Assembly: GCF_015667935.1 (NCBI RefSeq)
Contig: NZ_JADPET010000002.1
Location: forward strand, 1-64,000
Length of the DNA: 64,000 bases
Origin: Clostridium sp. 1001270J_160509_D11
GTDB lineage: Bacteria; Bacillota; Clostridia; Peptostreptococcales; Peptostreptococcaceae
Direction of reading: 5' to 3'
Shown here: positions 1-64,000 of the stretch, in pieces
Position numbering within the stretch: position 1 is the stretch's first letter
Layout: the number at the start of each line of letters is the position of its first letter
Notes under the pieces: model-generated
What the model saw: the letters and a program-made list of their open reading frames with translations, nothing else
Database searches by the model: none
Told to the model about the DNA's origin: nothing
Program-made: the position numbers and the translations under genes

Positions 1-160
1 ATAATATATATGGAAAGAAAAATTTAAAAAATCACCAGTAAAAGTACATAATCATATCTAAAATTAATAATTTCAAAACAACTTATTGGAAAAGCTTATC
101 TAAATTAACATCACACAATAAAAATTTTCAAAATAACAATTAAAAATACATTATCAGCCC

Positions 161-217
161 AAAGTTACTATCACATTTGAAGGATTAACCCAAAATGTAA
201 CATAGTAACTTTTTTTA
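161..217 (+). terminator. rho-independent terminator of a gene left of the window
   Basis: AAAGTTACTA (161-170) pairs with TAGTAACTTT (203-212). An inner ACATTT (173-178) / AAATGT (193-198) extends the stem, and a T run follows to 217. It most likely ends a + strand gene outside the window. The rest of 1-334 is AT-rich and shows no gene. Confidence 0.6.
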
Positions 218-334
218 TTTGCTCTATGAAAGGGGGGCGAGGGATTATGGGTTAAAAGTATAATCAAATATAGTTAGTTTCTAAGTATCAATTCTAAAAT
301 TAAAAGTTTATAAAATCAAAAAGGAGTGATTTAT

Positions 335-922
335 ATGAAAAAACAATTATTAATCGGATCTATGTTGGCATTATCTACCATATTATCTGCTTGTAGTAAT
401 GACAAGTCAAATCAGTTGTATGAGGAGGCTATGGCAAATGGCAAGTCAAGTGTAATAGAAGAGGAGTATTACGAGGCAATTGATGATTTTAGGTCCGCTC
501 TGGAGTATAAAGAAGGGGATACAGAGGCTGAGAAGTTAATTGAGCAGTTGGAGTTGTTGTTGGATGCGAAAAAGGCAAAGGAAGATAATGTTTATTCTGG
601 GGAAATTGAGAAGTTAGACAAGGTTAATTCTATTACAACTGATGATGATGTTGTTAAGGAGAAGGCTAATGAGTATAAAAATGAAGCAGAGGCTTTTACA
701 ATATATGAGGCTATAGTAAAAGCAGAGAAAGACTTGGATACACCTATATATGATTCATCAAAGAATTATGAAAAAAATCATGAATCATATATTTCTATAA
801 GTAAAGAACCTCAATATATTAATGGTGAGAAGGCATATATAGCTACAGTTTATTGGTATGAGAAAGGTGATGATTTTTGGATGCATCAAAATGTTTATGT
901 ATTTGAAAATAGAATAGAGTAA
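335..922 (+). CDS. lipoprotein with TPR-like helices
   Basis: This is a 195-residue secreted lipoprotein of unknown function. The N-terminus has a basic start, a hydrophobic stretch and the lipobox LSAC, with the lipidated cysteine at residue 20. The mature part is highly charged; a stretch near residues 28-75 (EEYYEAIDDFRSALEYKEGD) looks like a TPR-type helical repeat, which usually mediates protein contacts. The ATG at 335 is preferred because AAGGAG (321-326) sits at the right distance; an in-frame GTG at 326 overlaps that site and is unlikely to be used. The gene is monocistronic, with a terminator directly after it. No enzymatic domain is visible, so only the lipoprotein call is firm. 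Confidence 0.75.
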   Translation: MKKQLLIGSMLALSTILSACSNDKSNQLYEEAMANGKSSVIEEEYYEAIDDFRSALEYKEGDTEAEKLIEQLELLLDAKKAKEDNVYSGEIEKLDKVNSITTDDDVVKEKANEYKNEAEAFTIYEAIVKAEKDLDTPIYDSSKNYEKNHESYISISKEPQYINGEKAYIATVYWYEKGDDFWMHQNVYVFENRIE

Positions 923-933
923 TTTTATTTGGT

Positions 934-965
934 ACTCCCAGGGGGATGCTCCTGGGAGTTTTTTT
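934..965 (+). terminator. rho-independent terminator
   Basis: Stem ACTCCCAGG (934-942) / CCTGGGAGT (951-959), an 8-nt loop, then a run of T. It ends the lipoprotein gene and lies just upstream of the DUF4238 gene, so that gene needs its own promoter or readthrough. Confidence 0.9.
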
Positions 966-996
966 AACAAAATCAAAGAAAAGAAAGGATGATAAT

Positions 997-2013
997 ATGT
1001 CAAAATATAAAAAACAACATTATGTACCACGTTTATATTTAAAAGGATTTGCAATTAATAAAAAGCAAGACAGAATAAATGTGTATGATAAATCTAGAAA
1101 TAAATTTAGAAAAAATCAACAATTTATGAATGTTGCAGCAGAAAATTATTTTTATGACTTTGATTTGGAAGCCATATATGAAAGTTGTTCTGAAGAAAAG
1201 AAGACAGAATTTCATAAGGTTTTTGGAAATGATGCCACACCAAAAAGTGTAAGAGATAAACACTTAGTAGAAAAGTTTTTAGGGGATATGGTAGAGGGGG
1301 CTTACAAAAAATTTTTGGATAAATTAATTTCTTCAATAGATAGAGCAAAAAATAATAGTTGGTGTCTTAAGAATTGTATGTGCTTATCAGAAGACGATAA
1401 AAAAGAATTTTCATATTATTTAGCAATTCAATTTTTTAGAGGAAAGTACTTACCGAATTCATTTACAGCATTTTGTGAAAAGGTAGTAGGGATTAAGATT
1501 AGCGAGAATGCAGCTAAGTTAGAACAAATTAAATGTTTAATTGACAGCAAAAGAATAAATATAGTTAGGGATGTACTTTTGAAGCATAAATGGGTAATAT
1601 ATATAAATAATACAGATATTGATCTTTATACATCAGATAATCCATTTATAATACAACCACACACATCTAAAATGGGAGTCCAATGCAACTATTTGAATGC
1701 TGATTCGGTTGAATATGTTTTTCCAATAACAAAGTCTGCAATACTTGTTATTTATAGTGAAAAAGCATATGAAGTAATGCAATCAAAACATGGTATAGAT
1801 ATATATCCTGATGATATGAAGCCTGAAGATAGAAGATTTAGAGAAATGAATAATATAAAACAAGCTGAATATTATAATACTCTTCAAATAGCTTATAGTA
1901 TAAATGAGATTTACTTTAGTGATGATAGTGATAAATTTATAAAACGAACTTTAAAAGCCCATCCAGAGTTTTTAACGAAAGAGTATATTACGAAATTGGA
2001 CGATAATGAATAA
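997..2013 (+). CDS. DUF4238 domain protein
   Basis: A 338-residue soluble protein. Its opening, KKQHYVPRLYLKGFA, followed by NVYDK, is the signature N-terminus of the DUF4238 family, whose biochemical role is not established as far as I know. The central TSDNPFI (about residue 225) is also typical of the family. There is no signal peptide or membrane segment. The ATG at 997 has AAGAAAGGA in front of it; a longer reading from 946 would start inside the upstream terminator and is rejected. It sits in a region of small unknown and possible defence genes, which fits an accessory role, but this is only context. Confidence 0.7.
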   Translation: MSKYKKQHYVPRLYLKGFAINKKQDRINVYDKSRNKFRKNQQFMNVAAENYFYDFDLEAIYESCSEEKKTEFHKVFGNDATPKSVRDKHLVEKFLGDMVEGAYKKFLDKLISSIDRAKNNSWCLKNCMCLSEDDKKEFSYYLAIQFFRGKYLPNSFTAFCEKVVGIKISENAAKLEQIKCLIDSKRINIVRDVLLKHKWVIYINNTDIDLYTSDNPFIIQPHTSKMGVQCNYLNADSVEYVFPITKSAILVIYSEKAYEVMQSKHGIDIYPDDMKPEDRRFREMNNIKQAEYYNTLQIAYSINEIYFSDDSDKFIKRTLKAHPEFLTKEYITKLDDNE

Positions 2014-2026
2014 ATATATATAGTTC

Positions 2027-2061
2027 AGAAGGCCTTGGAAAGTAGTATATGAGGTCTTTTT
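2027..2061 (+). terminator. possible weak terminator
   Basis: AGAAGGCCT (2027-2035) can pair with AGGTCTTTT (2052-2060) with one or two wobble pairs, followed by T-rich sequence. The stem is imperfect, so the call is tentative. Confidence 0.35.
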
Positions 2062-2165
2062 ATGTTGTCTCCTATATAATCAAAAAAATACCACAAAAAA
2101 AAGGAAAAAACTCCTTTAATGTAGAACTTTAGAATGTAGTCTGAAAACAAACAAGGAGGCATTCC

Positions 2166-2456
2166 ATGAAAATAACATTATCACAAGGAATATTAGTAAA
2201 CGAAAGAAGCAAAGAAATAGATGAATTTGCGAATATTGTCAAAACAATCGAGAGTGATGTCATACCTCACAAAGGGGATTTTATAAGCGACAGTTTATAC
2301 GGCGAGTTTAATATTTACGAGTATGAAGTTACTGATGTTGTCATAAGTTATACGGATAATTGCTGTCAAGTGGATTTGGAACCTATGATTGTGGGAAGTA
2401 AGGAATTAGTACAAAGATATAAAGACGAAATTGCTCCATGGCACGGTTGGGAGTAA
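2166..2456 (+). CDS. small hypothetical protein
   Basis: A 96-residue acidic protein with a good ribosome binding site (AAGGAGG, about 2153-2159). It has no signal peptide, membrane segment or motif that I recognise. A Cys pair (DNCCQVD) and a Trp-rich end (APWHGWE) are the only notable features. It is bracketed by its own upstream gap and a clean terminator, so it appears to be a single transcription unit. It could be a mobile-element accessory protein given its surroundings, but nothing in the sequence proves that. Confidence 0.55.
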   Translation: MKITLSQGILVNERSKEIDEFANIVKTIESDVIPHKGDFISDSLYGEFNIYEYEVTDVVISYTDNCCQVDLEPMIVGSKELVQRYKDEIAPWHGWE

Positions 2457-2460
2457 GATA

Positions 2461-2492
2461 AAAGGCTGGAATAGAAGTTCTGGCCTTTTTTG
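2461..2492 (+). terminator. rho-independent terminator
   Basis: AAAGGCTGGAA (2461-2471) pairs over its full length, using two G:T pairs, with TTCTGGCCTTT (2478-2488), followed by T residues. It ends the 96-residue gene. Confidence 0.85.
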
Positions 2493-2904
2493 CGTCATGA
2501 AATGCACTGTCGAAATAGGGGCTATGATGGGGTATTTTAATTAGAAATCAAACAATATACAAAGTAAGTTTTTAGTTTTATAAACATATATCAATTTATG
2601 TATTATTTTATATAAGACTATCAATTATTATAGATATTAATAGGAATATGTCGTACGAAAGTATTAAAAAAATTGACGGAAAATAATGAAAATTCCAATA
2701 AATTGTGGTACTATTATATTACTGAAGGTGGCCGCTTTTATTTAAAATAATTTGTTTATGAGTATTTTAAGTGATATATTTTTTATTAGAAAGAAGGGTA
2801 GATAAAAAGCTATATAATCTTAAATAATTTGGTGAGAGTAAGGAATTTTGATAACTAATGTGGTTGTGAAGTGCAAAATAAGTGATGTTTAAAGGAGGTA
2901 ACTT
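2493..2904. other. intergenic stretch without a recognisable gene
   Basis: About 410 bases of AT-rich sequence. The only promoter-like element is TTGACG near 2672 followed by an AT-rich stretch, without a convincing -10 at the usual distance. No RNA gene, repeat or ORF was seen. It presumably carries the promoter of the HTH gene at 2905. Confidence 0.4.
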
Positions 2905-3297
2905 ATGCAAAATATAACAAATATAATTGCAGAGATACTTTGCAAGAGAAATCTACTTTCGACAATTAAGTATGATGCTTTCCTGGATGAAATAAAAGAA
3001 AGAAATGTCTATATTATAAGTGAAAATACTGTGAAGAATATACTTTTGCTTATCGAAAATTATGGTTCTTATTATGTATATGTTCCAAGCAAGAAGACAG
3101 TTTATAAGTATCTTAGAGATGCAGAAATTGTAAAATCTCGTGATAACGGAATGACTTCAAAACAGATTGGCGAACTTTTTAATCTTAATAGAAGGAGAGT
3201 CGATCAAATTTTAAAGAAAAAGCGTGAAGAGGCTAAGAATAAGGATAAGAGAGATTCATCAATAGAAATAATATTGTTGATAAATGAGGATGAATAA
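2905..3297 (+). CDS. Mor-like helix-turn-helix protein
   Basis: A 130-residue probable DNA-binding protein. Residues about 67-110 hold a tyrosine-rich strand (SYYVYVPSK) and then a helix-turn-helix whose second half, MTSKQIGELFNLNRRRVDQI, has the layout of the C-terminal HTH of Mor-type transcription activators. The same plan, a YIP/YVP strand followed by a basic HTH ending in K/R-rich residues, recurs in two other small proteins of this window (11086 and 51205). The N-terminal 60 residues are helical and unassigned. GGAGG (about 2894-2898) precedes the ATG. The target is unknown; the acidic/ATPase/HEPN genes downstream are possible targets but are separated from it by a terminator. Confidence 0.65.
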   Translation: MQNITNIIAEILCKRNLLSTIKYDAFLDEIKERNVYIISENTVKNILLLIENYGSYYVYVPSKKTVYKYLRDAEIVKSRDNGMTSKQIGELFNLNRRRVDQILKKKREEAKNKDKRDSSIEIILLINEDE

Positions 3298-3327
3298 TAA
3301 AGTTAAATAATTACGAATAAATAATCG

Positions 3328-3366
3328 ATAGCAAGGAGCTGAAAAGTTTCTTGCTATTTTTATTTT
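3328..3366 (+). terminator. rho-independent terminator
   Basis: ATAGCAAG (3328-3335) pairs with CTTGCTAT (3350-3357), then a T-rich tail. It ends the HTH gene at 2905. Confidence 0.8.
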
Positions 3367-3494
3367 GAAACGTGTGCATAAATATATAAAACCTATGCAA
3401 AATATGAGAAAGATATGCAATTATAAATTTTGAAATTTTAAGGAAATTATAAATTAAAAGTGCAAATTTGATTATGTTGAAAGGAAGGATTGTT

Positions 3495-3791
3495 ATGACT
3501 AAGGAAGAAATGATACAAGAGCTTTTAGATTATTGTGAGCAAGATGAGGAGGAACTTATGGATTATTCTGAGGAAGAGTTGGAGGAGATTTGGGAGACGA
3601 GGGAGGGGATTATTCAGGGGCTTGTTGAGGATTTTAACCAATATGATGAGGAACTTCGACAATATTCTAAGGACGAGCTTATTGAGTTGCGTGAGGAACT
3701 CGACGATATGAAGGATTTGTTATATCCAAATGAGTATGATGAGGATGCTGATGATTTTGAATATGACGATTTTGATGATGATTATGAATAA
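3495..3791 (+). CDS. small very acidic protein ahead of the ATPase/HEPN pair
   Basis: A 98-residue protein dominated by Asp and Glu, ending in an almost pure D/E/Y tail. It contains an internal repeat: ELMDYSEEELEEI and ELRQYSKDELIEL share the pattern L-x-x-Y-S-x-x-E-L-x-E. No family was recognised. The ATG at 3495 has AAGGAAGG in front; longer readings from 3468 lack a site. Its stop is 13 bases before the next ATG, and the next ribosome binding site starts at the stop codon, so it is translated with the ATPase. A strongly acidic small partner could act as an antitoxin, an inhibitor or a DNA mimic, but that is inference from charge and position. Confidence 0.6.
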   Translation: MTKEEMIQELLDYCEQDEEELMDYSEEELEEIWETREGIIQGLVEDFNQYDEELRQYSKDELIELREELDDMKDLLYPNEYDEDADDFEYDDFDDDYE

Positions 3792-3804
3792 GGAGGCATA
3801 AGTC

Positions 3805-4977
3805 ATGTTACTTGAGTTTTCCTGCAGCAATTTTAAGTCGATTAAGGAAAAGGTCACTTTTTCGGCTATTGCGACGGATGATAGCAAAAACGAGGAATTT
3901 TTAAGGAAGTTTGGCGATTTTAGGGTTTTGCATACGTCTGTGATTTATGGGCCAAATGGTTCGGGAAAGAGCAACCTTTTTAAGGCGATTGGATTTGTGA
4001 GGGATTTGGTGCTTAAAAGTTGTGAGAAAAAGGCTGGGGAGGTGTTGAAACAACCTCGTCACAAGATGGCATCTCAGGATGAAAAAAGCGAATTTAATAT
4101 ACAATTTATAATGGGCAATGTTAGATATGCTTATGGATTTGTGTTAAGAAACAATTTGGTGAGTGAGGAGTATTTATATTATTTTGCGCGTGAGCGCGAA
4201 GAAATTGTGAAAGTTTTTGAGAGAGAGGAAGGAGAAGTCTGTCTCGGTGAAAAATTTGAGGAAAATAAGGTGTTGTTGGAGATAACTAAAGACGAGCTTG
4301 GCGATAATAGGCTGTTGTTGTCTTGTATTGGAAATAAAAGTGGCATTTGTGAGATAAGTGATGCATTTTTGTTTTTTAAGTTACATCTTGTCATACATAA
4401 TATGGAGGTAAAAAGCGAAAGGGAAAACTGCATTAGGGCCATGATGGAAAATGAGGAGATGAGGAAGTTGATCATCTCTGTTTTTAACGAGTTGGACAGC
4501 GATATAAAGGATATTAGAGTTGAAGATGGGGACGAGGGGCCAAGGGTGAAAGTGGTTTACGATGAGTTTGAAACTGATTTGGCCTATGAGGAGTCGACGG
4601 GAATCAACAAATTGTTTGACCTCGTGCTCCCTATGGTGCAGAGTTTTGTAAATGGGAAGGTGATGATTGTGGACGAAATCGAGTTAAACCTTCACCGAAA
4701 TGTCTCTTATAAAATTATCAACTTATTCAACACCCATCTTCCGAACAACTCTGCCCAGCTTATTTTCACAAGCCACGATATAAGTCTGCTTAGCTTGAAT
4801 TTGTTTAGAAATGACCAGATTTGGTTTGCACAGCTGGGAAAAGATAGGGCGACTGAGTTGTATTCCCTTGTTGAGATTAAAAATATTAGAGCAGATGAAA
4901 ATATCGCCAAGGGGTATGTTATGGGAAGGTATGGAGCTGTTCCTATTTTTAAAAACAATGGCGGTGTTGTGAGATGA
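3805..4977 (+). CDS. AAA15-type (ABC/SMC-like) ATPase
   Basis: A 390-residue ATPase of the AAA_15/OLD-like group found in many defence systems. The N-terminus (SNFKSIKE) is the classic start of this group. Walker A is GPNGSGKS at residues 49-56, Walker B is VMIVDE with D290/E291, and the H-loop is TSHD with H324. There is no OLD-type Toprim nuclease domain fused to the C-terminus, so an effector must be supplied separately. The 3' end overlaps the next start codon by four bases (ATGA), indicating strict co-translation with the HEPN gene. Codon use becomes richer in G and C than in flanking genes, hinting at acquisition by transfer. The general ATPase call is firm; the defence role is inferred. 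Confidence 0.85.
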   Translation: MLLEFSCSNFKSIKEKVTFSAIATDDSKNEEFLRKFGDFRVLHTSVIYGPNGSGKSNLFKAIGFVRDLVLKSCEKKAGEVLKQPRHKMASQDEKSEFNIQFIMGNVRYAYGFVLRNNLVSEEYLYYFAREREEIVKVFEREEGEVCLGEKFEENKVLLEITKDELGDNRLLLSCIGNKSGICEISDAFLFFKLHLVIHNMEVKSERENCIRAMMENEEMRKLIISVFNELDSDIKDIRVEDGDEGPRVKVVYDEFETDLAYEESTGINKLFDLVLPMVQSFVNGKVMIVDEIELNLHRNVSYKIINLFNTHLPNNSAQLIFTSHDISLLSLNLFRNDQIWFAQLGKDRATELYSLVEIKNIRADENIAKGYVMGRYGAVPIFKNNGGVVR

Positions 4978-5693
4978 AGTCTGGTAAGCAGCGAAATTTA
5001 AATTTAACCCAAAGGAAGTCGGGGACAAGGGATAAAATCCAACCTGAAGTTGTGAAGTTTAGCTTAGATGAGATTAAAAAGCATTTTGAGGATAGCATCT
5101 CAGACATCGAGGAGCAGTTTAAGACGATTGACTTGTTGGAAAGCAAGGATAGGGAGAAAATAGACTATATCCTGCGCTCCCAAATTGTGTTTTTAGGTGG
5201 CTCGCTCGACTTTTATTTTCACGAAATTACTCAATTCGGCATAATGCAGATGTATGACGAAATATGGCAAGAGACAAAACCTTATAAAAATCTAAACATC
5301 AAGCTTGGGACGATTTTGGGCGTGTTAAAAGGAGAGAAGGACGACTCCTGGTTTATCGAGTTTATCAACTACGAATACAGCAAGATTTCGCTGATTTCTT
5401 ACGACTCGATTGAAAAGGCGATGAACATGATCGGGCTGCATATGTACCAAATTGCGAACAAAATCTACGGCGAGGAAATCGAGAGAAAGGAAAGAGTAAT
5501 CAAGCTGAAAGAAAGGATGAACCGCCTCTGCGAAAGACGAAACTGCATCGCCCACCAGTTTGATATGTTTCACGAAAATGCCGAGAAAAAGCCGATTCAT
5601 ATTAATACGGTGAGGGAGTTTATCGAGGATGCGAAGGAAATTGTTGATGTCGTTTATGAATTGATGCTGGAGCATGACGTCGTGAAGAGATAG
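4974..5693 (+). CDS. HEPN-domain protein (RiboL-PSP-like), probable RNase effector
   Basis: A 239-residue all-helical protein. Near the C-terminus, ERRNCIAHQ contains the R-x4-H motif of HEPN RNases (R189 to H194), in the RRNxIAH form typical of RiboL-PSP HEPN proteins. HEPN proteins in this setting usually cleave RNA and stop growth. No membrane segment is present. It overlaps the upstream ATPase gene by four bases. A pairing of ABC-like ATPase with HEPN nuclease resembles the logic of PrrC and RloC, where both parts are in one protein; here they are separate. The family call rests on the motif and helical pattern; RNase activity is inferred. Confidence 0.75.
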   Translation: MKSGKQRNLNLTQRKSGTRDKIQPEVVKFSLDEIKKHFEDSISDIEEQFKTIDLLESKDREKIDYILRSQIVFLGGSLDFYFHEITQFGIMQMYDEIWQETKPYKNLNIKLGTILGVLKGEKDDSWFIEFINYEYSKISLISYDSIEKAMNMIGLHMYQIANKIYGEEIERKERVIKLKERMNRLCERRNCIAHQFDMFHENAEKKPIHINTVREFIEDAKEIVDVVYELMLEHDVVKR

Positions 5694-5709
5694 TGTTGGT
5701 GTATTAATT

Positions 5710-5759
5710 GCATAATCGTGTTCAACCATTGGACATCAAATGGTTGAGTATGATTGTGC
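5710..5759. repeat. inverted repeat between convergent units
   Basis: GCATAATC (5710-5717) and TCAACCATT (5722-5730) pair with AATGGTTGA (5739-5747) and GATTGTGC (5752-5759), around an 8-nt loop. There is no T run on either strand, so it is not a standard terminator. It lies just after the HEPN gene and could stabilise the 3' end of its mRNA or mark an element border. Confidence 0.6.
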
Positions 5760-5825
5760 GAGTTTAAGGTTTAAGTAAGAAATATTAGAGCATTGTTATT
5801 CTATTTAACAAGTTTGTGATGAATA

Positions 5826-5927
5826 ACTTTATAAAAAATTAAAATCCCACCTAAGTTACTTATTATGGGGGCATGGTTACTTGTTGTAGAACCTTGTTTA
5901 CTTATTATAGCAACTGGGGTGGGGTTT
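5826..5927 (-). terminator. minus-strand terminator with a large repeat-filled loop
   Basis: Read on the minus strand, AAACCCCACC (5927-5918) pairs with GGTGGGATTT (5851-5842), followed by TTAATTTTTT. The 66-base loop is filled by three 21-base repeats. It would end the amidase transcript. Confidence 0.55.
5856..5918. repeat. three 21-bp tandem repeats
   Basis: TTACTTATTAT or a near copy recurs at 5856, 5877 and 5898, exactly 21 bases apart, with divergent 10-base linkers. On the minus strand this reads as an open frame of seven-residue units (AIISKQG, STTSNHA, PIISNLG), but a stop lies just upstream and no start codon is in frame. It may be a gene relic. Confidence 0.6.
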
Positions 5928-5957
5928 GTATTTTATAGAAAACATCTTGTGACGATT

Positions 5958-6734
5958 TTAACGATATTTTTTTACATATTTCGTACTTGCTGTGATGAAG
6001 TATCCTGATTTCAGCTTATACATATTTGTGTCGCTTCGTTTTATTAGGGAGTCGACTGTGAAGACTTCGCCAGTTTTTGCGACTCCGACGACGCTGGATG
6101 ATTTGAAGTCAGGGGTCTTGTGGTAGTTTACATCTTGGATGATTTTTATTAATTTTGGGATTGGTGTAGGAGCTGTGCAGTTTATTATATCGTCGACATT
6201 TATTTTGCCAGCTTTCAAATTCCAACAATCTAACTTAAATTGCACCATTTTGTCTGGATTTTTGACCATATATATTGGGCAAAGTTTGTATGATTTGCCG
6301 ACGACGTCGGTGTGAGTGATGATGTCTGTTTTACAATTTAGCCCTTTATATTGACAGAGCCACGCGCATAGATGGACCATGCTTTTGTAGGTTGCATCTG
6401 TGTAGTGATTGTCTGAACCTGTTGTGGCAACTTCGATTGCGATTGCGTACGAGTTTGCACTATTTGTCGCATAACATATTTCGTTTGTCGGAATAAGTTG
6501 ATAAATTGTGCCATCGAGGTCGATAACGTAATGCGATGAGGCGTAGATGTACTTGCCATTGACTTTGTAGCCATTTGCCACGACATTGTTGAAATATGAA
6601 ACAGTTTTTAGGCCCTCTACATCAGCTTTGCCAGTGTAGTGAATGGCGATTTTCTTGGCAGTTAGGGGAGTGCCCGGTCTGCCGAATTTGTTTTTCTTCT
6701 GCCATTTTTCAATGACAGTTGGCTTGTTTAACAT
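5958..6734 (-). CDS. N-acetylmuramoyl-L-alanine amidase (phage-type endolysin)
   Basis: A 258-residue peptidoglycan hydrolase. Residues about 20-165 are an Amidase_2 (PGRP-like) domain: KIAIHYTGKAD supplies the first zinc histidine, THTDVVGK the second, and SYKLCP the conserved K/C region near the active site. Residues about 195-258 form a bacterial SH3-like wall-binding domain. There is no signal peptide, as expected of an endolysin released with a holin or by lysis rather than by secretion. An AAAGGAGG site precedes the ATG. It is the last gene of the minus-strand replication module. No holin was found, although the YvrJ protein upstream has one hydrophobic segment. Confidence 0.9.
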   Translation of the reverse strand: MLNKPTVIEKWQKKNKFGRPGTPLTAKKIAIHYTGKADVEGLKTVSYFNNVVANGYKVNGKYIYASSHYVIDLDGTIYQLIPTNEICYATNSANSYAIAIEVATTGSDNHYTDATYKSMVHLCAWLCQYKGLNCKTDIITHTDVVGKSYKLCPIYMVKNPDKMVQFKLDCWNLKAGKINVDDIINCTAPTPIPKLIKIIQDVNYHKTPDFKSSSVVGVAKTGEVFTVDSLIKRSDTNMYKLKSGYFITASTKYVKKYR

Positions 6735-6825
6735 GGTATTCCTCCTTTAAAATTGTAGATAATTAACGATAAATCCTTTGCTAAAATAGCAGAGGATTAT
6801 TGAGTTAAAATGATAAATTAATTAT

Positions 6826-7431
6826 TTAAAATGGAAGATCATCATCAGTACAAGCTGTCAAGTTAGAAGTCGGGTCGTCGCTTAGTTCTGAATTATTAGT
6901 TGGATTATTAGAGGTAGTGCCAGAATTAGTGCTTGATGAAGTCTGACTATTTGTGACATCGCTGCTAGTAGATTGACTATTAGATTGATTGCCAATTTCG
7001 CTATCAGTTCCACCGATATTAGTATTTGCAACAGTAGTCTCGCTATCAGTTATATCACCACCACTATTTGTGACAGCAGTTTCGCTACTATTTATTTCGT
7101 TGCCACCATTATTCTTATTAGGCGTATTGAGTTTCATAATAGAATTTGCTACGACTTTGGCGTAGTTTCTGTTGTTGCCTGTTGAGTCGATGAAGCGGTC
7201 GATGTGGAGACTGCCGCTGATTGCAACGAGGCAACCTTTTTCGATATAAGTTGCGCAGTATTCCGCCTTTTTGCCCCAAATTTCAACAGGGATAAAGTCG
7301 GTTACGGCTTGGTTATCTTTTCTGTAGCTGCGGTCGATTGCTATTGTGAATTTTGAGATTGCAGTGCCTGTGTTGATAAATCTAAGGTCCGGGTCGGCTG
7401 TAAGTCTTCCGATTAAAGTAACTGAATTCAT
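6826..7431 (-). CDS. ssb: single-stranded DNA-binding protein (element-encoded)
   Basis: A 201-residue SSB. Residues 1-105 form the OB fold (MNSVTLIGRLTADPDLRF, then DFIPVEIWGKKAEYCATYIEKG). A long Ser/Thr/Asn/Gly-rich linker follows, and the C-terminus ends in the canonical acidic tip DDDLPF, which recruits replication and repair partners. The linker is unusually long and repetitive (many SNTS/ETTV blocks), unlike compact chromosomal SSBs. AAGGAGG precedes the ATG. Its placement between a DnaB-like helicase and an endolysin argues that it serves an element and is not the host housekeeping copy. Confidence 0.92.
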   Translation of the reverse strand: MNSVTLIGRLTADPDLRFINTGTAISKFTIAIDRSYRKDNQAVTDFIPVEIWGKKAEYCATYIEKGCLVAISGSLHIDRFIDSTGNNRNYAKVVANSIMKLNTPNKNNGGNEINSSETAVTNSGGDITDSETTVANTNIGGTDSEIGNQSNSQSTSSDVTNSQTSSSTNSGTTSNNPTNNSELSDDPTSNLTACTDDDLPF

Positions 7432-7459
7432 AATTAAACCTCCTTAAGGTATATAAATT

Positions 7460-8770
7460 TTAGCAAAAGCTGTCTTGTGTCCAGACAGGGGTATATCCAA
7501 AGTCTTTTTTAAGTTCGTATTCGCCTTGGGTGTAAAATCGCTTGCGGCTGTTGTCGAATGATAGTGAGAGTTTGTGTTTTACTATGCCGGTAATTCTGTT
7601 TTTTAGTATGTCTATGTAGGTTACTGACTTTTCGGTATCGCGGTATGCTTTGAATACGTAGTCGGCTAAGTTTGGGATTTCGCTGGCACCTGATATTTCA
7701 AACACGTGTGATTCTCTGTTCATAAGCGAGCTTTTGTTTGAATGGGCGACTAGGATTATGACGAGGTCGTATTTTTTAGCTAGGTTTTTCAATGCTTTGA
7801 CGGCGATTATTTGTTTTTCGTATTTGTCCGAACCGCTACATTCTAGAGTCATCAAGTTGTCGAGGATAAAAAATTTTACGTCTTTTCTTATGGCGAGATA
7901 TTCGATAACATTCGCCAAATTTATTTCGTCGGCTCTGGCGTCTTTTGAATATATAAAAAGTCGCTCTTTTGTCCAGTTTCTGATTAAATCAATCCCTTCT
8001 TGTGTGACTTTGGTGTATTTGCCAAAGCTGTTTGTGTAAGAGCCAAGATGTTCTGGATTTGCAACAGTTCGACAAAACCACTCGATCATCATCTGGTAAG
8101 TCAGCTCGCCGGAGTAGAGAAAGGAATTAAACCCGAGGCTTAGCGCATTTGCCAAGACTTGATTTAAAAAAGTACTCTTTCCGGAGCCGGGATTACCTGT
8201 CAAAATCGACAAAGTTCCGTAATTTAGCCCACTTCCAGTCGCCGAATCGAGACTCATAAACCCAGTCTGGATGGCGCCTGTGTTTTGGTTTTGGAGCGAA
8301 ATTGTGGATGCATCGATAAAGAGATTTTCGATGTCGCCATTGTCCAAAATCGTCGACTTCAAATCATCAGACACTTTTATAAGCTCGGAACTCTCCATAG
8401 TCTGGATAGTTTTTGTCGTTTGTGAAAGAAGTTCTTTGATGCTGCGTTTTACGGCGTACTCCTTGACAATTTTCATATAGAAGATGATGTTGTCGGTGGA
8501 TGCGACGATTGTCATCAAATCTGCCAAATATGACATACCGCCGATTTTTTCAAGCATACCTTCTTTTTTAAGCTCGTTGCCCAAGGTTATCGGGTCGATT
8601 TGGCTGTTGGAGTCGGACAGCTTTTTCATACATTTGTATATTATTGTGTGTTTTGGGACGAAGAAGTCGTCGGCACAAAAGTTGACGTCGTTGCCATGAG
8701 TTATGCTCTCAGGCTCGATTAAAATTGCGCCGAGAATATTTTGTTCGGCCTCAATATTGTAAAGTCCCAT
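7460..8770 (-). CDS. DnaB-like replicative helicase
   Basis: A 436-residue hexameric DNA helicase. The N-terminal domain (EAEQNILGAILIEPESI) is the DnaB helical collar. The RecA-like C-terminal domain has Walker A GNPGSGKST around residues 192-200, a Walker B-like FFILDNL, and VAHSNKSS in the position of the DnaB sensor histidine. It should unwind DNA at the fork of the element. A GGGGGAG site precedes the ATG. It lies 45 bases after the replisome organiser gene and 28 bases before ssb, consistent with one operon. Confidence 0.9.
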   Translation of the reverse strand: MGLYNIEAEQNILGAILIEPESITHGNDVNFCADDFFVPKHTIIYKCMKKLSDSNSQIDPITLGNELKKEGMLEKIGGMSYLADLMTIVASTDNIIFYMKIVKEYAVKRSIKELLSQTTKTIQTMESSELIKVSDDLKSTILDNGDIENLFIDASTISLQNQNTGAIQTGFMSLDSATGSGLNYGTLSILTGNPGSGKSTFLNQVLANALSLGFNSFLYSGELTYQMMIEWFCRTVANPEHLGSYTNSFGKYTKVTQEGIDLIRNWTKERLFIYSKDARADEINLANVIEYLAIRKDVKFFILDNLMTLECSGSDKYEKQIIAVKALKNLAKKYDLVIILVAHSNKSSLMNRESHVFEISGASEIPNLADYVFKAYRDTEKSVTYIDILKNRITGIVKHKLSLSFDNSRKRFYTQGEYELKKDFGYTPVWTQDSFC

Positions 8771-8815
8771 AAAATCTCCCCCTTATTTCAAATTTAAAAC
8801 ATAATATTGCAGAGC

Positions 8816-9763
8816 TTATATCCTAGTAAAATTGCCGTTTTCGTAGTTTTTGCGAGCGAGAATCTCGTCGTATTGTTTTCTCAAATCCCACGGACTAAGC
8901 ACCAAACTTGACCAAAATTCATCATCGAGATAAATCCACTTGATAAGCTCCGTAACCTCCCTGAAATCTCGATTGTCCTCATGTAAAATAAGCTCAAATG
9001 CACTTATCCAGTTTTTAAGGTCTGGAGTTTTGAAGTTGTGATTGTTTTTCTTGATCAGCTTGAACAAAAGCTGAGCAAGTAAAAACTCGGCACTAGATTC
9101 ATCGAATGTTTTTAATTTATTTGATTTATTTAATTGATCAATTATCTGTTCGTCATTTTCATCATGGGGATAAGGCATTTTGTCAAGGGGGTTGTGACTA
9201 AAATCTATGACGTTTGGATTTTTATCTAGGGGGTATTGACTGAAATCGACGATGTGTTTATCCATGTCAATAGGGTCGTGATTAAAATCATTACCTTCAT
9301 TATCTAAATCACTATCTTCGGGATTAAAATTATCGATTGCGTGATTTATATCATTGAGACTGTAGTTAAAATCATTAGGGTCGGGAATTGAATCGATTGA
9401 GTTTTGGGCTGAGGTTGCATTTTTCTTATCAGTTTGGAAACGGATTAGATGGACATAATTTTCGCCCAAAGCGTAATAAGAATAATTTCCGCCATAATGA
9501 AGAAGTTTTTTCTTTAAAATTTGTGAGTCGCACATTTTTTTCAGCCTTTTATAGACGGCGCTTTTTCCGATAGACATAATGCAGATATCTTCCACAATCT
9601 TTTCGTAAAAGACCCAATAATATTTTTCCTCATCAACAATAGCACAGCGCATATTGCCAGAGTCCTTAAAATCGACAAACCATCTTAATATAACAAGATC
9701 TATCAAATCTAGATTAAATTCGCACGCGGCCTTTTGGGAAAAGCCCATAATAGTATACTTCAT
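8816..9763 (-). CDS. phage-type replisome organiser (winged helix, DnaD-like)
   Basis: A 315-residue probable replication initiator or helicase-loading adaptor. Residues 1-100 form a winged-helix domain (LIDLVILRWFVDFKDSGNM, YYWVFYEKIVEDI, AVYKRLKKMCDSQILKKK) of the type seen in phage replisome organisers. The middle, about 125-215, is a low-complexity acidic D/N/P/H-rich spacer with repeated DFxxxPxD units. The C-terminal 90 residues are helical and end in a basic tail, the usual place for DNA or helicase contact. It immediately precedes the helicase gene. The exact family is uncertain; the role follows from the winged helix plus context. Confidence 0.75.
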   Translation of the reverse strand: MKYTIMGFSQKAACEFNLDLIDLVILRWFVDFKDSGNMRCAIVDEEKYYWVFYEKIVEDICIMSIGKSAVYKRLKKMCDSQILKKKLLHYGGNYSYYALGENYVHLIRFQTDKKNATSAQNSIDSIPDPNDFNYSLNDINHAIDNFNPEDSDLDNEGNDFNHDPIDMDKHIVDFSQYPLDKNPNVIDFSHNPLDKMPYPHDENDEQIIDQLNKSNKLKTFDESSAEFLLAQLLFKLIKKNNHNFKTPDLKNWISAFELILHEDNRDFREVTELIKWIYLDDEFWSSLVLSPWDLRKQYDEILARKNYENGNFTRI

Positions 9764-9796
9764 AATTTCACTCTCCTAAAAATTTATATAAATAGA

Positions 9797-9820
9797 CCTC
9801 CCCCACAAGAGCAGGGGAGG
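9797..9820 (-). terminator. hairpin between the YvrJ and replication genes
   Basis: CCTCCCC (9797-9803) pairs with GGGGAGG (9814-9820). On the minus strand it is followed by TCTATTTATATAAATTTTT. It may attenuate transcription from the DUF2922/YvrJ genes into the replication genes. Confidence 0.6.
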
Positions 9821-9857
9821 CACAGGCACTCGGGGAAGTAAGCGCCCGTTTGATAGC

Positions 9858-10010
9858 TTATTTTGACTCTTTTAAACTGATGATATTAGTTGAAAGCTCA
9901 TTTATACTACTTGTTAAGGTTTCCAGCTTGGCCTCGAGCCTTATCAAAAGATAAATCGACACAGCCACCGGAAATCCGACGTTCGCAATCAATGTTTCAA
10001 TAATCTCCAT
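9858..10010 (-). CDS. YvrJ family microprotein
   Basis: A 50-residue protein starting MEIIETLIANVGFPVAVSIY. This matches the YvrJ family pattern: a short hydrophobic helix with the invariant NVGFPVAVSIYLL core, then RLE and an amphipathic coiled coil (KLETLTSSINELSTNI). One membrane segment spans residues about 5-23. The function of YvrJ proteins is unknown; their size and shape resemble small holin-like or membrane adaptor peptides. It has a GGTGG site and sits directly downstream of a DUF2922 gene, a pairing known across Firmicutes. Confidence 0.8.
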   Translation of the reverse strand: MEIIETLIANVGFPVAVSIYLLIRLEAKLETLTSSINELSTNIISLKESK

Positions 10011-10031
10011 ATTACCACCGAGCTAAAAATT

Positions 10032-10259
10032 TTATAAAACTAAGTCGTAATCAGTTGTTTGAGTAGTAACAATTTGAGCCTCAACAGCTTCAACTAAAGC
10101 GTAGTCGTTTTTCTTGAAAACATTCTTTTCTACGATTAACTCCATCGCAGTTTTGATTTGTTCTTCAGTCAGGTCGTCTTTCGGGTCATCAATAGATATA
10201 GTCACATTTTTACCGGCTGAATTTCTAAATATCATTACGAGTTTTTTGTTTTCATCCAT
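10032..10259 (-). CDS. DUF2922 family protein (copy 1)
   Basis: A 75-residue protein with the DUF2922 signature KKLVMIFRNSAGKNVTISID, then DPKDDLTEEQIKTAMELI. It is a close paralogue of the gene at 10645 (same length, most residues identical), so a tandem duplication with the DUF1659 gene between the copies is apparent. The family has no assigned function but often sits beside DUF1659 and YvrJ genes. No membrane segment or signal peptide is visible. Confidence 0.85.
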   Translation of the reverse strand: MDENKKLVMIFRNSAGKNVTISIDDPKDDLTEEQIKTAMELIVEKNVFKKNDYALVEAVEAQIVTTQTTDYDLVL

Positions 10260-10344
10260 AATAAGTCTCCTTTCATATTTGGGCTGGGGAAAGATATGGT
10301 AAAGTCCCCAGCCTTAGTTTACTTCCTTTTGAAACAATGTTTCG

Positions 10345-10566
10345 TTATTCAGATAATGTGCTGTTGTCTAACCTAACAATGTTGTAGACTTCGTGTTTTT
10401 GGAGAGAAGCGATTGCGTTTGCAACGTCCAACACGTTTTGGTTAGTAGCAGCGGGATCGACAAAGCCGAAAGTTTTTGTACCTTTTATTTGTTTAGAGTT
10501 TTGGTCCAAACCTTTGTCAAGATATAACTTTAATGATGATAAATTTTTAGTTGCTATAACTGCCAT
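10345..10566 (-). CDS. DUF1659 family protein
   Basis: A 73-residue protein matching DUF1659: TKNLSSLKLYLDKGLDQNSK, then GTKTFGFVDPAATNQNVLDV. It is small, soluble and of unknown function. It is flanked by two DUF2922 genes and has a GGAGG-type site. The co-occurrence of DUF1659, DUF2922 and YvrJ is a recurrent Firmicutes gene set. Confidence 0.85.
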   Translation of the reverse strand: MAVIATKNLSSLKLYLDKGLDQNSKQIKGTKTFGFVDPAATNQNVLDVANAIASLQKHEVYNIVRLDNSTLSE

Positions 10567-10644
10567 AATTTTGCCTCCTTTTATATTATTTAAGAGAAAA
10601 AATCTCCTAGTTACATTTTTAAAAAATTAATTAGTTGCAAAGAT

Positions 10645-10872
10645 CTAAAGAATTAAGTCGTAATCGTCTGTTTGTGAATTAATAATCTGTGCATCGACTG
10701 CCTCCACAAGCGTGTGGTTGTTTTTCTTGAAAATATTCTTTTCAATTATAAGCTCCATCGCAGCCTTGATCTGCTCCTCTGTCAAATCGTCCCTTGGGTC
10801 GTCGATACTCAGCGTGACATTTTTTCCAATTCTGTTTTTAAAAGTCATCACAAGTTTGTTGTTTTCAACCAT
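10645..10872 (-). CDS. DUF2922 family protein (copy 2)
   Basis: A 75-residue paralogue of the gene at 10032, starting MVENNKLVMTFKNRIGKNVT and containing DPRDDLTEEQIKAAMELI. As the first gene of the minus-strand unit it lies nearest the shared regulatory region with the divergent Mor-like gene. A GGAGGTGAT site precedes the ATG. Keeping two similar copies suggests that they form a hetero-oligomer or provide dosage; which one is unknown. Confidence 0.85.
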   Translation of the reverse strand: MVENNKLVMTFKNRIGKNVTLSIDDPRDDLTEEQIKAAMELIIEKNIFKKNNHTLVEAVDAQIINSQTDDYDLIL

Positions 10873-10932
10873 TTCATCACCTCCAAAATCTAAAATTATC
10901 GCTTTTCTTACTAAAATAGTAATATAGATGGG

Positions 10933-10970
10933 GGCGCAAGTGTTAATGTAAGGCGCTTGTGTAATGTTAC
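10933..10970. promoter_or_regulatory. imperfect direct repeat between divergent genes, possible operator
   Basis: GGCGCAAGTGTTAATGTA (10933-10950) and GGCGCTTGTGTAATGTTA (10952-10970, one base longer through a shifted T) form a direct repeat with a 19-base period, roughly two helical turns. The second copy ends within a palindrome, TAATGTTACATTA. The site lies between the DUF2922 gene and the divergent Mor-like gene and could bind the latter's product. Confidence 0.4.
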
Positions 10971-11085
10971 ATTATAAAGTTACAAAAAACTTTCCAAAAA
11001 TATAAAGTAGGGAAGTGATTAACATATATTATTTCCGAGTTTGAGTATAAACTTATAAGAAAATAACATATAAGGGGGAAGTAAA

Positions 11086-11355
11086 ATGGATAAAAAAGAT
11101 GAACAAAGAATATACGTTCCAGAAGACTTGCAACGCTTTTATGAAATAGTCGGCGACAAAGCATACAGAGAAGTTGTCGCTGAATATGGCGGAACTAATG
11201 TCTACATACCTGTGGATATTTATTTTACAAAGGAAGAGCGAAATAAGATGATATTTGAGGAGTATAAAAAGGGGGTTGGATATATTAAGTTGGTGAGAAA
11301 GTTTGGCCTTTGCGAGAGTACGATTAGGAAGATTGTGAAGAAGATGAAGAAGTAG
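11086..11355 (+). CDS. Mor-like small HTH regulator divergent to the replication module
   Basis: An 89-residue DNA-binding protein: a helical N-terminus (IYVPEDLQRFYEIVGDKAYR), a Mor-type strand NVYIPVDIYFTKEERN, and a C-terminal HTH (LVRKFGLCESTIRKIVKKMKK). The three-part layout is that of Mor transcription activators reduced to about 90 residues. A GGGGGAA site precedes the ATG. It is transcribed away from the DUF2922 operon across 210 bases containing a direct repeat, which is the usual geometry of a local regulator. Confidence 0.75.
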   Translation: MDKKDEQRIYVPEDLQRFYEIVGDKAYREVVAEYGGTNVYIPVDIYFTKEERNKMIFEEYKKGVGYIKLVRKFGLCESTIRKIVKKMKK

Positions 11356-11376
11356 GTGGATAATTTAAAGGTCTTT

Positions 11377-11424
11377 ATTGTTCTATTCATTTATGATAAA
11401 ACTTACAAAAATGGATAGAACAAT
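11377..11424. repeat. 14-bp inverted repeat in the gap after the Mor-like gene
   Basis: ATTGTTCTATTCAT (11377-11390) pairs with ATGGATAGAACAAT (11411-11424), with one G:T pair and a 20-base loop. No T run follows, so it may be a weak terminator, a processing hairpin or a protein site. The rest of 11425-11695 is AT-rich; TATAAT at 11509-11514 is a possible -10 for the next gene, without a good -35. Confidence 0.6.
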
Positions 11425-11695
11425 ACTTGTCTAAAGTACTAAATTTAAAAATATTCTATTTAATAATAAAAAATATTAAATTTATGGAAAAAAGTACCAA
11501 AAAAGATATATAATATAAAAATAAAGAGGAATAATAAGAATTATTAGTATTTAGGTAAATAATGGTACGTTTCCTATATTAAAGATATTAAATTTATTTT
11601 ATTAAAAGGAATTTGTATAAATTTATCGAATTTTTTCATATTGAGGTTTTAAAATATAAATTCAGCTCTTAATAAGAGTGAAAGGGGATATTTTG

Positions 11696-12559
11696 ATGAA
11701 TAAAAAAAAGGGTGTAATAGGTGTAATAATAGTAGTTATATGTATAGTTGCAGTCGTAGCAGGTTTTTATATTAATAAAAGCAAAAAGGAAGAGGCTAGA
11801 AACAAAGTAAAGGAAGATTATAATTTATCAGATGAAGAGATGAAAACACTAACAGACGAAGATATAAAGAAACTAGCAAATGATGAGGCAAAGGTAGAAG
11901 TAAAGGAAGTTAAAAAACCTACAAAAGACTCTTTAGATGTAGATAAAATAGCAGGGTTTGACTATCAAAATCAAAAAAAAGTAGGAGGACTTACACTACC
12001 ATATAAAGTAGAAAAAACAGACTTAGTAGTAGAAAATATAGGTCAATACACTGGCCAATTTATTGAAGATGGAAGCGATAAACCTGTAGCAAATGTATTA
12101 TCATTATTAGTAAAAAACAATTCAAACAAAGTAGTTCAATATGGAGAAATTAACATCAAAGTAAACGGAAACAAAAATGCAGTATTCAAAGTTACAAATT
12201 TACCACCAAAAACATCAACTTTAGTTATGGAGTCTACAGGAAAAATCGAATTTAACAAAGATGACAAGTACAAATATGTTGATTCAATACAAGCAAAACT
12301 AGACAATATGTCACTTATGAAAGACAAGGTACAAATTACAAAGCAAGAAGACGGAGTAATAGGTATTAAAAACGTATCAGGCAAGGATTTGGGAACTGTA
12401 TATGTTTACTATAAATACTTCCAAGAAGGGGGAGCTTATTTAGGCGGTATTACATATAGGGTTAAATTTGAAAATGTTAAAGCCGGTGCGAGTGTTGAGG
12501 AAAAGACAAGCCATTTTTCTAAGAATTCTAGTGAGATATTGATGGTGGATGCTTTTTAG
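11696..12559 (+). CDS. membrane-anchored extracellular protein of unknown function
   Basis: A 287-residue protein with an N-terminal signal anchor (VIGVIIVVICIVAVVAGFYI, residues about 7-26) and an extracellular part. Residues 27-80 are a charged helical spacer. From about 85 a beta-rich region contains two similar blocks built around VxxIGxYTGxFxEDGSxKPVANV and later strands ending EKTSHFSKN, resembling FxLYD-type Ig-like folds of surface proteins. The ATG at 11696 follows AAAGGGGAT; the in-frame GTG at 11678 lacks a site. It lies 175 bases ahead of the giant VWA gene with no terminator between them, so the two may be co-transcribed. Confidence 0.6.
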   Translation: MNKKKGVIGVIIVVICIVAVVAGFYINKSKKEEARNKVKEDYNLSDEEMKTLTDEDIKKLANDEAKVEVKEVKKPTKDSLDVDKIAGFDYQNQKKVGGLTLPYKVEKTDLVVENIGQYTGQFIEDGSDKPVANVLSLLVKNNSNKVVQYGEINIKVNGNKNAVFKVTNLPPKTSTLVMESTGKIEFNKDDKYKYVDSIQAKLDNMSLMKDKVQITKQEDGVIGIKNVSGKDLGTVYVYYKYFQEGGAYLGGITYRVKFENVKAGASVEEKTSHFSKNSSEILMVDAF

Positions 12560-12639
12560 GGAGTTAAATATTATTAATTACATATTTAGATATAAATTGT
12601 AATTTAATATTTATATAAGATATTTATATAAATTTGTTT

Positions 12640-12687
12640 AATTTATCTTAAATTATTTTGATAAAAAAAGGGGGGAAAAGATAAATT
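12640..12687. repeat. inverted repeat ahead of the VWA gene
   Basis: AATTTATCTT (12640-12649) is a perfect inverted repeat of AAGATAAATT (12678-12687). The loop holds AAAGGGGGG, a Shine-Dalgarno-like run with no start codon after it. It could be a 5' leader hairpin affecting translation or stability of the 12735 mRNA. Confidence 0.45.
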
Positions 12688-12734
12688 CTTAGCCGTATTT
12701 AAGGTAAATTAACAAAATGAAAGGGGGACAAAAA

Positions 12735-15700
12735 ATGGACAAGATTTTTAAAAGAACAGTAAGTATTCTTGTTGCACTTGTTATGACGATTGTTATGATA
12801 CCTGCTAATGCTTTTGTATCCTTTGCTGATGAAGGTGGAAATATAAAATCGGGCAAAGTAACAGCTAATGCAGCAGAGAATTTAACTGCAGAAGGGGAAA
12901 TTACTGAAGCTAAGTATCAAAAAGTAAATAGTATAGATACACAATCCGATTATTTAATTGTTTATGAAAATGGTGGTACTTCAGTAGCATTAAATAATAA
13001 AGGTAATAGTAGTGATAATGGTACGAGTGTAACTATAACAGATGCTAAAGATGGATATTATAACATTACTAATGTTGATAGTAGTATGTTATGGAGTTTT
13101 AATAAAACAGTAACATCTAATAATACCACTAGCGAAGTTAAGATAACAAATAAAGCATCTAATCAGAATTTATCATTTAGTTCGAGAGATATTGATATTG
13201 GCAGTTCAGATAATACATTATATGTAGCGAATAGGGATGACAAATTTTCTATATATAATAAAGTTGATTATTATATAGATTATTCTTACTATTATTTAAA
13301 TTATAATAGTAAATTTATGGCAAGTAGAAATGGACAACAACCTCCTTCAGCAGGTAATTTAACAATATATAAACAAATATCACAACAAACTAAAAAAGTA
13401 ACTTATACATTAACTAAACCAACTAAATTAACTTATAGAGTAGGTCAAAGCCAAAATTTAAACGGGGGTAAAATAACAGTAAAGGATGAAAGTGGAAATC
13501 TTTTAAAAGAAGTAGATTTAAGTGATGAAGATGTTCAAATTACTGGATTTACTAGTGAGGCTGCAGGTACACCAGAAATAAAAGTTACATATGAAGGAAA
13601 AACTTTTAATTATTATATTACAGTAACTAACTCAACTGTAACTCCAGTTGATCCAAGTATAGATGATGATGCTCAATATCCTAATCAAGGTTCAGTAAAA
13701 GTTAATAAACAAGTTACTGAGGCAACAAAGGAAAATTTCGAAAATACAGGCCTTGCTAGATTAGAGCTTGGAGTAAAAGGTGTTCCAACTAAAAAAGGCG
13801 TAGATGCTGTATTAGTATTTGATAGATCAGCTAGTATGAATAAAACAGTATCTAATGGTAAGACTAGAACTCAAGTTGCAAAAGAAGCATCTATTAAATT
13901 TATAGAAAAAGTATTAGAAGATAATGCGGATGGAAGTTTTTCCAACAATCGTATTGCAATAGTTACTTTTAATGCTAATGCAACACGTTTAGTGGCATTA
14001 AGTGATAATGAGGCTGAACTTATAAAGGCTATAGAAGGTTTGAGTAATACAGTAAGTTCAGGAGATACCAATTATGATGCTGGTGTAATAGAAGCATCTA
14101 ATATTTTAAATAGTGCTAGAAACCAAAGTGGTTATAATAGAGAGCAAGCAGTATTGTTTTTTAGTGATGGGGCACCTCAAAATGGATATAATGATGTGAA
14201 CAAACCTACTAACAGTGATGGATATAATCATGATGCAACATATAATGAGTTAAAAAGTGCAGGTGCTTTTTTAAACAAACATAAATACTCTACACAAGTC
14301 AAAAATCTTCCAGCAACTATGTATACAGTTGGATTTGGATTGGCTGATTATAGTGGATTTACTAAATCTCAAATGGAAGAAATATTAAGAGATTATATGG
14401 CAACATCATCAGAAACTTTCTATTCTGTTCAAAGTGCAGGTGAATTAACAGATGCATTTGAAAAAATAGGAACAGCTATCAAAAAAGCCGGTACTAACGC
14501 GGTTGTAACAGATAAAATGGGTCCTGAATTTAATTTACAAATGGGTAAACAATACCCTTCAGGTGTAAAAAATGCAGCATTCCCAGAAGATTTTGATACA
14601 ACGATAAAAGTATCAAGCTATAAAGTTGACTCAGAAGGTAATAGAACAGGAAATCCAACCAATATAGAAACAGTTACATTTAGTAATGATGGTAAGACTG
14701 CAACTTCTGATAAATTACCAGACAAGAGTAATATTATAGAAAACAATAAAATTAAGGCTAAAAATTTTACTTATGATTTAAGTACAGAAACATTTACTTG
14801 GGATATAGGTGATATAACTCAAGATGAAATAGTATTAAGTTATCCAATATACTTAGAAAATTCGATGGAAGGAACTAGAGGAGCTGGAAACTACGATACT
14901 AATGAATCTGCGATTCTAAATTATACTAATATAAATGATAAGCCATGGCATAAAGACTTTGAGGTACCATCATTACCATGGAAGAGTGCAAATGTTAAAA
15001 TTGAATATTATTTAGTTAATGAAAATGGACAACCTATAAATTCAGCAGGAACAGTAGTTCCTTGGGAATATAGAGTTACATTATCTAATGAAACAAGACC
15101 GTTAGCAAAAGGTTCAAATTTAAATATAAAAGCTACAGATAATATACCTAAGGGATATGTTCTTCACAATAAAGATGCTTTCTATAAAATAGATAAAGTA
15201 GGCACAGAAAATGTAGTTAGAACATATTCAGAAAATGATAAGAGTACTCAAGTAACGGGAACTTCACCATATACAACATCATCTGTTGCATTTGGTGTAA
15301 TGACTACTACTGATTTAACTCCAGATACAATAGTTCTTGACTATGGTAAACCAGTTACATTTAATGTATTAGATAATGATGGATTAAAGGATATTACATT
15401 GAATGGTGTTGTTGAGCAAGAAGGAACTGCATTAGGTGTTAACTTAAATTCAGGAGTTTCTACTACACCTAATAATAAGTTTACTAATGAAGCAACTGAT
15501 GATTATGGAAAACTTGAAAAGAAAAATAATAATGGCGATGTAACTTATACATTATCTAAATATATGGATGGAATAGATAAATTCTATTATGAAGTTACAG
15601 GTAAAACTACTGGTCAAGATGGAAAAGAAGAAGATTTCTATAAATATTCATCAATAAGTGTAATACCAGCAACATCTGTTTATTATGAAGATAACTTCTC

Positions 15701-16949
15701 TAGTGGAACTACAAATAAGGATAAAACTACTAATGGAATAGTCTACAATGGTAAGGCATGGGAAAAAGTAACTAATGGAACAACAGATGGTAAAGAGGAA
15801 CAAGATGCTGAACAAGGTATAAATACTACTTATGGTCAAGATTCTTCATATGCAAACGACACTACATTTAGTTATGGTTCTGCACACGTAGTAACTGCCG
15901 AAAAAGGAACACCAGCAAGTGCGAAGTTTACATTTAAAGGTACCGGTTTTGAAATAATAGGTAGAACTGATAATAATACAGGAATGATGACTGTTAAGGT
16001 GTATGATTTAAAATCTAATACATTAGTTAGAAATATACCATGTAATACTGTTTATGAAGAACAAGATGGTGTATTATATCAAATACCTGTAATATCTGTT
16101 GATGGATTATCTTATGGACAATATAAAGTTATTATTACTGTAACTGGAACAACTGACCAAGATGGTATGAATCATAGCAGTACAGTATATATAGATGGTG
16201 TACGTATATTTAATCCAATAGATCCAAATGGCACAGATGCTACAGAGGCTAATAATAAATATAAAGAAGACAACGAAGCAAATCAAGTTGTTTATGAAAT
16301 AAGAAACTTATTATTAGACAAGAATAGTTTAACTGGTGGTACAGATGCTAATGGTATAGTATATGTTGATACTGAAGGAAATATAACAAATCCTACTACT
16401 TATAAAGATCTTGGTCCTAATAATGAAGTATACCTTAAAAAAGGTAACTCTATAGGATTTAAATTAAGATCTTCTCAACCAGCAGCTATAAAAATAGGAT
16501 TAAAAACTCCTAATGGTGAAGCCGGTGAAGTGACTGTAGGTTCTAGCAAAGATTCATCTGGAGATCCAATAGTATTAAATACAGCTACATCAATGTATTA
16601 TGATGTAACAAATAAAATTGTATTTGATGATAACAATGAAGCTTATGTGGTAATTACAAATACTGGTGATAATGACGCGATAGTTTCTTTAACAAAAATT
16701 AAATTTACATTTGAAAGTGAACCAGCAATTTCTCCACAATTAGTAGTTAATCAAAATGATGCAAAATATATATCAAATATGACATTGAGTAGAAATGGTG
16801 TAGAAGTTGATGATAACAATAAGGATAATACATCAGATGATAAATCAAACAGTGACACAACAGATAAACCAAATAATGATACAACAAATAATAATACAAG
16901 TGTGATAAATAAAGTTGTTAATTTCTTTAAAAATTTATTTAAAAAATAA
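12735..16949 (+). CDS. giant secreted von Willebrand factor A protein
   Basis: A 1404-residue extracellular protein. Residues 1-32 are a Sec signal peptide (ILVALVMTIVMIP, then AFVSFADE). About 200-300 hold an Ig-like domain (YTLTKPTKLTYRVGQSQNLN). A VWA domain spans about 355-610: the MIDAS motif D-R-S-A-S is at D363, TNYDAG supplies the MIDAS threonine, and FFSDGAP sits near residue 478. Beta-sandwich modules of surface adhesins follow. The low-complexity D/N/S/T-rich end is capped by VINKVVNFFKNLFKK, an amphipathic basic helix; there is no LPxTG motif or membrane anchor, so attachment is unclear. The ATG at 12735 follows AAGGGGG; the ATG at 12717 has no site. It lies 41 bases ahead of the precursor-peptide gene with no terminator between. 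Confidence 0.88.
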   Translation: MDKIFKRTVSILVALVMTIVMIPANAFVSFADEGGNIKSGKVTANAAENLTAEGEITEAKYQKVNSIDTQSDYLIVYENGGTSVALNNKGNSSDNGTSVTITDAKDGYYNITNVDSSMLWSFNKTVTSNNTTSEVKITNKASNQNLSFSSRDIDIGSSDNTLYVANRDDKFSIYNKVDYYIDYSYYYLNYNSKFMASRNGQQPPSAGNLTIYKQISQQTKKVTYTLTKPTKLTYRVGQSQNLNGGKITVKDESGNLLKEVDLSDEDVQITGFTSEAAGTPEIKVTYEGKTFNYYITVTNSTVTPVDPSIDDDAQYPNQGSVKVNKQVTEATKENFENTGLARLELGVKGVPTKKGVDAVLVFDRSASMNKTVSNGKTRTQVAKEASIKFIEKVLEDNADGSFSNNRIAIVTFNANATRLVALSDNEAELIKAIEGLSNTVSSGDTNYDAGVIEASNILNSARNQSGYNREQAVLFFSDGAPQNGYNDVNKPTNSDGYNHDATYNELKSAGAFLNKHKYSTQVKNLPATMYTVGFGLADYSGFTKSQMEEILRDYMATSSETFYSVQSAGELTDAFEKIGTAIKKAGTNAVVTDKMGPEFNLQMGKQYPSGVKNAAFPEDFDTTIKVSSYKVDSEGNRTGNPTNIETVTFSNDGKTATSDKLPDKSNIIENNKIKAKNFTYDLSTETFTWDIGDITQDEIVLSYPIYLENSMEGTRGAGNYDTNESAILNYTNINDKPWHKDFEVPSLPWKSANVKIEYYLVNENGQPINSAGTVVPWEYRVTLSNETRPLAKGSNLNIKATDNIPKGYVLHNKDAFYKIDKVGTENVVRTYSENDKSTQVTGTSPYTTSSVAFGVMTTTDLTPDTIVLDYGKPVTFNVLDNDGLKDITLNGVVEQEGTALGVNLNSGVSTTPNNKFTNEATDDYGKLEKKNNNGDVTYTLSKYMDGIDKFYYEVTGKTTGQDGKEEDFYKYSSISVIPATSVYYEDNFSSGTTNKDKTTNGIVYNGKAWEKVTNGTTDGKEEQDAEQGINTTYGQDSSYANDTTFSYGSAHVVTAEKGTPASAKFTFKGTGFEIIGRTDNNTGMMTVKVYDLKSNTLVRNIPCNTVYEEQDGVLYQIPVISVDGLSYGQYKVIITVTGTTDQDGMNHSSTVYIDGVRIFNPIDPNGTDATEANNKYKEDNEANQVVYEIRNLLLDKNSLTGGTDANGIVYVDTEGNITNPTTYKDLGPNNEVYLKKGNSIGFKLRSSQPAAIKIGLKTPNGEAGEVTVGSSKDSSGDPIVLNTATSMYYDVTNKIVFDDNNEAYVVITNTGDNDAIVSLTKIKFTFESEPAISPQLVVNQNDAKYISNMTLSRNGVEVDDNNKDNTSDDKSNSDTTDKPNNDTTNNNTSVINKVVNFFKNLFKK

Positions 16950-16990
16950 ATGATTTAAAATAAATTTTGGTAAAGGAGGGGAAAAACAAC

Positions 16991-17275
16991 GTGAAAAAAG
17001 AATACGAGAAACCACAAATACTTGTGGAAGATTATAATATAACAGATTTATTAGCGACTAGTCCGTGTGAACAAAAAGTAAATTACGCAGATGGTTCAGT
17101 TTGCCATTCATGGTTTGAAGTTGATATTACTGATGATGAAGGAATGCCTGCAGGAGTAGGTTATTTATTTAATTCAGGAAATGCTGCATGCACTGGAGGA
17201 TATATGGATCAATTGGGTAGCTATAACGGTATATGTTATCATGGTCCAGAAAATAATAACTTCTTTACTTCATAG
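16991..17275 (+). CDS. RiPP precursor-like peptide
   Basis: A 94-residue small protein. The leader, KKEYEKPQILVEDYNITDLL followed by ATS, has the K-x-Y-x-K-P form common to peptides encoded beside PqqD-like and radical SAM/SPASM enzymes in Firmicutes. The C-terminal part, about 70 residues, is rich in Gly, Asn, Ser, Tyr and acidic residues and has four cysteines (SPCEQ, SVCHS, AACTG, GICYHG), possible sites for thioether or other modification. The GTG at 16991 has AAAGGAGG 11 bases upstream; a TTG-type start at 16967 lacks a site. A strong hairpin follows. The role is inferred from leader and neighbours; the product is unknown. Confidence 0.7.
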   Translation: MKKEYEKPQILVEDYNITDLLATSPCEQKVNYADGSVCHSWFEVDITDDEGMPAGVGYLFNSGNAACTGGYMDQLGSYNGICYHGPENNNFFTS

Positions 17276-17302
17276 AATTTTATTTAGTATATAAAAACTA
17301 AG

Positions 17303-17337
17303 ATATGGTCATACCTTTTGGTATGGCCATATTTTTC
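17303..17337 (+). terminator. strong hairpin between precursor and maturation genes
   Basis: ATATGGTCATACC (17303-17315), loop TTTT, GGTATGGCCATAT (17320-17332) with one G:T pair, then T residues. A partial terminator here would give much precursor and little enzyme mRNA, the usual ratio in RiPP operons. Confidence 0.9.
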
Positions 17338-17364
17338 ATAAAAGGTACATGGAGGAGTAAATAA

Positions 17365-18216
17365 ATGGGTTTCTATAAAATAGGAGATATATTTATAACT
17401 ATTGATTCGGAGATAAGATTGAACAAATATAGCATAATGGAAAAATTTAGATGCGATAATAATGTGGAAAAAGGAGTTATTTATAAAATTAGAATATCAG
17501 AGCCATATAGATTAGATGAAGAAAAATTAATTTATAAAAATGGTAATATTAGAATATATGATTATGGTGAAAAAATATTTAGGATATATGGTACAAATGA
17601 TTTATTTGGAGATTATGCTTGTGTAGAAATTAGAAGAGATAGTAGTGAGTATATATGCAATATATATAAAGGAAAAGAAAAAGCTTTTTATAGCACAAAA
17701 CAATTATTAGAATTATTGGTTATGGAAGATGTATTTTTAAAAAATAAAGGTATAATTTTACATTCATCAAATGTGATGTTTGAAAATAAAAGTGTACTTT
17801 TTACTGCTCCTTCAGGTACAGGAAAGTCTACTCAAGCTGGCTTATGGAATAAAGTATTAAATACAAAGATAATTAATGGTGATAAAACACTTATCAAAAA
17901 AATTGATGGCAAATATTTTGCAATGGGAATTCCATTTTGTGGTTCTTCAAAAATATGCGAAAATGAAAAATATCCTATTAGAATTATAGTATATTTAAAA
18001 CAAGGTAATTATAATAATATTAGAGAGATTTCAAAAAGTGAGTCTTATAAAAAAATAATAAGTGAAGTTACTATAAATATTTGGGATCAAGAATTTTTTA
18101 ATAAAGTATCAGATATAGTATTAGACTTAATAAATTCTGTTAAAATAATAGAATTTACGTGTTTACCAGATGAAGATGCTGTTAAAGTATTAAAAGATTA
18201 TATAGAAGGAACTTAA
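17365..18216 (+). CDS. HPr-kinase-like protein of a RiPP cluster
   Basis: A 283-residue protein with the C-terminal fold of HPr kinase/PEP carboxykinase. The P-loop APSGTGKSTQAGLW starts at residue 148 (K154/S155). Upstream, KGIILHSSNV matches the strand before the P-loop in HprK-like proteins of peptide clusters, and INGDKTLI fits the metal-binding region after it. The N-terminal 110 residues differ from true HprK and probably bind the substrate. Such proteins occur beside lasso-peptide and PqqD/radical-SAM peptide genes; in some lasso systems they phosphorylate the peptide. GGAGGAG precedes the ATG, and the next gene starts 18 bases after the stop. Confidence 0.78.
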   Translation: MGFYKIGDIFITIDSEIRLNKYSIMEKFRCDNNVEKGVIYKIRISEPYRLDEEKLIYKNGNIRIYDYGEKIFRIYGTNDLFGDYACVEIRRDSSEYICNIYKGKEKAFYSTKQLLELLVMEDVFLKNKGIILHSSNVMFENKSVLFTAPSGTGKSTQAGLWNKVLNTKIINGDKTLIKKIDGKYFAMGIPFCGSSKICENEKYPIRIIVYLKQGNYNNIREISKSESYKKIISEVTINIWDQEFFNKVSDIVLDLINSVKIIEFTCLPDEDAVKVLKDYIEGT

Positions 18217-18233
18217 GTTGGGGGATAAAATTT

Positions 18234-19346
18234 ATGAAAAATAAAGCAAAACAACCACAAATTACTGAATACTTATATAGAAAAGCTTGTTTAAAAAATA
18301 TACCTCTAAGTGGTACGTTTGAATTAACACCAAGATGCAATTTAAATTGTAAGATGTGTTATGTTAGAATGACAAAACAAGAAATAGAAGATAGTGGTTA
18401 TAAAGAAAAAACTTTAGATGAATGGTTAGAATTAGCAAGGCAATGTAAAGAGGAAGGAATGTTATTTCTTTTAATTACAGGTGGAGAGCCTTTTTTATTA
18501 AAAGATTTTAGGGTATTATATGAAGAATTATGTAAAATGGGATTTATAATAAAAATAAATTCAAATGGAACAATGATTGATGAAGATACAGTGGAATGGT
18601 TAAAACAAAACCCACCTGCAAAGATAAACTTAACTATATATGGGGCATCAAATGAAACGTATAATAGGTTATGTAACAATCCTAATGGATTTGATCAAGC
18701 TAAAAATGCAGTTAAATTGTTAAAGGAAGCTAATATACCACTAAGGGTTAATATGACATTAACAGAGTATAATAAAAATGATATAGAAGAGATATATAGA
18801 TTTGCAAAAGAAAATGATATAGAAGTACATACAACTAGTTATATATTTCCACCAGCTAGAAAATTTGAAGATAAGTTTGGAATGGGAGATAGGATGTCTG
18901 CTAAAGAGGCAGCTAATTATGAATTATATGGAGAACAGTTGAAACTTAGTGAAGAAGGGTACTTGCAAAAAGCTAATATAATAAATAGAGAAGTAGAAAA
19001 AATGAAAAATCAACCTAAAAGAGATGGAAGATTACCGATATCTTGCAGGGCTGGAAAATGTTCGTTTTGGATCAACTGGAAGGGTGAAATGACTGCTTGT
19101 GGAATGATGAATCACCCAAAATCATATCCATTTGACTTAGGTTTTAAAAATGCATGGCAAGAAGTAGTTGAAAAAACAAAAGAAATATTTTTGCCAGAAC
19201 CATGTACTACATGTAAATTTAAACCTATATGTCATGTGTGTCCAGCATCAACTTATACAGAAACAGGGGATTATGGTAAGAAGCCGGAATATATATGTAA
19301 AATGACAGAGTGTGAATATGAAGGGTTAATGAAAATTATAAAATAG
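18234..19346 (+). CDS. radical SAM/SPASM peptide-maturation enzyme
   Basis: A 370-residue enzyme that should reductively cleave S-adenosylmethionine and modify a peptide by radical chemistry. The [4Fe-4S]-SAM cluster motif is CNLNCKMC (C35, C39, C42). LITGGEPFLLKDF is the GGEP SAM-binding motif. The C-terminal SPASM region has CSFWINWKGEMTAC and CTTCKFKPICHVC plus a last ICKMTEC, enough ligands for auxiliary clusters. The N-terminus lacks a fused recognition domain; the PqqD-like gene 12 bases downstream supplies it in trans. Substrate is most likely the 94-residue peptide encoded at 16991; the type of crosslink cannot be read from sequence. Confidence 0.92.
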   Translation: MKNKAKQPQITEYLYRKACLKNIPLSGTFELTPRCNLNCKMCYVRMTKQEIEDSGYKEKTLDEWLELARQCKEEGMLFLLITGGEPFLLKDFRVLYEELCKMGFIIKINSNGTMIDEDTVEWLKQNPPAKINLTIYGASNETYNRLCNNPNGFDQAKNAVKLLKEANIPLRVNMTLTEYNKNDIEEIYRFAKENDIEVHTTSYIFPPARKFEDKFGMGDRMSAKEAANYELYGEQLKLSEEGYLQKANIINREVEKMKNQPKRDGRLPISCRAGKCSFWINWKGEMTACGMMNHPKSYPFDLGFKNAWQEVVEKTKEIFLPEPCTTCKFKPICHVCPASTYTETGDYGKKPEYICKMTECEYEGLMKIIK

Positions 19347-19358
19347 GGGGATAATCAA

Positions 19359-19613
19359 ATGATTTTAAAGAAAAAATTTGTAAAAAGGGAAATAATGGGC
19401 GATTGTATACTAGTACCAATCGGTCAGAATGAATTTAATGGTCTGATAACACTAAATAATATGGCTTCATTTATTTGGGATAATATTGAATCATCTAAGG
19501 ATGAAGAAGATTTATTACAAAAGATTTTAGACGAATACGAAGTGGAAAGGGAAGTAGCAAATGCTGATTTGGATGAATTTTTACAAACTTTAAAAGATGC
19601 AGATATAATATAA
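19359..19613 (+). CDS. PqqD-like RiPP recognition element
   Basis: An 84-residue PqqD family protein. It has the two-strand plus helices plan: FVKREIMGDCILVPI, FNGLITLNNMASFIWDNIE and a final helix VANADLDEFLQTLKDADII. These proteins bind the precursor leader and present it to the radical SAM enzyme. GGGGGAT precedes the ATG, and a strong terminator follows the stop, so this closes the maturation operon. Length and pattern are typical for standalone members. Confidence 0.9.
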   Translation: MILKKKFVKREIMGDCILVPIGQNEFNGLITLNNMASFIWDNIESSKDEEDLLQKILDEYEVEREVANADLDEFLQTLKDADII

Positions 19614-19617
19614 ATAG

Positions 19618-19645
19618 AAGCGGGCATGAAAGTGCCCGCTTTTTT
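19618..19645 (+). terminator. rho-independent terminator of the RiPP operon
   Basis: AAGCGGGCA (19618-19626), 6-nt loop, TGCCCGCTT (19633-19641), then T residues. It separates the maturation genes from the ABC exporter, which must have its own promoter. Confidence 0.95.
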
Positions 19646-19789
19646 AATAAAAAGAACTTCATATACACATATATTGATGGAAAAAACAGATCAAAACATC
19701 AATACAACCTATATATTTACAAATACCCCTCCACGTCCACCAAAAAGTGCTAAAATATCTATATACAAAAAAAATAACGGGGGAATCAA

Positions 19790-21550
19790 ATGGAATTTAT
19801 AAAAAAACTCATAAAAAAAATCAAAGATGGAATGCTACAGGAAATGTACGAAGAGACAAAATGGATGTACACCTATGCGAAAAAATACAAATTTCAAATT
19901 GTATTTTACATATGTCTGGGGATAATGACGACGCTGATGGGGCTGGCGTCGAGTGTCGGGTCGAAGTATTTAATCGATGCTGTTACAGGGCAGGATACGG
20001 GCAACATCGCCTTGATTGCGATTTTTATAGTATCTATGGGGCTTTTTAGTATCGGGATTAATGCTGTGACAACTATGATTTCAGCAAAAATTAATATAAA
20101 AGTAAATAATGAAATTCAAGCTGAGGTATATGACAAAATCCTCGTGGCTGACTGGATATCTATGAAGGAGTTTCACAGTGGTGATTTGCTAAATCGTCTA
20201 AATGGCGATGTGAACACGGTGGCGTCTAGTATTTTGAGCTGGATACCGAGTTTGATTACGCGTGGGGTTCAGTTTTTGGGGATTCTTGCGATAATTCTTT
20301 ATTATGATCCGACGATGGCGGTGATTGCGCTTGGTAGTGCGCCTGTGATGGTGATTGTGTCAAAGACTTTGATGAAAAAGATGAGGGATTATAACAAGAG
20401 GATGAGAGAAGTTTCGAGTGAGGTTATGTCTTTTAATGAGGAGTCTTTTCAAAATATACAATCGGTCAAGGCGTTTGATTTGGTGGAGTTTTTCAGCAAG
20501 AGGCTGAGAAATGTGCAACAAAATTATAAAGATGTCTACTTGGATTACAATAAATTTTCTGTCTATACATCGTCTTTTATGTCGGTTGTGGGGATGTTTG
20601 TGGCTTATGCTTGTTTTGGGTGGGGTGTTTACCGCCTTTGGACAGGTCACATCACGTTTGGGACAATGACTTTGTTTGTCCAATTATCGAGCCAATTATC
20701 GTCATCATTCAAATCGCTTGTGAGCCTTGTTCCGTCTGCAATAAGCGCGACGACGTCTGCTGGCAGGATTATGGAGTTTTTCAAAATTAAAAACGAGACA
20801 AAGCTAGACGACGAAAAGGTGAGATTAATACAAAACAACACACAAGGCAAGGGGCTTAGTATCGAGCTTGAGGATGTTAATTTTAGTTACAATAACACTA
20901 AAACTGTATTTAAAAATGCAAATGTAGTGGCAAATCCAGGCGAGATTGTGGCTCTTGTTGGTCCTTCTGGTGAAGGTAAAACTACAATGGTGAGACTTCT
21001 TTTGGGGCTTATTAATACTAAATCTGGAGGTGCATTTATAAAAGATATAAACGGTATAAAATGCAAAATTTCAGCATCTACAAGGCGATTTTTCTCTTAT
21101 GTTCCACAGGGAAATACGATTTTTTCTGGAACAATAGCAGACAATATGCGCATGGTAAAACCAAATGCAACAGATGAAGAAATTATAGAAGCCTTAAAAA
21201 CAGCTTGTGCATATGACTTTGTAAAAAAACTTCCAAAAGGTATAAACTCCAAAGTAGGTGAGAGGGGTGGCAGATTTTCAGAAGGACAAGCACAACGTAT
21301 CTCCATTGCAAGGGCGCTTTTAAGAAAATCACCGATACTTTTACTAGACGAGGCGACTTCTGCATTAGACGTATTTACAGAAAGACAAGTCCTTCGCAAT
21401 ATAATGAATAGTGAATATGAAAGAACTTGCATCGTTACAACCCACCGCCCGAGCGTACTAACAATGTGTGACAGAGTTTATAGAATAGATAATGGAGATG
21501 TCAGCGATATTGATGAAAGAGAAGTAAATAGGCTTATAAAGGATTTTTAG
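19790..21550 (+). CDS. ABC exporter (fused permease and ATPase)
   Basis: A 586-residue half-transporter working as a dimer. Residues about 35-315 form the six-helix exporter domain; about 360-580 the ATPase: Walker A GPSGEGKTT near 391, Q-loop YVPQGN, a variant signature FSEGQAQR, Walker B ILLLDEATSALD and H-loop TTHR. There is no N-terminal C39 peptidase, so a leader would have to be cut by another protease. It is the nearest exporter to the RiPP genes and in the same direction, but behind a terminator. Base use shifts inside the gene: roughly 19910-20860 is richer in G and C than the rest, which suggests recombination. Confidence 0.9.
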   Translation: MEFIKKLIKKIKDGMLQEMYEETKWMYTYAKKYKFQIVFYICLGIMTTLMGLASSVGSKYLIDAVTGQDTGNIALIAIFIVSMGLFSIGINAVTTMISAKINIKVNNEIQAEVYDKILVADWISMKEFHSGDLLNRLNGDVNTVASSILSWIPSLITRGVQFLGILAIILYYDPTMAVIALGSAPVMVIVSKTLMKKMRDYNKRMREVSSEVMSFNEESFQNIQSVKAFDLVEFFSKRLRNVQQNYKDVYLDYNKFSVYTSSFMSVVGMFVAYACFGWGVYRLWTGHITFGTMTLFVQLSSQLSSSFKSLVSLVPSAISATTSAGRIMEFFKIKNETKLDDEKVRLIQNNTQGKGLSIELEDVNFSYNNTKTVFKNANVVANPGEIVALVGPSGEGKTTMVRLLLGLINTKSGGAFIKDINGIKCKISASTRRFFSYVPQGNTIFSGTIADNMRMVKPNATDEEIIEALKTACAYDFVKKLPKGINSKVGERGGRFSEGQAQRISIARALLRKSPILLLDEATSALDVFTERQVLRNIMNSEYERTCIVTTHRPSVLTMCDRVYRIDNGDVSDIDEREVNRLIKDF

Positions 21551-21585
21551 AATTATATAAATTTAGCTAGTCAGGGGGAATAACT

Positions 21586-22476
21586 ATGGGTAATAAAAAA
21601 ACTAAGAAAAAACTAAAGATAGTATTGTGTATAATTTGTGCACTAATAATAATAGCAATTTCAGTTTGCTATTATCTAGTATACATTTCGTACAACCACC
21701 TAACAGTAAATTCTTACGATATAAATAGCGACAAAATAAATTCTTCAGTAAAATTCGTAGTGATAGGTGATTTACACGACAACACTTTTAAAGACGATGA
21801 CAGAGAATTATTAAAACAAATAAAAGAACAGAATCCAGATTTTATAATAGCAGATGGTGATATTTTAAACGACGATTCTGAAAACAGCGACATTGCAATG
21901 AGTTTTATAAAAAGACTTGTAAAGATAGCTCCTGTTTATTATGCTTTGGGAAATCATGAGCTAGAATATATGGAAAATCAACATTCTGAAAAATTATTAG
22001 ACGAAATAAAAAGCACAGGGGCAACTTTATTAGAAATGGAGTACAAAGATATAAAGGTAAATGGTGTCGATATTCGTATTGGTGGAATGTATGGATATGC
22101 GTTTGATCCAAATGGAACAACAAAGCGTGATGATATGGGAGATGGAATATATGACTTTTTGACAGAATTTGAAGATACGTCGAGTTATAAAATTATGATG
22201 AGTCACAGACCAGATAGTTTTGTATTTGGTGAAGCATCAAAAGCTTGGGATATTGACTTAGTTGTAAGTTCACATGACCATGGTGGACAAGTTATAGTAC
22301 CGTTTTTAGGAGGGCTTTATGGCGGTGATCAAGGCTACTTCCCAGAATACATCCATGGTCTTTATAAAAAGGACAATATGCAATTATTAATTACAAGTGG
22401 ACTTGGATCAAATACTCAGAAGCTACCTCGTTTTAATAACGTTCCAGAGATTATGGTAGTGAATTTAAAGAAATAA
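21586..22476 (+). CDS. membrane-anchored metallophosphoesterase (YkuE-like)
   Basis: A 296-residue phosphoesterase with one N-terminal membrane helix (IVLCIICALIIIAISVCYYL) and an outside calcineurin-like domain. All metal motifs are present: VIGDLHDN, ADGDIL, LGNHE, MSHRP and SSHDHGGQV. It probably hydrolyses a lipid or surface phosphate. It starts 35 bases after the exporter stop and has a GGGGG site, so it is likely co-transcribed with the exporter. A link to RiPP export is possible but unproven. Confidence 0.88.
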   Translation: MGNKKTKKKLKIVLCIICALIIIAISVCYYLVYISYNHLTVNSYDINSDKINSSVKFVVIGDLHDNTFKDDDRELLKQIKEQNPDFIIADGDILNDDSENSDIAMSFIKRLVKIAPVYYALGNHELEYMENQHSEKLLDEIKSTGATLLEMEYKDIKVNGVDIRIGGMYGYAFDPNGTTKRDDMGDGIYDFLTEFEDTSSYKIMMSHRPDSFVFGEASKAWDIDLVVSSHDHGGQVIVPFLGGLYGGDQGYFPEYIHGLYKKDNMQLLITSGLGSNTQKLPRFNNVPEIMVVNLKK

Positions 22477-22506
22477 TGATCGTAAATAATTAAAGATAAA
22501 AAGATT

Positions 22507-22556
22507 AAAAAAAGTGAGTTGCAAAACTTTAAAACATTTTACAATTCACTTTTTAT
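22507..22556. terminator. bidirectional terminator between convergent genes
   Basis: AAAAGTGAGTTG (22510-22521) pairs with CAATTCACTTTT (22542-22553) with one G:T pair; A and T runs flank both sides. It serves the phosphoesterase on + and the LCP gene on -. Confidence 0.85.
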
Positions 22557-22603
22557 ATAACTAAATTTAAGTATTTTATATAGATAAAGTTATTTATTTT
22601 ATC

Positions 22604-23617
22604 CTAATAATTAAGCTCTATTTTACTATCATCTTTTAAATACTCATTATCTTCCATATTAATATCTTCATATATGAAATCGTGAAGTACTCCTGTTGAG
22701 TTCACATCATACAACCATACCCAACCTGCGTTTTTATATTTTCCGCCTTTTACGTGCTTATCGTCGATTATTGGATATTCTGCTTGTTTGATTTCTTTTG
22801 ATGTTGCAAAACTATATGAAGTAAATGCAAGGTTTAGCATTTCTCCTACTGTCAAGTTCGTTTTTACATAAGGCAGTAGTGTGTTTAGTAGTTTTGGATA
22901 TTCAGACATTGAAAGGTCCTTTACTCCATCAAACATCCCCGAAATTATTTTACGTTGTCTTCCATCTCTGTATATACCATTATCAAGGTATCTCATACGA
23001 GCATAGGCGATTGCTTGGTATCCATTTAAAGTGTGTTTTCCGGCGTTGTTTATAAGTTGCATTTCGCCTTTATCTGCATAAGTACATGAATTATATGCAC
23101 CTGGAATACCTTCATTTAAAGATTGAATTTCTCTTTCTTCAATCTCTACGTCTACACCACCAATAACAAATACTATATTCATAAGGTCTTCAAAATCAAC
23201 TTGGACAAATTTATCAAGTCCTATTTTAAAGTTCTGTTCTATAGTCTTAAATAATAAATCTTCTTTGCCCCAGAAATAAGCAGCATTAAGTTTTCCTTTT
23301 CCGTGGTCTGGGATATCTACATATGTATCACGTGCAAGTGATGTAAGTTTTATATCATTGTGAATTGTGTCGATAGTAAGAATCATCATAGCATCTGATC
23401 TATATTTATCTTCGTTTTCACGACCATCTGTACCTAATAAAAGTATGTTTGTTATTCCCTCTACTTTTTGGTATTGAGAGTTGTAGTTGTCTTCTACATG
23501 AGCCGAATTTATTCTAATTAACACAACCCCGAATGTAATTAGTGGAATTAGAATAAGTAAGACTAGCAAGGTTATAGTAACCTTTTTAAAAGTAAAAAAG
23601 TTTTTTAATTTACCCAA
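22604..23617 (-). CDS. LytR-CpsA-Psr (LCP) family ligase, unusual start
   Basis: A 337-residue membrane enzyme that attaches glycopolymers to peptidoglycan. A short basic N-terminus and one membrane helix (about 14-34) precede the LCP domain: NILLLGTDGRENED, RSDAMMILTID, SLARDTYVDIP, KLNAAYFWG, and YARMRYLDNGIYRDGRQRK, all canonical. The only in-frame start is TTG at 23617, with no ribosome binding site nearby. A perfect site, GGAGGTGA (23663-23656), lies about 40 bases upstream. The same frame is open from a GTG at 23659 but is cut by TAG at 23629-23627. The protein is well conserved, so the gene is probably functional; how it starts is unresolved. Confidence 0.88.
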   Translation of the reverse strand: MGKLKNFFTFKKVTITLLVLLILIPLITFGVVLIRINSAHVEDNYNSQYQKVEGITNILLLGTDGRENEDKYRSDAMMILTIDTIHNDIKLTSLARDTYVDIPDHGKGKLNAAYFWGKEDLLFKTIEQNFKIGLDKFVQVDFEDLMNIVFVIGGVDVEIEEREIQSLNEGIPGAYNSCTYADKGEMQLINNAGKHTLNGYQAIAYARMRYLDNGIYRDGRQRKIISGMFDGVKDLSMSEYPKLLNTLLPYVKTNLTVGEMLNLAFTSYSFATSKEIKQAEYPIIDDKHVKGGKYKNAGWVWLYDVNSTGVLHDFIYEDINMEDNEYLKDDSKIELNY

Positions 23618-23883
23618 ATATGTGTGCTACTGATAAATATTTTTATCGTAGCGTTTCACCTCCCCTTAAATTTTCATTATATTCATTATATACAACAAGT
23701 TAAATTGGTTCAATATGTAAAATTAAAAGAAATATGGAAAATATACAAGAAATTATAAAAAATATACTGTTTAGATAGCTCAAAAGATGTAGATAAATTA
23801 TAATTAATGTAGTAATTAAAAAGATTTTGCTAACTAAATATAAAAAATAACTCTATACAATATTAATAATAAAAGGGGGAAAT

Positions 23884-25122
23884 ATGGAGAAGTTTAATTT
23901 ACAGTTTTTAGACTTATTAAAGTCATCATTAAATAATGGTACTTATGAAGGGGGATATATTGATTCACAAGATTTGAAACAGATTTATCGTTTATCTGAA
24001 ATTCATCACGTTTTGCCTATGATATACAGTGCTTTATATAATCAAGAGTGTTTTAAAAATGCTGATGAAGAGTTTAAAAGAATGTTTAAGCAAGTTGCTC
24101 TTAGGTTAGTTGTATCTCAAATTCAACGCAGCAATAGGTTTTTAGAACTTTATAAAATTTTACAGAAAGAAAATATAGAAACAATTATATTTAAAGGTAT
24201 AATTTTTAGAAATATGTACAATAATCCAGATGATAGGATGTCGTCGGATGAAGATATATTAGTAAAGCAAGAAGACTACGAAAAGATTAAAGAAATTTTA
24301 TGTAATGAGGGGCTTGAATTTATTGAAAAAGAGGGAAATGAGTGTGCGTATTTCTGTAAAAAAACAGGCCTTTGTATAGAAGTCAGTACAAGCCTTTTTC
24401 CTGTTGAATCAAAGGCTTATGGACATCTAAATAAAGTATTTGAAAATATATTTGAAAATAGTATAAATATAAACATAGACGGCATTGATATCAAAACTTT
24501 ATCACATGAGCAACATCTTATATATATTGTATTTCACAATATGAAACACTTTTTACATGGAGGTTTCGGCATAAGGCAAGTTGCCGATTTCTCCAAATAC
24601 ATAGAAACTTATAATCAATTTATAAATTGGGAAAAGTTCTGGAGTGATTTAAAAATCTTAAATTACGATACTTTTGCACTAAATTTAATCGATATAAGTT
24701 TAAAATATCTCGGATTTGATTATACTAAAGCTATATATCCTGAAGGGGTTAGAGATTTTAACATAATTATAAATTCTAAGGACTACTACATAAATAGCTA
24801 TGATTTAATTAACGACATATTAAATGCAGGAGTCTTTGGCGGAAGTACAAAAGAGAGAAAACATACAGCGCTCATGACTTTAAATGCAGTCGAAGGGCAA
24901 AATAACACAAATAGATTTAAGGCGATATTCCCAAATGTAGACTATTTAAAGGGAAGTTATACATATTTACAAAAACATCCGATTCTTCTTCCTATCGCTT
25001 GGACACAAAGAATTTTATCTTATTTAAAGAAAAATAAAAACAACACAACATCTTATATAAATACTATGGAATTGGGAAAACAGAGAATAGAGCTATTAAA
25101 AGAATATAAAATCATAAAATAA
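23884..25122 (+). CDS. nucleotidyltransferase family protein (NTP_transf_5-like)
   Basis: A 412-residue cytosolic protein. The key block FKGIIFRNMYNNPDDRMSSD, followed by EDILV, is the minimal nucleotidyltransferase core: G-x-x-F/R, then the SDEDIL metal-binding aspartates. It is typical of PF14907 proteins found in lasso-peptide and surface-glycan loci. The C-terminal half (HNMKHFLHGGFGIRQVADF) matches the family's helical extension. GGGGG precedes the ATG. It diverges from the LCP gene. It could tailor the RiPP made 5 kb away or a surface polymer; both fit the neighbours. Confidence 0.8.
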   Translation: MEKFNLQFLDLLKSSLNNGTYEGGYIDSQDLKQIYRLSEIHHVLPMIYSALYNQECFKNADEEFKRMFKQVALRLVVSQIQRSNRFLELYKILQKENIETIIFKGIIFRNMYNNPDDRMSSDEDILVKQEDYEKIKEILCNEGLEFIEKEGNECAYFCKKTGLCIEVSTSLFPVESKAYGHLNKVFENIFENSININIDGIDIKTLSHEQHLIYIVFHNMKHFLHGGFGIRQVADFSKYIETYNQFINWEKFWSDLKILNYDTFALNLIDISLKYLGFDYTKAIYPEGVRDFNIIINSKDYYINSYDLINDILNAGVFGGSTKERKHTALMTLNAVEGQNNTNRFKAIFPNVDYLKGSYTYLQKHPILLPIAWTQRILSYLKKNKNNTTSYINTMELGKQRIELLKEYKIIK

Positions 25123-25251
25123 AGTCGAAAATAGTAAATTTAAGAAAAATGTAATATTGTTGTAAGTTGAAAATATACTGGAAATATGGTATTTTTAATC
25201 TAGATTTTGACTAAAAATAATAAATAAAAGAGGGAAGAGGTAAAACGCAGA

Positions 25252-26307
25252 ATGGATAAATATATCAGTAATAAGATAAAAAATGTGTCGTTATTCATGA
25301 CGTTTTTTGTAGTTTTACTACATTCAAACAATCTTGAATCGGCAAAAGACGTAATAAGCGCAAATTCAATAATACAAAACTTTATAGGTCAAGGGATTGT
25401 CAGAATTGCCGTTCCTGTATTCTTCTTAATATCAGGATACTTATTCTTCTACAATTTCACACCTACTATGGAAAAATGGAAATACAAATTTAAAAGCAGA
25501 TTCCATAGTTTATTTATACCATATGTAATTTGGTGTACAGGTTGGTTAGTTATACTATACTTAGTAGAATTAGTACCTGCTGGTAGGGCTTTATTTTCAG
25601 ACAGAATAATAACAGACTATACTTTAAAGGAATTATTCGTAAATACATACGTATATCCACTACCATACCAATTTTGGTATATAAGATCATTGATGTTAGA
25701 TGTATTATTAACACCAGTGTTCTACTATATAATTAAATCATTAGGCAAAAAATCACTACCTATATTTATTGTAATTTGGTTCTTATATCCAATATCAGAG
25801 ATGTTTGGAGGAGTATGGATATTACAAATATTTAATTATCCATTCATGTTATTTGGAATAGGGGCAGCTCTTGCAATAAACAAAGTAGACTTACGCTTTA
25901 AATCAGTAACAGAAAATCAAGTTGTAGTAATAGGAATTATATATATATTAGCGTGTGCAGTTAGGGCAGCCCTTATGTACACAGATTTACCATTATTAGA
26001 TTTAGCAGAGAATGTAGTAATCTTATTTGGTGTTCCGTTTATGTGGTTATTATACGATAGAATAGACAACATAAAAAATAAGAAATTCAAAATGGCTAAA
26101 TACGGAATATTTATATACTTCTTCCACATACCATTCCAATCTATCCTTAAAAAGATATGGTTTAAAGTTATGCCTATGAGTAATATGAGCAGCTTAATAA
26201 TCTTCTTCGTAGCTCCAGTTATAACAATAACTGTATGTGTACTTGTGGCTATGTTCTTAAGAAGGTTTATGTATAGATTCTATGAAATTCTTACAGGAGG
26301 AAGATAG
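25252..26307 (+). CDS. membrane acyltransferase (acyltransferase 3 family)
   Basis: A 351-residue integral membrane protein with about ten predicted helices. The start (NKIKNVSLFMTFFVVLLHSN) supplies the conserved His of acyltransferase 3 enzymes after the first helix, and VPVFFLISGYLFF is the family's second hallmark. A C-terminal FFHIPFQSI is also typical. Such enzymes O-acetylate or succinylate surface polymers. GGAAGAGG precedes the ATG. It follows the nucleotidyltransferase gene by 130 bases and may serve the same polymer. Confidence 0.85.
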   Translation: MDKYISNKIKNVSLFMTFFVVLLHSNNLESAKDVISANSIIQNFIGQGIVRIAVPVFFLISGYLFFYNFTPTMEKWKYKFKSRFHSLFIPYVIWCTGWLVILYLVELVPAGRALFSDRIITDYTLKELFVNTYVYPLPYQFWYIRSLMLDVLLTPVFYYIIKSLGKKSLPIFIVIWFLYPISEMFGGVWILQIFNYPFMLFGIGAALAINKVDLRFKSVTENQVVVIGIIYILACAVRAALMYTDLPLLDLAENVVILFGVPFMWLLYDRIDNIKNKKFKMAKYGIFIYFFHIPFQSILKKIWFKVMPMSNMSSLIIFFVAPVITITVCVLVAMFLRRFMYRFYEILTGGR

Positions 26308-26328
26308 ATTCTATTAATATGAATATAT

Positions 26329-26373
26329 ATAGTACTTCATTTCAACTATTTTGATGTGGAGTACTATTTTTTT
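26329..26373 (+). terminator. rho-independent terminator
   Basis: ATAGTACTTCAT (26329-26340) pairs with ATGTGGAGTACTAT (26354-26367) with a two-base bulge, then a run of T. It ends the acyltransferase gene. Confidence 0.85.
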
Positions 26374-26587
26374 ATATAAAGTCTATAAATACTGTAGTTT
26401 TGTATATTAGTAACTTGATATTAGTTGTATTTATGAATTTATTGTAGATATTTGACATTTTAAGGTGGCTATAAAGATAATTATATCGAATTTTTAATAG
26501 AGGTTATTTTATTTTAGTGTCAAATTTGATTAATATAATATTCAAGAGTGCAAGTTATAATCTGTAGATTGATTAGGAGGGGTTGCT

Positions 26588-27637
26588 GTGAAAAAATTTT
26601 TTAACGTTTTTACTATTTTAATAATAGTATTTATATTTAGATCGCCATTAAAAGATATATCTAATAATTTAATAAGTTATGTGCAAGGAAATGTAAACAA
26701 TATAATAAATAAAATAGATAATGAAGATGAATACATAAATAATTCTGCTATTGGTGATGAAAATAATGTAGAGGAAAGTGTATCAGATTATAATGGTTCA
26801 GTTTCATTTGATAATTACTCGACAATAAAGCTAGGAGAAAGTGTTAAAAATGTAATCTCTAAAATGGGGGAGCCAAATAAAAAAGAAGGTAGCGAGTATG
26901 GTTTTAAATGGTATGTATACAATCAAGATATAGATAAGTTCTGTATGATAGGGATTTCTAAAAATAAAGTCGTAGCATTATTTAGTAATACTATGAATTC
27001 ATGTGAATCTAATGGTATAAAACTAGGTGACGTGGAAAGTAAAGTGAAAAGTGAGCATAAATTACTTGATTATAGACGAATAAAAAACACTAGATATATC
27101 TTAAATGAAAAATATTATAATTTGATTAAGACAAAATCAAGTTATATCACAGTTTTTTACGATTCATTTGAAGATAATAAAGTAGTAGGAATACAAATTA
27201 TAGGCAAAAAGACAGAAGAAAATATGGCTGAAATTTATACATCTGATGAGTCTGTTACTACTAGTTTTGAAAATATAAACAGATATTTGATAAATGAGGA
27301 AAGAAGCAGACGAGGACTAAATATGCTTTCATATGATGAAAACGCTACTTTGTGTGCTCGTGCTCACAGCAAAGACATGAGAGACCAAGACTATTTTTCA
27401 CATACTAATTTAAAAAATCAAAGTCCATTTGATAGGATGATTCAATATGGAATCAACTATCAAGGTGCCGCAGAAAATATCGCAGCTGGACAAACTAGCG
27501 CAATCTTCGCCCACTATGCACTTATGAATTCAGAAGGGCACAGAGTGAATATATTGGGAAACTATAGATACATAGGTGTCGGCGTTGTATTCGGTGGAAG
27601 CTCAAGCATGTACTTAACACAAAACTTTTATAGATAA
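26588..27637 (+). CDS. CAP (SCP/PR1) domain surface protein with CAP-associated N domain
   Basis: A 349-residue exported protein. An N-terminal hydrophobic segment (about 5-18) is a signal anchor. Residues about 80-205 form a CAP-associated domain (IKLGESVKNVISKMGEPNKK, repeated as KLGDVESKVKSEH). Residues about 225-349 are the CAP domain: INRYLINEERSRRGLNML, CARAHSKDMRDQDYFSHTN, AAENIAAGQ, and SEGHRVNILG. This layout is that of YkwD-like proteins of sporulating Firmicutes. Activity is unknown. The start is GTG with AGGAGGGG ahead of it. Confidence 0.9.
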   Translation: MKKFFNVFTILIIVFIFRSPLKDISNNLISYVQGNVNNIINKIDNEDEYINNSAIGDENNVEESVSDYNGSVSFDNYSTIKLGESVKNVISKMGEPNKKEGSEYGFKWYVYNQDIDKFCMIGISKNKVVALFSNTMNSCESNGIKLGDVESKVKSEHKLLDYRRIKNTRYILNEKYYNLIKTKSSYITVFYDSFEDNKVVGIQIIGKKTEENMAEIYTSDESVTTSFENINRYLINEERSRRGLNMLSYDENATLCARAHSKDMRDQDYFSHTNLKNQSPFDRMIQYGINYQGAAENIAAGQTSAIFAHYALMNSEGHRVNILGNYRYIGVGVVFGGSSSMYLTQNFYR

Positions 27638-27680
27638 GTATATAATTTAGAATAAATATAATTAAAATTCAAATATATGC

Positions 27681-27709
27681 TTGACATAAATAAACAAATG
27701 TGTTAATAT
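27681..27709 (+). promoter_or_regulatory. sigma-A promoter of the RNase P RNA gene
   Basis: TTGACA (27681-27686) and TAATAT (27704-27709) are separated by exactly 17 bases, a near-consensus vegetative promoter. It lies 8 bases ahead of the start of the RNase P RNA. Confidence 0.9.
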
Positions 27710-27716
27710 AGGATTC

Positions 27717-28061
27717 GATTAAGTAGACCAGATAATCGCGGGCAGCGCAAGCTGCGTGAGGAAAGTCGGAGCTCCATAGAGCAGGGTGCTAGGTAACGCC
27801 TAGTGGGAGTGATCCTAAGGAAAGTGCAACAGAAAATAACCGCCACTTTATGTGGTAAGGATGAAAAGGCGAGGTAAGAGCTCACCGTCGACTAGGTGAC
27901 TAGTCGAGCCGTGTAAACCCCACCTGGAGCAAGGCCAAGATAGGGCATAAGGGATGTTGCTCGCATCCTCCGGTAGGTAGGCCGCTCGAGCTTATTGGTG
28001 ACAATAAGCCTAGAAAGATGATTATCAAATACAGAACTCCGCTTATAGATTTGCTTAATTA
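27717..28061 (+). ncRNA. rnpB: RNase P RNA
   Basis: The catalytic RNA that trims tRNA 5' ends. Recognised from the universal blocks GAGGAAAGTCGGAGCTCC (about 27758-27775), GAGCAGGGTGCTAGGTAACG (27779-27798), GAAAGTGCAACAGAAAATAA (27820-27839) with ACCGCC, AAGGATGAAAAGG, GGTAAGAGCTCACCG, and the closing P4 strand ACAGAACTCCGCTTAT (28031-28046). The outer P1 helix is ATTAAG / CTTAAT, which sets the ends. The layout, with GTAAACCCCACC and a long P10-P12 region, fits a bacterial RNase P RNA; I did not settle type A versus B. ORFs on the opposite strand are shadows. Confidence 0.97.
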
Positions 28062-28073
28062 ACCATGAATGTA

Positions 28074-28104
28074 AAACTGCAATTTTAATAATTGCAGTTT
28101 TTTT
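28074..28104 (+). terminator. terminator of rnpB
   Basis: AAACTGCAAT (28074-28083), short loop, ATTGCAGTTT (28091-28100), then T residues. Confidence 0.95.
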
Positions 28105-28262
28105 GTGCAAAAAATAGTATTTTGTAACATAAAACTACATCATAACCCACGTTTAGATATTTAGTAATCTAATTTATTGCGGTTTCATACCAACTGTGAT
28201 ACTTTTATGCAAAAGGGGTAATTATAAATCTGACTGTATAAAGTCCATTGGGGGGAAGGCAA

Positions 28263-29297
28263 ATGAATATTTTAGTTACTGGGGGTGATGGTTACATAGG
28301 AAGCCACACTGTCATAGAATTAATCAATGCTGGGTATGAAGTAGTTATTGTCGATAATTTATGCAATAGTAGTTCTATTGTATTGGATAGAATTGAGGAG
28401 ATTACGGGAAAACGCGTAAAATTTTATGAAATCGACACGAGAGATAGCGAAAAACTTAAAGTGGTATTTGAGGAGAATAAAATCGACGCAGTAATACATT
28501 TTGCAGCGCTTAAGGCAGTTGGTGAATCTGTCGAAAAGCCACTAGATTATTACGATAACAATCTTACAAATACTTTAACAGTATTAAAATTAATGAGGGA
28601 GTTTGGGGTAGATAAATTTGTATTTAGCTCATCTGCAACTGTTTATGGCAATCCAAAAACTTGTCCAATAAAGGAAGATTTTCCACTTTCAACAACAAAT
28701 CCTTATGGAACAACAAAATTAATGATAGAAGAGATTCTTAGAGATATCTGCAATGCTAATAAAGATTTTAATGTTGCAATACTTAGATATTTCAATCCAA
28801 TTGGCGCGCATGAAAGCGGTCTTATAGGAGAGGAACCAAATGGAATTCCAAATAATTTAATGCCTTATATAACTAAGGTAGCAGTTCGTCAGTTAAATCA
28901 ACTTAGTGTGTTTGGAAATGATTATGATACACACGACGGAACTGGTGTAAGAGATTATATTCATGTTGTCGATTTAGCAAATGGCCATGTCAAGGCACTT
29001 GAAAAATTAAACCAAAAGCCAGGATTAGTTACATACAATCTTGGAACAGGAACAGGATACAGCGTTTTAGATTTAGTAAAGGCGTTTGAAAAAGCAAGTA
29101 ATGTACAAATTCCATATAAAATAGTAGATAGAAGACCTGGAGATATCGCTATGTGTTATGCAGATCCGACCAAGGCTAAAGAAGAATTAGGCTGGGTTGC
29201 AAAATACGATGTAAACAAGATGTGCAGAGATTCTTGGAACTGGCAAAGTAAAAATCCAAACGGATATAAAGATAAAAAACTTCAAACTGCTAAATAA
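28263..29297 (+). CDS. galE: UDP-glucose 4-epimerase
   Basis: A 344-residue short-chain dehydrogenase-type enzyme that interconverts UDP-glucose and UDP-galactose. The NAD-binding motif is [10 protein letters not shown] at the N-terminus, the catalytic pair is SSSATVYG and YGTTK, and [16 protein letters not shown] with [10 protein letters not shown] are GalE hallmarks. The ATG at 28263 follows GGGGGGAAGG; the TTG at 28248 would overlap that site. It is probably the source of galactosyl donor for surface polymers made by nearby genes. Confidence 0.95.
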
Positions 29298-29374
29298 AAA
29301 TTCTAATATACACAATAATTTTATAATCGATAAATTAAGAAAATTTAAGAAAGCTTTATAATATAATTAATAAA

Positions 29375-29423
29375 AAATTGACTAAAAGTATGATATATAA
29401 TATATATGGCTTTTAGTCAATTT
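29375..29423. promoter_or_regulatory. hairpin overlapping a promoter between galE and the export gene
   Basis: AAATTGACTAAAAG (29375-29388) is a perfect inverted repeat of CTTTTAGTCAATTT (29410-29423). The left arm contains TTGACT (29378-29383), and TATATA (29401-29406) lies 17 bases on. The same DNA may act as terminator of galE and promoter of the next gene. Confidence 0.6.
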
Positions 29424-29463
29424 GCGTTTATAATAAAAATTTTTAGCTACAATAGGAGGAAAC

Positions 29464-29901
29464 GTGGAGTATTTAAGAATTTTAATTTTATCAATGATAC
29501 CAGTAACAGAGCTTAGAGGAGCTATACCGATTGGGATGGCGCTAGATTTAAATCCAATTGGGGTTTATATAGCGAGCGTTGCTGGGTCGACATTAGTTTC
29601 GGTGCCTTTAGTATTGACTTATAGGCATATTGTACAATTTATGAGGGATAAAAAAATTTTCGTAAAATTGTTAAATAAAATAGATCAAAAAATAGAAAAT
29701 AGTATGAAAAAAATGAAGGCAGCATCTTTGCTTGGAATAATATTATTTGTCGGAATACCACTTCCAACAACGGGGACTTGGACGGCTGCGGCGATTGCAT
29801 CAATTCTTAGAATGAGGATAGTAGAGGCGTTTGCAGGTGTTTTCATAGGAAACTGCTTATCGGGAATTATAGTTTCATTAATCTCTTATCACATAATATA
29901 A
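29464..29901 (+). CDS. small multidrug-export-like membrane protein (COG2426)
   Basis: A 145-residue membrane protein with about four helices, matching the Sm_multidrug_ex family: MIPVTELRGAIPIGMALDLN near the start and FVGIPLPTTGTWTAAAIASI in the second half, two re-entrant-like hairpins. The family is related to the DedA/VTT fold; substrate is not established. The start is GTG, with TAGGAGGA just ahead. Confidence 0.85.
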   Translation: MEYLRILILSMIPVTELRGAIPIGMALDLNPIGVYIASVAGSTLVSVPLVLTYRHIVQFMRDKKIFVKLLNKIDQKIENSMKKMKAASLLGIILFVGIPLPTTGTWTAAAIASILRMRIVEAFAGVFIGNCLSGIIVSLISYHII

Positions 29902-29999
29902 CAAAAAATGGTAACAAAATCTTAACTTATTTTCGCAAAGAAAAATAAGGTAAAATATGGTAAAAGGTGCTAATATATTTGTAGAGAGGGGGTAAGAGT

Positions 30000-31355
30000 A
30001 TGAAGAAAGCATTCAAGAAAATTTTCATTGTACTTTTTACAGTAGTAGTTATATTAGTTGGTACAGCACCAATAAGTAGTGCAGAATCAAAATATCTTAT
30101 AGTTGTAAATTCAAAGAAAAATACGTTGAATTATTACGTTAATTATACTCTAGTAAGATCATTTAGATGTTCTACAGGAAAACTTAGAACTCCGACACCA
30201 CAATGTAAAACAACAATAGTAAATAAAATAAAAAACAGACCATATTATCAAACTCATATTCCAGGTGGAGCACCAAATAATCCTTTGGGAAAAAGATGGA
30301 TGGGGCTAAATATCAACGGAACTTATGGAACTACTTACGCTATTCATGGGAATAATAATGAATCATCAATAGGTAAAAATATAACTGGAGGATGCGTAAG
30401 AATGCACAATAGCGAGGTTGAGTGGTTATTTGACCAAGTCCCAGTTGGAACAACAGTATTAATCAAAAATACTAGTGAATCAGATAATTATATAATGAAA
30501 TACTATAATATGGGAACATTAAAAGCTACTTGGTACACAGAAAACAAGAAAACATATTATAAAAATCCAGATGGTACATTAGCTAAAGGATGGCAAACAA
30601 TCGATGGAAATAAATATTATTTCGGAGCAACTACAGGAAAATTATATAAAGGTTGGGCAAACATCAATGGAAGTAAATACTACTTCGGCACAAACGGAGT
30701 AAAAGTAACTGGATGGCAAACAATTGACGGCAAGAAGTACTATTTCGGAACAACTACCGGAAAATTATATACAGGATGGAGCCAAATCGGTTCAAACACT
30801 TACTACTTCAGCAAAACATCAGGTAAATTATATACAGGATGGAGTAAGATAGGTGGCAAGACTTATTACTTAGGTTCAAATGGTGCTAAACAAACTGGCT
30901 GGGTTATAGTAGACGGAGAAAAATACTATCTAGGTACAGATGGAGTTAGACGTACAGGATGGCAAACAATCGGTCAACATAAATACTACTTCGGCAAGAA
31001 AACTGGTAAGTTATGCACTGGCTGGGCTCAAATTGGAAACAAAAAATACTATCTAGGTGACGATGGTGTTATGGTTACTGGAAAACAAACAATTGACGGG
31101 GTTGTATATGAATTTGATGCAAATGGAGTATTAATCCAAGGTTCAGAAAATAATTCTACTAATAAACCAAGTCAAAACACTACTAAACCAGAAAACAACC
31201 AACCAAGCCAAGATAATAATCAAAATAAAGAAGACAATACACCAAATCAAGATAATACAAATGGCGATGTGAAAAATGAAGATAACTCTTCAAAAGAAGA
31301 TAATTCTTCACAACAAGAAAACGTAGAACAAATGCAAAGCGAAATTGCAAACTAA
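30000..31355 (+). CDS. L,D-transpeptidase with cell-wall-binding repeats
   Basis: A 451-residue secreted peptidoglycan crosslinker. Residues 1-28 are a signal peptide ending SSAES. About 30-160 form the YkuD catalytic domain, with H116 in AIHGNN and the catalytic C132 in GGCVRMHN. About nine tandem choline-binding-type repeats (GWQTIDGxKYYFG units) span about 178-380 and should hold the enzyme in the wall. The last 65 residues are a low-complexity N/Q/K/E/S tail. L,D-crosslinks dominate the C. difficile wall, so such an enzyme fits the inferred family. Confidence 0.93.
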   Translation: MKKAFKKIFIVLFTVVVILVGTAPISSAESKYLIVVNSKKNTLNYYVNYTLVRSFRCSTGKLRTPTPQCKTTIVNKIKNRPYYQTHIPGGAPNNPLGKRWMGLNINGTYGTTYAIHGNNNESSIGKNITGGCVRMHNSEVEWLFDQVPVGTTVLIKNTSESDNYIMKYYNMGTLKATWYTENKKTYYKNPDGTLAKGWQTIDGNKYYFGATTGKLYKGWANINGSKYYFGTNGVKVTGWQTIDGKKYYFGTTTGKLYTGWSQIGSNTYYFSKTSGKLYTGWSKIGGKTYYLGSNGAKQTGWVIVDGEKYYLGTDGVRRTGWQTIGQHKYYFGKKTGKLCTGWAQIGNKKYYLGDDGVMVTGKQTIDGVVYEFDANGVLIQGSENNSTNKPSQNTTKPENNQPSQDNNQNKEDNTPNQDNTNGDVKNEDNSSKEDNSSQQENVEQMQSEIAN

Positions 31356-31442
31356 AATAGAACAAATGAAAAGTAAAATTACAAACCGATCAAAGGATTG
31401 TAGTTTATGCTTTAAAATACGAATATAATTATTTTTGTTATA

Positions 31443-31488
31443 AATACTGCTTAACGTAAAACAAACCTACATTAGGCAGTATTTTTTT
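31443..31488 (+). terminator. rho-independent terminator
   Basis: ATACTGCTTAA (about 31444-31454) pairs with TTAGGCAGTAT (about 31472-31482) with one G:T pair, followed by a long T run. It ends the L,D-transpeptidase gene. Confidence 0.9.
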
Positions 31489-31630
31489 AATTGTAAGTAA
31501 ATTGTAAGGTTTTATCCGCCCTACTTAATTGAAATTTAAAATTTATTGTTCTATAATAAATTAAGTAACACGAACTATTTCAATGTATTGAGTATAAAAA
31601 TAAGACAATTTCAATTTAGGGGGGAATGTT

Positions 31631-33625
31631 GTGAAGAAATTAAACGAAATATTTAAGTTAGACAAAAGGACAATACATCAAATTTTATTATGGTTAATCG
31701 GAGGATTAGTACTAGTATTTGCAACTGAATTTCTACTAAGAGGCAGTTTTGAAGATGTAATAACATTGATAAAAGAAAAGCCAGGAGTAGTTTTGGCTAA
31801 TTATCTTCTAATACTTATGTTGACATCTATATTCTTCTTAGTAAAAAGAAAATATATGGTATATTTTATTTCCTTTATGGTAATATTAGGAGTAGCAATT
31901 ACGACTTTCTTCCTAATGAAAGTTAGAGGTATCCCGCTTACTTTCTCTGATTTATACTCTATTGGAGAAGCTATGGAAATAGCCGATAAATACATAAACA
32001 AAACTATGATAATAATAGCAGTGATATGTTTAGCATTCTTAATAGCAGTTGCAGTATTTTTATATAAATTAGACTGTGATACAAAAAGATTTAAATTAAT
32101 CAACTTTGTACTTATATTTATAGTATCAATAGGATTTTTCTCAACAGTAAGATCTCAACAATCAAAAAATATAATGCAATTTAAAAGATGGGACATACCT
32201 GCATCATATAAATGCAACGGTCTGACTTATTCAACTGTAGAGTCATGCGTTAAATACATCAGAAAAAAACCAAACGACTACTCACAAGCTAAGATACAAG
32301 AAATTAAAGACAAGGTGGACAAGGCTGAAGCAAGCGACAACAGAACACTAAACAACAAAAAGCCAAACATACTATTTGTTCAGCTTGAGGCGTTTATGGA
32401 TCCTACTGAAGTAAAGGGAATCAAATACAGCGAAGACCCAATACCAAACTTCAGAAAGTTAACACAGACATTTACTCATGGGATGGCAAGTGCTCCGACA
32501 ACAGGAGGAGGAACAGTAAGAACAGAGTTTGAAGTTATGACAGGAAACAACATCGACTACCTTACACCTGGAGAAATCCCATACAACACAATACTTAAGA
32601 GTAAATACTATAACTCTGTAGCAACAACACTAAAATCAGAAGGATACAAAGCTCATGCAGTCCACAACTTCCAAGGTAACTTCTACGGAAGAAATAACGC
32701 TTATGCAAAACTTGGATTTGATGATTTTACATCAAAAGAGTACATGAGCAACTATGAATTAAACGAAAGAGAATGGGTAAAAGACGTAATCTTAACTAAA
32801 TATATCGAAAAGGCATTAGATTCTACAAAAGACTCAGACTTAGTATATACAGTCAGCGTTCAAGGTCACAGTAGTTATCCTACAGACGCTGAAAACTACG
32901 ACTTCCCAATAAAAGTATCAGGTACATTAGACCAAAAAGTTCTAAACCAAATGTACTACTATGTCAACCAAATAAAAGGAACTGACGACTTTATTGGAGA
33001 GCTAGTAGATATGGTAAATAAAAGAGACGAAGACACAATAATCTTATTCTACTCTGACCATATGCCAAAGCTTAAAATATTTGAAGATGACGATTTTTAT
33101 TTAGATAAATACAAAGCCCCATTTGCATTTTATGCTAACTTCGACATAGAAAAATACGATATAGACGAAATAGAATCTTATGAATTAAGTTCATTAATGT
33201 TTAAAGAAGCAGGATTAAAATACGGTCCAATGGAGAGATTCAACACATATATGAAAGATGATCCAGAATTCTCAAAAATGCAAGACCTTATAGAATACGA
33301 TGTTTTATTCGGAAAATCATACTACATAAATGATGACGAAAAAGCAAAGAAAAACACTCTTAAAATGGGAGTAGAAGACATCGTAATCAACAATATCGAA
33401 ACTAAAGGAAATAAAATGATTATACATGGAGCAAACTTCACTACAAACAGTAGAGTTTACCTAAACGACAAACAAGTCGATAAAAAATTCATAGACGAAA
33501 ACACTTTAGAAGTCGATAAAATAGACAACTTAGACACAATATCAATAAAACAAATTGGACGTAATAGTGTAGTACTTAGTTCGACACAAGACTTCAAATA
33601 CAGCGATTTACAAGCTAGCAAATAA
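31631..33625 (+). CDS. LtaS-like phosphoglycerol transferase (sulfatase family)
   Basis: A 664-residue polytopic enzyme. Five N-terminal helices (between residues about 15 and 170) precede an extracellular sulfatase-fold domain, about 235-530: PNILFVQLEAFMDP (metal ligand Glu), ASAPTTGGGTVRTEFEVMTG with the catalytic Thr, VQGHSSYP, and FYSDHMP with metal-binding Asp/His. It should polymerise glycerol phosphate or modify a surface polymer. Residues about 580-664 add a small beta-rich TIG/IPT-like domain (INNIETKGNKMIIHGANFTT) not present in standard LtaS. The start is GTG with GGGGGAA ahead. Confidence 0.9.
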   Translation: MKKLNEIFKLDKRTIHQILLWLIGGLVLVFATEFLLRGSFEDVITLIKEKPGVVLANYLLILMLTSIFFLVKRKYMVYFISFMVILGVAITTFFLMKVRGIPLTFSDLYSIGEAMEIADKYINKTMIIIAVICLAFLIAVAVFLYKLDCDTKRFKLINFVLIFIVSIGFFSTVRSQQSKNIMQFKRWDIPASYKCNGLTYSTVESCVKYIRKKPNDYSQAKIQEIKDKVDKAEASDNRTLNNKKPNILFVQLEAFMDPTEVKGIKYSEDPIPNFRKLTQTFTHGMASAPTTGGGTVRTEFEVMTGNNIDYLTPGEIPYNTILKSKYYNSVATTLKSEGYKAHAVHNFQGNFYGRNNAYAKLGFDDFTSKEYMSNYELNEREWVKDVILTKYIEKALDSTKDSDLVYTVSVQGHSSYPTDAENYDFPIKVSGTLDQKVLNQMYYYVNQIKGTDDFIGELVDMVNKRDEDTIILFYSDHMPKLKIFEDDDFYLDKYKAPFAFYANFDIEKYDIDEIESYELSSLMFKEAGLKYGPMERFNTYMKDDPEFSKMQDLIEYDVLFGKSYYINDDEKAKKNTLKMGVEDIVINNIETKGNKMIIHGANFTTNSRVYLNDKQVDKKFIDENTLEVDKIDNLDTISIKQIGRNSVVLSSTQDFKYSDLQASK

Positions 33626-33742
33626 TTTTATAAAATAAATTAGCAAGTAAGTCACAAATTATCAAATAAACTGATTATAAGCTATGAAACAGGTTTAGTA
33701 AAATTTATAAAATAAGCTGATTATAACTTATAAACATAAGTG

Positions 33743-33783
33743 GGGGATATAAAAATACTTAGAGATTTTTATATCCCCTTTAT
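33743..33783 (+). terminator. rho-independent terminator
   Basis: GGGGATATAAAAAT (33743-33756), 8-nt loop, ATTTTTATATCCCC (33765-33778), then TTTATTTG. Perfect 14-bp stem ending the LtaS-like gene. Confidence 0.92.
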
Positions 33784-33855
33784 TTGTTTAAATTAACTTA
33801 ATATTAATTTGCTAAATTATAAATTTAAAACAAACATTATTAGGAGGTGGGGCTG

Positions 33856-35394
33856 ATGTCTAGGACTGCGAAGAATGCAGTTATAATTATGGTGGCGACT
33901 TTGTTATCTAGAGTACTTGGATTTTTAAGAGAGACAATACTTGCGAATTTCTACGGAACAAGTATGGTTGCGGACGTATTTGTACTTACTCTAAATATCC
34001 CAGGGCTTATTATATCTATTGTCGGTTCTGTAATTTACATGATGTACATACCGATGTACTACGACACGAAAGAGCGTCTCGGCGAAGAGGAATCGCTTAA
34101 ATTTACAAATAATATACTAAATATTTTATCAGTATTTTCAATAATAGTTTCAATCTTAGGAATAATTTTTGCATCCGAAATAATCAAAATCTTTGCGATT
34201 GGATTTACTGGAGAAAAATTCGCACTAGCAGTAAAATTCTTGCGTATTATGATGTTTGGTGTATTATTCTTATCTTTAAACAAGATTCAGTCATCCTTCT
34301 TACAAGTGAAGGACAGCTATTTGCCAGCGTCAATTGTAGGCGTTGTCTACAACTTAATCATAATAGGCGCAATATTTATAAGTGTAAAATACGGAAGTTA
34401 TTACTTGGCGATTGGAGCATTAGTAGGTCTTTTTGTCCAAGTTATCATACTACTTCCTTGCATGTATAAAAGAGGATATAAATACAGCTTTTATATGAAT
34501 ATAAAAGACGAATCCATCATCAAAATGATTAAATTAAGTATACCTATGATGATGGGGGTTGCGATGAGTCAGCTTAATGTATATGTCGATAAGGCGCTTG
34601 CGAGTACTTTAGGTGATGGTAAATTATCAGCTCTTAACTACGCATCAAGACTTAACGACTTTGTCGTTGCTATTTTCGTAACATCTTTAATTACTGTTAT
34701 TTATCCGAAATTATCTCAGTTTGTAAACGAAAAAGACATAACAAACTTCAAAAAGATAATGGTTAAATCGAGTAACTGCATAATTTTAGTCGTTGTACCG
34801 ATAGTATTCGGAGCGATATTATTAGCAGAGCCGATCGTAAGAGTTTTATTAGAAAGAGGAAGTTTCAGCCACGAATCAACTCTTATGACTTCAAACGCAC
34901 TTAGATTTTATGCAATAGGTATAATCGGATATGCAGTAAAAGAAATACTGAGCAGAGGGTTTTACTCATTGGGAGACACAAAAACACCAATGATAAATTC
35001 ATCAATCGCTGTAATTATAAATATAATACTAGACTTATTATTTATAAAACCATTTAGTTATATGGGGCTTGCTATGGCGACAAGTATCTCATACATGGTT
35101 ACAGTAGTTCTGATGTTCTTCAGCCTTAGAAAAAAGGTAGGCTCATTTAACGGTAGAGCAGTAGCACAAGTTCTTATAAAATCTATAATTGCATCAATTG
35201 CTATGTCGATAGTAGTATTATTTACTTACGACGCTTTAGTTTCAATGTTAGGATTATCGTTTATAGGAGAATGTGCGTCTTTAGGTGGAGCGATTTTATT
35301 AGGAGTTGTAGTATATGCAATTTGTATAAAATTATTTAAAGTAGAAGAAATTAAAGTTTTAGAAGGAAGTATAAAAAACTTCTTCTCTAGATAA
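33856..35394 (+). CDS. murJ: MurJ/MviN lipid flippase
   Basis: A 512-residue membrane protein with about 14 helices. The start, TAKNAVIIMVATLLSRVLGF, continues with RETILANFYGTSMVADVFVL, the defining N-terminus of MurJ-type flippases. Later LLERGSFSHESTLMTSNALR and SRGFYSLGDTKTPM are also conserved. It flips lipid-linked wall or surface-polymer precursors. The ATG at 33856 follows TAGGAGGTG; a GTG at 33847 lies inside that site. Confidence 0.93.
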   Translation: MSRTAKNAVIIMVATLLSRVLGFLRETILANFYGTSMVADVFVLTLNIPGLIISIVGSVIYMMYIPMYYDTKERLGEEESLKFTNNILNILSVFSIIVSILGIIFASEIIKIFAIGFTGEKFALAVKFLRIMMFGVLFLSLNKIQSSFLQVKDSYLPASIVGVVYNLIIIGAIFISVKYGSYYLAIGALVGLFVQVIILLPCMYKRGYKYSFYMNIKDESIIKMIKLSIPMMMGVAMSQLNVYVDKALASTLGDGKLSALNYASRLNDFVVAIFVTSLITVIYPKLSQFVNEKDITNFKKIMVKSSNCIILVVVPIVFGAILLAEPIVRVLLERGSFSHESTLMTSNALRFYAIGIIGYAVKEILSRGFYSLGDTKTPMINSSIAVIINIILDLLFIKPFSYMGLAMATSISYMVTVVLMFFSLRKKVGSFNGRAVAQVLIKSIIASIAMSIVVLFTYDALVSMLGLSFIGECASLGGAILLGVVVYAICIKLFKVEEIKVLEGSIKNFFSR

Positions 35395-35730
35395 ACTATA
35401 TTAGTTTTAATAAACTACTTTGATAGTGACAATTTTGATTTGGAAAAGTAAGAATCATACCCCTAAACAGCCAAAAACTTAGGTTTAAATTTGTGTATGT
35501 AAATTTATTAAAAAATAAAATGAATTTAACTTAAAATAAATTTAAAATCGAATAAATTTGGTTTATACTTTAAATTAAAAAGAAAAAGTAGAATAAAACA
35601 TGTAAAAAAATTTACCAAAAAAGCCAAAAACTAACTATAAATTACCTGGCTTTGTAGAAAAAAGTTTTGAAGTATGTTAGAATAAATAGGAAATAAAATT
35701 TATAATATTAGGGGGTGAGTGTCACAAATC
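35395..35730. other. intergenic stretch, promoter region of the NlpC/P60 gene
   Basis: About 335 bases with no ORF, RNA gene or repeat recognised. A weak GCCA/TGGC hairpin near 35620-35655 has no proper T run. The end holds the ribosome binding site GGGGGTGA (35711-35718). Confidence 0.4.
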
Positions 35731-37074
35731 ATGTTTACTGAAAAGAAAACAAAAACGACACTATCAAAAGCATTAGCTCTAGGAATGGTTGCAACATCTG
35801 TTTCTTTAGCTGGGCAAACAACAACAGCAGACGCAGCAAAAAACGAAAATACAGATACAACTTCATTATATAAAACTCAAACAATATCATCAAAAACAGG
35901 AACAGTTACAGCAAGTTCTTTAAATATTAGAAAGGGACCATCTACTTCTTACTCAATCGTAGGAGCTTTAAAAAATGGCCAATCAGTTACTATAACTGAT
36001 ACTGATAGCGCTACTGGCTGGTATAAAATAAAAACTTCAGCAGGAGTAGTTGGATATGCAAGCAACAAATACATAAAAGTTGATGGGCAAGTATCTGAAA
36101 ATACTGGAAGCAATAACACAACTACAGCAACTGCTAAAAAAACTGCTACAGTTACTACATCATCACTAAATGTTAGATCTGGACCAAGCACAGCATACTC
36201 TATAGTAACAACTTTATCAAAAGGACACAATGTTACTATACATGAAACTGCTAGCACAGGTTGGCACAAAGTTACAACTGCTACAGGAAAAACAGGATAT
36301 GTTTCACCAACTTATGTAAAAGTAACAGGAAGTACTAATAGTGGAACAACTAATAACAATACTAACACAAACACAAATACACAAAGTGGTGTTTATGTAG
36401 TACAAAGTTACTCAACTATAACTAAAGTTGGTAAAGTTAATGCGACATCATTAAACGTTAGAAGTGGACCATCTACATCTTACAGCGCGAAATCTAGTGT
36501 TAAAAAAGGAAATGTAGTAGGAATACTAAAACAATACAGCAATGGTTGGTATGAAGTTAAATTAGCTAATGGAACAACAGGATGCGTTAGTGGAAGTTAC
36601 TTAACAATAACAGCAGGAAGTTCATCTAGTATAACTTCAGGAAGTACTTCTGGAACTACATCAGGAAATACAAATACAAATACAGGAACAAGCACAAATG
36701 CAAAAGTTCAAGCTGTTGTAAATATGGTAAAAAGACAAGTTGGTAAACCATATGTTTATGGAGCTAGTGGACCAAACTCATTTGACTGTTCAGGACTTAT
36801 GTACTACTGCTACAAAAATGCAGCTGGAATAACTATTAATAGAAGTTCTGCTGCTCAAGCATCAAACGGTAGATATGTAAGCAAAAGCAACTTACAACCA
36901 GGAGATTTAGTATTCTTCAACAGTGGAACAAACAGAATACGCCACGTTGGAATGTACGTTGGAAACGGACAATTTATCCATGCTCCAAGTCCTGGAAAAA
37001 GTGTTAAATACGAAAACTTATATTCTTCATATTACGTAAAAGGATACGTAACTGCTAGAAGAATTATCGGATAA
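35731..37074 (+). CDS. SH3b-NlpC/P60 cell-wall endopeptidase
   Basis: A 447-residue secreted peptidoglycan hydrolase. A signal peptide (about 1-35, with VATSVSLAGQ) is followed by three bacterial SH3 domains near 48-115, 135-195 and 230-290 (each SSLNIRKGPSTSYSIV-like), Thr/Asn-rich linkers, and the NlpC/P60 domain, about 330-447. The catalytic Cys is C353 in FDCSGL and the His is H405 in RHVGMYVG; IHAPSP supplies the third polar site. The start is uncertain: ATG at 35731 is 12 bases after GGGGGTGA, and GTG at 35719 abuts it. Confidence 0.93.
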   Translation: MFTEKKTKTTLSKALALGMVATSVSLAGQTTTADAAKNENTDTTSLYKTQTISSKTGTVTASSLNIRKGPSTSYSIVGALKNGQSVTITDTDSATGWYKIKTSAGVVGYASNKYIKVDGQVSENTGSNNTTTATAKKTATVTTSSLNVRSGPSTAYSIVTTLSKGHNVTIHETASTGWHKVTTATGKTGYVSPTYVKVTGSTNSGTTNNNTNTNTNTQSGVYVVQSYSTITKVGKVNATSLNVRSGPSTSYSAKSSVKKGNVVGILKQYSNGWYEVKLANGTTGCVSGSYLTITAGSSSSITSGSTSGTTSGNTNTNTGTSTNAKVQAVVNMVKRQVGKPYVYGASGPNSFDCSGLMYYCYKNAAGITINRSSAAQASNGRYVSKSNLQPGDLVFFNSGTNRIRHVGMYVGNGQFIHAPSPGKSVKYENLYSSYYVKGYVTARRIIG

Positions 37075-37110
37075 TAAATATTTTTTACATTAAATAATTA
37101 TATTGTGAAG

Positions 37111-37168
37111 AAGACCACAAAACTTCTATTCGAAATAAAAAGAATAGTCGTTTTACGTGGTCTTTTTT
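37111..37168 (+). terminator. long rho-independent terminator
   Basis: AAGACCAC (37111-37118) pairs with GTGGTCTT (37157-37164), with inner AAAAC/GTTTT and CTATTC/GAATAG pairs, then T residues. It ends the NlpC/P60 gene. Confidence 0.9.
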
Positions 37169-37240
37169 GCGTTTTATAGAATATACTATGTTTCTGATTC
37201 ATAAAATTTACTATTATAGAGGTAATTGGAGGAAATTGGT

Positions 37241-37900
37241 ATGGTAAATATTACGAGCGGATTAATAGATAAAAAGGTAAAAAATATGAGGTTTTTCTTA
37301 AATTATCCGAAAATCGAGGTGGATGATGAAGGCGAAGAGATTCAACAATTTGCACAAGAGGTAAATAAATCAATATTAAACGAGGTAAGCATTTTTGAAG
37401 AAGTGGTTATCTACACTTATTGTGATGAAATAATAATTGGAAATATAAATGTTATTTCGGAATACAACGTTGCATTTAATAGAGGAAATATTGTCAGCAT
37501 TCCTATGGAGTTTTCTCAAATTATTGGACTCACTGACATAAGCAATATCTACAGCTATAATTACGATTTTGATTTAATGAAAAAGATTACCTTAGAAGAT
37601 ATTTTTAAAGAAGATGTTGATTATGAAAAAATAATCCAAAGTTATATAATGGAAGAGATTTACGAGATTTTGGATAATTATACAAGCCACATAACTTATG
37701 ATTTATATGAGTTGATGATGGAATCTATCTATATATGTGAAGATCCAGTTTTCTATTTTAATGGTAGAGATTTAGTAATCTGCATATCGAGTTTTGAATT
37801 AACAAGTCAAGTCTGCAATCTAATTGAATTTACAATATCATTTAAAAAAATAAAGAATATTCTAAGCGATTATGCTTTGAAAAATATATTTTTATATTAA
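37241..37900 (+). CDS. DUF3298/RsiV-like protein without a signal peptide
   Basis: A 219-residue protein. The middle and C-terminus, MKKITLEDIFKEDVDYEKII, then PVFYFNGRDLVICISSFELT, follow the DUF3298 pattern of RsiV and PdaC proteins, where the domain binds lysozyme or wall fragments. Unlike those, it has no signal peptide or membrane helix, so it should be cytosolic unless the start is wrong. The ATG at 37241 follows GGAGGAA; the TTG at 37226 would add only five residues. It is followed 20 bases later by the Amidase_6 gene, and the two are probably co-transcribed. Confidence 0.55.
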   Translation: MVNITSGLIDKKVKNMRFFLNYPKIEVDDEGEEIQQFAQEVNKSILNEVSIFEEVVIYTYCDEIIIGNINVISEYNVAFNRGNIVSIPMEFSQIIGLTDISNIYSYNYDFDLMKKITLEDIFKEDVDYEKIIQSYIMEEIYEILDNYTSHITYDLYELMMESIYICEDPVFYFNGRDLVICISSFELTSQVCNLIEFTISFKKIKNILSDYALKNIFLY

Positions 37901-37920
37901 ATTTTGAGGAAGTGAAAAAA

Positions 37921-38436
37921 ATGTTTGTCCGATATAATAGAGAATTGGCGGTGAAATACGCTACTGATTGGGCACAAGACAGAAACCCAAACTACAAAGA
38001 TTATGAAAAATGGGGAGGGGACTGTACTAATTTTGTGTCACAATGTCTACACGAAGGAGGTATACCTTTTGATCATCATGGAAATGATATATTAAAACAG
38101 TGGTATTGGTATAGCGATATGAACAGAACTCCTACATGGACAGCCGCCGAGCCTTTTTACAAATACATCACAAAAAACAACACAAAAGACACCCAAAACT
38201 TTGGGATATATGCTGTGGAAGTATCATATAACGAATTGCAAATAGGAGATATTGTACAACTTATATACGAAAATGACTTAGCATATCACAACATGATAAT
38301 CACAGATGTTATTTTAGATGGAGGGTATTTAATCGACTACTTAGTATGCCAACACACATATGATTTATACAACTTTCCTCTTAGCCAAAAACAAGGTGAA
38401 AAGCGATATATAAAAATTTTAGGATATTATGAGTAA
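37921..38436 (+). CDS. Amidase_6 domain protein
   Basis: A 171-residue protein matching the putative amidase domain PF12671: YNRELAVKYATDWAQDRNPN, then YEKWGGDCTNFVSQCLHEGG with the probable catalytic Cys, a central TWTAAEPFYKYI and a histidine in AYHNMIIT. The domain is papain-like and usually occurs in wall-related proteins, but there is no signal peptide here. The ATG at 37921 has GAGGAAG at the right distance; the GTG at 37912 overlaps that site. It might act on intracellular wall turnover products; this is inference. Confidence 0.8.
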   Translation: MFVRYNRELAVKYATDWAQDRNPNYKDYEKWGGDCTNFVSQCLHEGGIPFDHHGNDILKQWYWYSDMNRTPTWTAAEPFYKYITKNNTKDTQNFGIYAVEVSYNELQIGDIVQLIYENDLAYHNMIITDVILDGGYLIDYLVCQHTYDLYNFPLSQKQGEKRYIKILGYYE

Positions 38437-38577
38437 AAGAGGATTAAATTGTTAATAATATTTGAAAAAAGCCTTTCTTAATGATAAAATTACCTTATAA
38501 TATATAATGTAAAATATGCTCAGAATTGACTTAATTTAGGGCATATAAATTTAACCTAAAATGGAAAGGTGAATTCA

Positions 38578-39501
38578 GTGACTAAGAAAAGAACAAATAA
38601 TCCAAGAACTACCTCAAATCAAGGTAATAAAACAAATACTCAAAATAGAAGACCGCAGACAAAGACGGCACAAAGGCCTACACAACCGCGAAAAAACAAA
38701 AAACAAAAAGGTTTACATAGAAAAAAATCATCAACTAAAAGGAAAAAACAACTAATAGTTTTAGTAGGGTTAATCATATTGATTTCTGTTGTAGGATTTA
38801 TAGGAAAGAAAACATACAATTTCGTAAGTACTATTTGGCCAAATGTAATATCACTAAAAAATTCTCTGACAGGTGGAGCTATCGACACTTCAAACGTAAA
38901 CACCGACGAACAATACGACGTAGGTGACGAAAAAGAAGCAACTCTACAAGTTAGACACAACGTATTTATAGATGCTGGTTGTGGCGGAAACGAAACAGGA
39001 TATATAACAAATGACAAAATAAAAGAAAAAGAACTAAACTTAGAAATTGCAAAAAAAGTAGCAAAAGAGTTAAACAAACAACAAGATATCAACGTAATAC
39101 TATCTAGACAAGATGATGTCTACATGAGCCCAGACGAAAGAAAATCTCTAGCAGAAAGCCAAAATGCTGAGGTATTTGTATCTATCCATATGGCTGCTGA
39201 GACTACAGGAAAAGCCACAGGAATAGAAACTATATACCACAAAGATTCCAAAAATGGCTCGGCTGACTTTGCAAGTCTTATGCAAACTTCTATAGTAGCG
39301 TTTGTAAAAGCCGAAAATAGAGGAACAAATACATACAATATGAGTGTATTGAGAGATAACAGTATGCCTTCTATATATATTCAATGTGGATTTTTAAGTA
39401 ACTCTGGTGAGGAGAAAAATTTAAAAGATGAAAATTACCAAAATGAATTAGCGAAAGGTATAGCACAAGGGATATTAACTTATATAGATGCCAAAAAATA
39501 A
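38578..39501 (+). CDS. membrane-anchored Amidase_3 homologue lacking catalytic residues
   Basis: A 307-residue protein: a basic, Lys/Arg/Thr-rich cytoplasmic tail of about 58 residues, one membrane helix (LIVLVGLIILISVVGFIG), a spacer, and an Amidase_3 domain from about 130 to the end. In this family zinc is held by His (GHGG), Glu and His, and a Glu in the (E)xGFxSN motif is catalytic. Here the first His is C135 (DAGCGG), Glu152 and His204 (SIHMA) are kept, and the catalytic Glu is Q269 (IQCGFLSN). Hydrolase activity is therefore doubtful; it may be a wall-sensing or regulatory pseudoenzyme. The GTG at 38578 has GGAAAGG ahead. Confidence 0.85.
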   Translation: MTKKRTNNPRTTSNQGNKTNTQNRRPQTKTAQRPTQPRKNKKQKGLHRKKSSTKRKKQLIVLVGLIILISVVGFIGKKTYNFVSTIWPNVISLKNSLTGGAIDTSNVNTDEQYDVGDEKEATLQVRHNVFIDAGCGGNETGYITNDKIKEKELNLEIAKKVAKELNKQQDINVILSRQDDVYMSPDERKSLAESQNAEVFVSIHMAAETTGKATGIETIYHKDSKNGSADFASLMQTSIVAFVKAENRGTNTYNMSVLRDNSMPSIYIQCGFLSNSGEEKNLKDENYQNELAKGIAQGILTYIDAKK

Positions 39502-39517
39502 AAAAGGAAGTGCAGAT

Positions 39518-39967
39518 ATGGCTGATTTAGAAATAAAGAAAATTTTAATTGAAGAATCTTTGAGAAAAAATCAAATGTCACAGATTTTTGATGTGGTGAA
39601 AAACGAAAAAATGGTGTTTTTCAGATCACTACAACAATACAAAAACAACAAATTTTTATTAGGCATAATACTAGACGAATCTGCCTACACTACAATCACG
39701 ATATTTTTCGGGAAAGTAGCAGACGAGTCCAAAAAAGACATAATAATTAAATTAATAAATGAATTAAACGGTATACATAATGTAGAAAAATTTGTACTAA
39801 ACAGAAATGACGAGCTTTTAGTCCAAATTCCTTATGTATCACTATCACAAGATTTCAACGGAGACGTAGCGATAGACTTATTGAGAACACTTTATCACAT
39901 GCTTGTCCACAATGCATACGACAAGTTTGAAGAAATCCTAGGGGAGAGTATGTATAACCAGATATAA
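39518..39967 (+). CDS. conserved-looking protein of unknown function (possible YbjN-like fold)
   Basis: A 149-residue protein of alternating strands and helices: FFRSLQQYKNNKFLLGIILD, TTITIFFGKV, LLVQIPYVSLSQDF, then a long C-terminal helix. The plan resembles YbjN and type III chaperone-like folds, but no signature residues settle it. The ATG at 39518 has AAGGAAG ahead; a reading from 39488 would overlap the previous gene's end. It lies 16 bases after the pseudoamidase gene, so the two form a transcript closed by a terminator. Confidence 0.55.
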   Translation: MADLEIKKILIEESLRKNQMSQIFDVVKNEKMVFFRSLQQYKNNKFLLGIILDESAYTTITIFFGKVADESKKDIIIKLINELNGIHNVEKFVLNRNDELLVQIPYVSLSQDFNGDVAIDLLRTLYHMLVHNAYDKFEEILGESMYNQI

Positions 39968-40012
39968 TTAACTAGCTTAAATACAAAATCAAATAAAATT
40001 GGCAATACTCTA

Positions 40013-40054
40013 AAGCCAAATTTAGATAAAAATCAATCTAAATTTGGCTTTTTT
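40013..40054 (+). terminator. rho-independent terminator
   Basis: AAGCCAAATTTAGAT (40013-40027), 8-nt loop, ATCTAAATTTGGCTT (40036-40050), then T residues. Perfect 15-bp stem separating the pseudoamidase unit from the methyltransferase. Confidence 0.95.
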
Positions 40055-40154
40055 ACATGCAGAAATCAAAATATAACTATATAATTATTTACAGGACTAA
40101 CTTTTAGTTTAAGTAGTAGTGATTTCGTTTAAATTTATTTGATGGGGGGCGACT

Positions 40155-42098
40155 ATGGAAGAAAGTTTTGAAGTTTCAAAGAGGTATGAGAATAATTTAG
40201 ATATTAAAAAGAGAAAAAATCAGGGGATTTATTATACGCCATACGTTGTTGTGGAGTATATATTAGAGCAGACAATACAAAAGCACGATGTAGTAGATGA
40301 GCCGTATCCAAAGGTGCTCGATATGTGTTGTGGCTGTGGCAATTTCTTAATAAGTGCATATGAAATACTTCATAAAAAGTTTTTGGAAAATATAGATAAT
40401 TTAAGGATTAAATATGGAAGAGGTTTTATTTCATCAGAAGATATAAGTCTGCATATTATAAAAAACTGCATTTTTGCAGTAGATACAGACGAAGATGCAT
40501 TATTTATATTTAAAAGACAAATTATGAATATTTTAAAAGATGAGCTTAGAGAAATTTATAAAGATAAATTTCTAATTAGTGAGGACGAGCTAGACGAGAT
40601 TTTGTTTGATAAATACGAGAAAAATCTCAATATACTTTGTGCTGACAGCTTAAAAACAGACTTATGCGAAGTATTTTCTATAAAAAAGTTTGACTATATT
40701 GTCGGAAACCCGCCATACATTGGTCAAAAGCTTTTAGACAACGAATATAAAAAATTTTTATACAAGGAATTTGGTGATGTATATAAAAACAAAGGGGATC
40801 TTTATTTTTGCTTTTATAAAAGAATACTGGATTTATTAAAAGAAGATGGAAAATCAGGGATTATTACACCGAGGTATTTTATGCAGAGTCCATCTGGAAA
40901 GTATCTTAGAAAATACATGATAGACAATGCCAAGATAGACAATATAGTTGACTTTCTAGGTGCGAATTTATTCTCAAACCTAGGAATTGCAAGTTGTATC
41001 GTAGTGTTTGAACATAAAAACAAAAAAGATAAATACATACAATACTATAAAATAATAGATGAAAATATCAATATAAAGAAAATAGACAACTTAGGATTAT
41101 ATTTAAAACAAGATAATTTTAAAAAAATCATGGTAAATATCGAGTCACTTGGGGAAGATTGGTTAATGCTAGACCAGGTAGAATTCGAATTTTATAACAA
41201 AATCCAAAATAAGTGTCAATATTTTTTAGATGAAATAGGTGAGAGTTTTCAGGGGATAATCACAGGTTGCGACAAGGCATTTGTCGTAAATAAAGACGAT
41301 AAAAATATAAGTAAAATAGACAAAAATCTACTAAAAAACTGGATTAAAAATACAAATGTCGAAAAGTACATAATTGATAATTCAAATTATAAATTGATAT
41401 ATTCAAACGACATAAAAACAGAACAGGACCATCCATTTGTTATAGATAATTACTTTATGCCATATAAACAAAAGCTCCAAAATAGGAGAGAATGTATACG
41501 AAATAGCCGAAAATGGTACGAACTTCAGTGGGGAAGAGAAAAATCTCTATTTGAGCAGACAAAGATAATGTATCCATATAAGTCTAGAAACAACAGATTT
41601 GCGATAGACTTTGATAATAGCTATGGAAGTGCAGATGTGTATTCATTTTTTATAAAAGAAAAATACAAAGATGAATTTTCATATGAATACTTAGTCGGGC
41701 TATTAAATTCAAAAGTATACGATAAATATTTTAAGATAATAGGTAAAGAAATGGGCAAAAAAATATTCGATTATTATCCGAATAGAGTTATGAAATTAAA
41801 GATTTTTAAAGATGAAAATTACAAGAAAATAGAGTCATTATCAAAAGAAATAATATTCCTCTCAAGAAAAAAACTATCTATAATAAATGAATTAGAAAGT
41901 ACTTCAAAAAAATTAGCAATTTCAAGCGATTTAACTAAAATAACAACTTGTGAAAACGTTATGGAAATACAAGACAAAAATATTTCGCTCTTAAAAGAAA
42001 AACATTACCTTGAAAATAAAATCGATTTCATAGAAAATATAATAGAGGAAATAATTAAAAAATCTTTAAATTTAAATCATGACACTAATTTGGATTAA
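40155..42098 (+). CDS. camA: CamA-like orphan adenine-specific DNA methyltransferase
   Basis: A 647-residue gamma-type N6-adenine methyltransferase (Eco57I/TaqI-like). The SAM site is VLDMCCGCGNF around D56, the catalytic motif is GNPPYIG (N185-Y188), and the C-terminal half carries a TaqI_C-like target-recognition domain (FQGIITGCDKAF, RKWYELQWGREK, YPNRVMKLKIF). From memory, long stretches (opening SKxYENxLD, QGIYYTP, VGNPPYIG, KADLYFCFYK-like, SADVYSFFIKE) match CamA of C. difficile, which methylates CAAAAA and affects sporulation. It is longer than the 577-residue CamA owing to a helical C-terminal extension. No restriction subunit is nearby. Patatin and PTS genes follow. Confidence 0.87.
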   Translation: MEESFEVSKRYENNLDIKKRKNQGIYYTPYVVVEYILEQTIQKHDVVDEPYPKVLDMCCGCGNFLISAYEILHKKFLENIDNLRIKYGRGFISSEDISLHIIKNCIFAVDTDEDALFIFKRQIMNILKDELREIYKDKFLISEDELDEILFDKYEKNLNILCADSLKTDLCEVFSIKKFDYIVGNPPYIGQKLLDNEYKKFLYKEFGDVYKNKGDLYFCFYKRILDLLKEDGKSGIITPRYFMQSPSGKYLRKYMIDNAKIDNIVDFLGANLFSNLGIASCIVVFEHKNKKDKYIQYYKIIDENINIKKIDNLGLYLKQDNFKKIMVNIESLGEDWLMLDQVEFEFYNKIQNKCQYFLDEIGESFQGIITGCDKAFVVNKDDKNISKIDKNLLKNWIKNTNVEKYIIDNSNYKLIYSNDIKTEQDHPFVIDNYFMPYKQKLQNRRECIRNSRKWYELQWGREKSLFEQTKIMYPYKSRNNRFAIDFDNSYGSADVYSFFIKEKYKDEFSYEYLVGLLNSKVYDKYFKIIGKEMGKKIFDYYPNRVMKLKIFKDENYKKIESLSKEIIFLSRKKLSIINELESTSKKLAISSDLTKITTCENVMEIQDKNISLLKEKHYLENKIDFIENIIEEIIKKSLNLNHDTNLD

Positions 42099-42121
42099 AA
42101 CTTAAAAATTAGGTGATGTAA

Positions 42122-43354
42122 ATGAAAGGTTTAGTATTAGAAGGGGGAGGCACTAAAGGTGCTTACCAATTAGGGGCTTATAAAGCTTTAAAAGAATTAG
42201 GTGTCGAGTTCGACGGTGTAGTTGGAACTTCAATTGGGGCATTAAATGCAGCATTTATAGTCCAGGGGGACTATGAAATAATGAAAGACATCTGGTTAAA
42301 TAGGGATTATAAAAGTTTTATGGACATAGAAGAAGACTTCTATGAAAAATATAAAAATGTGGAGTTTAAGGCAAAAGATATAAATGTAGTCATAGATCTT
42401 ATGAATAAAGCCAGAAAAAACGAAGGAATAGATATAACTCCTCTTAAAAATTTACTAAAAGAAAATATAGACGAAGAAAAAATAAGAAATTCATCAAAAG
42501 ATTTTGGATTAGTAACAGTATACTTAGACAAAAAAATCATCCCACAACACTTGATGAAAGAGGACATACCGCAGGGGAAATTGGTAGATTATTTAATCGC
42601 AAGTTCGAGCTTACCTATATTTCAATTAGATAAATTTGAAGATAAACGTTATCTAGATGGCTTTTTATCAGATAATACGCCAGTTGGGTTATTGGCGAAT
42701 AAAGGATATAATGATATAATAGTAATTAGATTATCGAATGATGCCGCAGGAGATAAAAGTTTGCAAAAATATGTAGATTTAAATCTAACAGTGATAAAAC
42801 CTTCGATGGTTTTGGGAGGTTCTCTAAACAAGGACAAAGATCATATGGAGACATTGTTCAAACTTGGATATATGGATACAATGAAAGTATTTAAAAGATA
42901 CGATGGGGTGAAGTATTTCTTTAATGCAGATTTCATATATGACGAAGAGACATGCTTTAATTTGATAAGTAACATAGATATAAAAACGATAGAATACATA
43001 TGCAAGATCTTAAAAATAAGGAGAAAACCAAGCCTAAGAGTTTTATTAGAAGAAATCATACCACAACTTGGGGATATGTTTCATTTGGAAAAGGAATTTA
43101 CATATAAAGATATTTTTTACAGTATATATGAAAGAAAACTTGAGGAAAATAATATAGACGTTTTGAATTTATACGATTTTTCAAAGGTTATAGACTCAGT
43201 CAATTCACAAATTGACTCAATTAATTTCGATTATGAAAATAATGAAAATAAATCCATTATTTTGTTAAATAAAAAAGAAAAAAATGAAAAGGCGATAACA
43301 AATAAACTACTAAACGATTTTAAAAATCAAAGTTTAAGAAAAATGCCTATATAA
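42122..43354 (+). CDS. patatin-like phospholipase
   Basis: A 410-residue cytosolic lipid acyl hydrolase of the RssA type. The oxyanion hole is GGGTKGAYQLGA, the nucleophile Ser is in GTSIGALNAAF, and the dyad Asp is in YLDGFLSDNTPV. The C-terminal 150 residues are a helical extension without a recognised domain. It starts 23 bases after the methyltransferase stop with a GGTGAT site, which suggests co-transcription. Confidence 0.9.
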   Translation: MKGLVLEGGGTKGAYQLGAYKALKELGVEFDGVVGTSIGALNAAFIVQGDYEIMKDIWLNRDYKSFMDIEEDFYEKYKNVEFKAKDINVVIDLMNKARKNEGIDITPLKNLLKENIDEEKIRNSSKDFGLVTVYLDKKIIPQHLMKEDIPQGKLVDYLIASSSLPIFQLDKFEDKRYLDGFLSDNTPVGLLANKGYNDIIVIRLSNDAAGDKSLQKYVDLNLTVIKPSMVLGGSLNKDKDHMETLFKLGYMDTMKVFKRYDGVKYFFNADFIYDEETCFNLISNIDIKTIEYICKILKIRRKPSLRVLLEEIIPQLGDMFHLEKEFTYKDIFYSIYERKLEENNIDVLNLYDFSKVIDSVNSQIDSINFDYENNENKSIILLNKKEKNEKAITNKLLNDFKNQSLRKMPI

Positions 43355-43385
43355 GTTTTTATGTGTATTAATTAGGAGGTACAAA

Positions 43386-43646
43386 ATGGAAAAGACAGTA
43401 GTAATAAAAAATGCAACAGGATTACATGCTAGACCAGCAGGGATGTTCGTTAAAAAAGCATCTGAATTCACTTCAACAGTAGAAGTATTAGCTAAAGGAA
43501 AAACTGTAAATGCTAAATCAATCATGGGAATAATGAGCTTAGGTTTAGGTCAAGGTGAAGAAATAGTTGTTAAAGCTGAAGGTGCAGATGATGCAGCAGC
43601 AGTTGACGCATTAGTAGAATTAATCGAAAGCGGATTTGGTGAATAA
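43386..43646 (+). CDS. ptsH: phosphocarrier protein HPr
   Basis: An 86-residue PTS phosphocarrier. H14 in NATGLHARPAG takes phosphate from Enzyme I, and S45 in AKSIMGIMSLG is the regulatory site for HPr kinase. Length and sequence are standard. It starts 31 bases after the patatin gene with TTAGGAGG ahead. Its own terminator separates it from ptsI, so the two are partly uncoupled. Confidence 0.97.
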   Translation: MEKTVVIKNATGLHARPAGMFVKKASEFTSTVEVLAKGKTVNAKSIMGIMSLGLGQGEEIVVKAEGADDAAAVDALVELIESGFGE

Positions 43647-43669
43647 TATCCAAAGCCACATACAATATA

Positions 43670-43693
43670 AAACCTGGGGAAACCCAGGTTTTT
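43670..43693 (+). terminator. terminator between ptsH and ptsI
   Basis: AAACCTGGG (43670-43678), GAAA tetraloop, CCCAGGTTT (43683-43691), then T. It probably lowers ptsI expression relative to ptsH. Confidence 0.9.
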
Positions 43694-43792
43694 AAAAATC
43701 AAACTGCAAACTATCTAAAAGAAGTTAAAATAAAAGTGAAAATAATAAATAATAAAAAGAAGTAAGGGTATATTTTAGGAGGAGTAAAAAAG

Positions 43793-45502
43793 ATGTTTAA
43801 AGGAACAGCAGCATCACCAGGTATAGTACTTGGGAAAGCGTTAGTATTAGAGCATAATGAATTAGTCATAGAAAAGAAATCGATATCAGACGTAGAAACA
43901 GAAATAGCTAGATTAAACGAGGCAGTAGCTATATCAAAAACTGAACTTGAAAAAGTAAGAGATAAAGCAAAAGTTGAATTAGGTGAAGAAGAGGCACAAA
44001 TATTTGAGTCACACTTATTAGTTTTAGAAGATCCTGAACTACTAGGCTCTACAATGGACAAAGTGAAAACTGAAAATGTCAATGCAGACTTTGCATTAAA
44101 CGAAATAAAAGAGATGTTCGTTGGAATGTTTGAAGCTATGGACAACGAATATATGAGAGAGAGAGCGGCTGACATAAAAGACGTTACAAACAGAATATTA
44201 AGACACTTACTAGGTGTAAAAATAGTAGACTTAGCTGCATTAGAAGATGAAGTAGTTTTAGTTGCACACGACTTAACTCCATCAGATACAGCTACAATGG
44301 ACAAAAAGAAAGTATTAGGATTCTTAACTGATATCGGTGGTAGAACTTCTCATACAGCTATAATGGCAAGAACTTTAGAAGTTGCTGCAGTAGTTGGACT
44401 AACAGATGCTACACAAAAAATAAAAGACGGGGACTTTGTTGTATTTAACGGAGATACTGGAGAAGTAATAGTAAATCCAGACGAAGAAACAATAGCTAAA
44501 TACTCACAAATGAAAAAAGAATTCGAAGATTATAAAAAATCATTAGAATTATTAAAAGGACAACCATCTGTTACAACTGACGGAAAACATGTTGAATTAG
44601 CAGGAAACATAGGAACTCCAAATGACGTAGATGGTTTAATTAAAAACGACGCTGAAGGTGTTGGACTTTATAGAACAGAATTCTTATATATGGACAGAGT
44701 AGACTTCCCAACAGAAGACGAACAATACGAAGCTTATAAAGCAGTACTTGAAGGAATGAGCGGAAAACCAGTTGTAATAAGAACTTTAGATATAGGTGGA
44801 GATAAAAAACTTGACTACTTAGAAATGGACGAAGAAATGAATCCATTCTTAGGATACAGAGCAATCAGACTTTGTCTAGATAGAAAAGAAATATTCACAA
44901 CTCAATTAAGAGCTTTATATAGAGCGAGTGTTCATGGAAAATTAAGAATAATGTTCCCAATGATATCTTCATTAGAAGAATTATTACAAGCAAAAGCAGT
45001 ATGTGAAGAAGTAAAAGAAGCACTAGATAAAGAAAACATAGCTTATTCAAAAGATATAGAAGTTGGTATGATGATAGAAGTGCCATCAGCAGCAGTAATA
45101 TCAGACGTACTTGCAAAACACGTGGACTTTTTCTCAATAGGAACAAATGACTTAATCCAATATACTTGTGCAGTAGACAGAATGAACCAAAAAATAAGCT
45201 ACTTATATAACCAATTCAATCCAGCAGTATTAAGATTAATAAAAATGGTTATAGAAAATGCACACAAAGAAGGTAAATGGGCAGGAATGTGTGGAGAAGC
45301 AGCAGGAGATCAAAGAATGATACCAATATTATTAGGATTTGGTCTTGATGAATTCTCAATGAGTCCAATCTCAATATTACCAGCTAGAAAATTAATAAAC
45401 TCTGTGAGTCAAGCCGACATGAAATCATTCTCAGAAAAAGTGTTAGAACTTGGAACGGCACAAGAAATAGAAGCATTTATAGCAGAAACTTTTAAACATT
45501 AA
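43793..45502 (+). CDS. ptsI: PTS Enzyme I
   Basis: A 569-residue phosphotransferase that moves phosphate from PEP to HPr. The N-terminal domain has the active H187 in GGRTSHTAIMART. The C-terminal PEP-binding barrel has GLYRTEFLYMDR, RTLDIGGDK, and FFSIGTNDLIQY; a C-terminal CGEAAGD supplies the catalytic Cys. TAGGAGG precedes the ATG. It is full length and closes the unit begun by the methyltransferase or ptsH. Confidence 0.97.
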   Translation: MFKGTAASPGIVLGKALVLEHNELVIEKKSISDVETEIARLNEAVAISKTELEKVRDKAKVELGEEEAQIFESHLLVLEDPELLGSTMDKVKTENVNADFALNEIKEMFVGMFEAMDNEYMRERAADIKDVTNRILRHLLGVKIVDLAALEDEVVLVAHDLTPSDTATMDKKKVLGFLTDIGGRTSHTAIMARTLEVAAVVGLTDATQKIKDGDFVVFNGDTGEVIVNPDEETIAKYSQMKKEFEDYKKSLELLKGQPSVTTDGKHVELAGNIGTPNDVDGLIKNDAEGVGLYRTEFLYMDRVDFPTEDEQYEAYKAVLEGMSGKPVVIRTLDIGGDKKLDYLEMDEEMNPFLGYRAIRLCLDRKEIFTTQLRALYRASVHGKLRIMFPMISSLEELLQAKAVCEEVKEALDKENIAYSKDIEVGMMIEVPSAAVISDVLAKHVDFFSIGTNDLIQYTCAVDRMNQKISYLYNQFNPAVLRLIKMVIENAHKEGKWAGMCGEAAGDQRMIPILLGFGLDEFSMSPISILPARKLINSVSQADMKSFSEKVLELGTAQEIEAFIAETFKH

Positions 45503-45553
45503 TTAAATAAATGCTATAAACATAGCTACCGAAAAATTTATATATAAATTTTT

Positions 45554-45612
45554 AAAGGTGTAAAGAAATATAGATTAAACTAATTTTCTATATTGCTTCA
45601 CACCTTTTTTTT
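45554..45612 (+). terminator. terminator of ptsI
   Basis: AAAGGTGT plus AAG pair with CTT plus ACACCTTT, with an inner ATATAG/CTATAT, followed by eight T residues near 45605-45612. Confidence 0.9.
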
Positions 45613-45650
45613 ATTTAAATAACGAATGAAGTCGCCCGCGCCATGAATTT

Positions 45651-45691
45651 AAAAAAAAAAACCAATCGGTAGGTTTTATTCCTACGACTGG
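45651..45691 (-). terminator. terminator of the LRR gene
   Basis: On the minus strand CCAGTCGTAGG (45691-45681) pairs with CCTACCGATTGG (45673-45662) with one bulged base, followed by about eleven T residues. Confidence 0.88.
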
Positions 45692-45717
45692 GGAAATTAA
45701 ACTATAAATTATAAAAT

Positions 45718-46947
45718 TTACATAAATCTAAAAGGTATTTTGTTTTGGTTTGCATACCAATGTGCGTACGAATTTTTCTTTCCGTAGATTGTTAAGTTTG
45801 GACAGTTTTTAAAAGCAAATTCGCTTATTGATGTTATTGTCTGTGGTATAACAACTTTTTTCAAATTCATACAACTTCTAAATGCATATTCCTCGATATT
45901 TTGGATAGTTTCTGTAAGAGTTATTTCTTCAAGATTTATGCAGTCACAAAATACTCTAGAACCGATAAATTTTAACCCATGATTTAATTTTATTTTGTTT
46001 AGATTTGTGCAACCTAAAAATGCTGTATTTTTTATGTAAGTCACCTTTTCTGGAAGTTCAATTTCTCTTAGTGATTTGCAGTTGGTAAATATTCCAGATG
46101 AAATAGATTTTAAATTTTTAGGTAGTTTTACTTTTTTTAATTTTATGCAGTTTGAAAAAGCACCTTGTTTTATTGATAAAATTGAATCAGGCAAATCAAC
46201 CTCTCTCAAATTAATACACATTGAAAAAGCTCGTGAGCCTATTGACGAGATATTAGGTGAAAATTTCACATTTTTTAAATCAGTACAATTAAAAAATGCC
46301 AAATCGTTTATAAGTTCCACACTTTCTGGAATATCAATTTCTTCTAGATTTGAGCAATATCCAAATAAATACGTATCTAAAATTTTTAACTTTGGAGAAA
46401 GAGCTATATTTTTTAAGTGGCTACATTTAAAAAATGCACCTTCATTTATATTTTCAATATCATCTGACAAATATATATCAGATAAATTGTTACAATTTTT
46501 GAATGCGTATTTTCCAATAGTTTTTAAACTTTCTGGTAGACTTAAATATTTCAAATTTGTGCAATTTAAAAAACATTCATCAGAGATAGTTTCTAACATA
46601 TCTGGAAATATTACTTCAGAAAGTGAGCTACACCCAGCAAAAAGTTTTTTGTTAAGTTCTTTCATACTTCCTAAAAAGACAATTTCTTTTAAAGATTCGC
46701 AATTAGAAAATGCCTCTCTTTCAACATTAGATATATTGTCTGGTAGATGAAGTGATTTTAAATTTATACAGTCCGAAAATCCTAGATATGGAATAGATTT
46801 AACATTTCTAGGGATATATACATTTTCAACACTTTTGTTTACACAACTTACGGCATTATTTATTATAAATAGATTTTTCAAATTATCTGGATCATCTGCT
46901 AAAAAGTCGTCGTTTAAATTTCCATGTAAATCATCAAAAATCGGCAT
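45718..46947 (-). CDS. cytosolic BspA-like leucine-rich-repeat protein
   Basis: A 409-residue protein made of about 15 tandem LRR_5 units of 23 residues (consensus IGxxAFxxCxNLKxIxLPxSL), from residue about 35 to 385. These repeats build a curved solenoid for protein binding and are typical of BspA-like surface proteins. There is no signal peptide, wall anchor or membrane segment, and the short N-terminus (MPIFDDLHGNLNDD) is acidic, so it may work inside the cell. The many regularly spaced cysteines (one per repeat) also favour a reducing compartment. AAGGAGG precedes the ATG. Confidence 0.9.
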   Translation of the reverse strand: MPIFDDLHGNLNDDFLADDPDNLKNLFIINNAVSCVNKSVENVYIPRNVKSIPYLGFSDCINLKSLHLPDNISNVEREAFSNCESLKEIVFLGSMKELNKKLFAGCSSLSEVIFPDMLETISDECFLNCTNLKYLSLPESLKTIGKYAFKNCNNLSDIYLSDDIENINEGAFFKCSHLKNIALSPKLKILDTYLFGYCSNLEEIDIPESVELINDLAFFNCTDLKNVKFSPNISSIGSRAFSMCINLREVDLPDSILSIKQGAFSNCIKLKKVKLPKNLKSISSGIFTNCKSLREIELPEKVTYIKNTAFLGCTNLNKIKLNHGLKFIGSRVFCDCINLEEITLTETIQNIEEYAFRSCMNLKKVVIPQTITSISEFAFKNCPNLTIYGKKNSYAHWYANQNKIPFRFM

Positions 46948-46989
46948 TGTATTCCTCCTTATATAATTGATTTTTTATATAAAGTCAAG

Positions 46990-47080
46990 ATAGGCAACCC
47001 ATCAATTGCTGGGTTTACCTATAATTGTCATATCATAATGATAAGATAATATCACTTTTCAAATGGATATTCAAGTGATA
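46990..47080. promoter_or_regulatory. two inverted repeats between divergent LRR and AsrC-like genes
   Basis: ATAGGCAACCCA (about 46990-47001) pairs with TGGGTTTACCTAT (47010-47022). Separately TATCACTT (47050-47057) is a perfect inverted repeat of AAGTGATA (47073-47080). Neither has a T run, so both are possible operators or leader hairpins for one of the divergent genes. Confidence 0.45.
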
Positions 47081-47217
47081 AAATAATTGATAAGAGAGTC
47101 ATTAAAATATGTAAATGGTATCGACATAATTTAATAAAAACCCTACATTTAAGTAAACAATCAAAATAATAAATTTACATATTAAAATGAGAATATACTT
47201 ATTTAAGGAGGATAAAT

Positions 47218-48159
47218 ATGTCATCATTAACAATTAGCCCAGAAGAAGAGAAAAGAGTGAAAGGACTAGGATTTTTGAACAACAAAGGAACAGACAATTT
47301 TTCAGCAAGAGTATTAACAGTCAATGGTAAAATAACTGCAGCTCAACATAGATGTATTGCAGAAGCGGCAGAGTTATTTGGAAATGGAAATATAACATTT
47401 ACAACAAGATTATCTATAGAAGTTCAAGGGATACCATTTGACAAAATTGACGATTTTAGAAATTACATAGCAAAAGAAGGCCTAAAAACTGGTGGGACAG
47501 GGGCGAAAATACGTCCGATTGTATCATGCAAGGCGACAACTTGTAAATTCGGTAGACTTGACTCATTTGCAATATCTGAAGAAATGCACCATAGATTTTT
47601 TGAAGGCTATAATGATGTAGCCCTACCACACAAATTTAAAATGGCAGTAGGCGGATGTCCAAATAACTGCATGAAACCAGACCTAAACGATATGGGGATT
47701 GTAGGTCAATTAATTCCAACTCATGACTTAGATAAATGTAAAGGATGCAAAAAGTGTAAAATAGAACAAGTATGTCCAATGGATGCATGTAAAGTTGTGG
47801 ATAAAAAAATAACTAGAGACACAAATATATGTAATAATTGCGGACGTTGTGTCGGAAAATGTCCATTTGGTGTAGTCGATGAAGGTACACCGGGATACAA
47901 ACTTTATATAGGTGGTAGATGGGGCAAAAAAATCTCTATAGGAAAACCACTAACTACAATTTTTAAAACACAAGAAGAAGTTCTAGACGTTATGGAAAAA
48001 GCAATCTTACTATATAAAGATCAAGGTATAAAAGGTGAGCGTTTTGAAGAAACAATAAAACGTATCGGCTTTGAAAATATAGAAGAACAACTTTTAGACG
48101 ACGATTTATTAAATAGAAAAGATGAAATACTAAACAAAGAACTAGCATTAGCAAAATAA
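47218..48159 (+). CDS. AsrC-like siroheme sulfite/nitrite reductase with ferredoxin domain
   Basis: A 313-residue redox enzyme. The N-terminal half holds the sulfite-reductase half-domain and siroheme-[4Fe-4S] motifs (SCKATTCKFG and GGCPNNCMKP). Then two [4Fe-4S] ferredoxin motifs follow, CKGCKKCKIEQVCP and CNNCGRCVGKCP. This order is that of AsrC and related standalone siroheme reductases of anaerobes. It should reduce sulfite or nitrite with electrons from ferredoxin. asrA and asrB are not adjacent, so the electron donor or true substrate is open. AAGGAGG precedes the ATG. Confidence 0.87.
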   Translation: MSSLTISPEEEKRVKGLGFLNNKGTDNFSARVLTVNGKITAAQHRCIAEAAELFGNGNITFTTRLSIEVQGIPFDKIDDFRNYIAKEGLKTGGTGAKIRPIVSCKATTCKFGRLDSFAISEEMHHRFFEGYNDVALPHKFKMAVGGCPNNCMKPDLNDMGIVGQLIPTHDLDKCKGCKKCKIEQVCPMDACKVVDKKITRDTNICNNCGRCVGKCPFGVVDEGTPGYKLYIGGRWGKKISIGKPLTTIFKTQEEVLDVMEKAILLYKDQGIKGERFEETIKRIGFENIEEQLLDDDLLNRKDEILNKELALAK

Positions 48160-48214
48160 AAGTTTATATATAAAATAAAATTAAAAAATTTAATATATTT
48201 ACAATTAAATTATC

Positions 48215-48250
48215 AAAAGAGGTTATCAATATCCAGATAACCTCTTTTTT
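48215..48250. terminator. bidirectional terminator
   Basis: AAAAGAGGTTATC (48215-48227) pairs with GATAACCTCTTTT (48236-48248), with A and T runs on both sides. It serves the AsrC-like gene on + and the nitroreductase on -. Confidence 0.93.
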
Positions 48251-48272
48251 AATATAAAATTATACTTATTTT

Positions 48273-49076
48273 TTAAAAATACATGTCTGGAATCCATGAA
48301 ATCACGTATTCATAATCTGTTTTTATATTTGGATTCAATATTTTAAATCTTCCTTTTACCATTTGTTCCTCAAATACACTATCTAAATGGCAAAGAGCGA
48401 TTCCCATATCTATTTTATTGATATCTTTAGTTTTAGTGCTGTAAAAATGAAGTCCATCATCATTTAGTACAACTCTCCATGGCTGACAATTTAGTGAAGA
48501 TGGAGCAAGACGAACTGCCTCTAATGCATCTGAATAAATTCCCGCATCTTTTTTTGTAAGAGGGGTATAAAAATCGTCTTTGTGAAATAATGAGCTAAAT
48601 GAATCTCTTTTGTTGTGGTTATTTCCAATTAAAAATCCTATTGGACTTCTTCTGCCGCCTTCATACCCAACAGGTGATACAACCGGTAGAACATACCCAT
48701 CTTTAAGTTCAACAGCTTTTGCAAATTTCCCTTTATTAAAAGTTCCACCAAGCCAAACTGTACCAAGTCCAAGTGAAGTACAATATAAGATAACTTTTTC
48801 AAAAGTATAACCAAGCGCTTCGAGTGTAAGGGGTTTATCCTCACAATAAGCAGCCAAGAAATAACTTGGATTTTTGATAACGCCATATGTACCCAGCTTT
48901 TCGTTGTGATATCCGTCTGGTTTTAAAAGTTTAATTTGAATTTTCTTGTTGAATGGATTTGTAACACTATCGATATAAGTTTGAATTTTTTCTAAAATAC
49001 TTTCATCTATCGGATTATTGCTATAAGTCCTGACAGAATGTCTACTTTTTATAACTTCAAGAATAGATTGTTTCAT
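48273..49076 (-). CDS. nitroreductase family protein (TM1586-like)
   Basis: A 267-residue flavin enzyme. The start, ILEVIKSRHSVRTYSNNPID, is the FMN phosphate-binding motif of nitroreductases. Two pseudo-symmetric halves are present: GLGTVWLGGTFNKGKFAKA in the first and AVRLAPSSLNCQPWRVVL in the second, as in the single-chain TM1586 type. It probably reduces nitro compounds or quinones using NAD(P)H; natural substrate unknown. AGGAGG precedes the ATG. Confidence 0.9.
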   Translation of the reverse strand: MKQSILEVIKSRHSVRTYSNNPIDESILEKIQTYIDSVTNPFNKKIQIKLLKPDGYHNEKLGTYGVIKNPSYFLAAYCEDKPLTLEALGYTFEKVILYCTSLGLGTVWLGGTFNKGKFAKAVELKDGYVLPVVSPVGYEGGRRSPIGFLIGNNHNKRDSFSSLFHKDDFYTPLTKKDAGIYSDALEAVRLAPSSLNCQPWRVVLNDDGLHFYSTKTKDINKIDMGIALCHLDSVFEEQMVKGRFKILNPNIKTDYEYVISWIPDMYF

Positions 49077-49278
49077 AGGATGAACCTCCTTAATTTACAC
49101 AAATATGATATAAGAAAATAATAATTTAAGCTATTTTAAAATATAAATTTTCTTATACTTAAATTATAACATGAAAACCCAATTCTTGAAGAAAATGTAG
49201 TTATCTAAATTAATCACTTCAATATAACATAAAATATATTAGATAGTGCTATAATGTAATAAATAAGGGGGGAGCGAA

Positions 49279-49746
49279 ATGTTTAACCTACCGTACAATA
49301 AATTTCACAAAACACTAGAAATAGTAACTTTTATTTTGCTGTTAGCACAAATTGTATATACTGCTGTTTTATATCCGCAGTTGCCGAGCAAAATACCATC
49401 ACATTTTAACTTAGAAGGACAAATAGATGGTTGGTCAGGAAAAGGATCGATAATAATACTTGTTATAGTTAATGTAGCATTATATATACTGCTTACTGTT
49501 ACAATGTTTTTTCCAAGATTGTGGAATGTGCCGGTCAAAATTACAGATAAAAACAAAGGTATAGTGTTTAATTATACTATTAATATGGTTTTATTAGATA
49601 AACTTATCTTAGTTATGAGCTTTTCTTATATAACATATTGCTCAATTTCAGCAACTAAAATGGGGTGGTGGTTTACGCCAGTTATGCTTGTAGGAGTTTT
49701 GGGGGTGACTTTTTACTATACCTTTAAATTATTTCTAGTTAAATAA
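49279..49746 (+). CDS. DUF1648 membrane protein
   Basis: A 155-residue membrane protein with about four helices. After the first helix, LPSKIPSHFNLEGQIDGWSG is the DUF1648 signature, found at the N-terminus of SdpI-type immunity proteins. Here no SdpI domain follows clearly, so it is a short form. A GGGGGGA site precedes the ATG. Function unknown; a role in immunity to a peptide toxin is possible by family association only. Confidence 0.85.
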   Translation: MFNLPYNKFHKTLEIVTFILLLAQIVYTAVLYPQLPSKIPSHFNLEGQIDGWSGKGSIIILVIVNVALYILLTVTMFFPRLWNVPVKITDKNKGIVFNYTINMVLLDKLILVMSFSYITYCSISATKMGWWFTPVMLVGVLGVTFYYTFKLFLVK

Positions 49747-49798
49747 ATAAATAAGAAGTTTTTAATTGAATAGGAGATAAGACAATAAGGAGAAGAAT

Positions 49799-50437
49799 AT
49801 GAAAAATTACGATGCTTATATATTTGATTTTGATTATACATTAGCAGATGCAACAGACCCAGTAGTGGACAGTTTCACATATGCACTTGAAGAAATGAAT
49901 TTAAAAAAGGCAACTCGCCAAGATATAATAAATACAATAGGAATACCAATAGGGGAGTCATATACAATTTTGACTGGTGATGATTCAGAAGAGGGTATAG
50001 ATTTATTTAAAAAATATCAAAAGGAAAAATCAGATGAAATAACAGTTCCAAATACAGTTTTTATAGGTGGAGCAAGAAAAGTTTTAGAAACTCTTAAAAA
50101 TAGAGGCAAAAAAATTGGAATAGTTTCATCTCGTTGGGGACAGAGAATAAACGACGTATTTGAAAATCTAGGATGTAGAGAATTAATTGACTTTATAATA
50201 GGAACAGAACATGTTGAAAATTATAAACCAAATCCAGAGGGATTATTTAAAATGATAGAAATGATGAAATGCGAATCTCCAATTTATATCGGAGACAGTT
50301 ATATAGATGCAAAAGCGGCACAAAACGCCAATATAGATTTTGTCGGCGTGACAACTGGCACAACATCAAGGAAGAATTTAGAATCATACCCACATGTGGC
50401 AGTATTAGATAATTTAGAGGAGCTTTTAGAGATATAG
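49799..50437 (+). CDS. HAD-family phosphatase (phosphoglycolate phosphatase-like)
   Basis: A 212-residue haloacid dehalogenase-fold hydrolase. Motif I is FDFDYTLAD, with the nucleophile Asp near residue 10; motif II is VSSRWG; motif III and IV are KPNPEGL and YIGDSYIDAKAA. The helical cap between residues about 16 and 80 places it with Gph/PpaX-type enzymes, though substrate cannot be read. The start has AAGGAGA ahead. It follows the DUF1648 gene by 52 bases. Confidence 0.9.
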   Translation: MKNYDAYIFDFDYTLADATDPVVDSFTYALEEMNLKKATRQDIINTIGIPIGESYTILTGDDSEEGIDLFKKYQKEKSDEITVPNTVFIGGARKVLETLKNRGKKIGIVSSRWGQRINDVFENLGCRELIDFIIGTEHVENYKPNPEGLFKMIEMMKCESPIYIGDSYIDAKAAQNANIDFVGVTTGTTSRKNLESYPHVAVLDNLEELLEI

Positions 50438-50484
50438 TGTAATTAATAGATTTACATCTATGTTTAAGGAAAAAAATTCCTTGA

Positions 50485-50879
50485 CTTTTTCTTATATCAG
50501 TATCTACAGCAGCAGTAACAGCATACGGAGTTTATTATAAAATACAACAATTTGTATTTTTCGCAGCATTCGGTTTAAACAACGCAATCATTCCAATTGT
50601 TTCATTTAACTATGGAATGAGAAATAAACAAAGAGTAAAAGAAGGAATATTCTACGGCATGATGTATACACTAATTATCATGGGTATTGGGTTAGCATTT
50701 TTACAAATTTTTGCATATCAAGTCGCAGGTATATTTGCATTATCTCCAGATATACAAAAATACCAAACTCAGAAAATGTAATTTGGTGGGCATTTCCAAT
50801 AGCAGAAGGATTCGCACTAATTGTCGCTGTATTTATAATGAAAAAAATCAATAAAGATAAAGTAAAAGAACTCGCATAA
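50485..50879 (+). pseudogene. remnant of a MATE efflux pump
   Basis: In one frame from 50485 the DNA reads LISVSTAAVTAYGVYYKIQQ and continues FVFFAAFGLNNAIIPIVSFN, a C-terminal half of a MATE transporter. It ends at a TAA near 50781 after KYQTQKM. A second frame then reads NVIWWAFPIAEGFALIVAVF and KINKDKVKELA, the last helix, ending at 50877-50879. So the N-terminal half and an internal piece are deleted. No start or ribosome binding site is present. Together with 50438-50484 and 50880-51044, which show nothing further, this is a decayed locus. Confidence 0.85.
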
Positions 50880-51044
50880 TAACAGATTTAAAAATATAAG
50901 AATGTCTGTTAAATCCTCTCGCTATATAATGTATGGATTTTTGAAAAAACTTTAATTAAAATTTTAATTTTATGTCAAAACTAAAGTAGTAAGAAATTAT
51001 GTGTTATTATAATAGTAGATAGATTATAAAGAGAGGTGACTTAA

Positions 51045-51086
51045 ATGTCTATGAAAAGAGCGAATGTTGTAAGCCCTGTGCAATAA
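51045..51086 (+). CDS. putative 13-residue leader peptide
   Basis: ATG at 51045 has GAGAGGTGA (51031-51039) at the right distance and encodes MSMKRANVVSPVQ before TAA. The stop and last codons lie inside the 5' arm of a hairpin that competes with a larger downstream hairpin. This arrangement is that of a translational attenuator. The peptide does not contain a run of one amino acid; a stalling mechanism, for example drug-induced, is possible but not shown. TATAAT at 51008-51013 is a possible -10. Confidence 0.5.
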   Translation: MSMKRANVVSPVQ

Positions 51087-51168
51087 TTTAGAAAACATGT
51101 TGTATAGGGCAAGTTTATAAAAACTTAATTAAAAAATTTGCGCATGTTTTCTTAAAATTATTGCTTTT
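51073..51168 (+). promoter_or_regulatory. mutually exclusive hairpins, candidate attenuator
   Basis: Hairpin A: GCCCTGTGCAA (51073-51083) pairs over 11 bases, two of them G:T, with TTGTATAGGGC (51100-51110). Hairpin B: CAATAATTTAGAAAACATG (51081-51099) pairs with CATGTTTTCTTAAAATTATTG (51143-51163, two extra bases), followed by CTTTT. A and B share 51081-51083 and 51099-51110 lies in the loop of B, so only one can form. A ribosome at the leader stop would block A and favour B. It precedes the small HTH gene at 51205. Confidence 0.6.
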
Positions 51169-51204
51169 AGTTTACAAAATAAATGTAGATAGGAGCAAGG
51201 GTTT

Positions 51205-51474
51205 ATGAAATACAAAAAAGCGCAGGATGTATTACCTCAACATATGATTGAAGATTTGCAGAAATATATAGAAGGTGGTTATCTTTATATACCTAAAAAA
51301 GAAGAGAATAAAAAGTCTTGGGGAGAAAATACGAGTACTAAAGATGAATTAAATAAAAGAAATAAAGAAATTGCCAAAAAACATAAAAATGGGAAAACTA
51401 TAGAAGAATTGGCTGATGAATATTATTTAACTGGATATAGTATAAGACGAATTATTAAAAAGGTAGATTTATAA
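51205..51474 (+). CDS. CD3324-type small HTH protein
   Basis: An 89-residue DNA-binding protein. MKYKKAQDVLPQHMIEDLQK, then YIEGGYLYIPKKEENKK, matches the small C. difficile-type family that I know as CD3324, related to the Mor C-terminal domain. The C-terminal HTH is TIEELADEYYLTGYSIRRII. GGAGCAAGGG precedes the ATG. It is preceded by the leader peptide and alternative hairpins and is followed by a terminator. Its target is unknown; the ABC-F gene 300 bases downstream or a drug-response gene elsewhere are options. Confidence 0.8.
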   Translation: MKYKKAQDVLPQHMIEDLQKYIEGGYLYIPKKEENKKSWGENTSTKDELNKRNKEIAKKHKNGKTIEELADEYYLTGYSIRRIIKKVDL

Positions 51475-51553
51475 GTATAGTAATTAAAAGAATATATGTA
51501 GTAAAGAAAATATATAGTAATTAAAAAATATATATTAATTGAGATAAATATAT

Positions 51554-51585
51554 GGCTATTGCAGAGATATTGCAATAGCCTTTTT
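51554..51585 (+). terminator. terminator of the CD3324-type gene
   Basis: GGCTATTGCA (51554-51563), 7-nt loop, TGCAATAGCC (51571-51580), then TTTTT. The remaining gap to 51777 is AT-rich without visible features. Confidence 0.95.
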
Positions 51586-51777
51586 GTTATTTTTAATGCC
51601 AATAAAAAAGTGTATATTAAATTTGTAAATTGGAAATTAAATTTAATGTTTACTTTTTAGTATTTAGATGAATTATAAAATTAACATGTTTAATTCAGAA
51701 ATATTTGTGTTCTTGTGCACAATGTAAAAAGGGAGTAATTTATAAATATAAGTACTTTTAAAGAAAGGGGTGCTAAT

Positions 51778-53322
51778 ATGAGTATTTTAAACGTGGAAAA
51801 TATGACTCAAGGTTTTGGGGATAAAATTATTTTTAATAATGTCAATTTCAAATTAGAAAAAAATGAGCATATTGGTCTTGTAGGGGCAAATGGTGAGGGC
51901 AAAACTACTTTTTTTAAACTTATTACAAATGAGCTACTTCCCGACAGTGGCACAATTTATTGGAATAATAAAGTTAGTATTGGATATATGGATCAAAATG
52001 TTAATATAAATAATTATCCGACAGTTAGGGAATTTTTACAAAGTGCTTTTGCGGATTTATATAAAATAGAGGAGAATTTAAACGAACTTTATAATAAAAT
52101 GTCGACATCTAATGATATTGAACTTGAAAAAATAACACAGAAAGTATCAACCTTACAAGGTGTGCTAGAAGATAGTGATTTTTATAGTATTGATTCAAAG
52201 ATAGATGAGATTTCATACGGAATAGGAATAAATGATTTTATGTATAATAAGTCAGATGAATTGAGCGGAGGGCAAAGGAGCAAGGTTCTTTTGGCAAAGA
52301 TGTTACTCGAAAAACCAGATATTTTGTTGCTTGATGAACCGACAAATCACTTAGATGAGGAAAATATAAATTGGCTAAAAAATTATCTGAAAAGCTATGA
52401 AAAATCATTTATATTGATTTCACATGATACAGAATTTATGAACGAGGTCGTAAATGTAGTTTACCATCTGGAGCATAAGAAATTCACAAGATATAATGGG
52501 GATTATAAGAAATTTCTAAAATTATATGAGCTTCACAAAGAGCAGTTAATGAGGGATTATACAAAGCAACAAAAGGAGATAAATAAACTAGAGGATTATA
52601 TAAGAAAAAATAAAGTTAGGGCAGCAACAGCAGCACAGGCAAAGGCTAGAGAAAAGAAGCTTATGAAGATGGATAAAATAGAAATAAGTAAGCAAAAACC
52701 AAAGCCACATTTTGATTTTAAATTTTCTAAGCCATCCTGGAGCGTTATTTTCAAAACTAAAAATTTAGTAATAGGATATGACACACCACTCACAAAACAA
52801 CTCAATTTAAAGATGGATAAAAATAAAAAAATAGCAATTATCGGTGCAAATGGAATAGGCAAGACAACTTTATTAAAAACTTTGATGAAAGTTATAAATC
52901 CAATAGAAGGGAAAGTTATGTTAGATGAGCAACATTTGGATATAGGTTATTATGAACAAGAAAATTATTATACAGAAAATGTTGTTATTGACGAGATTTC
53001 AAATGAATTTCCTAAAAATACGAAAACAGAAGTGAGGCGAATGTTGGCAAGGTGTGGATTGACAGATGAGCACATAAACAGCAAGCTTTGCAAACTTAGT
53101 GGAGGGGAACAAGCAAAGGTAAGGCTTTGTAAAGTTATCAACAACCCAAGTAATATACTATTTTTAGATGAACCGACAAATCATTTAGACGTAGATGCAA
53201 AGGAAGAATTAAAAAGAGCTCTTATAAATTATGAGGGTAGTATAGTTTTAGTAAGTCATGATAGAGATTTTTACAAAGATATTGTGACTACAGTTTGGAA
53301 TTGTGAAAACTGGATAATATAA
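51778..53322 (+). CDS. ABC-F family ATPase
   Basis: A 514-residue protein with two ABC ATPase domains and no membrane segments, so it acts on the ribosome, not as a pump. Domain 1: Walker A GANGEGKTT near residue 39, signature LSGGQRSK, Walker B ILLLDEPTNHLD. The basic linker (about 240-310; YTKQQKEINKLEDYIRKNKV) reaches toward the ribosome active site. Domain 2: GANGIGKTT, LSGGEQAK, FLDEPTNHLD. Overall similarity is to the YkpA/YbiT/EttA side of the family more than to known resistance proteins. GAAAGGGG precedes the ATG. Confidence 0.93.
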   Translation: MSILNVENMTQGFGDKIIFNNVNFKLEKNEHIGLVGANGEGKTTFFKLITNELLPDSGTIYWNNKVSIGYMDQNVNINNYPTVREFLQSAFADLYKIEENLNELYNKMSTSNDIELEKITQKVSTLQGVLEDSDFYSIDSKIDEISYGIGINDFMYNKSDELSGGQRSKVLLAKMLLEKPDILLLDEPTNHLDEENINWLKNYLKSYEKSFILISHDTEFMNEVVNVVYHLEHKKFTRYNGDYKKFLKLYELHKEQLMRDYTKQQKEINKLEDYIRKNKVRAATAAQAKAREKKLMKMDKIEISKQKPKPHFDFKFSKPSWSVIFKTKNLVIGYDTPLTKQLNLKMDKNKKIAIIGANGIGKTTLLKTLMKVINPIEGKVMLDEQHLDIGYYEQENYYTENVVIDEISNEFPKNTKTEVRRMLARCGLTDEHINSKLCKLSGGEQAKVRLCKVINNPSNILFLDEPTNHLDVDAKEELKRALINYEGSIVLVSHDRDFYKDIVTTVWNCENWII

Positions 53323-53330
53323 AGTCTGTA

Positions 53331-53385
53331 AACACCATATATAGTAAAAGATAAAAAACATCTACTATATATGGTGTTTTATTTT
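53331..53385 (+). terminator. terminator of the ABC-F gene
   Basis: AACACCATATATAGTA (53331-53346) pairs perfectly with TACTATATATGGTGTT (53363-53378), then T-rich sequence. Confidence 0.95.
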
Positions 53386-53467
53386 TAAAAAAATACAAAA
53401 AATAAATTAAAAAAGAAATTATGTGGGTATAAATCATAAATGGACATTATATAGATATAGACTTTAA

Positions 53468-53542
53468 GCCCAAGACAAATTTCTACACTTATTATTTCAA
53501 ACCTTAAAATGTGTAAAAATCTTATAAATAATTATTGTGGGC
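53468..53542 (+). promoter_or_regulatory. possible structured leader of nrdEF
   Basis: GCCCA (53468-53472) can pair with TGGGC (53538-53542), with inner CAAAT/ATTG and TACAC/GTGTA helices. It lies 50 bases ahead of nrdE. No known riboswitch core was recognised, and no clear NrdR box was seen here. Confidence 0.3.
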
Positions 53543-53593
53543 AAGATAAAAACGAAATTATAAATATAAACTAGGCGACAAAGGAGAAATTCG

Positions 53594-55690
53594 ATGAATT
53601 ATATAGAGTTAAATAACCAAGTTATAATCAGGGACGAAAATGGGAAATATCAACTTGACAAAGATAAAGAAGCTCTAAAATCGTATTTAGAGGATTACAT
53701 AGAGCCAAGAATGAGAAAATTTAATAACTTAAAAGAAAGATTAGATTATTTAGTTAAAAACGATTACTACTCAAAAGAAATTATAAATATGTATGATGAG
53801 TATGTGATTGAAGTTATATATGATTTTATAAGATCGAAGAATTTTAAATTCCAATCTTATATGAGTGCGAGCAAATTTTATCAAAATTATGCTCTTAAAA
53901 GTGATGATGGGGAAGAAATATTAGAAAGTTATGAGGATAAGGTGTTGATTGTTGCATTGACGCTTGGAGATGGGGACTCTAAACTTGCAAAAGATATTGC
54001 AGGAAAACTTATAAATCAAGAGTTTCAACCAGCGACACCGACTTTCTTAAATGCAGGTAGAGCAAGAGCAGGAAAGATGGTATCTTGCTTTTTAGTAAAT
54101 ATAGAGGATAGCTGTGAAGGTATATCTTATGGAGTTTCATCTGCAAACCATTTGTCAAAAATAGGCGGTGGGGTTGCGCTTAATTTGACTAGACTTAGGG
54201 CTGCAGGCGAATCTATAAAAGGAATCAAAGGAGCAGCCGGCGGGGTTATGGGTGTTGCAAAATTACTAGAGCAATCATTCAGCTATTTCAACCAAATGGG
54301 AGCGAGACAAGGCGCTGGGGCAGTTTATTTAAATGTACTTCATCCAGACTTTGAAACACTACTAGACAGTAAAAAGATAAATGCAGACGAAAAAATAAGG
54401 CTTACAACACTTTCAATCGGAGCTATAATTCCAGATAAATTTATGGAGCTTGCGGAGAAAAATGAAAATTGTTATGCATTTTATCCACATTCAATTTATC
54501 AAAAATACGGTGTTCATCTTGATGAAATAAAAATGGACGAATGGTATGACAAATTAGCACAAGATGATGAAATTGAGAAAAAGGAAATAAATCCAAGGGA
54601 ACTTCTAACTAGGATTGCACAAACTCAACAAGAATCTGGATATCCATACGTTGTATTTATCGACAGTGCAAACCAACAACATACGCTAAAGGACGTGGGA
54701 ATGATAAAAATGTCTAACTTGTGCTGTGAGATTTTCCAATACCAAACACCATCAGATATAAAAGGTTATGGTCAAGTCAGCGATTGGGGACAAGATATAA
54801 GTTGTAATCTGGGCTCTTTAAATATAGCAAATGTTATGGATAATAAAGATATTGAAAAGACGATAGATGTAGCGATTAGAGCCTTGACATATGTTTCTGA
54901 CAATACAAATATAGAAGAAGTACCTACTATCAAAAAAGGAAACGACTCATCACATTCAATAGGTCTTGGAGCGATGAATTTACATGGATATTTAGTTAGA
55001 GAAGATATAATCTATACGTCAAAAGAAGGTAGAGAATTTGCCGATGTATTCTTCGCAATGATGAGATATTACGCGATAAAAACATCAATGAATATAGCAA
55101 TTGAAAAAGGAGAAACATTCAACGGATTTGAAAAATCAGAATATGCAAAAGGGCCAGAAAGTGAATTATTTAAAAAATACTGCACAAAAGATTTCTTGCC
55201 AACTAGCGAAAAAGTATCAAAATTATTTGAAGGAATAAACATTCCGACAAAAGAAGATTGGAAAGAATTATTACAACAAGTTAAGACAAATGGTATTTAT
55301 AATGCTTACTTAAGTGCAATCGCACCGACTCAAAGTATAAGCTACGTCCAAAATTCAACTTCGAGCGTTATGCCGATAACTGAGCAGATAGAAGTTAGAA
55401 CTTATGGAGATTCGACAACAATTTATCCAATGCCGTTTTTAACTAATGAAAACATGCTTTACTACCAATCAGCATACAGAATAGATATGCTAGACCTTAT
55501 CGATATGGTGGCGATAATTCAAGGACATATTGACCAAGGAATTTCGACAACACTATTTGTAACAGACGACAAAACAACAAGAGATATTGCAAGATACTAC
55601 ATTTATGCACATAAAAAAGGACTAAAAAGCCTTTATTATACTAGAACGAAGATGGAAAGAAATAATGAATGCCTAGTGTGTTCAGTTTAA
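53594..55690 (+). CDS. nrdE: class Ib ribonucleotide reductase, large subunit
   Basis: A 698-residue catalytic subunit that reduces ribonucleoside diphosphates. Active-site features: FLNAGRARAGKMVSCFLVNI with the first redox Cys, NLCCEIFQYQTP and SCNLGSLNIANVM with the radical Cys and Asn, and C-terminal NNECLVCSV with the shuttle cysteine pair. There is no N-terminal ATP-cone regulatory domain, as expected for NrdE rather than NrdA. AAAGGAG precedes the ATG. nrdF follows after 24 bases. nrdI and nrdH are not in the window. Confidence 0.94.
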   Translation: MNYIELNNQVIIRDENGKYQLDKDKEALKSYLEDYIEPRMRKFNNLKERLDYLVKNDYYSKEIINMYDEYVIEVIYDFIRSKNFKFQSYMSASKFYQNYALKSDDGEEILESYEDKVLIVALTLGDGDSKLAKDIAGKLINQEFQPATPTFLNAGRARAGKMVSCFLVNIEDSCEGISYGVSSANHLSKIGGGVALNLTRLRAAGESIKGIKGAAGGVMGVAKLLEQSFSYFNQMGARQGAGAVYLNVLHPDFETLLDSKKINADEKIRLTTLSIGAIIPDKFMELAEKNENCYAFYPHSIYQKYGVHLDEIKMDEWYDKLAQDDEIEKKEINPRELLTRIAQTQQESGYPYVVFIDSANQQHTLKDVGMIKMSNLCCEIFQYQTPSDIKGYGQVSDWGQDISCNLGSLNIANVMDNKDIEKTIDVAIRALTYVSDNTNIEEVPTIKKGNDSSHSIGLGAMNLHGYLVREDIIYTSKEGREFADVFFAMMRYYAIKTSMNIAIEKGETFNGFEKSEYAKGPESELFKKYCTKDFLPTSEKVSKLFEGINIPTKEDWKELLQQVKTNGIYNAYLSAIAPTQSISYVQNSTSSVMPITEQIEVRTYGDSTTIYPMPFLTNENMLYYQSAYRIDMLDLIDMVAIIQGHIDQGISTTLFVTDDKTTRDIARYYIYAHKKGLKSLYYTRTKMERNNECLVCSV

Positions 55691-55714
55691 GATTCAACAT
55701 AAAGAGGTGATAAA

Positions 55715-56698
55715 ATGACATTTAAATTAAACAACGTACACAAAGCAGTCAACTGGAATGTTGAGGACGACGACTTCACTCAGGCATTTTGGGATCAGAA
55801 TGTAAAACAATTTTGGCTGCCAGAAGAAATATCAGTGTCAAAAGATGTAAAAGTATGGAGCGAACTTTCGCCAGAGGAGAGAAATCTTTATAAAAAAGTG
55901 TTAGGTGGACTGACACTTTTAGACACAAAACAAGCCAACAACGGAATACCATCGATGATGAGTTTGACAGATAATCTTCAACGAAAAGCCGTACTTTCAT
56001 TTATGGGAACTATGGAAGAAATCCACGCAAAGAGCTATTCATCAATATTTACAACATTATTAACAGTGCCGGAAATAGACGAGATATTTGAATGGATAGA
56101 AAGCGAGCCGACTTTACAGAAAAAAGCCGAAATAGTTTTAGCCCAATACGAAAATACAGATGACAGATATGGTCTATATATGTCGATGGCGACATCAGTA
56201 TTTTTAGAAAGCTTTTTATTTTACTCAGGATTTTTCTACCCATTATTTTTAGCTGGACAAGGAAAAATGATGGCAAGTGGAGAGATAATTTCACTAATAC
56301 TTAGAGACGAATCACTTCACGGAAAATACATCGGACTTCTTGCACAAGAGATATTCAAAGATTTTTCAAAAGAAGAACAAAAAGAGTACAAATCAAAAGT
56401 CATGGACGTATTCGATAGACTTATGGAAAACGAAATAAACTACACAAATACAATATACGAAGGAACAGGGCTAGCTGATGAAGTCATAAACTTCCTAAAA
56501 TACAACGCAAACAGAGCAATGGAAAACCTAGGATACGACAACAGACTCGAAGTCGACCCAGTAAATCCAATCGTGCTAAACGGACTTAGCACAGAAACAA
56601 AAACACACGACTTCTTCTCAACAAAAGGTAACGGATATCAAAAAGGAGTGTATGAATCGCTACAAGATAGTGACTTTATTTTCGATAGGGAGATATAA
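55715..56698 (+). CDS. nrdF: class Ib ribonucleotide reductase, small subunit
   Basis: A 327-residue radical-generating subunit. Metal ligands are visible as LLDTKQANNG (Asp), MEEIHAKSYSSIF (Glu, His, and the radical Tyr in SYS), FLESFLFYSGF (Glu) and RDESLHGKYIG (Glu, His). The C-terminal tail binds NrdE. AGAGGTGA precedes the ATG. Class Ib enzymes usually load manganese with help of the flavodoxin NrdI, which is not encoded nearby. Confidence 0.94.
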   Translation: MTFKLNNVHKAVNWNVEDDDFTQAFWDQNVKQFWLPEEISVSKDVKVWSELSPEERNLYKKVLGGLTLLDTKQANNGIPSMMSLTDNLQRKAVLSFMGTMEEIHAKSYSSIFTTLLTVPEIDEIFEWIESEPTLQKKAEIVLAQYENTDDRYGLYMSMATSVFLESFLFYSGFFYPLFLAGQGKMMASGEIISLILRDESLHGKYIGLLAQEIFKDFSKEEQKEYKSKVMDVFDRLMENEINYTNTIYEGTGLADEVINFLKYNANRAMENLGYDNRLEVDPVNPIVLNGLSTETKTHDFFSTKGNGYQKGVYESLQDSDFIFDREI

Positions 56699-56729
56699 AT
56701 TTAGAAGTTTTATATATATTATAAAAAAG

Positions 56730-56776
56730 ACCACATCTTAGAGTTTCATTAACTGAATCTCGAGATGTGGTTATTT
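56730..56776 (+). terminator. terminator-like hairpin after nrdF
   Basis: ACCACATCTT (56730-56739) pairs with GAGATGTGGT (56762-56771) and continues with weaker pairs; the loop contains ACTGAAT, and TATTTATAG follows. It resembles the hairpin at 60088-60131. Confidence 0.75.
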
Positions 56777-56890
56777 ATAGTACATAGGAAATTATAGTTC
56801 ATTTAAAAACTGTTGATAAGTATAATTTCTGTATATGTGCTTCAAAGAAATCTACATTTTTAAGGGTCTTTTGAATTAAAGATTTCTTTA

Positions 56891-57435
56891 TTAATTAAGG
56901 TGCTTTTTTATTATTTCTCTAACCCTTTCTATATCGATTTTAGTGAATCTTGAAATAGTTGCCTCATCAAGGCCTTCGCCTAACATATTTAATACTATTT
57001 CTACTTGATTTTTCTCAATACCTTTCTCAATACCTTTTTTAATCCCCTTTTTTTCAACTTATGGATCATATAAACTCTTAGTCATGATATTCACCTCTTT
57101 TTCTAAGTTTTCATCATCTATATAATTTCTATTTAGATATTCAATTAAATTTTGAATTGCTAAAAGCATACTGTGAAAATCTTCACCGAGGATTTCATCT
57201 TGGTCAAATAACTCCTTTGACTCAATAGCTAGTTTTTCATAACATCAACTTCATAAAGAAACTCTTTTTCATCTCCAAAAACTATCATTAATTTTAAGCT
57301 ATCTTCAATATTTTTATTTTCCTCAAAGAGAATCACCTTCTGCTTTGGAAAATACAATCTTTTGATATTATCCCCATCATAATCAGCATTTTCTTTTCCT
57401 TTTCTAAATCCATACTCAAACATACGAATTATCAT
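56891..57435 (-). pseudogene. Rpn-family nuclease/transposase-like protein, decayed
   Basis: Read on minus, 57435-57229 encodes LYFPKQKVILFEENKNIEDS, then FLYEVDVMKN, the C-terminal part of the Rpn (PD-(D/E)XK recombination-promoting nuclease) domain. It then hits a stop, and a shifted frame continues with EKLAIESKELFDQDEILGED and LYDP, a TAA stop, then VEKKGIKKGIEKGIEKNQVE and the family's C-terminal helix ending KKHLN. The N-terminal catalytic half is absent. So there is truncation, one frameshift and one in-frame stop. Rpn genes often decay like this. Confidence 0.85.
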
Positions 57436-57601
57436 GGTGTTGTCATTTTTAATTTATTATAACTAATATTTTTCTATTTGGATATCACCTCTTTAGGTAT
57501 ATCTAATTCTTTACTGAAAATTAGTATTTTAAACAAAATAAGTAAATTTTTCTATAATTATAAATATAAAAAATCCATTGGAAAGTACGAGGTTTAGGTT
57601 A

Positions 57602-57610
57602 TGATATAAT
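57602..57610 (+). promoter_or_regulatory. extended -10 promoter of the GNAT gene
   Basis: TGATATAAT is an extended -10 (TGN plus TATAAT at 57605-57610), 30 bases ahead of the ATG. No good -35 is present, which is acceptable for this class. Confidence 0.55.
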
Positions 57611-57640
57611 ATAAGTAAAAATATCAATTAAGGAGCAAGT

Positions 57641-58066
57641 ATGATTAGAGATTTAAAACAAAAAGATATAGATAAAGTTATGGAAATCTGGCTTGAAAGC
57701 ACAATAAAAGCACACGACTTCATGCCAGAAAAATACTGGCAAGACAATTACAATGCAGTAAAAGATATATACATACCACAGTCGAAAACTTATGTTTATG
57801 AAGAGGGGGAAGAAATTAAAGGTTTTATAAGCATATTAAACGACGACTTTATAGGGGCATTATTTGTATCACTGAATGAGCAAGGAAAGGGGATTGGCTC
57901 AAAGTTAATAGAGTATGCAAATGCTAAATTTGATAATTTAAAATTAGCTGTATATAAACAAAATCAAAAATCGGTTGATTTTTATATTAAAAAGGGATTT
58001 GAAATTTTATCGGAAGAGATTAACGAAGATTCAGGTTTTGAAGAATATATTATGGTTTATAAATAG
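57641..58066 (+). CDS. GNAT N-acetyltransferase
   Basis: A 141-residue acetyl-CoA-dependent acetyltransferase. Motif A is LNEQGKGIGSKLIEYA, the CoA pyrophosphate-binding loop; VYKQNQKSVDFYIKKGFEIL is motif B. Substrate is not predictable. AAGGAGC precedes the ATG, and a terminator follows. Confidence 0.9.
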   Translation: MIRDLKQKDIDKVMEIWLESTIKAHDFMPEKYWQDNYNAVKDIYIPQSKTYVYEEGEEIKGFISILNDDFIGALFVSLNEQGKGIGSKLIEYANAKFDNLKLAVYKQNQKSVDFYIKKGFEILSEEINEDSGFEEYIMVYK

Positions 58067-58075
58067 CAAAATCTT

Positions 58076-58122
58076 AAAAAGAGTATATATCCAGCCAAAG
58101 TAGCTAGGGATATACTCTTTTA
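58076..58122 (+). terminator. terminator between GNAT and XRE genes
   Basis: AAAAGAGTATAT pairs with ATATACTCTTTT, with a loop of about 20 bases, in 58076-58122. A/T runs on both sides allow bidirectional use. Confidence 0.85.
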
Positions 58123-58142
58123 ATCTTTAATATAAAGATATT

Positions 58143-58490
58143 TTATTCAACTTCTTTAAGTAAATCTTCAGCAGAAATTCCATACAATTTTGCCAATGCC
58201 AATAAATTTGAAGTACTTGGGTCAGAGGCACCATTTTCCCATTTCGAAACAGCTTGTCTGCTTACACCGATTGATTCTGATACGAATTCTTGTGTCATTT
58301 TACATCTTATTCTATTTTCTTTTAATACCTCACCCAAAGATTTTCTGATTATCGCTTTTTCGTGTCTAACATCTGTTGATTTTAGATATTTTAAAAGACA
58401 GCGAACAATAAGTATAAGTAATCCTAAAAAAATTGCCAAAATAATAATGTATAATACTACACTAATTATAAATTGTACTCCTAATGCCAT
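58143..58490 (-). CDS. membrane-anchored XRE-type HTH protein
   Basis: A 115-residue protein with a strong N-terminal membrane helix (residues about 7-34, IISVVLYIIILAIFLGLLIL) and a C-terminal XRE helix-turn-helix (MTQEFVSESIGVSRQAVSKW, then ENGASDPSTSNLLALAKLYG). Usual XRE regulators put the HTH first; here it is reversed, so a DNA-binding head would be tethered to the membrane. An AAGGAGA-type site precedes the ATG. It diverges from the TerD gene across a palindrome that may be its site. Confidence 0.85.
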   Translation of the reverse strand: MALGVQFIISVVLYIIILAIFLGLLILIVRCLLKYLKSTDVRHEKAIIRKSLGEVLKENRIRCKMTQEFVSESIGVSRQAVSKWENGASDPSTSNLLALAKLYGISAEDLLKEVE

Positions 58491-58562
58491 TTGTAAATAT
58501 CTCCTTTCCTTTTTCTAATATAAATATATCAAAAATATCTAGTTACTTCTACCAACTACTGC

Positions 58563-58577
58563 GCAACTATCAGTTGC
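58563..58577. promoter_or_regulatory. palindromic operator candidate
   Basis: GCAACT (58563-58568), spacer ATC, AGTTGC (58572-58577), a perfect dyad; CAACT recurs 9 bases upstream. It lies between the XRE and TerD genes, 70 bases before the XRE start. Confidence 0.45.
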
Positions 58578-58736
58578 ATTAGGGTAAAATACTCTATTTT
58601 AGGAAATTTTTGTTTCATAAAACAAAAAACTATGACACAATATAATTAATAAGTAATTTAAAAGAATATTAATATGAAAAAGGTAGTTTAAAAGTAAAAA
58701 AAATTTAATTTACAAGTAAAAGCTAGGAGGGGTATT

Positions 58737-59276
58737 ATGATTAATTTGAGCAAGGTACAAACTATTGATTTAACAAAAAAAGAAGTTGGACTAAAACATC
58801 TAGATGTAGGTTTAGGGTGGATAACTAGAATGGATTTAGACACAATTGCATATTTATTAGATTCAAACGACAAACATATCGAAACAGTATACTTTGGAAT
58901 AAAAGAAAGTAAAAATAAATCAGTTAGACTAAGTGGAGATGATTTAGTCGGTGGTGGAGCAGGGGACAACGAGGTTATATACATAGATTTGGACAAGTTA
59001 GATTCAAGGGTGCAAAAAATCGCTCTATATGCAAATATATTTAAATTCTTTGGACTTGGGAAAAAGACTTTCTCAGACGTAAAAGATGCATACATAAGAG
59101 TTGTAAACAGAGATACAGGAAAAGAGATATGCAAATATGTACTTGCTGAAAATGGGGCTGGATGTGATGCTTTCCATTTTGCCGATTTAGTCAAAAACGG
59201 CTCAGAGTGGAAGTTTGTTGCAGTTGGAAATGGATGCAATGGTTCTGTTGATAAATTGAGAAAGAAATATTTATAA
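58737..59276 (+). CDS. TerD family stress protein
   Basis: A 179-residue calcium-binding-type TerD protein. The pattern VGLGWITRMDLDTIAYLLDS, then VRLSGDDLVGGGAGDNEVIY, carries the acidic metal-binding residues of the family (DLD, GDD, GDNE). TerD proteins respond to tellurite, phage and other envelope stress; they normally occur in clusters with TerB/TerC, which are absent here. AGGAGGGG precedes the ATG. Confidence 0.9.
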   Translation: MINLSKVQTIDLTKKEVGLKHLDVGLGWITRMDLDTIAYLLDSNDKHIETVYFGIKESKNKSVRLSGDDLVGGGAGDNEVIYIDLDKLDSRVQKIALYANIFKFFGLGKKTFSDVKDAYIRVVNRDTGKEICKYVLAENGAGCDAFHFADLVKNGSEWKFVAVGNGCNGSVDKLRKKYL

Positions 59277-59429
59277 AATATTGTTATGATGATTTTTATA
59301 TATTGAAAGTTTTTTAGAATAAATTACTCTTTATAATGTATACATAAATAATTTTTAAATCTGCATTATTTTGGAAATGAAATTCTGCTATAATGAAAGT
59401 ATAAATAGTTATAGAAAGGGGTAATAGCT

Positions 59430-60029
59430 ATGAAAAAAAATTTAATTATCACAATAAGTAGAGAATATGGTAGCGGCGGAGGAGAAATCGGTAGAAGGTT
59501 ATCTAAAGCATTAGGAATACCTTGCTATGATAAAGAATTGCTTACAATAGCAGCGAAGGAAAGTGGTTATTGCCAAGAATTTTTTGAAAAATACGATGAA
59601 AAACCTATCAAAACATTGAGTTATTTTTCATACGACCAAACAATGTCATCATTACCAATAGGTCATCAACTATTCTTAAAACAATTTAACATAATCCAAG
59701 ACTTAGCTGAAAAAGAGTCTTGCATATTTGTAGGTAGAGCAGCAAACTATGCATTAAGAGATAAATTCGACTCAATAGATGTTTTTATACATGCTGATTT
59801 TGAAACAAGAAGAGAAAGAGCAATTGAAGAACATGGTATTGAAGAAAAGAAAAGTGCAAAAACAGTCAAAAAGATAGATAAAGAGAGAACTTCTTTTTAT
59901 AATTTCTATACAAGCATGAAGTGGGGAGATGCTAGGGACTTTGATCTTTGCATAAATACCAGCAAGATAGATATTGATGAAGCTGTTGAAATAATTTTGG
60001 CGACAGTTAAAAAACATTATGATAAATAG
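59430..60029 (+). CDS. cytidylate-kinase-like protein
   Basis: A 199-residue P-loop kinase of the Cytidylate_kin2 type. ITISREYGSGGGEIGRRLSK is the diagnostic P-loop. IFVGRAANYALRDK and later Arg-rich helices (RRERAIEEHGIEEKKSAKTV, then KKIDKERTSFYNF) form the lid. These proteins are often encoded next to transporters or in Clostridia as standalone genes; substrate is unknown. GAAAGGGG precedes the ATG. Confidence 0.88.
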   Translation: MKKNLIITISREYGSGGGEIGRRLSKALGIPCYDKELLTIAAKESGYCQEFFEKYDEKPIKTLSYFSYDQTMSSLPIGHQLFLKQFNIIQDLAEKESCIFVGRAANYALRDKFDSIDVFIHADFETRRERAIEEHGIEEKKSAKTVKKIDKERTSFYNFYTSMKWGDARDFDLCINTSKIDIDEAVEIILATVKKHYDK

Positions 60030-60087
60030 GAATAATATTTATAGAAATTTATAATTAAACTATAGGAATAATATTTTTTATAAAAAC

Positions 60088-60137
60088 AACCACATTTTAG
60101 ATTTTGGTATACTGAATTCTAAAATGTGGTTATTTTA
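60088..60137 (+). terminator. terminator-like hairpin after the kinase gene
   Basis: AACCACATTTTAG (60088-60100) pairs perfectly with CTAAAATGTGGTT (60119-60131), then ATTTTAG. Loop and outer stem resemble 56730-56776. The remainder of the gap to 60367 shows no further feature. Confidence 0.85.
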
Positions 60138-60367
60138 GTTTTTGAATAATTTATAATTTCTAATATATTATTTTAAGCGACACAAGAAGTAGTTGTGACA
60201 ACTTTTATATATTAATCTATATAATTTCAAAACACAGTGAAAAAAACTAAACCATTATATTTCTTTTCAAAAAAGATGGAAAAACTTTTGACTTTTTTAT
60301 TTATGAAAAACTTGGTATTATTTAAACATAGAAGTTGAGATGATAAGATGAAGAAGAGAACAAGAGT

Positions 60368-60768
60368 ATGGTAAAAGTTCAGTTGATAACAAGAACTTTC
60401 ATAGAATCTATATCAGAAGAACTAAAAATCAATTTAAACAACGATTATGACTTCTATCAAAACTTATCAAATCATCTAGGTTCGATTTTTAGGACTGGGA
60501 TAAGTGATTTACAATCTAATTCATTTTTAGATGAAGTAGTGATAAAAGTGTAGCTATGGAAAGAAAGAAAAATCAAGAAATAGCATTCCACGTAGTAGTT
60601 GTATGTAGTGGAGGGATAGGAACATCTCAACTATTATTAGCAAAATTAAAATCTCATTACAACTTCCAAATAGTTGATATAATCTCATCACATGATGAAA
60701 AAATATTTTGGAAAGTCATGCAGACTTGATAATATCAACAGTACCACTAAACAATGTTAATGTCATAT
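60368..60768 (+). pseudogene. PRD/PTS-regulated transcription factor, C-terminal remnant
   Basis: From 60368 a short frame encodes FIESISEELKINLNNDYDFY, then QNLSNHLGSIF, a PTS regulation domain. After a stop, a second frame (from 60556) encodes MERKKNQEIAFHVVVVCSGG, then IGTSQLLLAKLKSHYNFQIV, the EIIB-like domain with its P-loop Cys. A further shift restores HADLIISTVPLNNVNVIY. This order is that of BglG/MtlR-type regulators of PTS operons. The N-terminal part is missing, and at least two frame breaks occur, so it is dead. Confidence 0.85.
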
Positions 60769-60772
60769 ATCT

Positions 60773-61411
60773 ACAGAATTTTTAGAGCCTGGTCAACCAA
60801 TATCAAAATATGAAAAAGAATTATTTATAAAAGAATTTGATAAAATCTTAGATAATACAAATGTAGTAACTATTTCGGGAAGTGCTCCACAAGGATTAAA
60901 CAAAGACATATATAAAGTTTTGATAGATATGGCAAAAGCTAAAGACAAAAAAGTAATCTTAGATACAAGTGGCGATTTATTAAAAGAAGGAATAAAAGCC
61001 AATCCAACTATGATAAAGCCAAACAGCGAAGAGATGGAAAGCTTGCTTGGAATAAGCATAAACAATAAAGATGAAATAATAAAAAGTGCATTAAAACTAC
61101 ATCAAAGTGGAATAGAAGTTGTTGTTGTTTCGCTTGGAGGCGATGGAGCATTATTAGTATCAAAAGAAGGCATATATCAAGGTAGACCTCCAAAGATAGA
61201 TGTAGTAAATACAGTTGGATGTGGAGACTCTATGGTTGCGGCATTTGCTGTTGGGTTTGAAAGAGGGTATTCTCTTGTAGACTCTTTAAAATACGCAATA
61301 TCAGTATCAGCAGCTAATGTACTGACTAATTCAACAGGAAGTTTTAAACAAGAAGATGCAGAAAGTATTTACAAAGATATTGAAATAACAAAAATAAATA
61401 TTGAAAACTAA
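60773..61411 (+). pseudogene. LacC/FruK-type sugar-phosphate kinase, N-terminally truncated
   Basis: The open frame encodes TEFLEPGQPISKYEKELFIK, then VVTISGSAPQGLN, VILDTSGDLL, MIKPNSEEMESLLG and the catalytic loop NTVGCGDSMVAAFAVG of PfkB-family tagatose-6-phosphate kinase/1-phosphofructokinase. About 100 N-terminal residues, including substrate-binding parts, are missing, and the frame begins directly after the regulator remnant, as if one deletion joined both genes. An internal ATG at 60920 is not preceded by a convincing site. No transport components of the PTS remain. Confidence 0.85.
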
Positions 61412-61534
61412 ATAAAAAGGTAAATAAATCCAAATTATAAAATCCTGTTTTATCAATTTTTAAAAGGGTATATAACAAATGTCGACAAATAGATATAGAA
61501 AGCTTTCTAAAAATTGATTTACAGGAGAAATAAA

Positions 61535-61708
61535 ATGGAAGATAGAGTAGTATGTTCATGTTTAGATGTTACTTATAACACAATAAAAGAAGCAATAGAA
61601 AATGGTGCTAAAACTTTAGACGATATAAAAGATGAAACTGAAGCAGGTACTATATGTGGTATGTGTGAAGATGAAATACAAGAAATAATAGATGAATTAG
61701 TAAAATAA
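61535..61708 (+). CDS. Bfd-like [2Fe-2S] protein
   Basis: A 57-residue bacterioferritin-associated-ferredoxin-like protein. CSCLDVTYNTIKEAIENGAK supplies the C-x-C pair, and AGTICGMCEDEIQEII the C-x2-C pair, the four cluster ligands. It probably carries single electrons to a partner or stores the cluster. The ATG at 61535 follows CAGGAGA; a longer reading from 61514 has no site. Confidence 0.9.
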   Translation: MEDRVVCSCLDVTYNTIKEAIENGAKTLDDIKDETEAGTICGMCEDEIQEIIDELVK

Positions 61709-61716
61709 TTTTTTAT

Positions 61717-61760
61717 AAAAAGACTATGGAGATGAGTTATTCATCATCTATAGTCTTTAT
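61717..61760 (+). terminator. terminator of the Bfd-like gene
   Basis: AAAAGACTAT pairs with ATAGTCTTT, with inner GATGA/TCATC, then T-rich sequence. Confidence 0.88.
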
Positions 61761-61958
61761 TTGATTTTAATCTCATATTTTAAAGACATTTTGCAAATAA
61801 TCAATATATGGGATAAAATATAGATATGTTAAAAAAATGTTTATCTACACAATAACTGGGTATATAAATAAGAAACACAATATTACGATAAATAATATAA
61901 TAAGAGCGGCGATGAAGATATATTGACATAAATTATTGAAAAACTAGGAGGTAAATTA

Positions 61959-63155
61959 ATGAGCAATGTATTTGAAGTAAAAAAGGATATCTATTATACA
62001 GGAGTTTTGGATAAAGAACTAGAGGTATTCGATATAATAATGGAGACTGAGTTTGGAACAACTTACAATTCATATCTTATAAAAGATGAAAAAACAGTTT
62101 TAATAGATACTGTAAAATCAACTTTTAAAGATCTATTCTTTGAAAAAATAGAACAAGTAACACCAATCGAAGATATAGACTACATAGTAGTTCACCATAC
62201 TGAGCCTGACCATGCGAGTAGTTTATCATATATATTAGACAGAAATCCAGATGCAGTAGTTTATTGTACTACAGCAGCTAAAAACTACTTAACTAGCCAA
62301 TTAAACAGAGACTTTAAATTTAAAACAATAAAAGATGGAGAAGTTTTAAATATAGGTAAAAGAAACTTAAGATTTATAACTGCGCCAATGCTTCACTGGG
62401 CAGATACTATGTTCACTTATGTAGAAGAAGACAAAGTATTATTCACTTGTGATGCTTTTGGATGTCACTATGGTGATTTTGATGCAGAATGTGTTGCAAA
62501 TAACGAAGACTATATAAAAGCATCAAAAGTTTACTATGACTGTATAGTTAAACCATTTGCACAATACGTATTAGACGGTGTAGACAAAGTTGTAGGCTTA
62601 GGTATTGATTTTGACACTATCTTAACTTCACATGGTCCAATATTATCAAAAGAACCTATGGAACAAGTAAAAAGATATGTACAGTGGTCACAAGAAGCTG
62701 TAGACGCTACTAATAAAGACAAAGTTAGTATATTCTACTTATCAGCTTATGGAAATACTAAAAAAATGGCGGAAAAAATTGCGGAAGGTGCTAAATCTGA
62801 AGGAGTAGAAGTAGGTCTTTACGATTTAGAACAATTAACTCACGAAGAAATGCACGACAAATTCTTAGAATCAAAAGTAGTTGTATTAGGTTCACCAACA
62901 ATAAACAGAACAATGGTTAAACCTATGTGGGACTTATTCTCTAATGTAGACCCAATGGCTAACAGAGGAACATTAGCAGGTGTATTTGGTTCTTATGGAT
63001 GGAGTGGTGAAGGTATCACAATGGCAGAAAATACATTAAAATCAATGAACTTCAAAATGCCAGTTGAAACAGTTAAGAAAAAATTCTTCCCAGATGAAGC
63101 AACTTTAGAAGCTTGTGTAGAAGCTGGTAAAGAATATGCTAAATTAATAAAATAA
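61959..63155 (+). CDS. flavodiiron protein (A-type flavoprotein)
   Basis: A 398-residue enzyme that reduces O2 or NO to harmless products in anaerobes. The N-terminal metallo-beta-lactamase-like domain has the diiron ligands in VVHHTEPDHAS, with further ligands in MLHWADTM, FTCDAFGCHYGDFD and TSHGP. The C-terminal flavodoxin domain, from about residue 255, has the FMN loop FYLSAYGNTKKMAEKIA and GSPTINRT. No rubredoxin domain is fused, so a separate donor is needed. TAGGAGG precedes the ATG. Confidence 0.94.
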   Translation: MSNVFEVKKDIYYTGVLDKELEVFDIIMETEFGTTYNSYLIKDEKTVLIDTVKSTFKDLFFEKIEQVTPIEDIDYIVVHHTEPDHASSLSYILDRNPDAVVYCTTAAKNYLTSQLNRDFKFKTIKDGEVLNIGKRNLRFITAPMLHWADTMFTYVEEDKVLFTCDAFGCHYGDFDAECVANNEDYIKASKVYYDCIVKPFAQYVLDGVDKVVGLGIDFDTILTSHGPILSKEPMEQVKRYVQWSQEAVDATNKDKVSIFYLSAYGNTKKMAEKIAEGAKSEGVEVGLYDLEQLTHEEMHDKFLESKVVVLGSPTINRTMVKPMWDLFSNVDPMANRGTLAGVFGSYGWSGEGITMAENTLKSMNFKMPVETVKKKFFPDEATLEACVEAGKEYAKLIK

Positions 63156-63203
63156 GACACCAATATTAATAAAATATTTAACATAAATAATACCAATATA
63201 AAA

Positions 63204-63237
63204 AATAGCATGTAATATATACATGCTATTTTTTTAA
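63204..63237 (+). terminator. terminator of the flavodiiron gene
   Basis: AATAGCATGT (63204-63213), 7-nt loop, ACATGCTATT (63221-63230), then seven T residues. The A-rich left flank could also serve the minus-strand gene. Confidence 0.94.
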
Positions 63238-63347
63238 TTCTAAGGAAATTATATATTATTTGTTTTGTGGATAATGTATAATTACCAACCTATTAATTAA
63301 AGCAACGGAATCTACGATTCGTTGGCGATATGAACGTAGTGAATTTA

Positions 63348-64000
63348 TTATTTAAAAATTTTCACTATACCTTCATCATTTAGATATTTGAGAAGTGAAA
63401 TTGTAATCGGAAGACCCAACATTCCTATAAAACCTAGAAAATGAAGCCCAATAAACATACTTATAAGTGTGACAACTGGGTGTAGTCCGACTTGTTGCCC
63501 CACTAGCTTTGGCTCTATAATATTTCTTATTATTGTCACGATTATATAAATAACAGCGACACCAATTCCTACCGTAAAATTTCCATATAGCAATGCAATT
63601 ATCGCCCAGGGAATCATTATTCCACCAGTACCCAATACAGGTAAAATATCAAATATAGCTATACAAAGTGCTATAAGTATAGAGTTTGGAATTCTTAAAA
63701 TTGTAAGCCCAATTGCAAGTTCTGTAAAAGTGATAGTAAGTATAAGTAAATAAGATAAAAAACATTTAAATAGGGTAGTAGTGATATATTTTTTACTTTC
63801 CTTTATAGATTCAGACGCATTTTCAGGTATTTGTCTTTTTATGAAGTTTATTATCTTTTCAAAATCTATAGTTATAAAGAATGTAACTATTATTGTGATT
63901 ATAGTTTTTAGGAAGATGCTAGGTATAGCTGTTGCAAATCCTGATACATAGCTTACGACCATAGTAGAAAACTTGCTTACAAAATTACCTAAAGTACTTA
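63348..64000 (-). CDS. AI-2E family transporter, partial
   Basis: The frame is open to the right edge; the ATG at 63962 is internal, since codons upstream to 64000 continue in frame (STLGNFVSKFST). The visible 217 residues cover the C-terminal two thirds of a PF01594 membrane protein with about five helices: FDILPVLGTGGIMIPWAIIA, then NIIEPKLVGQQVGLHPVVTL, is the diagnostic end. Such proteins export autoinducer-like molecules or ions; the substrate is unknown. The N-terminus lies outside the window. Confidence 0.9.
   Translation of the reverse strand, partial: STLGNFVSKFSTMVVSYVSGFATAIPSIFLKTIITIIVTFFITIDFEKIINFIKRQIPENASESIKESKKYITTTLFKCFLSYLLILTITFTELAIGLTILRIPNSILIALCIAIFDILPVLGTGGIMIPWAIIALLYGNFTVGIGVAVIYIIVTIIRNIIEPKLVGQQVGLHPVVTLISMFIGLHFLGFIGMLGLPITISLLKYLNDEGIVKIFK

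Follow-up and report, generated by a model that had tools for sequence, protein, structure and literature searches.

A radical SAM RiPP locus in Clostridium that pairs an HprK-like protein with a co-occurring large secreted protein

What is made by an operon that sets a 94-residue peptide beside an HprK-like protein, a radical SAM/SPASM enzyme and a PqqD protein, and where would its product act? We have addressed this question in a window of 64,000 nucleotides, the whole stretch of DNA that was analysed, from Clostridium sp. 1001270J_160509_D11. The first-pass annotation had proposed that the operon yields one modified peptide, perhaps both crosslinked and phosphorylated. The four genes lie on the forward strand just where it had put them: the RiPP precursor (16991-17275, from a GTG start that sits behind AAAGGAGGGG), the HprK-like putative peptide kinase (17365-18216), the radical SAM/SPASM enzyme, putatively core-modifying (18234-19346; PF04055, 3.7e-29), and the PqqD-type RiPP recognition element, predicted to bind the leader (19359-19613; PF05402, 4e-17), each behind what appears by eye to be a plausible ribosome-binding site. 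The annotation had stopped at the PqqD gene, but the operon continues into an ABC exporter on the same strand (19790-21550) with a membrane domain (PF00664, from residue 38), an ATPase domain (PF00005) and no N-terminal peptidase domain. Also overlooked was the forward-strand gene of a large secreted partner protein (12717-16949; 1410 residues, with a signal peptide), which ends 41 bases before the precursor starts. The RiPP part of the proposal has gained ground, and the likely biology is no longer that of a free peptide with modifications but of one that works with a large surface protein. We conclude that this is a real RiPP locus, built from known chemistry, and a variant that is undescribed as far as the literature searched shows.

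Further along the forward strand lie a calcineurin-like phosphoesterase (21586-22476; PF00149, 1.7e-17) and, past one opposite-strand gene, a nucleotidyltransferase of the NTP_transf_5 kind (23884-25122; PF14907, 4.5e-50). On the other side, 5' of the partner gene and on the same strand, a membrane-anchored protein (11678-12559) is a neighbour kept in the genus, with a homologue also in G015; it matches no Pfam family above cut-off and does not clearly belong to the system. A lasso cyclase (asparagine synthase-like) is absent from the 14 neighbouring proteins that were scanned, which lie between 11678 and 33622, in agreement with the first-pass annotation; a B2 protease is likewise absent from the scanned neighbours of the precursor, and on these grounds we rejected a lasso peptide. 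We found no leader protease for the precursor.

This set of genes does not stand together by chance. One genome scan and searches with the radical SAM protein brought together about 110 loci with a radical SAM gene, at identities of 26-56%. At the level of the order 8 of 297 genomes had a match and at that of the class 12 of 391; within single families the figures were 33 of 299 for that of G578 (probably Lachnospiraceae) and 22 of 250 for that of G330. Reading the neighbouring genes from the DNA around these loci, we find HprK and PqqD homologues at nearly all of them and the same ABC exporter at many, and the same genes recur with a same-leader precursor in dozens of other genomes. An NTP_transf_5 gene lies no more than 8 kb from about 28 of the loci, and the phosphoesterase also adjoins the clusters at L011, L107, L108, L110 and L111.

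The precursor itself begins V/M-KKEYEKPQI and carries cysteines at positions 26, 38, 67 and 82; we divide it into a leader of about residues 1-22 (Y5-x-x-P8, E13, A22) and a core of about 70 residues that holds all four cysteines and a CYH motif and ends in FFTS. Searched as a single sequence against 71 genomes of the family, it found only its own locus, and profiles were therefore required. In an alignment of 36 precursors of this core type Y5, P8, C26 and C82 are invariant, and K2, E13, A22, C38, C67 and the terminal serine are at least 90% conserved; kept across these relatives are thus K-x-Y-x-K-P...E...IA-x-C, four cysteines and a C-terminal serine. A profile of the leader alone locates a precursor in most radical SAM loci, and behind the common leader, which in its general form reads K-x-[YFW]-x-x-P...E...[IVL]-A-x(1-3)-C, stand several types of core: the four-cysteine type seen here, a long AACGDSG...TAKS type, a CWG type and short types with two cysteines. 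In 78 of 86 precursors, drawn from all core types, the first cysteine falls 18-21 residues past the leader aromatic (the tyrosine position). The four-cysteine type is further marked by C-[YFW] near its end and [FWY]-x-S at its very end. A conserved leader followed by a variable core beside modifying enzymes is the pattern of a RiPP, and the conservation of leader, cysteines and terminal serine makes both the RiPP assignment and the predicted binding of the leader by PqqD more likely than the single sequence had. An AlphaFold2 model of the precursor was of low confidence (pLDDT 62), and we read no fold from it. The precursor also keeps company with the enzymes: in 140 genomes, 10 of 13 precursor-profile matches adjoin a radical SAM gene, a result that is supportive and partly circular, because the loci behind the profile had been identified via that gene. 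The other three lie one by a PqqD gene at a contig end (this precursor terminates in serine), one by HprK and partner genes, and one alone.

The order of the genes suggests how the operon may be expressed. Between the precursor and the enzyme genes is a terminator-like hairpin on the forward strand (17303-17332; ATATGGTCATACC-TTTT-GGTATGGCCATAT, then a T-run) with a folding energy of -20.2 kcal/mol vs a shuffled mean of -4.8; similar hairpins, with energies well below shuffled, follow most precursors of the four-cysteine type, and in the clade of this locus their arms share ATGGTCAT/ATGGCCAT. Since the partner and precursor genes lie 5' of the hairpin and the enzyme genes 3' of it, partner and precursor are probably the strongly expressed part, with the enzymes behind a partial stop. 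In the congener G014 the flanks are well kept, at 80-90% identity (90 for the upstream gene, 88 for the exporter and 80 for the phosphoesterase), whereas the cassette is far less so (44 for the partner, 35 for the precursor and also for the kinase, 50 for the enzyme and 69% for PqqD), which suggests that the cassette diverges or is swapped as a block. On a tree of the enzymes, the one studied here falls together with its counterparts from Clostridium celatum, a Dorea MAG and G014, the inner order being without strong support. The four-cysteine core type is clustered on this tree and is not a single clade, with at least six changes forced by the starred branches; core type and partner have therefore remained linked across repeated gains or losses.

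We present evidence that the secreted protein is tied to this type of core. It has a VWA domain (VWA_2, 7.9e-16; residues 365-485, 13809-14171 on the forward strand, with DxSxS at 369) and Ig-like repeats, with matches to GBS104-like_Ig (9.3e-12) and Big_3 (8e-9). By Blast, the part common to the loci is not the VWA domain but a C-terminal module of about 355 residues (about residues 976-1336; 15645-16709, forward strand) that matches no Pfam family. A VWA domain as the conserved feature of the partners was considered and dropped, only 12 partner ORFs matching a profile of that region; with most partners having no detected VWA domain, a contact between phosphoserine and a VWA MIDAS is likewise unsupported. 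The N-terminal parts vary, being VWA in the clade of this locus, a GH20 catalytic domain at L217 and PA14-like at L114, and one partner protein terminates in a dockerin. A profile of the module finds it near 30 of the 36 precursors of the four-cysteine type vs 1 of 56 others (p 4e-17), a split that is not fully independent, the type being defined partly by its C-terminal motif; three of the six precursors that have no module nearby lie at contig edges. When the module was searched on its own in the 250 genomes of the family of G330, 20 had the module and 22 the radical SAM enzyme, with both in 19, the module only in 1, the enzyme only in 3 and neither in 227 (p 2e-24). In 27 loci, from several families, the module ORF ends less than 200 bases 5' of the precursor frame, usually less than 40. 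Distances between modules and between cores correlate beyond what radical SAM distances account for (partial r 0.38, permutation p 0.001). On this comparative evidence the partner gene belongs to the system, and the co-occurrence suggests that the secreted protein and the precursor work together.

For the module, AlphaFold2 gives a good model of two jelly rolls (pLDDT 81, pTM 0.81), and at the level of domains the model resembles the C-terminal part of 3nqh (Z 13.9, 124 residues aligned, 3.0 A) and CBM36/CBM6 chains (Z about 10.6); we use only these domain-level Z-scores because the Foldseek list was headed by jelly rolls of a generic kind whose TM-scores were low. The predicted fold is thus CBM-like, and a fold alone shows no function.

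If the secreted protein were simply a colonisation factor transcribed along with the precursor and not in direct contact with the peptide, the latter could be a free antimicrobial of the thioether kind, such as a sactipeptide or ranthipeptide. The closest solved structure to the radical SAM enzyme is that of the sactisynthase SkfB (2e-19), 2 of the 36 precursors match the StsA sactipeptide model weakly, and the cassette is hypervariable when two species are compared whose flanks are conserved, a pattern like that of bacteriocins. We nevertheless regard this as rather unlikely, given that the module is nearly confined to genomes that bear the enzyme (19 of the 20 that have it), that it lies directly upstream of the precursor in so many loci, that it is almost never found near the other core types of the same enzyme family, and that no immunity gene stands out at the locus.

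We also find that the C-terminal serine of the precursor behaves as a rule. Counting it within the four-cysteine type would be circular, the type being defined with this ending, and two other sets were therefore used. In the first, loci were fetched after the prediction had been written down, and precursors were recognised by the leader only and clustered at 50% identity; serine is C-terminal in 30 of 37 HprK-linked clusters vs 16 of the 438 other proteins encoded at these loci, a comparison in which true kinase-free clusters are few among the controls, and the background is 8% serine within the last 20 positions. In the second, made up of 27 precursors that directly follow a partner gene, 26 end in serine and the remaining one in threonine. 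The serine is retained over unrelated core endings (FTS, TAKS, PNAS, LERS, KYIS). About a fifth of the leader-defined precursors, mainly in the short-core clade, do not end in serine despite the kinase.

A C-terminal serine is exactly what known HprK homologues of lasso-peptide systems phosphorylate, and kinases of the paeninodin type have a loose specificity that needs just this residue (PMC8498205). That the protein encoded here is HprK-like was correctly called, though by Pfam it is weak: a profile of 31 homologues matches HPr kinase structures in the PDB (4e-4), with His133, the P-loop and Asp173 in register, and His133, GxGK(S/T), Trp161 and Asp173 are invariant among the homologues. It would be a kinase acting on the terminal serine of the precursor. 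The weak point of this reading, as far as the alignment tells, is the kinase itself, in which the first of the two aspartates is mostly glycine: where lasso kinases and HprK have D-D, nearly all members of this family have N-G-D, the first aspartate being glycine in 86%, and the lasso kinase BsfK needs that first aspartate and acts on Ser3, not on the C-terminus (PMC10368454). The HprK-like protein might then use ATP otherwise, on another residue, in nucleotidylation or in regulation, with the terminal serine kept, for example, for recognition by an exporter or protease, and the kinase-linked precursors that end in other residues would be in keeping with this. We think this improbable on balance, for the histidine, the P-loop lysine and the second aspartate are invariant and a terminal serine across unrelated endings fits the loose specificity of the paeninodin type.

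The radical SAM enzyme has, by reading, the CxxxCxxC motif (C35-x3-C39-x2-C42) and the SPASM cysteines (276, 289, 324, 327, 333, 336 and 355/360, with a last group spaced CX2CX5CX2C) of a radical SAM/SPASM maturase. PADLOC viperin models match it through the shared domain only, and a role in defence was set aside. Most likely it modifies the cysteine-bearing core, making a thioether from one or more cysteines; the likeliest site would be the cysteine just after the leader, because this is the only core feature common to all core types. A C-C, ether or other link made at C-[YFW] or at the terminal aromatic, with the cysteines left to form extracellular disulfides, is an alternative that we hold to be unlikely: an aromatic follows the fourth cysteine in nearly all members of the four-cysteine type, the residue two places ahead of the terminal serine is aromatic or bulky, and the NCBIfam scores of the enzyme span many chemistries with none near its cut-off, yet what the core types of this enzyme clade share is the leader and the cysteine just after it, not the C-Y motif. 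That the 94-residue frame encodes a secreted or structural protein which is left unmodified and lies among these genes by chance, as the length of its core, great for a RiPP, might hint, is highly improbable in view of the conserved leader, the PqqD protein, the lack of a signal peptide and the repeated occurrence next to these enzymes across many genera.

PqqD would act first. It matches lasso_PqqD_Bac at 3.3e-8, below the cut-off, and its nearest relative among solved structures is the lasso RRE TbiB1 (1.5e-4). Lasso leaders carry a YxxPxL motif that is recognised by a PqqD-type RRE (PMC10368454), and in a sactipeptide system the StsC RRE reads WxxP of StsA (PMC12710340). PqqD may similarly bind the 94-residue precursor through its YxxP leader and present it to the radical SAM/SPASM enzyme, which would modify the core, most plausibly by a thioether and perhaps at the first cysteine. 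The HprK-like enzyme would then phosphorylate the C-terminal serine, the NTP_transf_5 protein may decorate the phosphate, and the ABC protein would export the product, which outside the cell most likely acts with the large secreted protein as a ligand, a cofactor or an attached group. We lean towards this reading as a whole, that is, a RiPP that PqqD recognises, that is modified on its cysteine-rich core and phosphorylated on the terminal serine, and that after export acts with a surface protein dedicated to it. Every reaction in it, and the physical partnership, we infer, the early steps from family knowledge together with comparative sequence and the partnership from co-occurrence. The earlier suggestion of a peptide both crosslinked and phosphorylated becomes more likely through the conserved cysteines, the terminal serine and the lasso HprK precedent. 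A more specific form of the proposal, tentative and somewhat doubtful, is that the peptide is no free natural product but a dedicated component of a surface adhesin, enzymatically cross-linked and tagged with phosphoserine. It would be docked on the two jelly rolls in the module of the secreted protein, or attached to them, as one half of a two-part and rapidly diversifying surface recognition system that gut Firmicutes would build from a RiPP and a protein of the glycan-binding type.

Read directly from the DNA are the genes and their conserved linkage, the leader, the cysteines, the terminal serine, and the partner module with its co-occurrence; the dedicated surface partner and the terminal-serine rule are the surprises. 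The combination of a radical SAM RiPP, a terminal-serine kinase and a surface partner was not found in the literature searched, which lay mostly outside subscription journals. If the proposal is true, radical SAM modification of a peptide and phosphorylation of its terminal serine are joined with a large surface protein bearing sugar-binding-like modules, a union not known before and spread over many gut-type Firmicutes genera. An orphan family of kinases would then have a definite substrate rule, the C-terminal serine, and the locus offers a named enzyme set for reconstitution, besides suggesting for RiPPs a role other than that of antibiotics, one at the cell surface that can be put to the test.

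Lastly, the locus can be set beside four kinds of known system. The SynChlorMet cassette brings together the same three kinds of enzyme (ScmC, HprK-like; ScmD, PqqD-like; ScmE and ScmF, radical SAM), but the proteins here fall far short of its models (ScmC 29.4 of 125 bits, ScmD 18.1 of 100, ScmE 87.7 of 400), and no partner protein is known for it. With the StsA/StsB/StsC sactipeptides the locus shares a radical SAM/SPASM enzyme, a stand-alone RRE, a [YW]xxP leader and a cysteine-bearing core; it differs in its kinase, terminal serine, long core and secreted partner, and the enzyme is not placed in the StsA/StsB family (StsB, NF045574: 61.8 bits vs a cut-off of 625). The phosphorylated lasso peptides paeninodin and pseudomycoidin have in common with it a YxxP leader, a stand-alone PqqD-type RRE, an HprK-like kinase, a C-terminal serine, a nearby nucleotidyltransferase of the NTP_transf_5 type and an ABC exporter, whereas here, among the scanned neighbours, a radical SAM/SPASM enzyme takes the place of the cyclase and B2 protein, the core is of about 70 residues with four cysteines, the kinase has NGD and not DD, and there is a large secreted partner. 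Finally, CBM-bearing surface proteins that bind glycans or act on mucin likewise combine jelly-roll modules, predicted ones in our case, with VWA, PA14, GH20 or dockerin domains; unlike theirs, the module described here stands outside the Pfam families and is tied to RiPP clusters.

We find that the HprK-like and radical SAM proteins, which are separately encoded in the window, are joined in a single 650-residue frame in one related cluster (L011, 5971-7923). Judged from its sequence, kinase and maturase are naturally fused in this frame, an arrangement that speaks for a single substrate shared by the two enzymes. The short-core clade (L115, L117, L119 and L235), whose clusters each encode two to three small precursors with CTGxC-like motifs, is an exception to the rule that HprK-linked precursors end in Ser, the proposed kinase target, as its precursors lack the terminal Ser despite the presence of a kinase in the cluster.

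The congener G015 carries at least two clusters (L106 and L107) with differing core types, and one of these contains two precursors, with the endings TNAS and KNPS. A further precursor-like frame (L283; G1007:C29 47709-47936) has none of the cluster enzymes nearby; the genome that encodes it has several clusters, and it is possible that this frame is an orphan substrate modified in trans.

Approximately one third of the partner proteins, the large secreted proteins encoded beside the precursors, terminate in a short amphipathic stretch of aromatic and basic residues, such as VVNFFKNLFKK or IKNIFGRWF (window 16880-16946; also L010, L105, L210, L225, L244, L248 and L251). Proteins with this ending lack LPxTG, and the stretch is perhaps an anchor. 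A GH20 hexosaminidase gene or domain lies within the clusters L013 (3619-5922) and L015 (2687-5929), and in L217 (654-5711) such a domain is fused to the CBM-like partner module; together with a GH2 gene 3' of the cluster in L014, these tie the system to glycan breakdown.

Elsewhere in the window, a DnaB-like helicase gene (7460-8770, minus strand) and the adjoining unassigned gene (8816-9763) are possibly the remains of a mobile element. An AAA_21 ATPase gene and an overlapping HEPN (RiboL-PSP) gene (3805-5693) probably constitute an anti-phage abortive infection pair, the ATPase matching the AbiLi model of PADLOC (1.5e-81).

Follow-up and report, generated by a model that had tools for sequence, protein, structure and literature searches.

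A predicted CamA orthologue in Intestinibacter and the occurrence of CamA-type DNA adenine methyltransferases among Clostridia

The analysed window, a stretch of 64,000 nucleotides from a gut commensal of the genus Intestinibacter (family Peptostreptococcaceae; not C. difficile), harbours a gene which, judged by the predicted fold of its product, its base contacts and its locus, is an orthologue of camA, the gene for the DNA adenine methyltransferase CamA (CD2758) of C. difficile, the discovery of which is reportedly owed to a paper of 2020. The gene was most probably inherited vertically, and its product very likely marks CAAAAA or CAAAAAR throughout the genome, with possible effects at some promoters. 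Three aspects go beyond this identification: camA is distributed across the family, in contradiction to a published claim, the spoIIE promoter of Intestinibacter lacks the Me3 site, and a sister group of the gene is linked to the sigma-F operon.

Gene, fold and locus

The intact open reading frame at 40155-42098 of the plus strand starts with ATG and encodes 647 amino acids, as given in the first-pass annotation. Based on the phmmer search, the structural model, the mapped contacts and the dN/dS values it is predicted to encode a gamma-class DNA adenine-N6 methyltransferase acting on the last A of CAAAAA. A GGGGGG ribosome-binding stretch (40144-40149, plus strand) is located 5 bp upstream of the start codon. 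The cwlD-like amidase gene is the upstream neighbour, and a hairpin followed by a T run (40012-40056, plus strand; -19.3 kcal/mol, z -8.8, no equally stable structure among 200 shuffled sequences according to RNA folding) terminates the preceding unit, so that the camA transcript probably starts on its own. Downstream and on the same strand, camA is followed after 23 bp by a gene for a patatin-like phospholipase (42122-43354; Pfam PF01734) and after further 31 bp by ptsH encoding HPr (43386-43646), with ptsI encoding enzyme I next to it (43793-45502; TIGR01417). The short distances suggest that camA, the patatin gene and ptsH may be co-transcribed.

The deduced protein shares 51% identity with CamA of C. 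difficile (PDB 7LNI, 7LT5 and 7RFK), which was also the top match of a phmmer search against the PDB (E 5e-185, residues 2-573), M.BseCI being the next family at 3e-27. An AlphaFold model of the protein (pLDDT 90.3) was aligned by VIA-align with 568 of the 568 resolved residues of CamA (7rfk) at a Z score of 43.1 and an rmsd of 2.7, followed by BrxX and M.BseCI as the next families (Z 28), and Foldseek gave a concordant result. Motif I (CCGCGN, residues 58-63), in which S62 of CamA is replaced by C, and the catalytic motif IV NPPY (residues 185-188; 40707-40718, plus strand), which is invariant in 22 of 22 orthologues, were both detected. The closest proteins are encoded by a metagenome-assembled genome (84% identity), I. 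bartlettii N19 (74%) and I. bartlettii DSM 16795 (68%).

The additional length of the protein is not explained by the extra C-terminus of about 60 residues proposed in the first-pass annotation. Instead, the alignment revealed two insertions and a short tail. The first insertion (residues 128-150, 23 amino acids; 40536-40604, plus strand) is located in the catalytic half, is predicted to be helical, with model helices at residues 113-134 and 143-157, and does not occur in C. difficile CamA. The second one (residues 579-621, 43 amino acids; 41889-42017, plus strand) lies within the last helical hairpin and lengthens this antiparallel C-terminal structure (model helices 556-589 and 599-637), while the terminal helix aligns with the last helix of CamA. 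Both insertions were found in all Intestinibacter genomes, with a shorter second insertion in Terrisporobacter-type genomes, and within the genus they are conserved at 81-82% compared to 81-90% in the remainder of the protein. One might speculate that they serve contacts with other proteins.

Matches to the Eco57I, MmeI and BREX PglX models, which mostly represent restriction or defence enzymes, might point to an ordinary restriction-modification methyltransferase guarding the DNA against a cognate nuclease, or to a degenerate remnant of such an enzyme. However, a Pfam scan of 28 proteins of the window revealed no nuclease domain and the protein itself contains no extra domain, while the scores for BREX and Alw26I remain far below the curated cut-offs. 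The identification as BREX PglX was rejected (75.5 bits versus the curated threshold of 500, and no BREX genes nearby): BrxX/PglX shares with the window protein the catalytic core and some of the recognition domain (Z 28), but is twice as long and belongs to a multi-gene defence system that is absent from this locus. Taking furthermore into account that the gene resides at a fixed position beside ptsHI throughout the family, unlike mobile restriction-modification genes, that its specific contacts match those found in the orphan enzyme CamA, and that strong purifying selection is evident from dN/dS values between about 0.10 and 0.13 in comparisons with three congeners, a role in restriction-modification or a degenerate state seems extremely unlikely. 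The first-pass annotation, an orphan adenine methyltransferase resembling CamA in a genome other than that of C. difficile, equipped with motif I and NPPY, without restriction partner nearby and set among patatin and PTS genes, is borne out.

Several features elsewhere in the window were also observed. Overlapping genes for an AAA_21/AbiEii-like ATPase and a RiboL-PSP-HEPN protein (3805-5693) possibly form a defence or toxin-antitoxin unit. The region 4000-10000 has a G+C content of 0.38-0.39, compared to about 0.30 around it, which suggests a recently acquired gene block, and a 1410-aa protein with VWA and Ig-like domains (12717-16949) resembles pilus tip adhesins.

Base-contacting residues and predicted target sequence

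The base contacts described for the CamA-DNA structure (PMC8187626) were mapped on the alignment. As proposed in the first-pass annotation, the target-recognition half was compared with that of CamA and found to be well conserved rather than of low identity. Thirteen of the 15 contacts are identical, the recognition domain itself comprising residues of about 340-566 (41172-41852, plus strand; TaqI_C domain). Residues Q366, I369, R445, Q458, W459 and R461 of the window protein correspond to Q346, I349, R425, Q438, W439 and R441 of CamA, and Y475, K476, S492, A493, I537 and Y541 to Y455, K456, S472, A473, I517 and Y521. The residues reading C1 to A4 (Q346, I349, R425, Q438, W439, R441, S472 and A473 in CamA numbering, which is used hereafter) and the wedge residues (K172, Y455, K456 and Y521) are all the same as in CamA and do not vary among the 22 orthologues of the family. 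The two altered contacts, H171Q and S514G, are both common in the family, H171 being replaced by Q in eight of the 22 orthologues; additionally, the phosphate contact K173 is replaced by L.

In 78 homologues that represent many clostridial orders, nearly all contact residues are likewise invariant, apart from H171, S514, I517, Y455F and, in Peptostreptococcus canis, Q438H; the conservation of Y455, K456, H171 and K172 is partly a result of selection where loci were fetched by peptide patterns including these residues. Homologue sets obtained by profile searches are free of this bias, and in such a set Q346, I349, R425, Q438, W439, R441, K456, S472, A473 and Y521 were invariant in 30 of 30 Clostridiaceae homologues. 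The contact set is diagnostic rather than a general feature of the fold, since M.BseCI, which targets ATCGAT and shares the gamma-class fold and NPPY (Z 27.7) at a structure-based identity of 24%, differs from CamA at 15 of 15 positions. The window enzyme is predicted to methylate CAAAAA. The frequency of this sequence in the window (141 observed versus 141 expected), which is neither enriched nor depleted, was discarded as an uninformative signal of selection.

The replacements H171Q, S514G and K173L together with S62C imply that the specificity could be shifted or relaxed, for example to CAAAAAR. Methylation (m6A) of CAAAAAR has been reported in the methylomes of many Clostridia, and was assigned to the cloned enzyme Awo_c14460 in Acetobacterium woodii (PMC6700114) and to the lone methyltransferase CP6013_1459 in C. 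pasteurianum (PMC5027557). Like CamA these are lone enzymes whose target adenine is position 6 of CAAAAA, and we infer that Awo_c14460 and CP6013_1459 belong to the CamA homologue family. The change S514G was found in 30 of 30 Clostridiaceae homologues, and the motif reported for this group is CAAAAAR, not CAAAAA; taken together with the replacement of H171 by Q in part of the family orthologues and the two insertions, S514G may argue for a CamA relative with an altered recognition motif. On the other hand, the residues reading C1 to A4 are invariant, the insertions lie away from the recognition domain or within the distal hairpin, and the conserved gene order together with the single copy (no second camA was found in the genome) favours an orthologue over a paralogue. 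An altered specificity is consequently considered rather unlikely, although it deserves more weight than a restriction enzyme.

According to the preferred reading as a CamA orthologue, double-stranded DNA would be bound in the cleft between the catalytic and the recognition domain, and the last A of CAAAAA (or CAAAAAR) would be flipped out and methylated at N6. CAAAAA would thereby be marked genome-wide, and the binding of regulators or of RNA polymerase at some promoters may vary with the methylation state. The independently obtained clostridial methylomes with m6A at CAAAAAR speak for this reading.

Distribution of camA in the family and the spoIIE promoter

CamA has been called “rare among other bacteria” in one paper (PMC8187626) and described as “specific to C. 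difficile” in another (PMC13395437), and the first-pass annotation likewise assumed a rare homologue. This does not hold: a protein profile (E 1e-60 or better) detected camA homologues in 59 of 71 Peptostreptococcaceae genomes, comprising 47 of the short CamA type, eight with an N-terminal extension (Tepidibacter and allies) and four of Peptostreptococcus. A homologue was furthermore found in 72 of 116 evenly sampled Clostridiaceae genomes, and in the GTDB collection a relative is encoded by no fewer than 237 stretches. The family-wide distribution contradicts the published claim of a C. difficile-specific enzyme.

The order camA-patatin-ptsH-ptsI is common to Intestinibacter, Asaccharospora, Romboutsia, Metaclostridioides, Terrisporobacter and four loci of the C. 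difficile clade (patatin synteny is based on loci L031-L053, L065, L087 and L090), and the comparison of gene order suggested in the first-pass annotation thus revealed a match with the camA locus of C. difficile. In Peptacetobacter and Peptostreptococcus ptsHI is located beside camA without the patatin gene. The shared order, which is found in most of the family, indicates a single locus that was inherited vertically.

Some homologues deviate from this pattern. In Terrisporobacter-type camA genes (L012, L015, L039, L040) no ATG, GTG or TTG codon was detected near the expected start, and translation likely begins at a rare codon, for example ATT or ATA. In Faecalimicrobium dakarense (L022, L090) camA is frameshifted into an open frame of 373 aa and a second piece, representing a natural loss. 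In homologues of 690-950 aa from Tepidibacter and Tissierellales relatives (L023-L026, L028-L030, L056, L057, L060, L063, L066) the N-terminus is extended by about 115-155 residues and some of the proteins also have a long C-terminal part, while the base contacts are the same. A gene for an Rrf2-family regulator (L043:9548-9946) adjoins camA in C. difficile but not in Intestinibacter.

In C. difficile the effect of CamA on sporulation is explained by a single methylation site, the CAAAAA Me3, which boosts spoIIE and is located beside a Spo0A box near -35 of the spoIIE promoter (PMC13395437). The CAAAAA sites of this promoter are located at -106, -86 (other strand) and -60 relative to the start codon, and Me3 was taken as the promoter-proximal site at -60. 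Of the 49 family genomes examined, 37 possess this site and 12 lack it, the latter including one genome (G032) in which the promoter was not alignable. The Me3 position reads TGACAAATT or TGACAAAAT instead of TGACAAAAA in each of the four Intestinibacter genomes, and the site was also lost in Terrisporobacter (g14) and in a second genus (g2). Two genomes lacking camA (G022 and G068; L159, L160) and one with a broken camA (G031; L153) possess the site. A Spo0A-box-like TGACAAA core, the element with which the CAAAAA of Me3 overlaps, is kept wherever the spoIIE promoter can be aligned; the conservation of Me3 may therefore largely be explained by the box, and its persistence where camA is missing implies that conservation of the site alone is no proof of selection for methylation.

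Intestinibacter encodes full-length SpoIIE and Spo0A and has retained CAAAAA at the positions matching -106 and -86 of C. difficile, which would be compatible with camA being kept as a C. difficile-like sporulation regulator via methylation of Me3. However, since Me3 is missing in Intestinibacter, unlike in C. difficile, the circuit cannot work unchanged there. Moreover, Peptacetobacter (g23, n=3) and Peptostreptococcus (g6, n=9), in which no Spo0A or SpoIIE was detected above the family cut-offs, retain camA in three of three and four of nine genomes, respectively, despite being non-sporulating. It hence seems very unlikely that the gene is retained for the regulation of spoIIE by Me3. Its presence in non-sporulating genera fits the observation that, in mice, CamA confers most of its fitness benefit independently of sporulation (PMC13395437). 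As a vertically inherited orthologue, the enzyme might nevertheless tune sporulation, a role suggested by analogy, and other stationary-phase traits in Intestinibacter without Me3 of spoIIE.

Sigma-F linkage in Clostridiaceae and significance of CamA orthologues

The Clostridiaceae homologues share about 38% identity and the same contact residues, including those reading the bases, but unlike the window gene they are located directly upstream of spoIIAA-spoIIAB-sigF (curated models TIGR02886, TIGR01925 and TIGR02885). The gene spoIIAA was detected in 72 of 72 genomes with a homologue versus 34 of 44 without; such a split has a chance of about 3e-5 under the assumption of independent genomes, which does not hold here. 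Among the 63 genomes in which the two genes share a contig, spoIIAA follows downstream on the same strand within 10 kb in 57 (median gap 438 bp), and at 15 to 28 kb in four more (sigma-F-linked loci: L084, L091, L096, L098-L101, L106, L107, L109, L110; genomes G095-G212; for example L101:9938-13573). In Tissierellia a homologue is located near the sigma-F operon, at 2.4 to 5.4 kb, in three loci. In several loci of Clostridium, the second gene upstream of the homologue likewise encodes an Rrf2-family regulator (L101:8261-8722).

The gap between homologue and spoIIAA was inspected in 11 loci. CAAAAA as a local target was rejected because it is missing in about half of them, simple patterns revealed no clear Spo0A box, and no known RNA element was detected in the gap of C. 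ragsdalei (Rfam, E 0.1). No mention of a sigma-F linkage of the methyltransferase was found in the literature searched, and a search for a spoIIAA-linked adenine methyltransferase returned just the C. difficile paper.

The activation of sigma-F is the step affected by CamA in C. difficile. We tentatively propose an ancient epigenetic module of Clostridia that is tied to the sigma-F checkpoint of sporulation and of which CamA represents the branch in Peptostreptococcaceae. The methyltransferase gene would still be sigma-F-linked in Clostridiaceae and some Tissierellia, whereas in the family of C. difficile it may have moved beside ptsHI and may have gained or lost promoter targets such as Me3 of spoIIE by lineage.

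CamA has been proposed as a narrow-spectrum drug target and called C. difficile-specific in papers up to 2026 (PMC8187626, PMC13395437). Because Intestinibacter, Romboutsia, Terrisporobacter and Peptacetobacter possess orthologues that read DNA with the same residues, an inhibitor of CamA could also hit gut commensals, and claims on the drug target and on sporulation that are premised on a CamA unique to C. difficile need to be revisited. Orthologues outside C. difficile could, in turn, allow harmless strains to be used as models, and the sigma-F linkage of the Clostridiaceae homologue offers a direct, testable hypothesis for the retention of this methylation among Clostridia.
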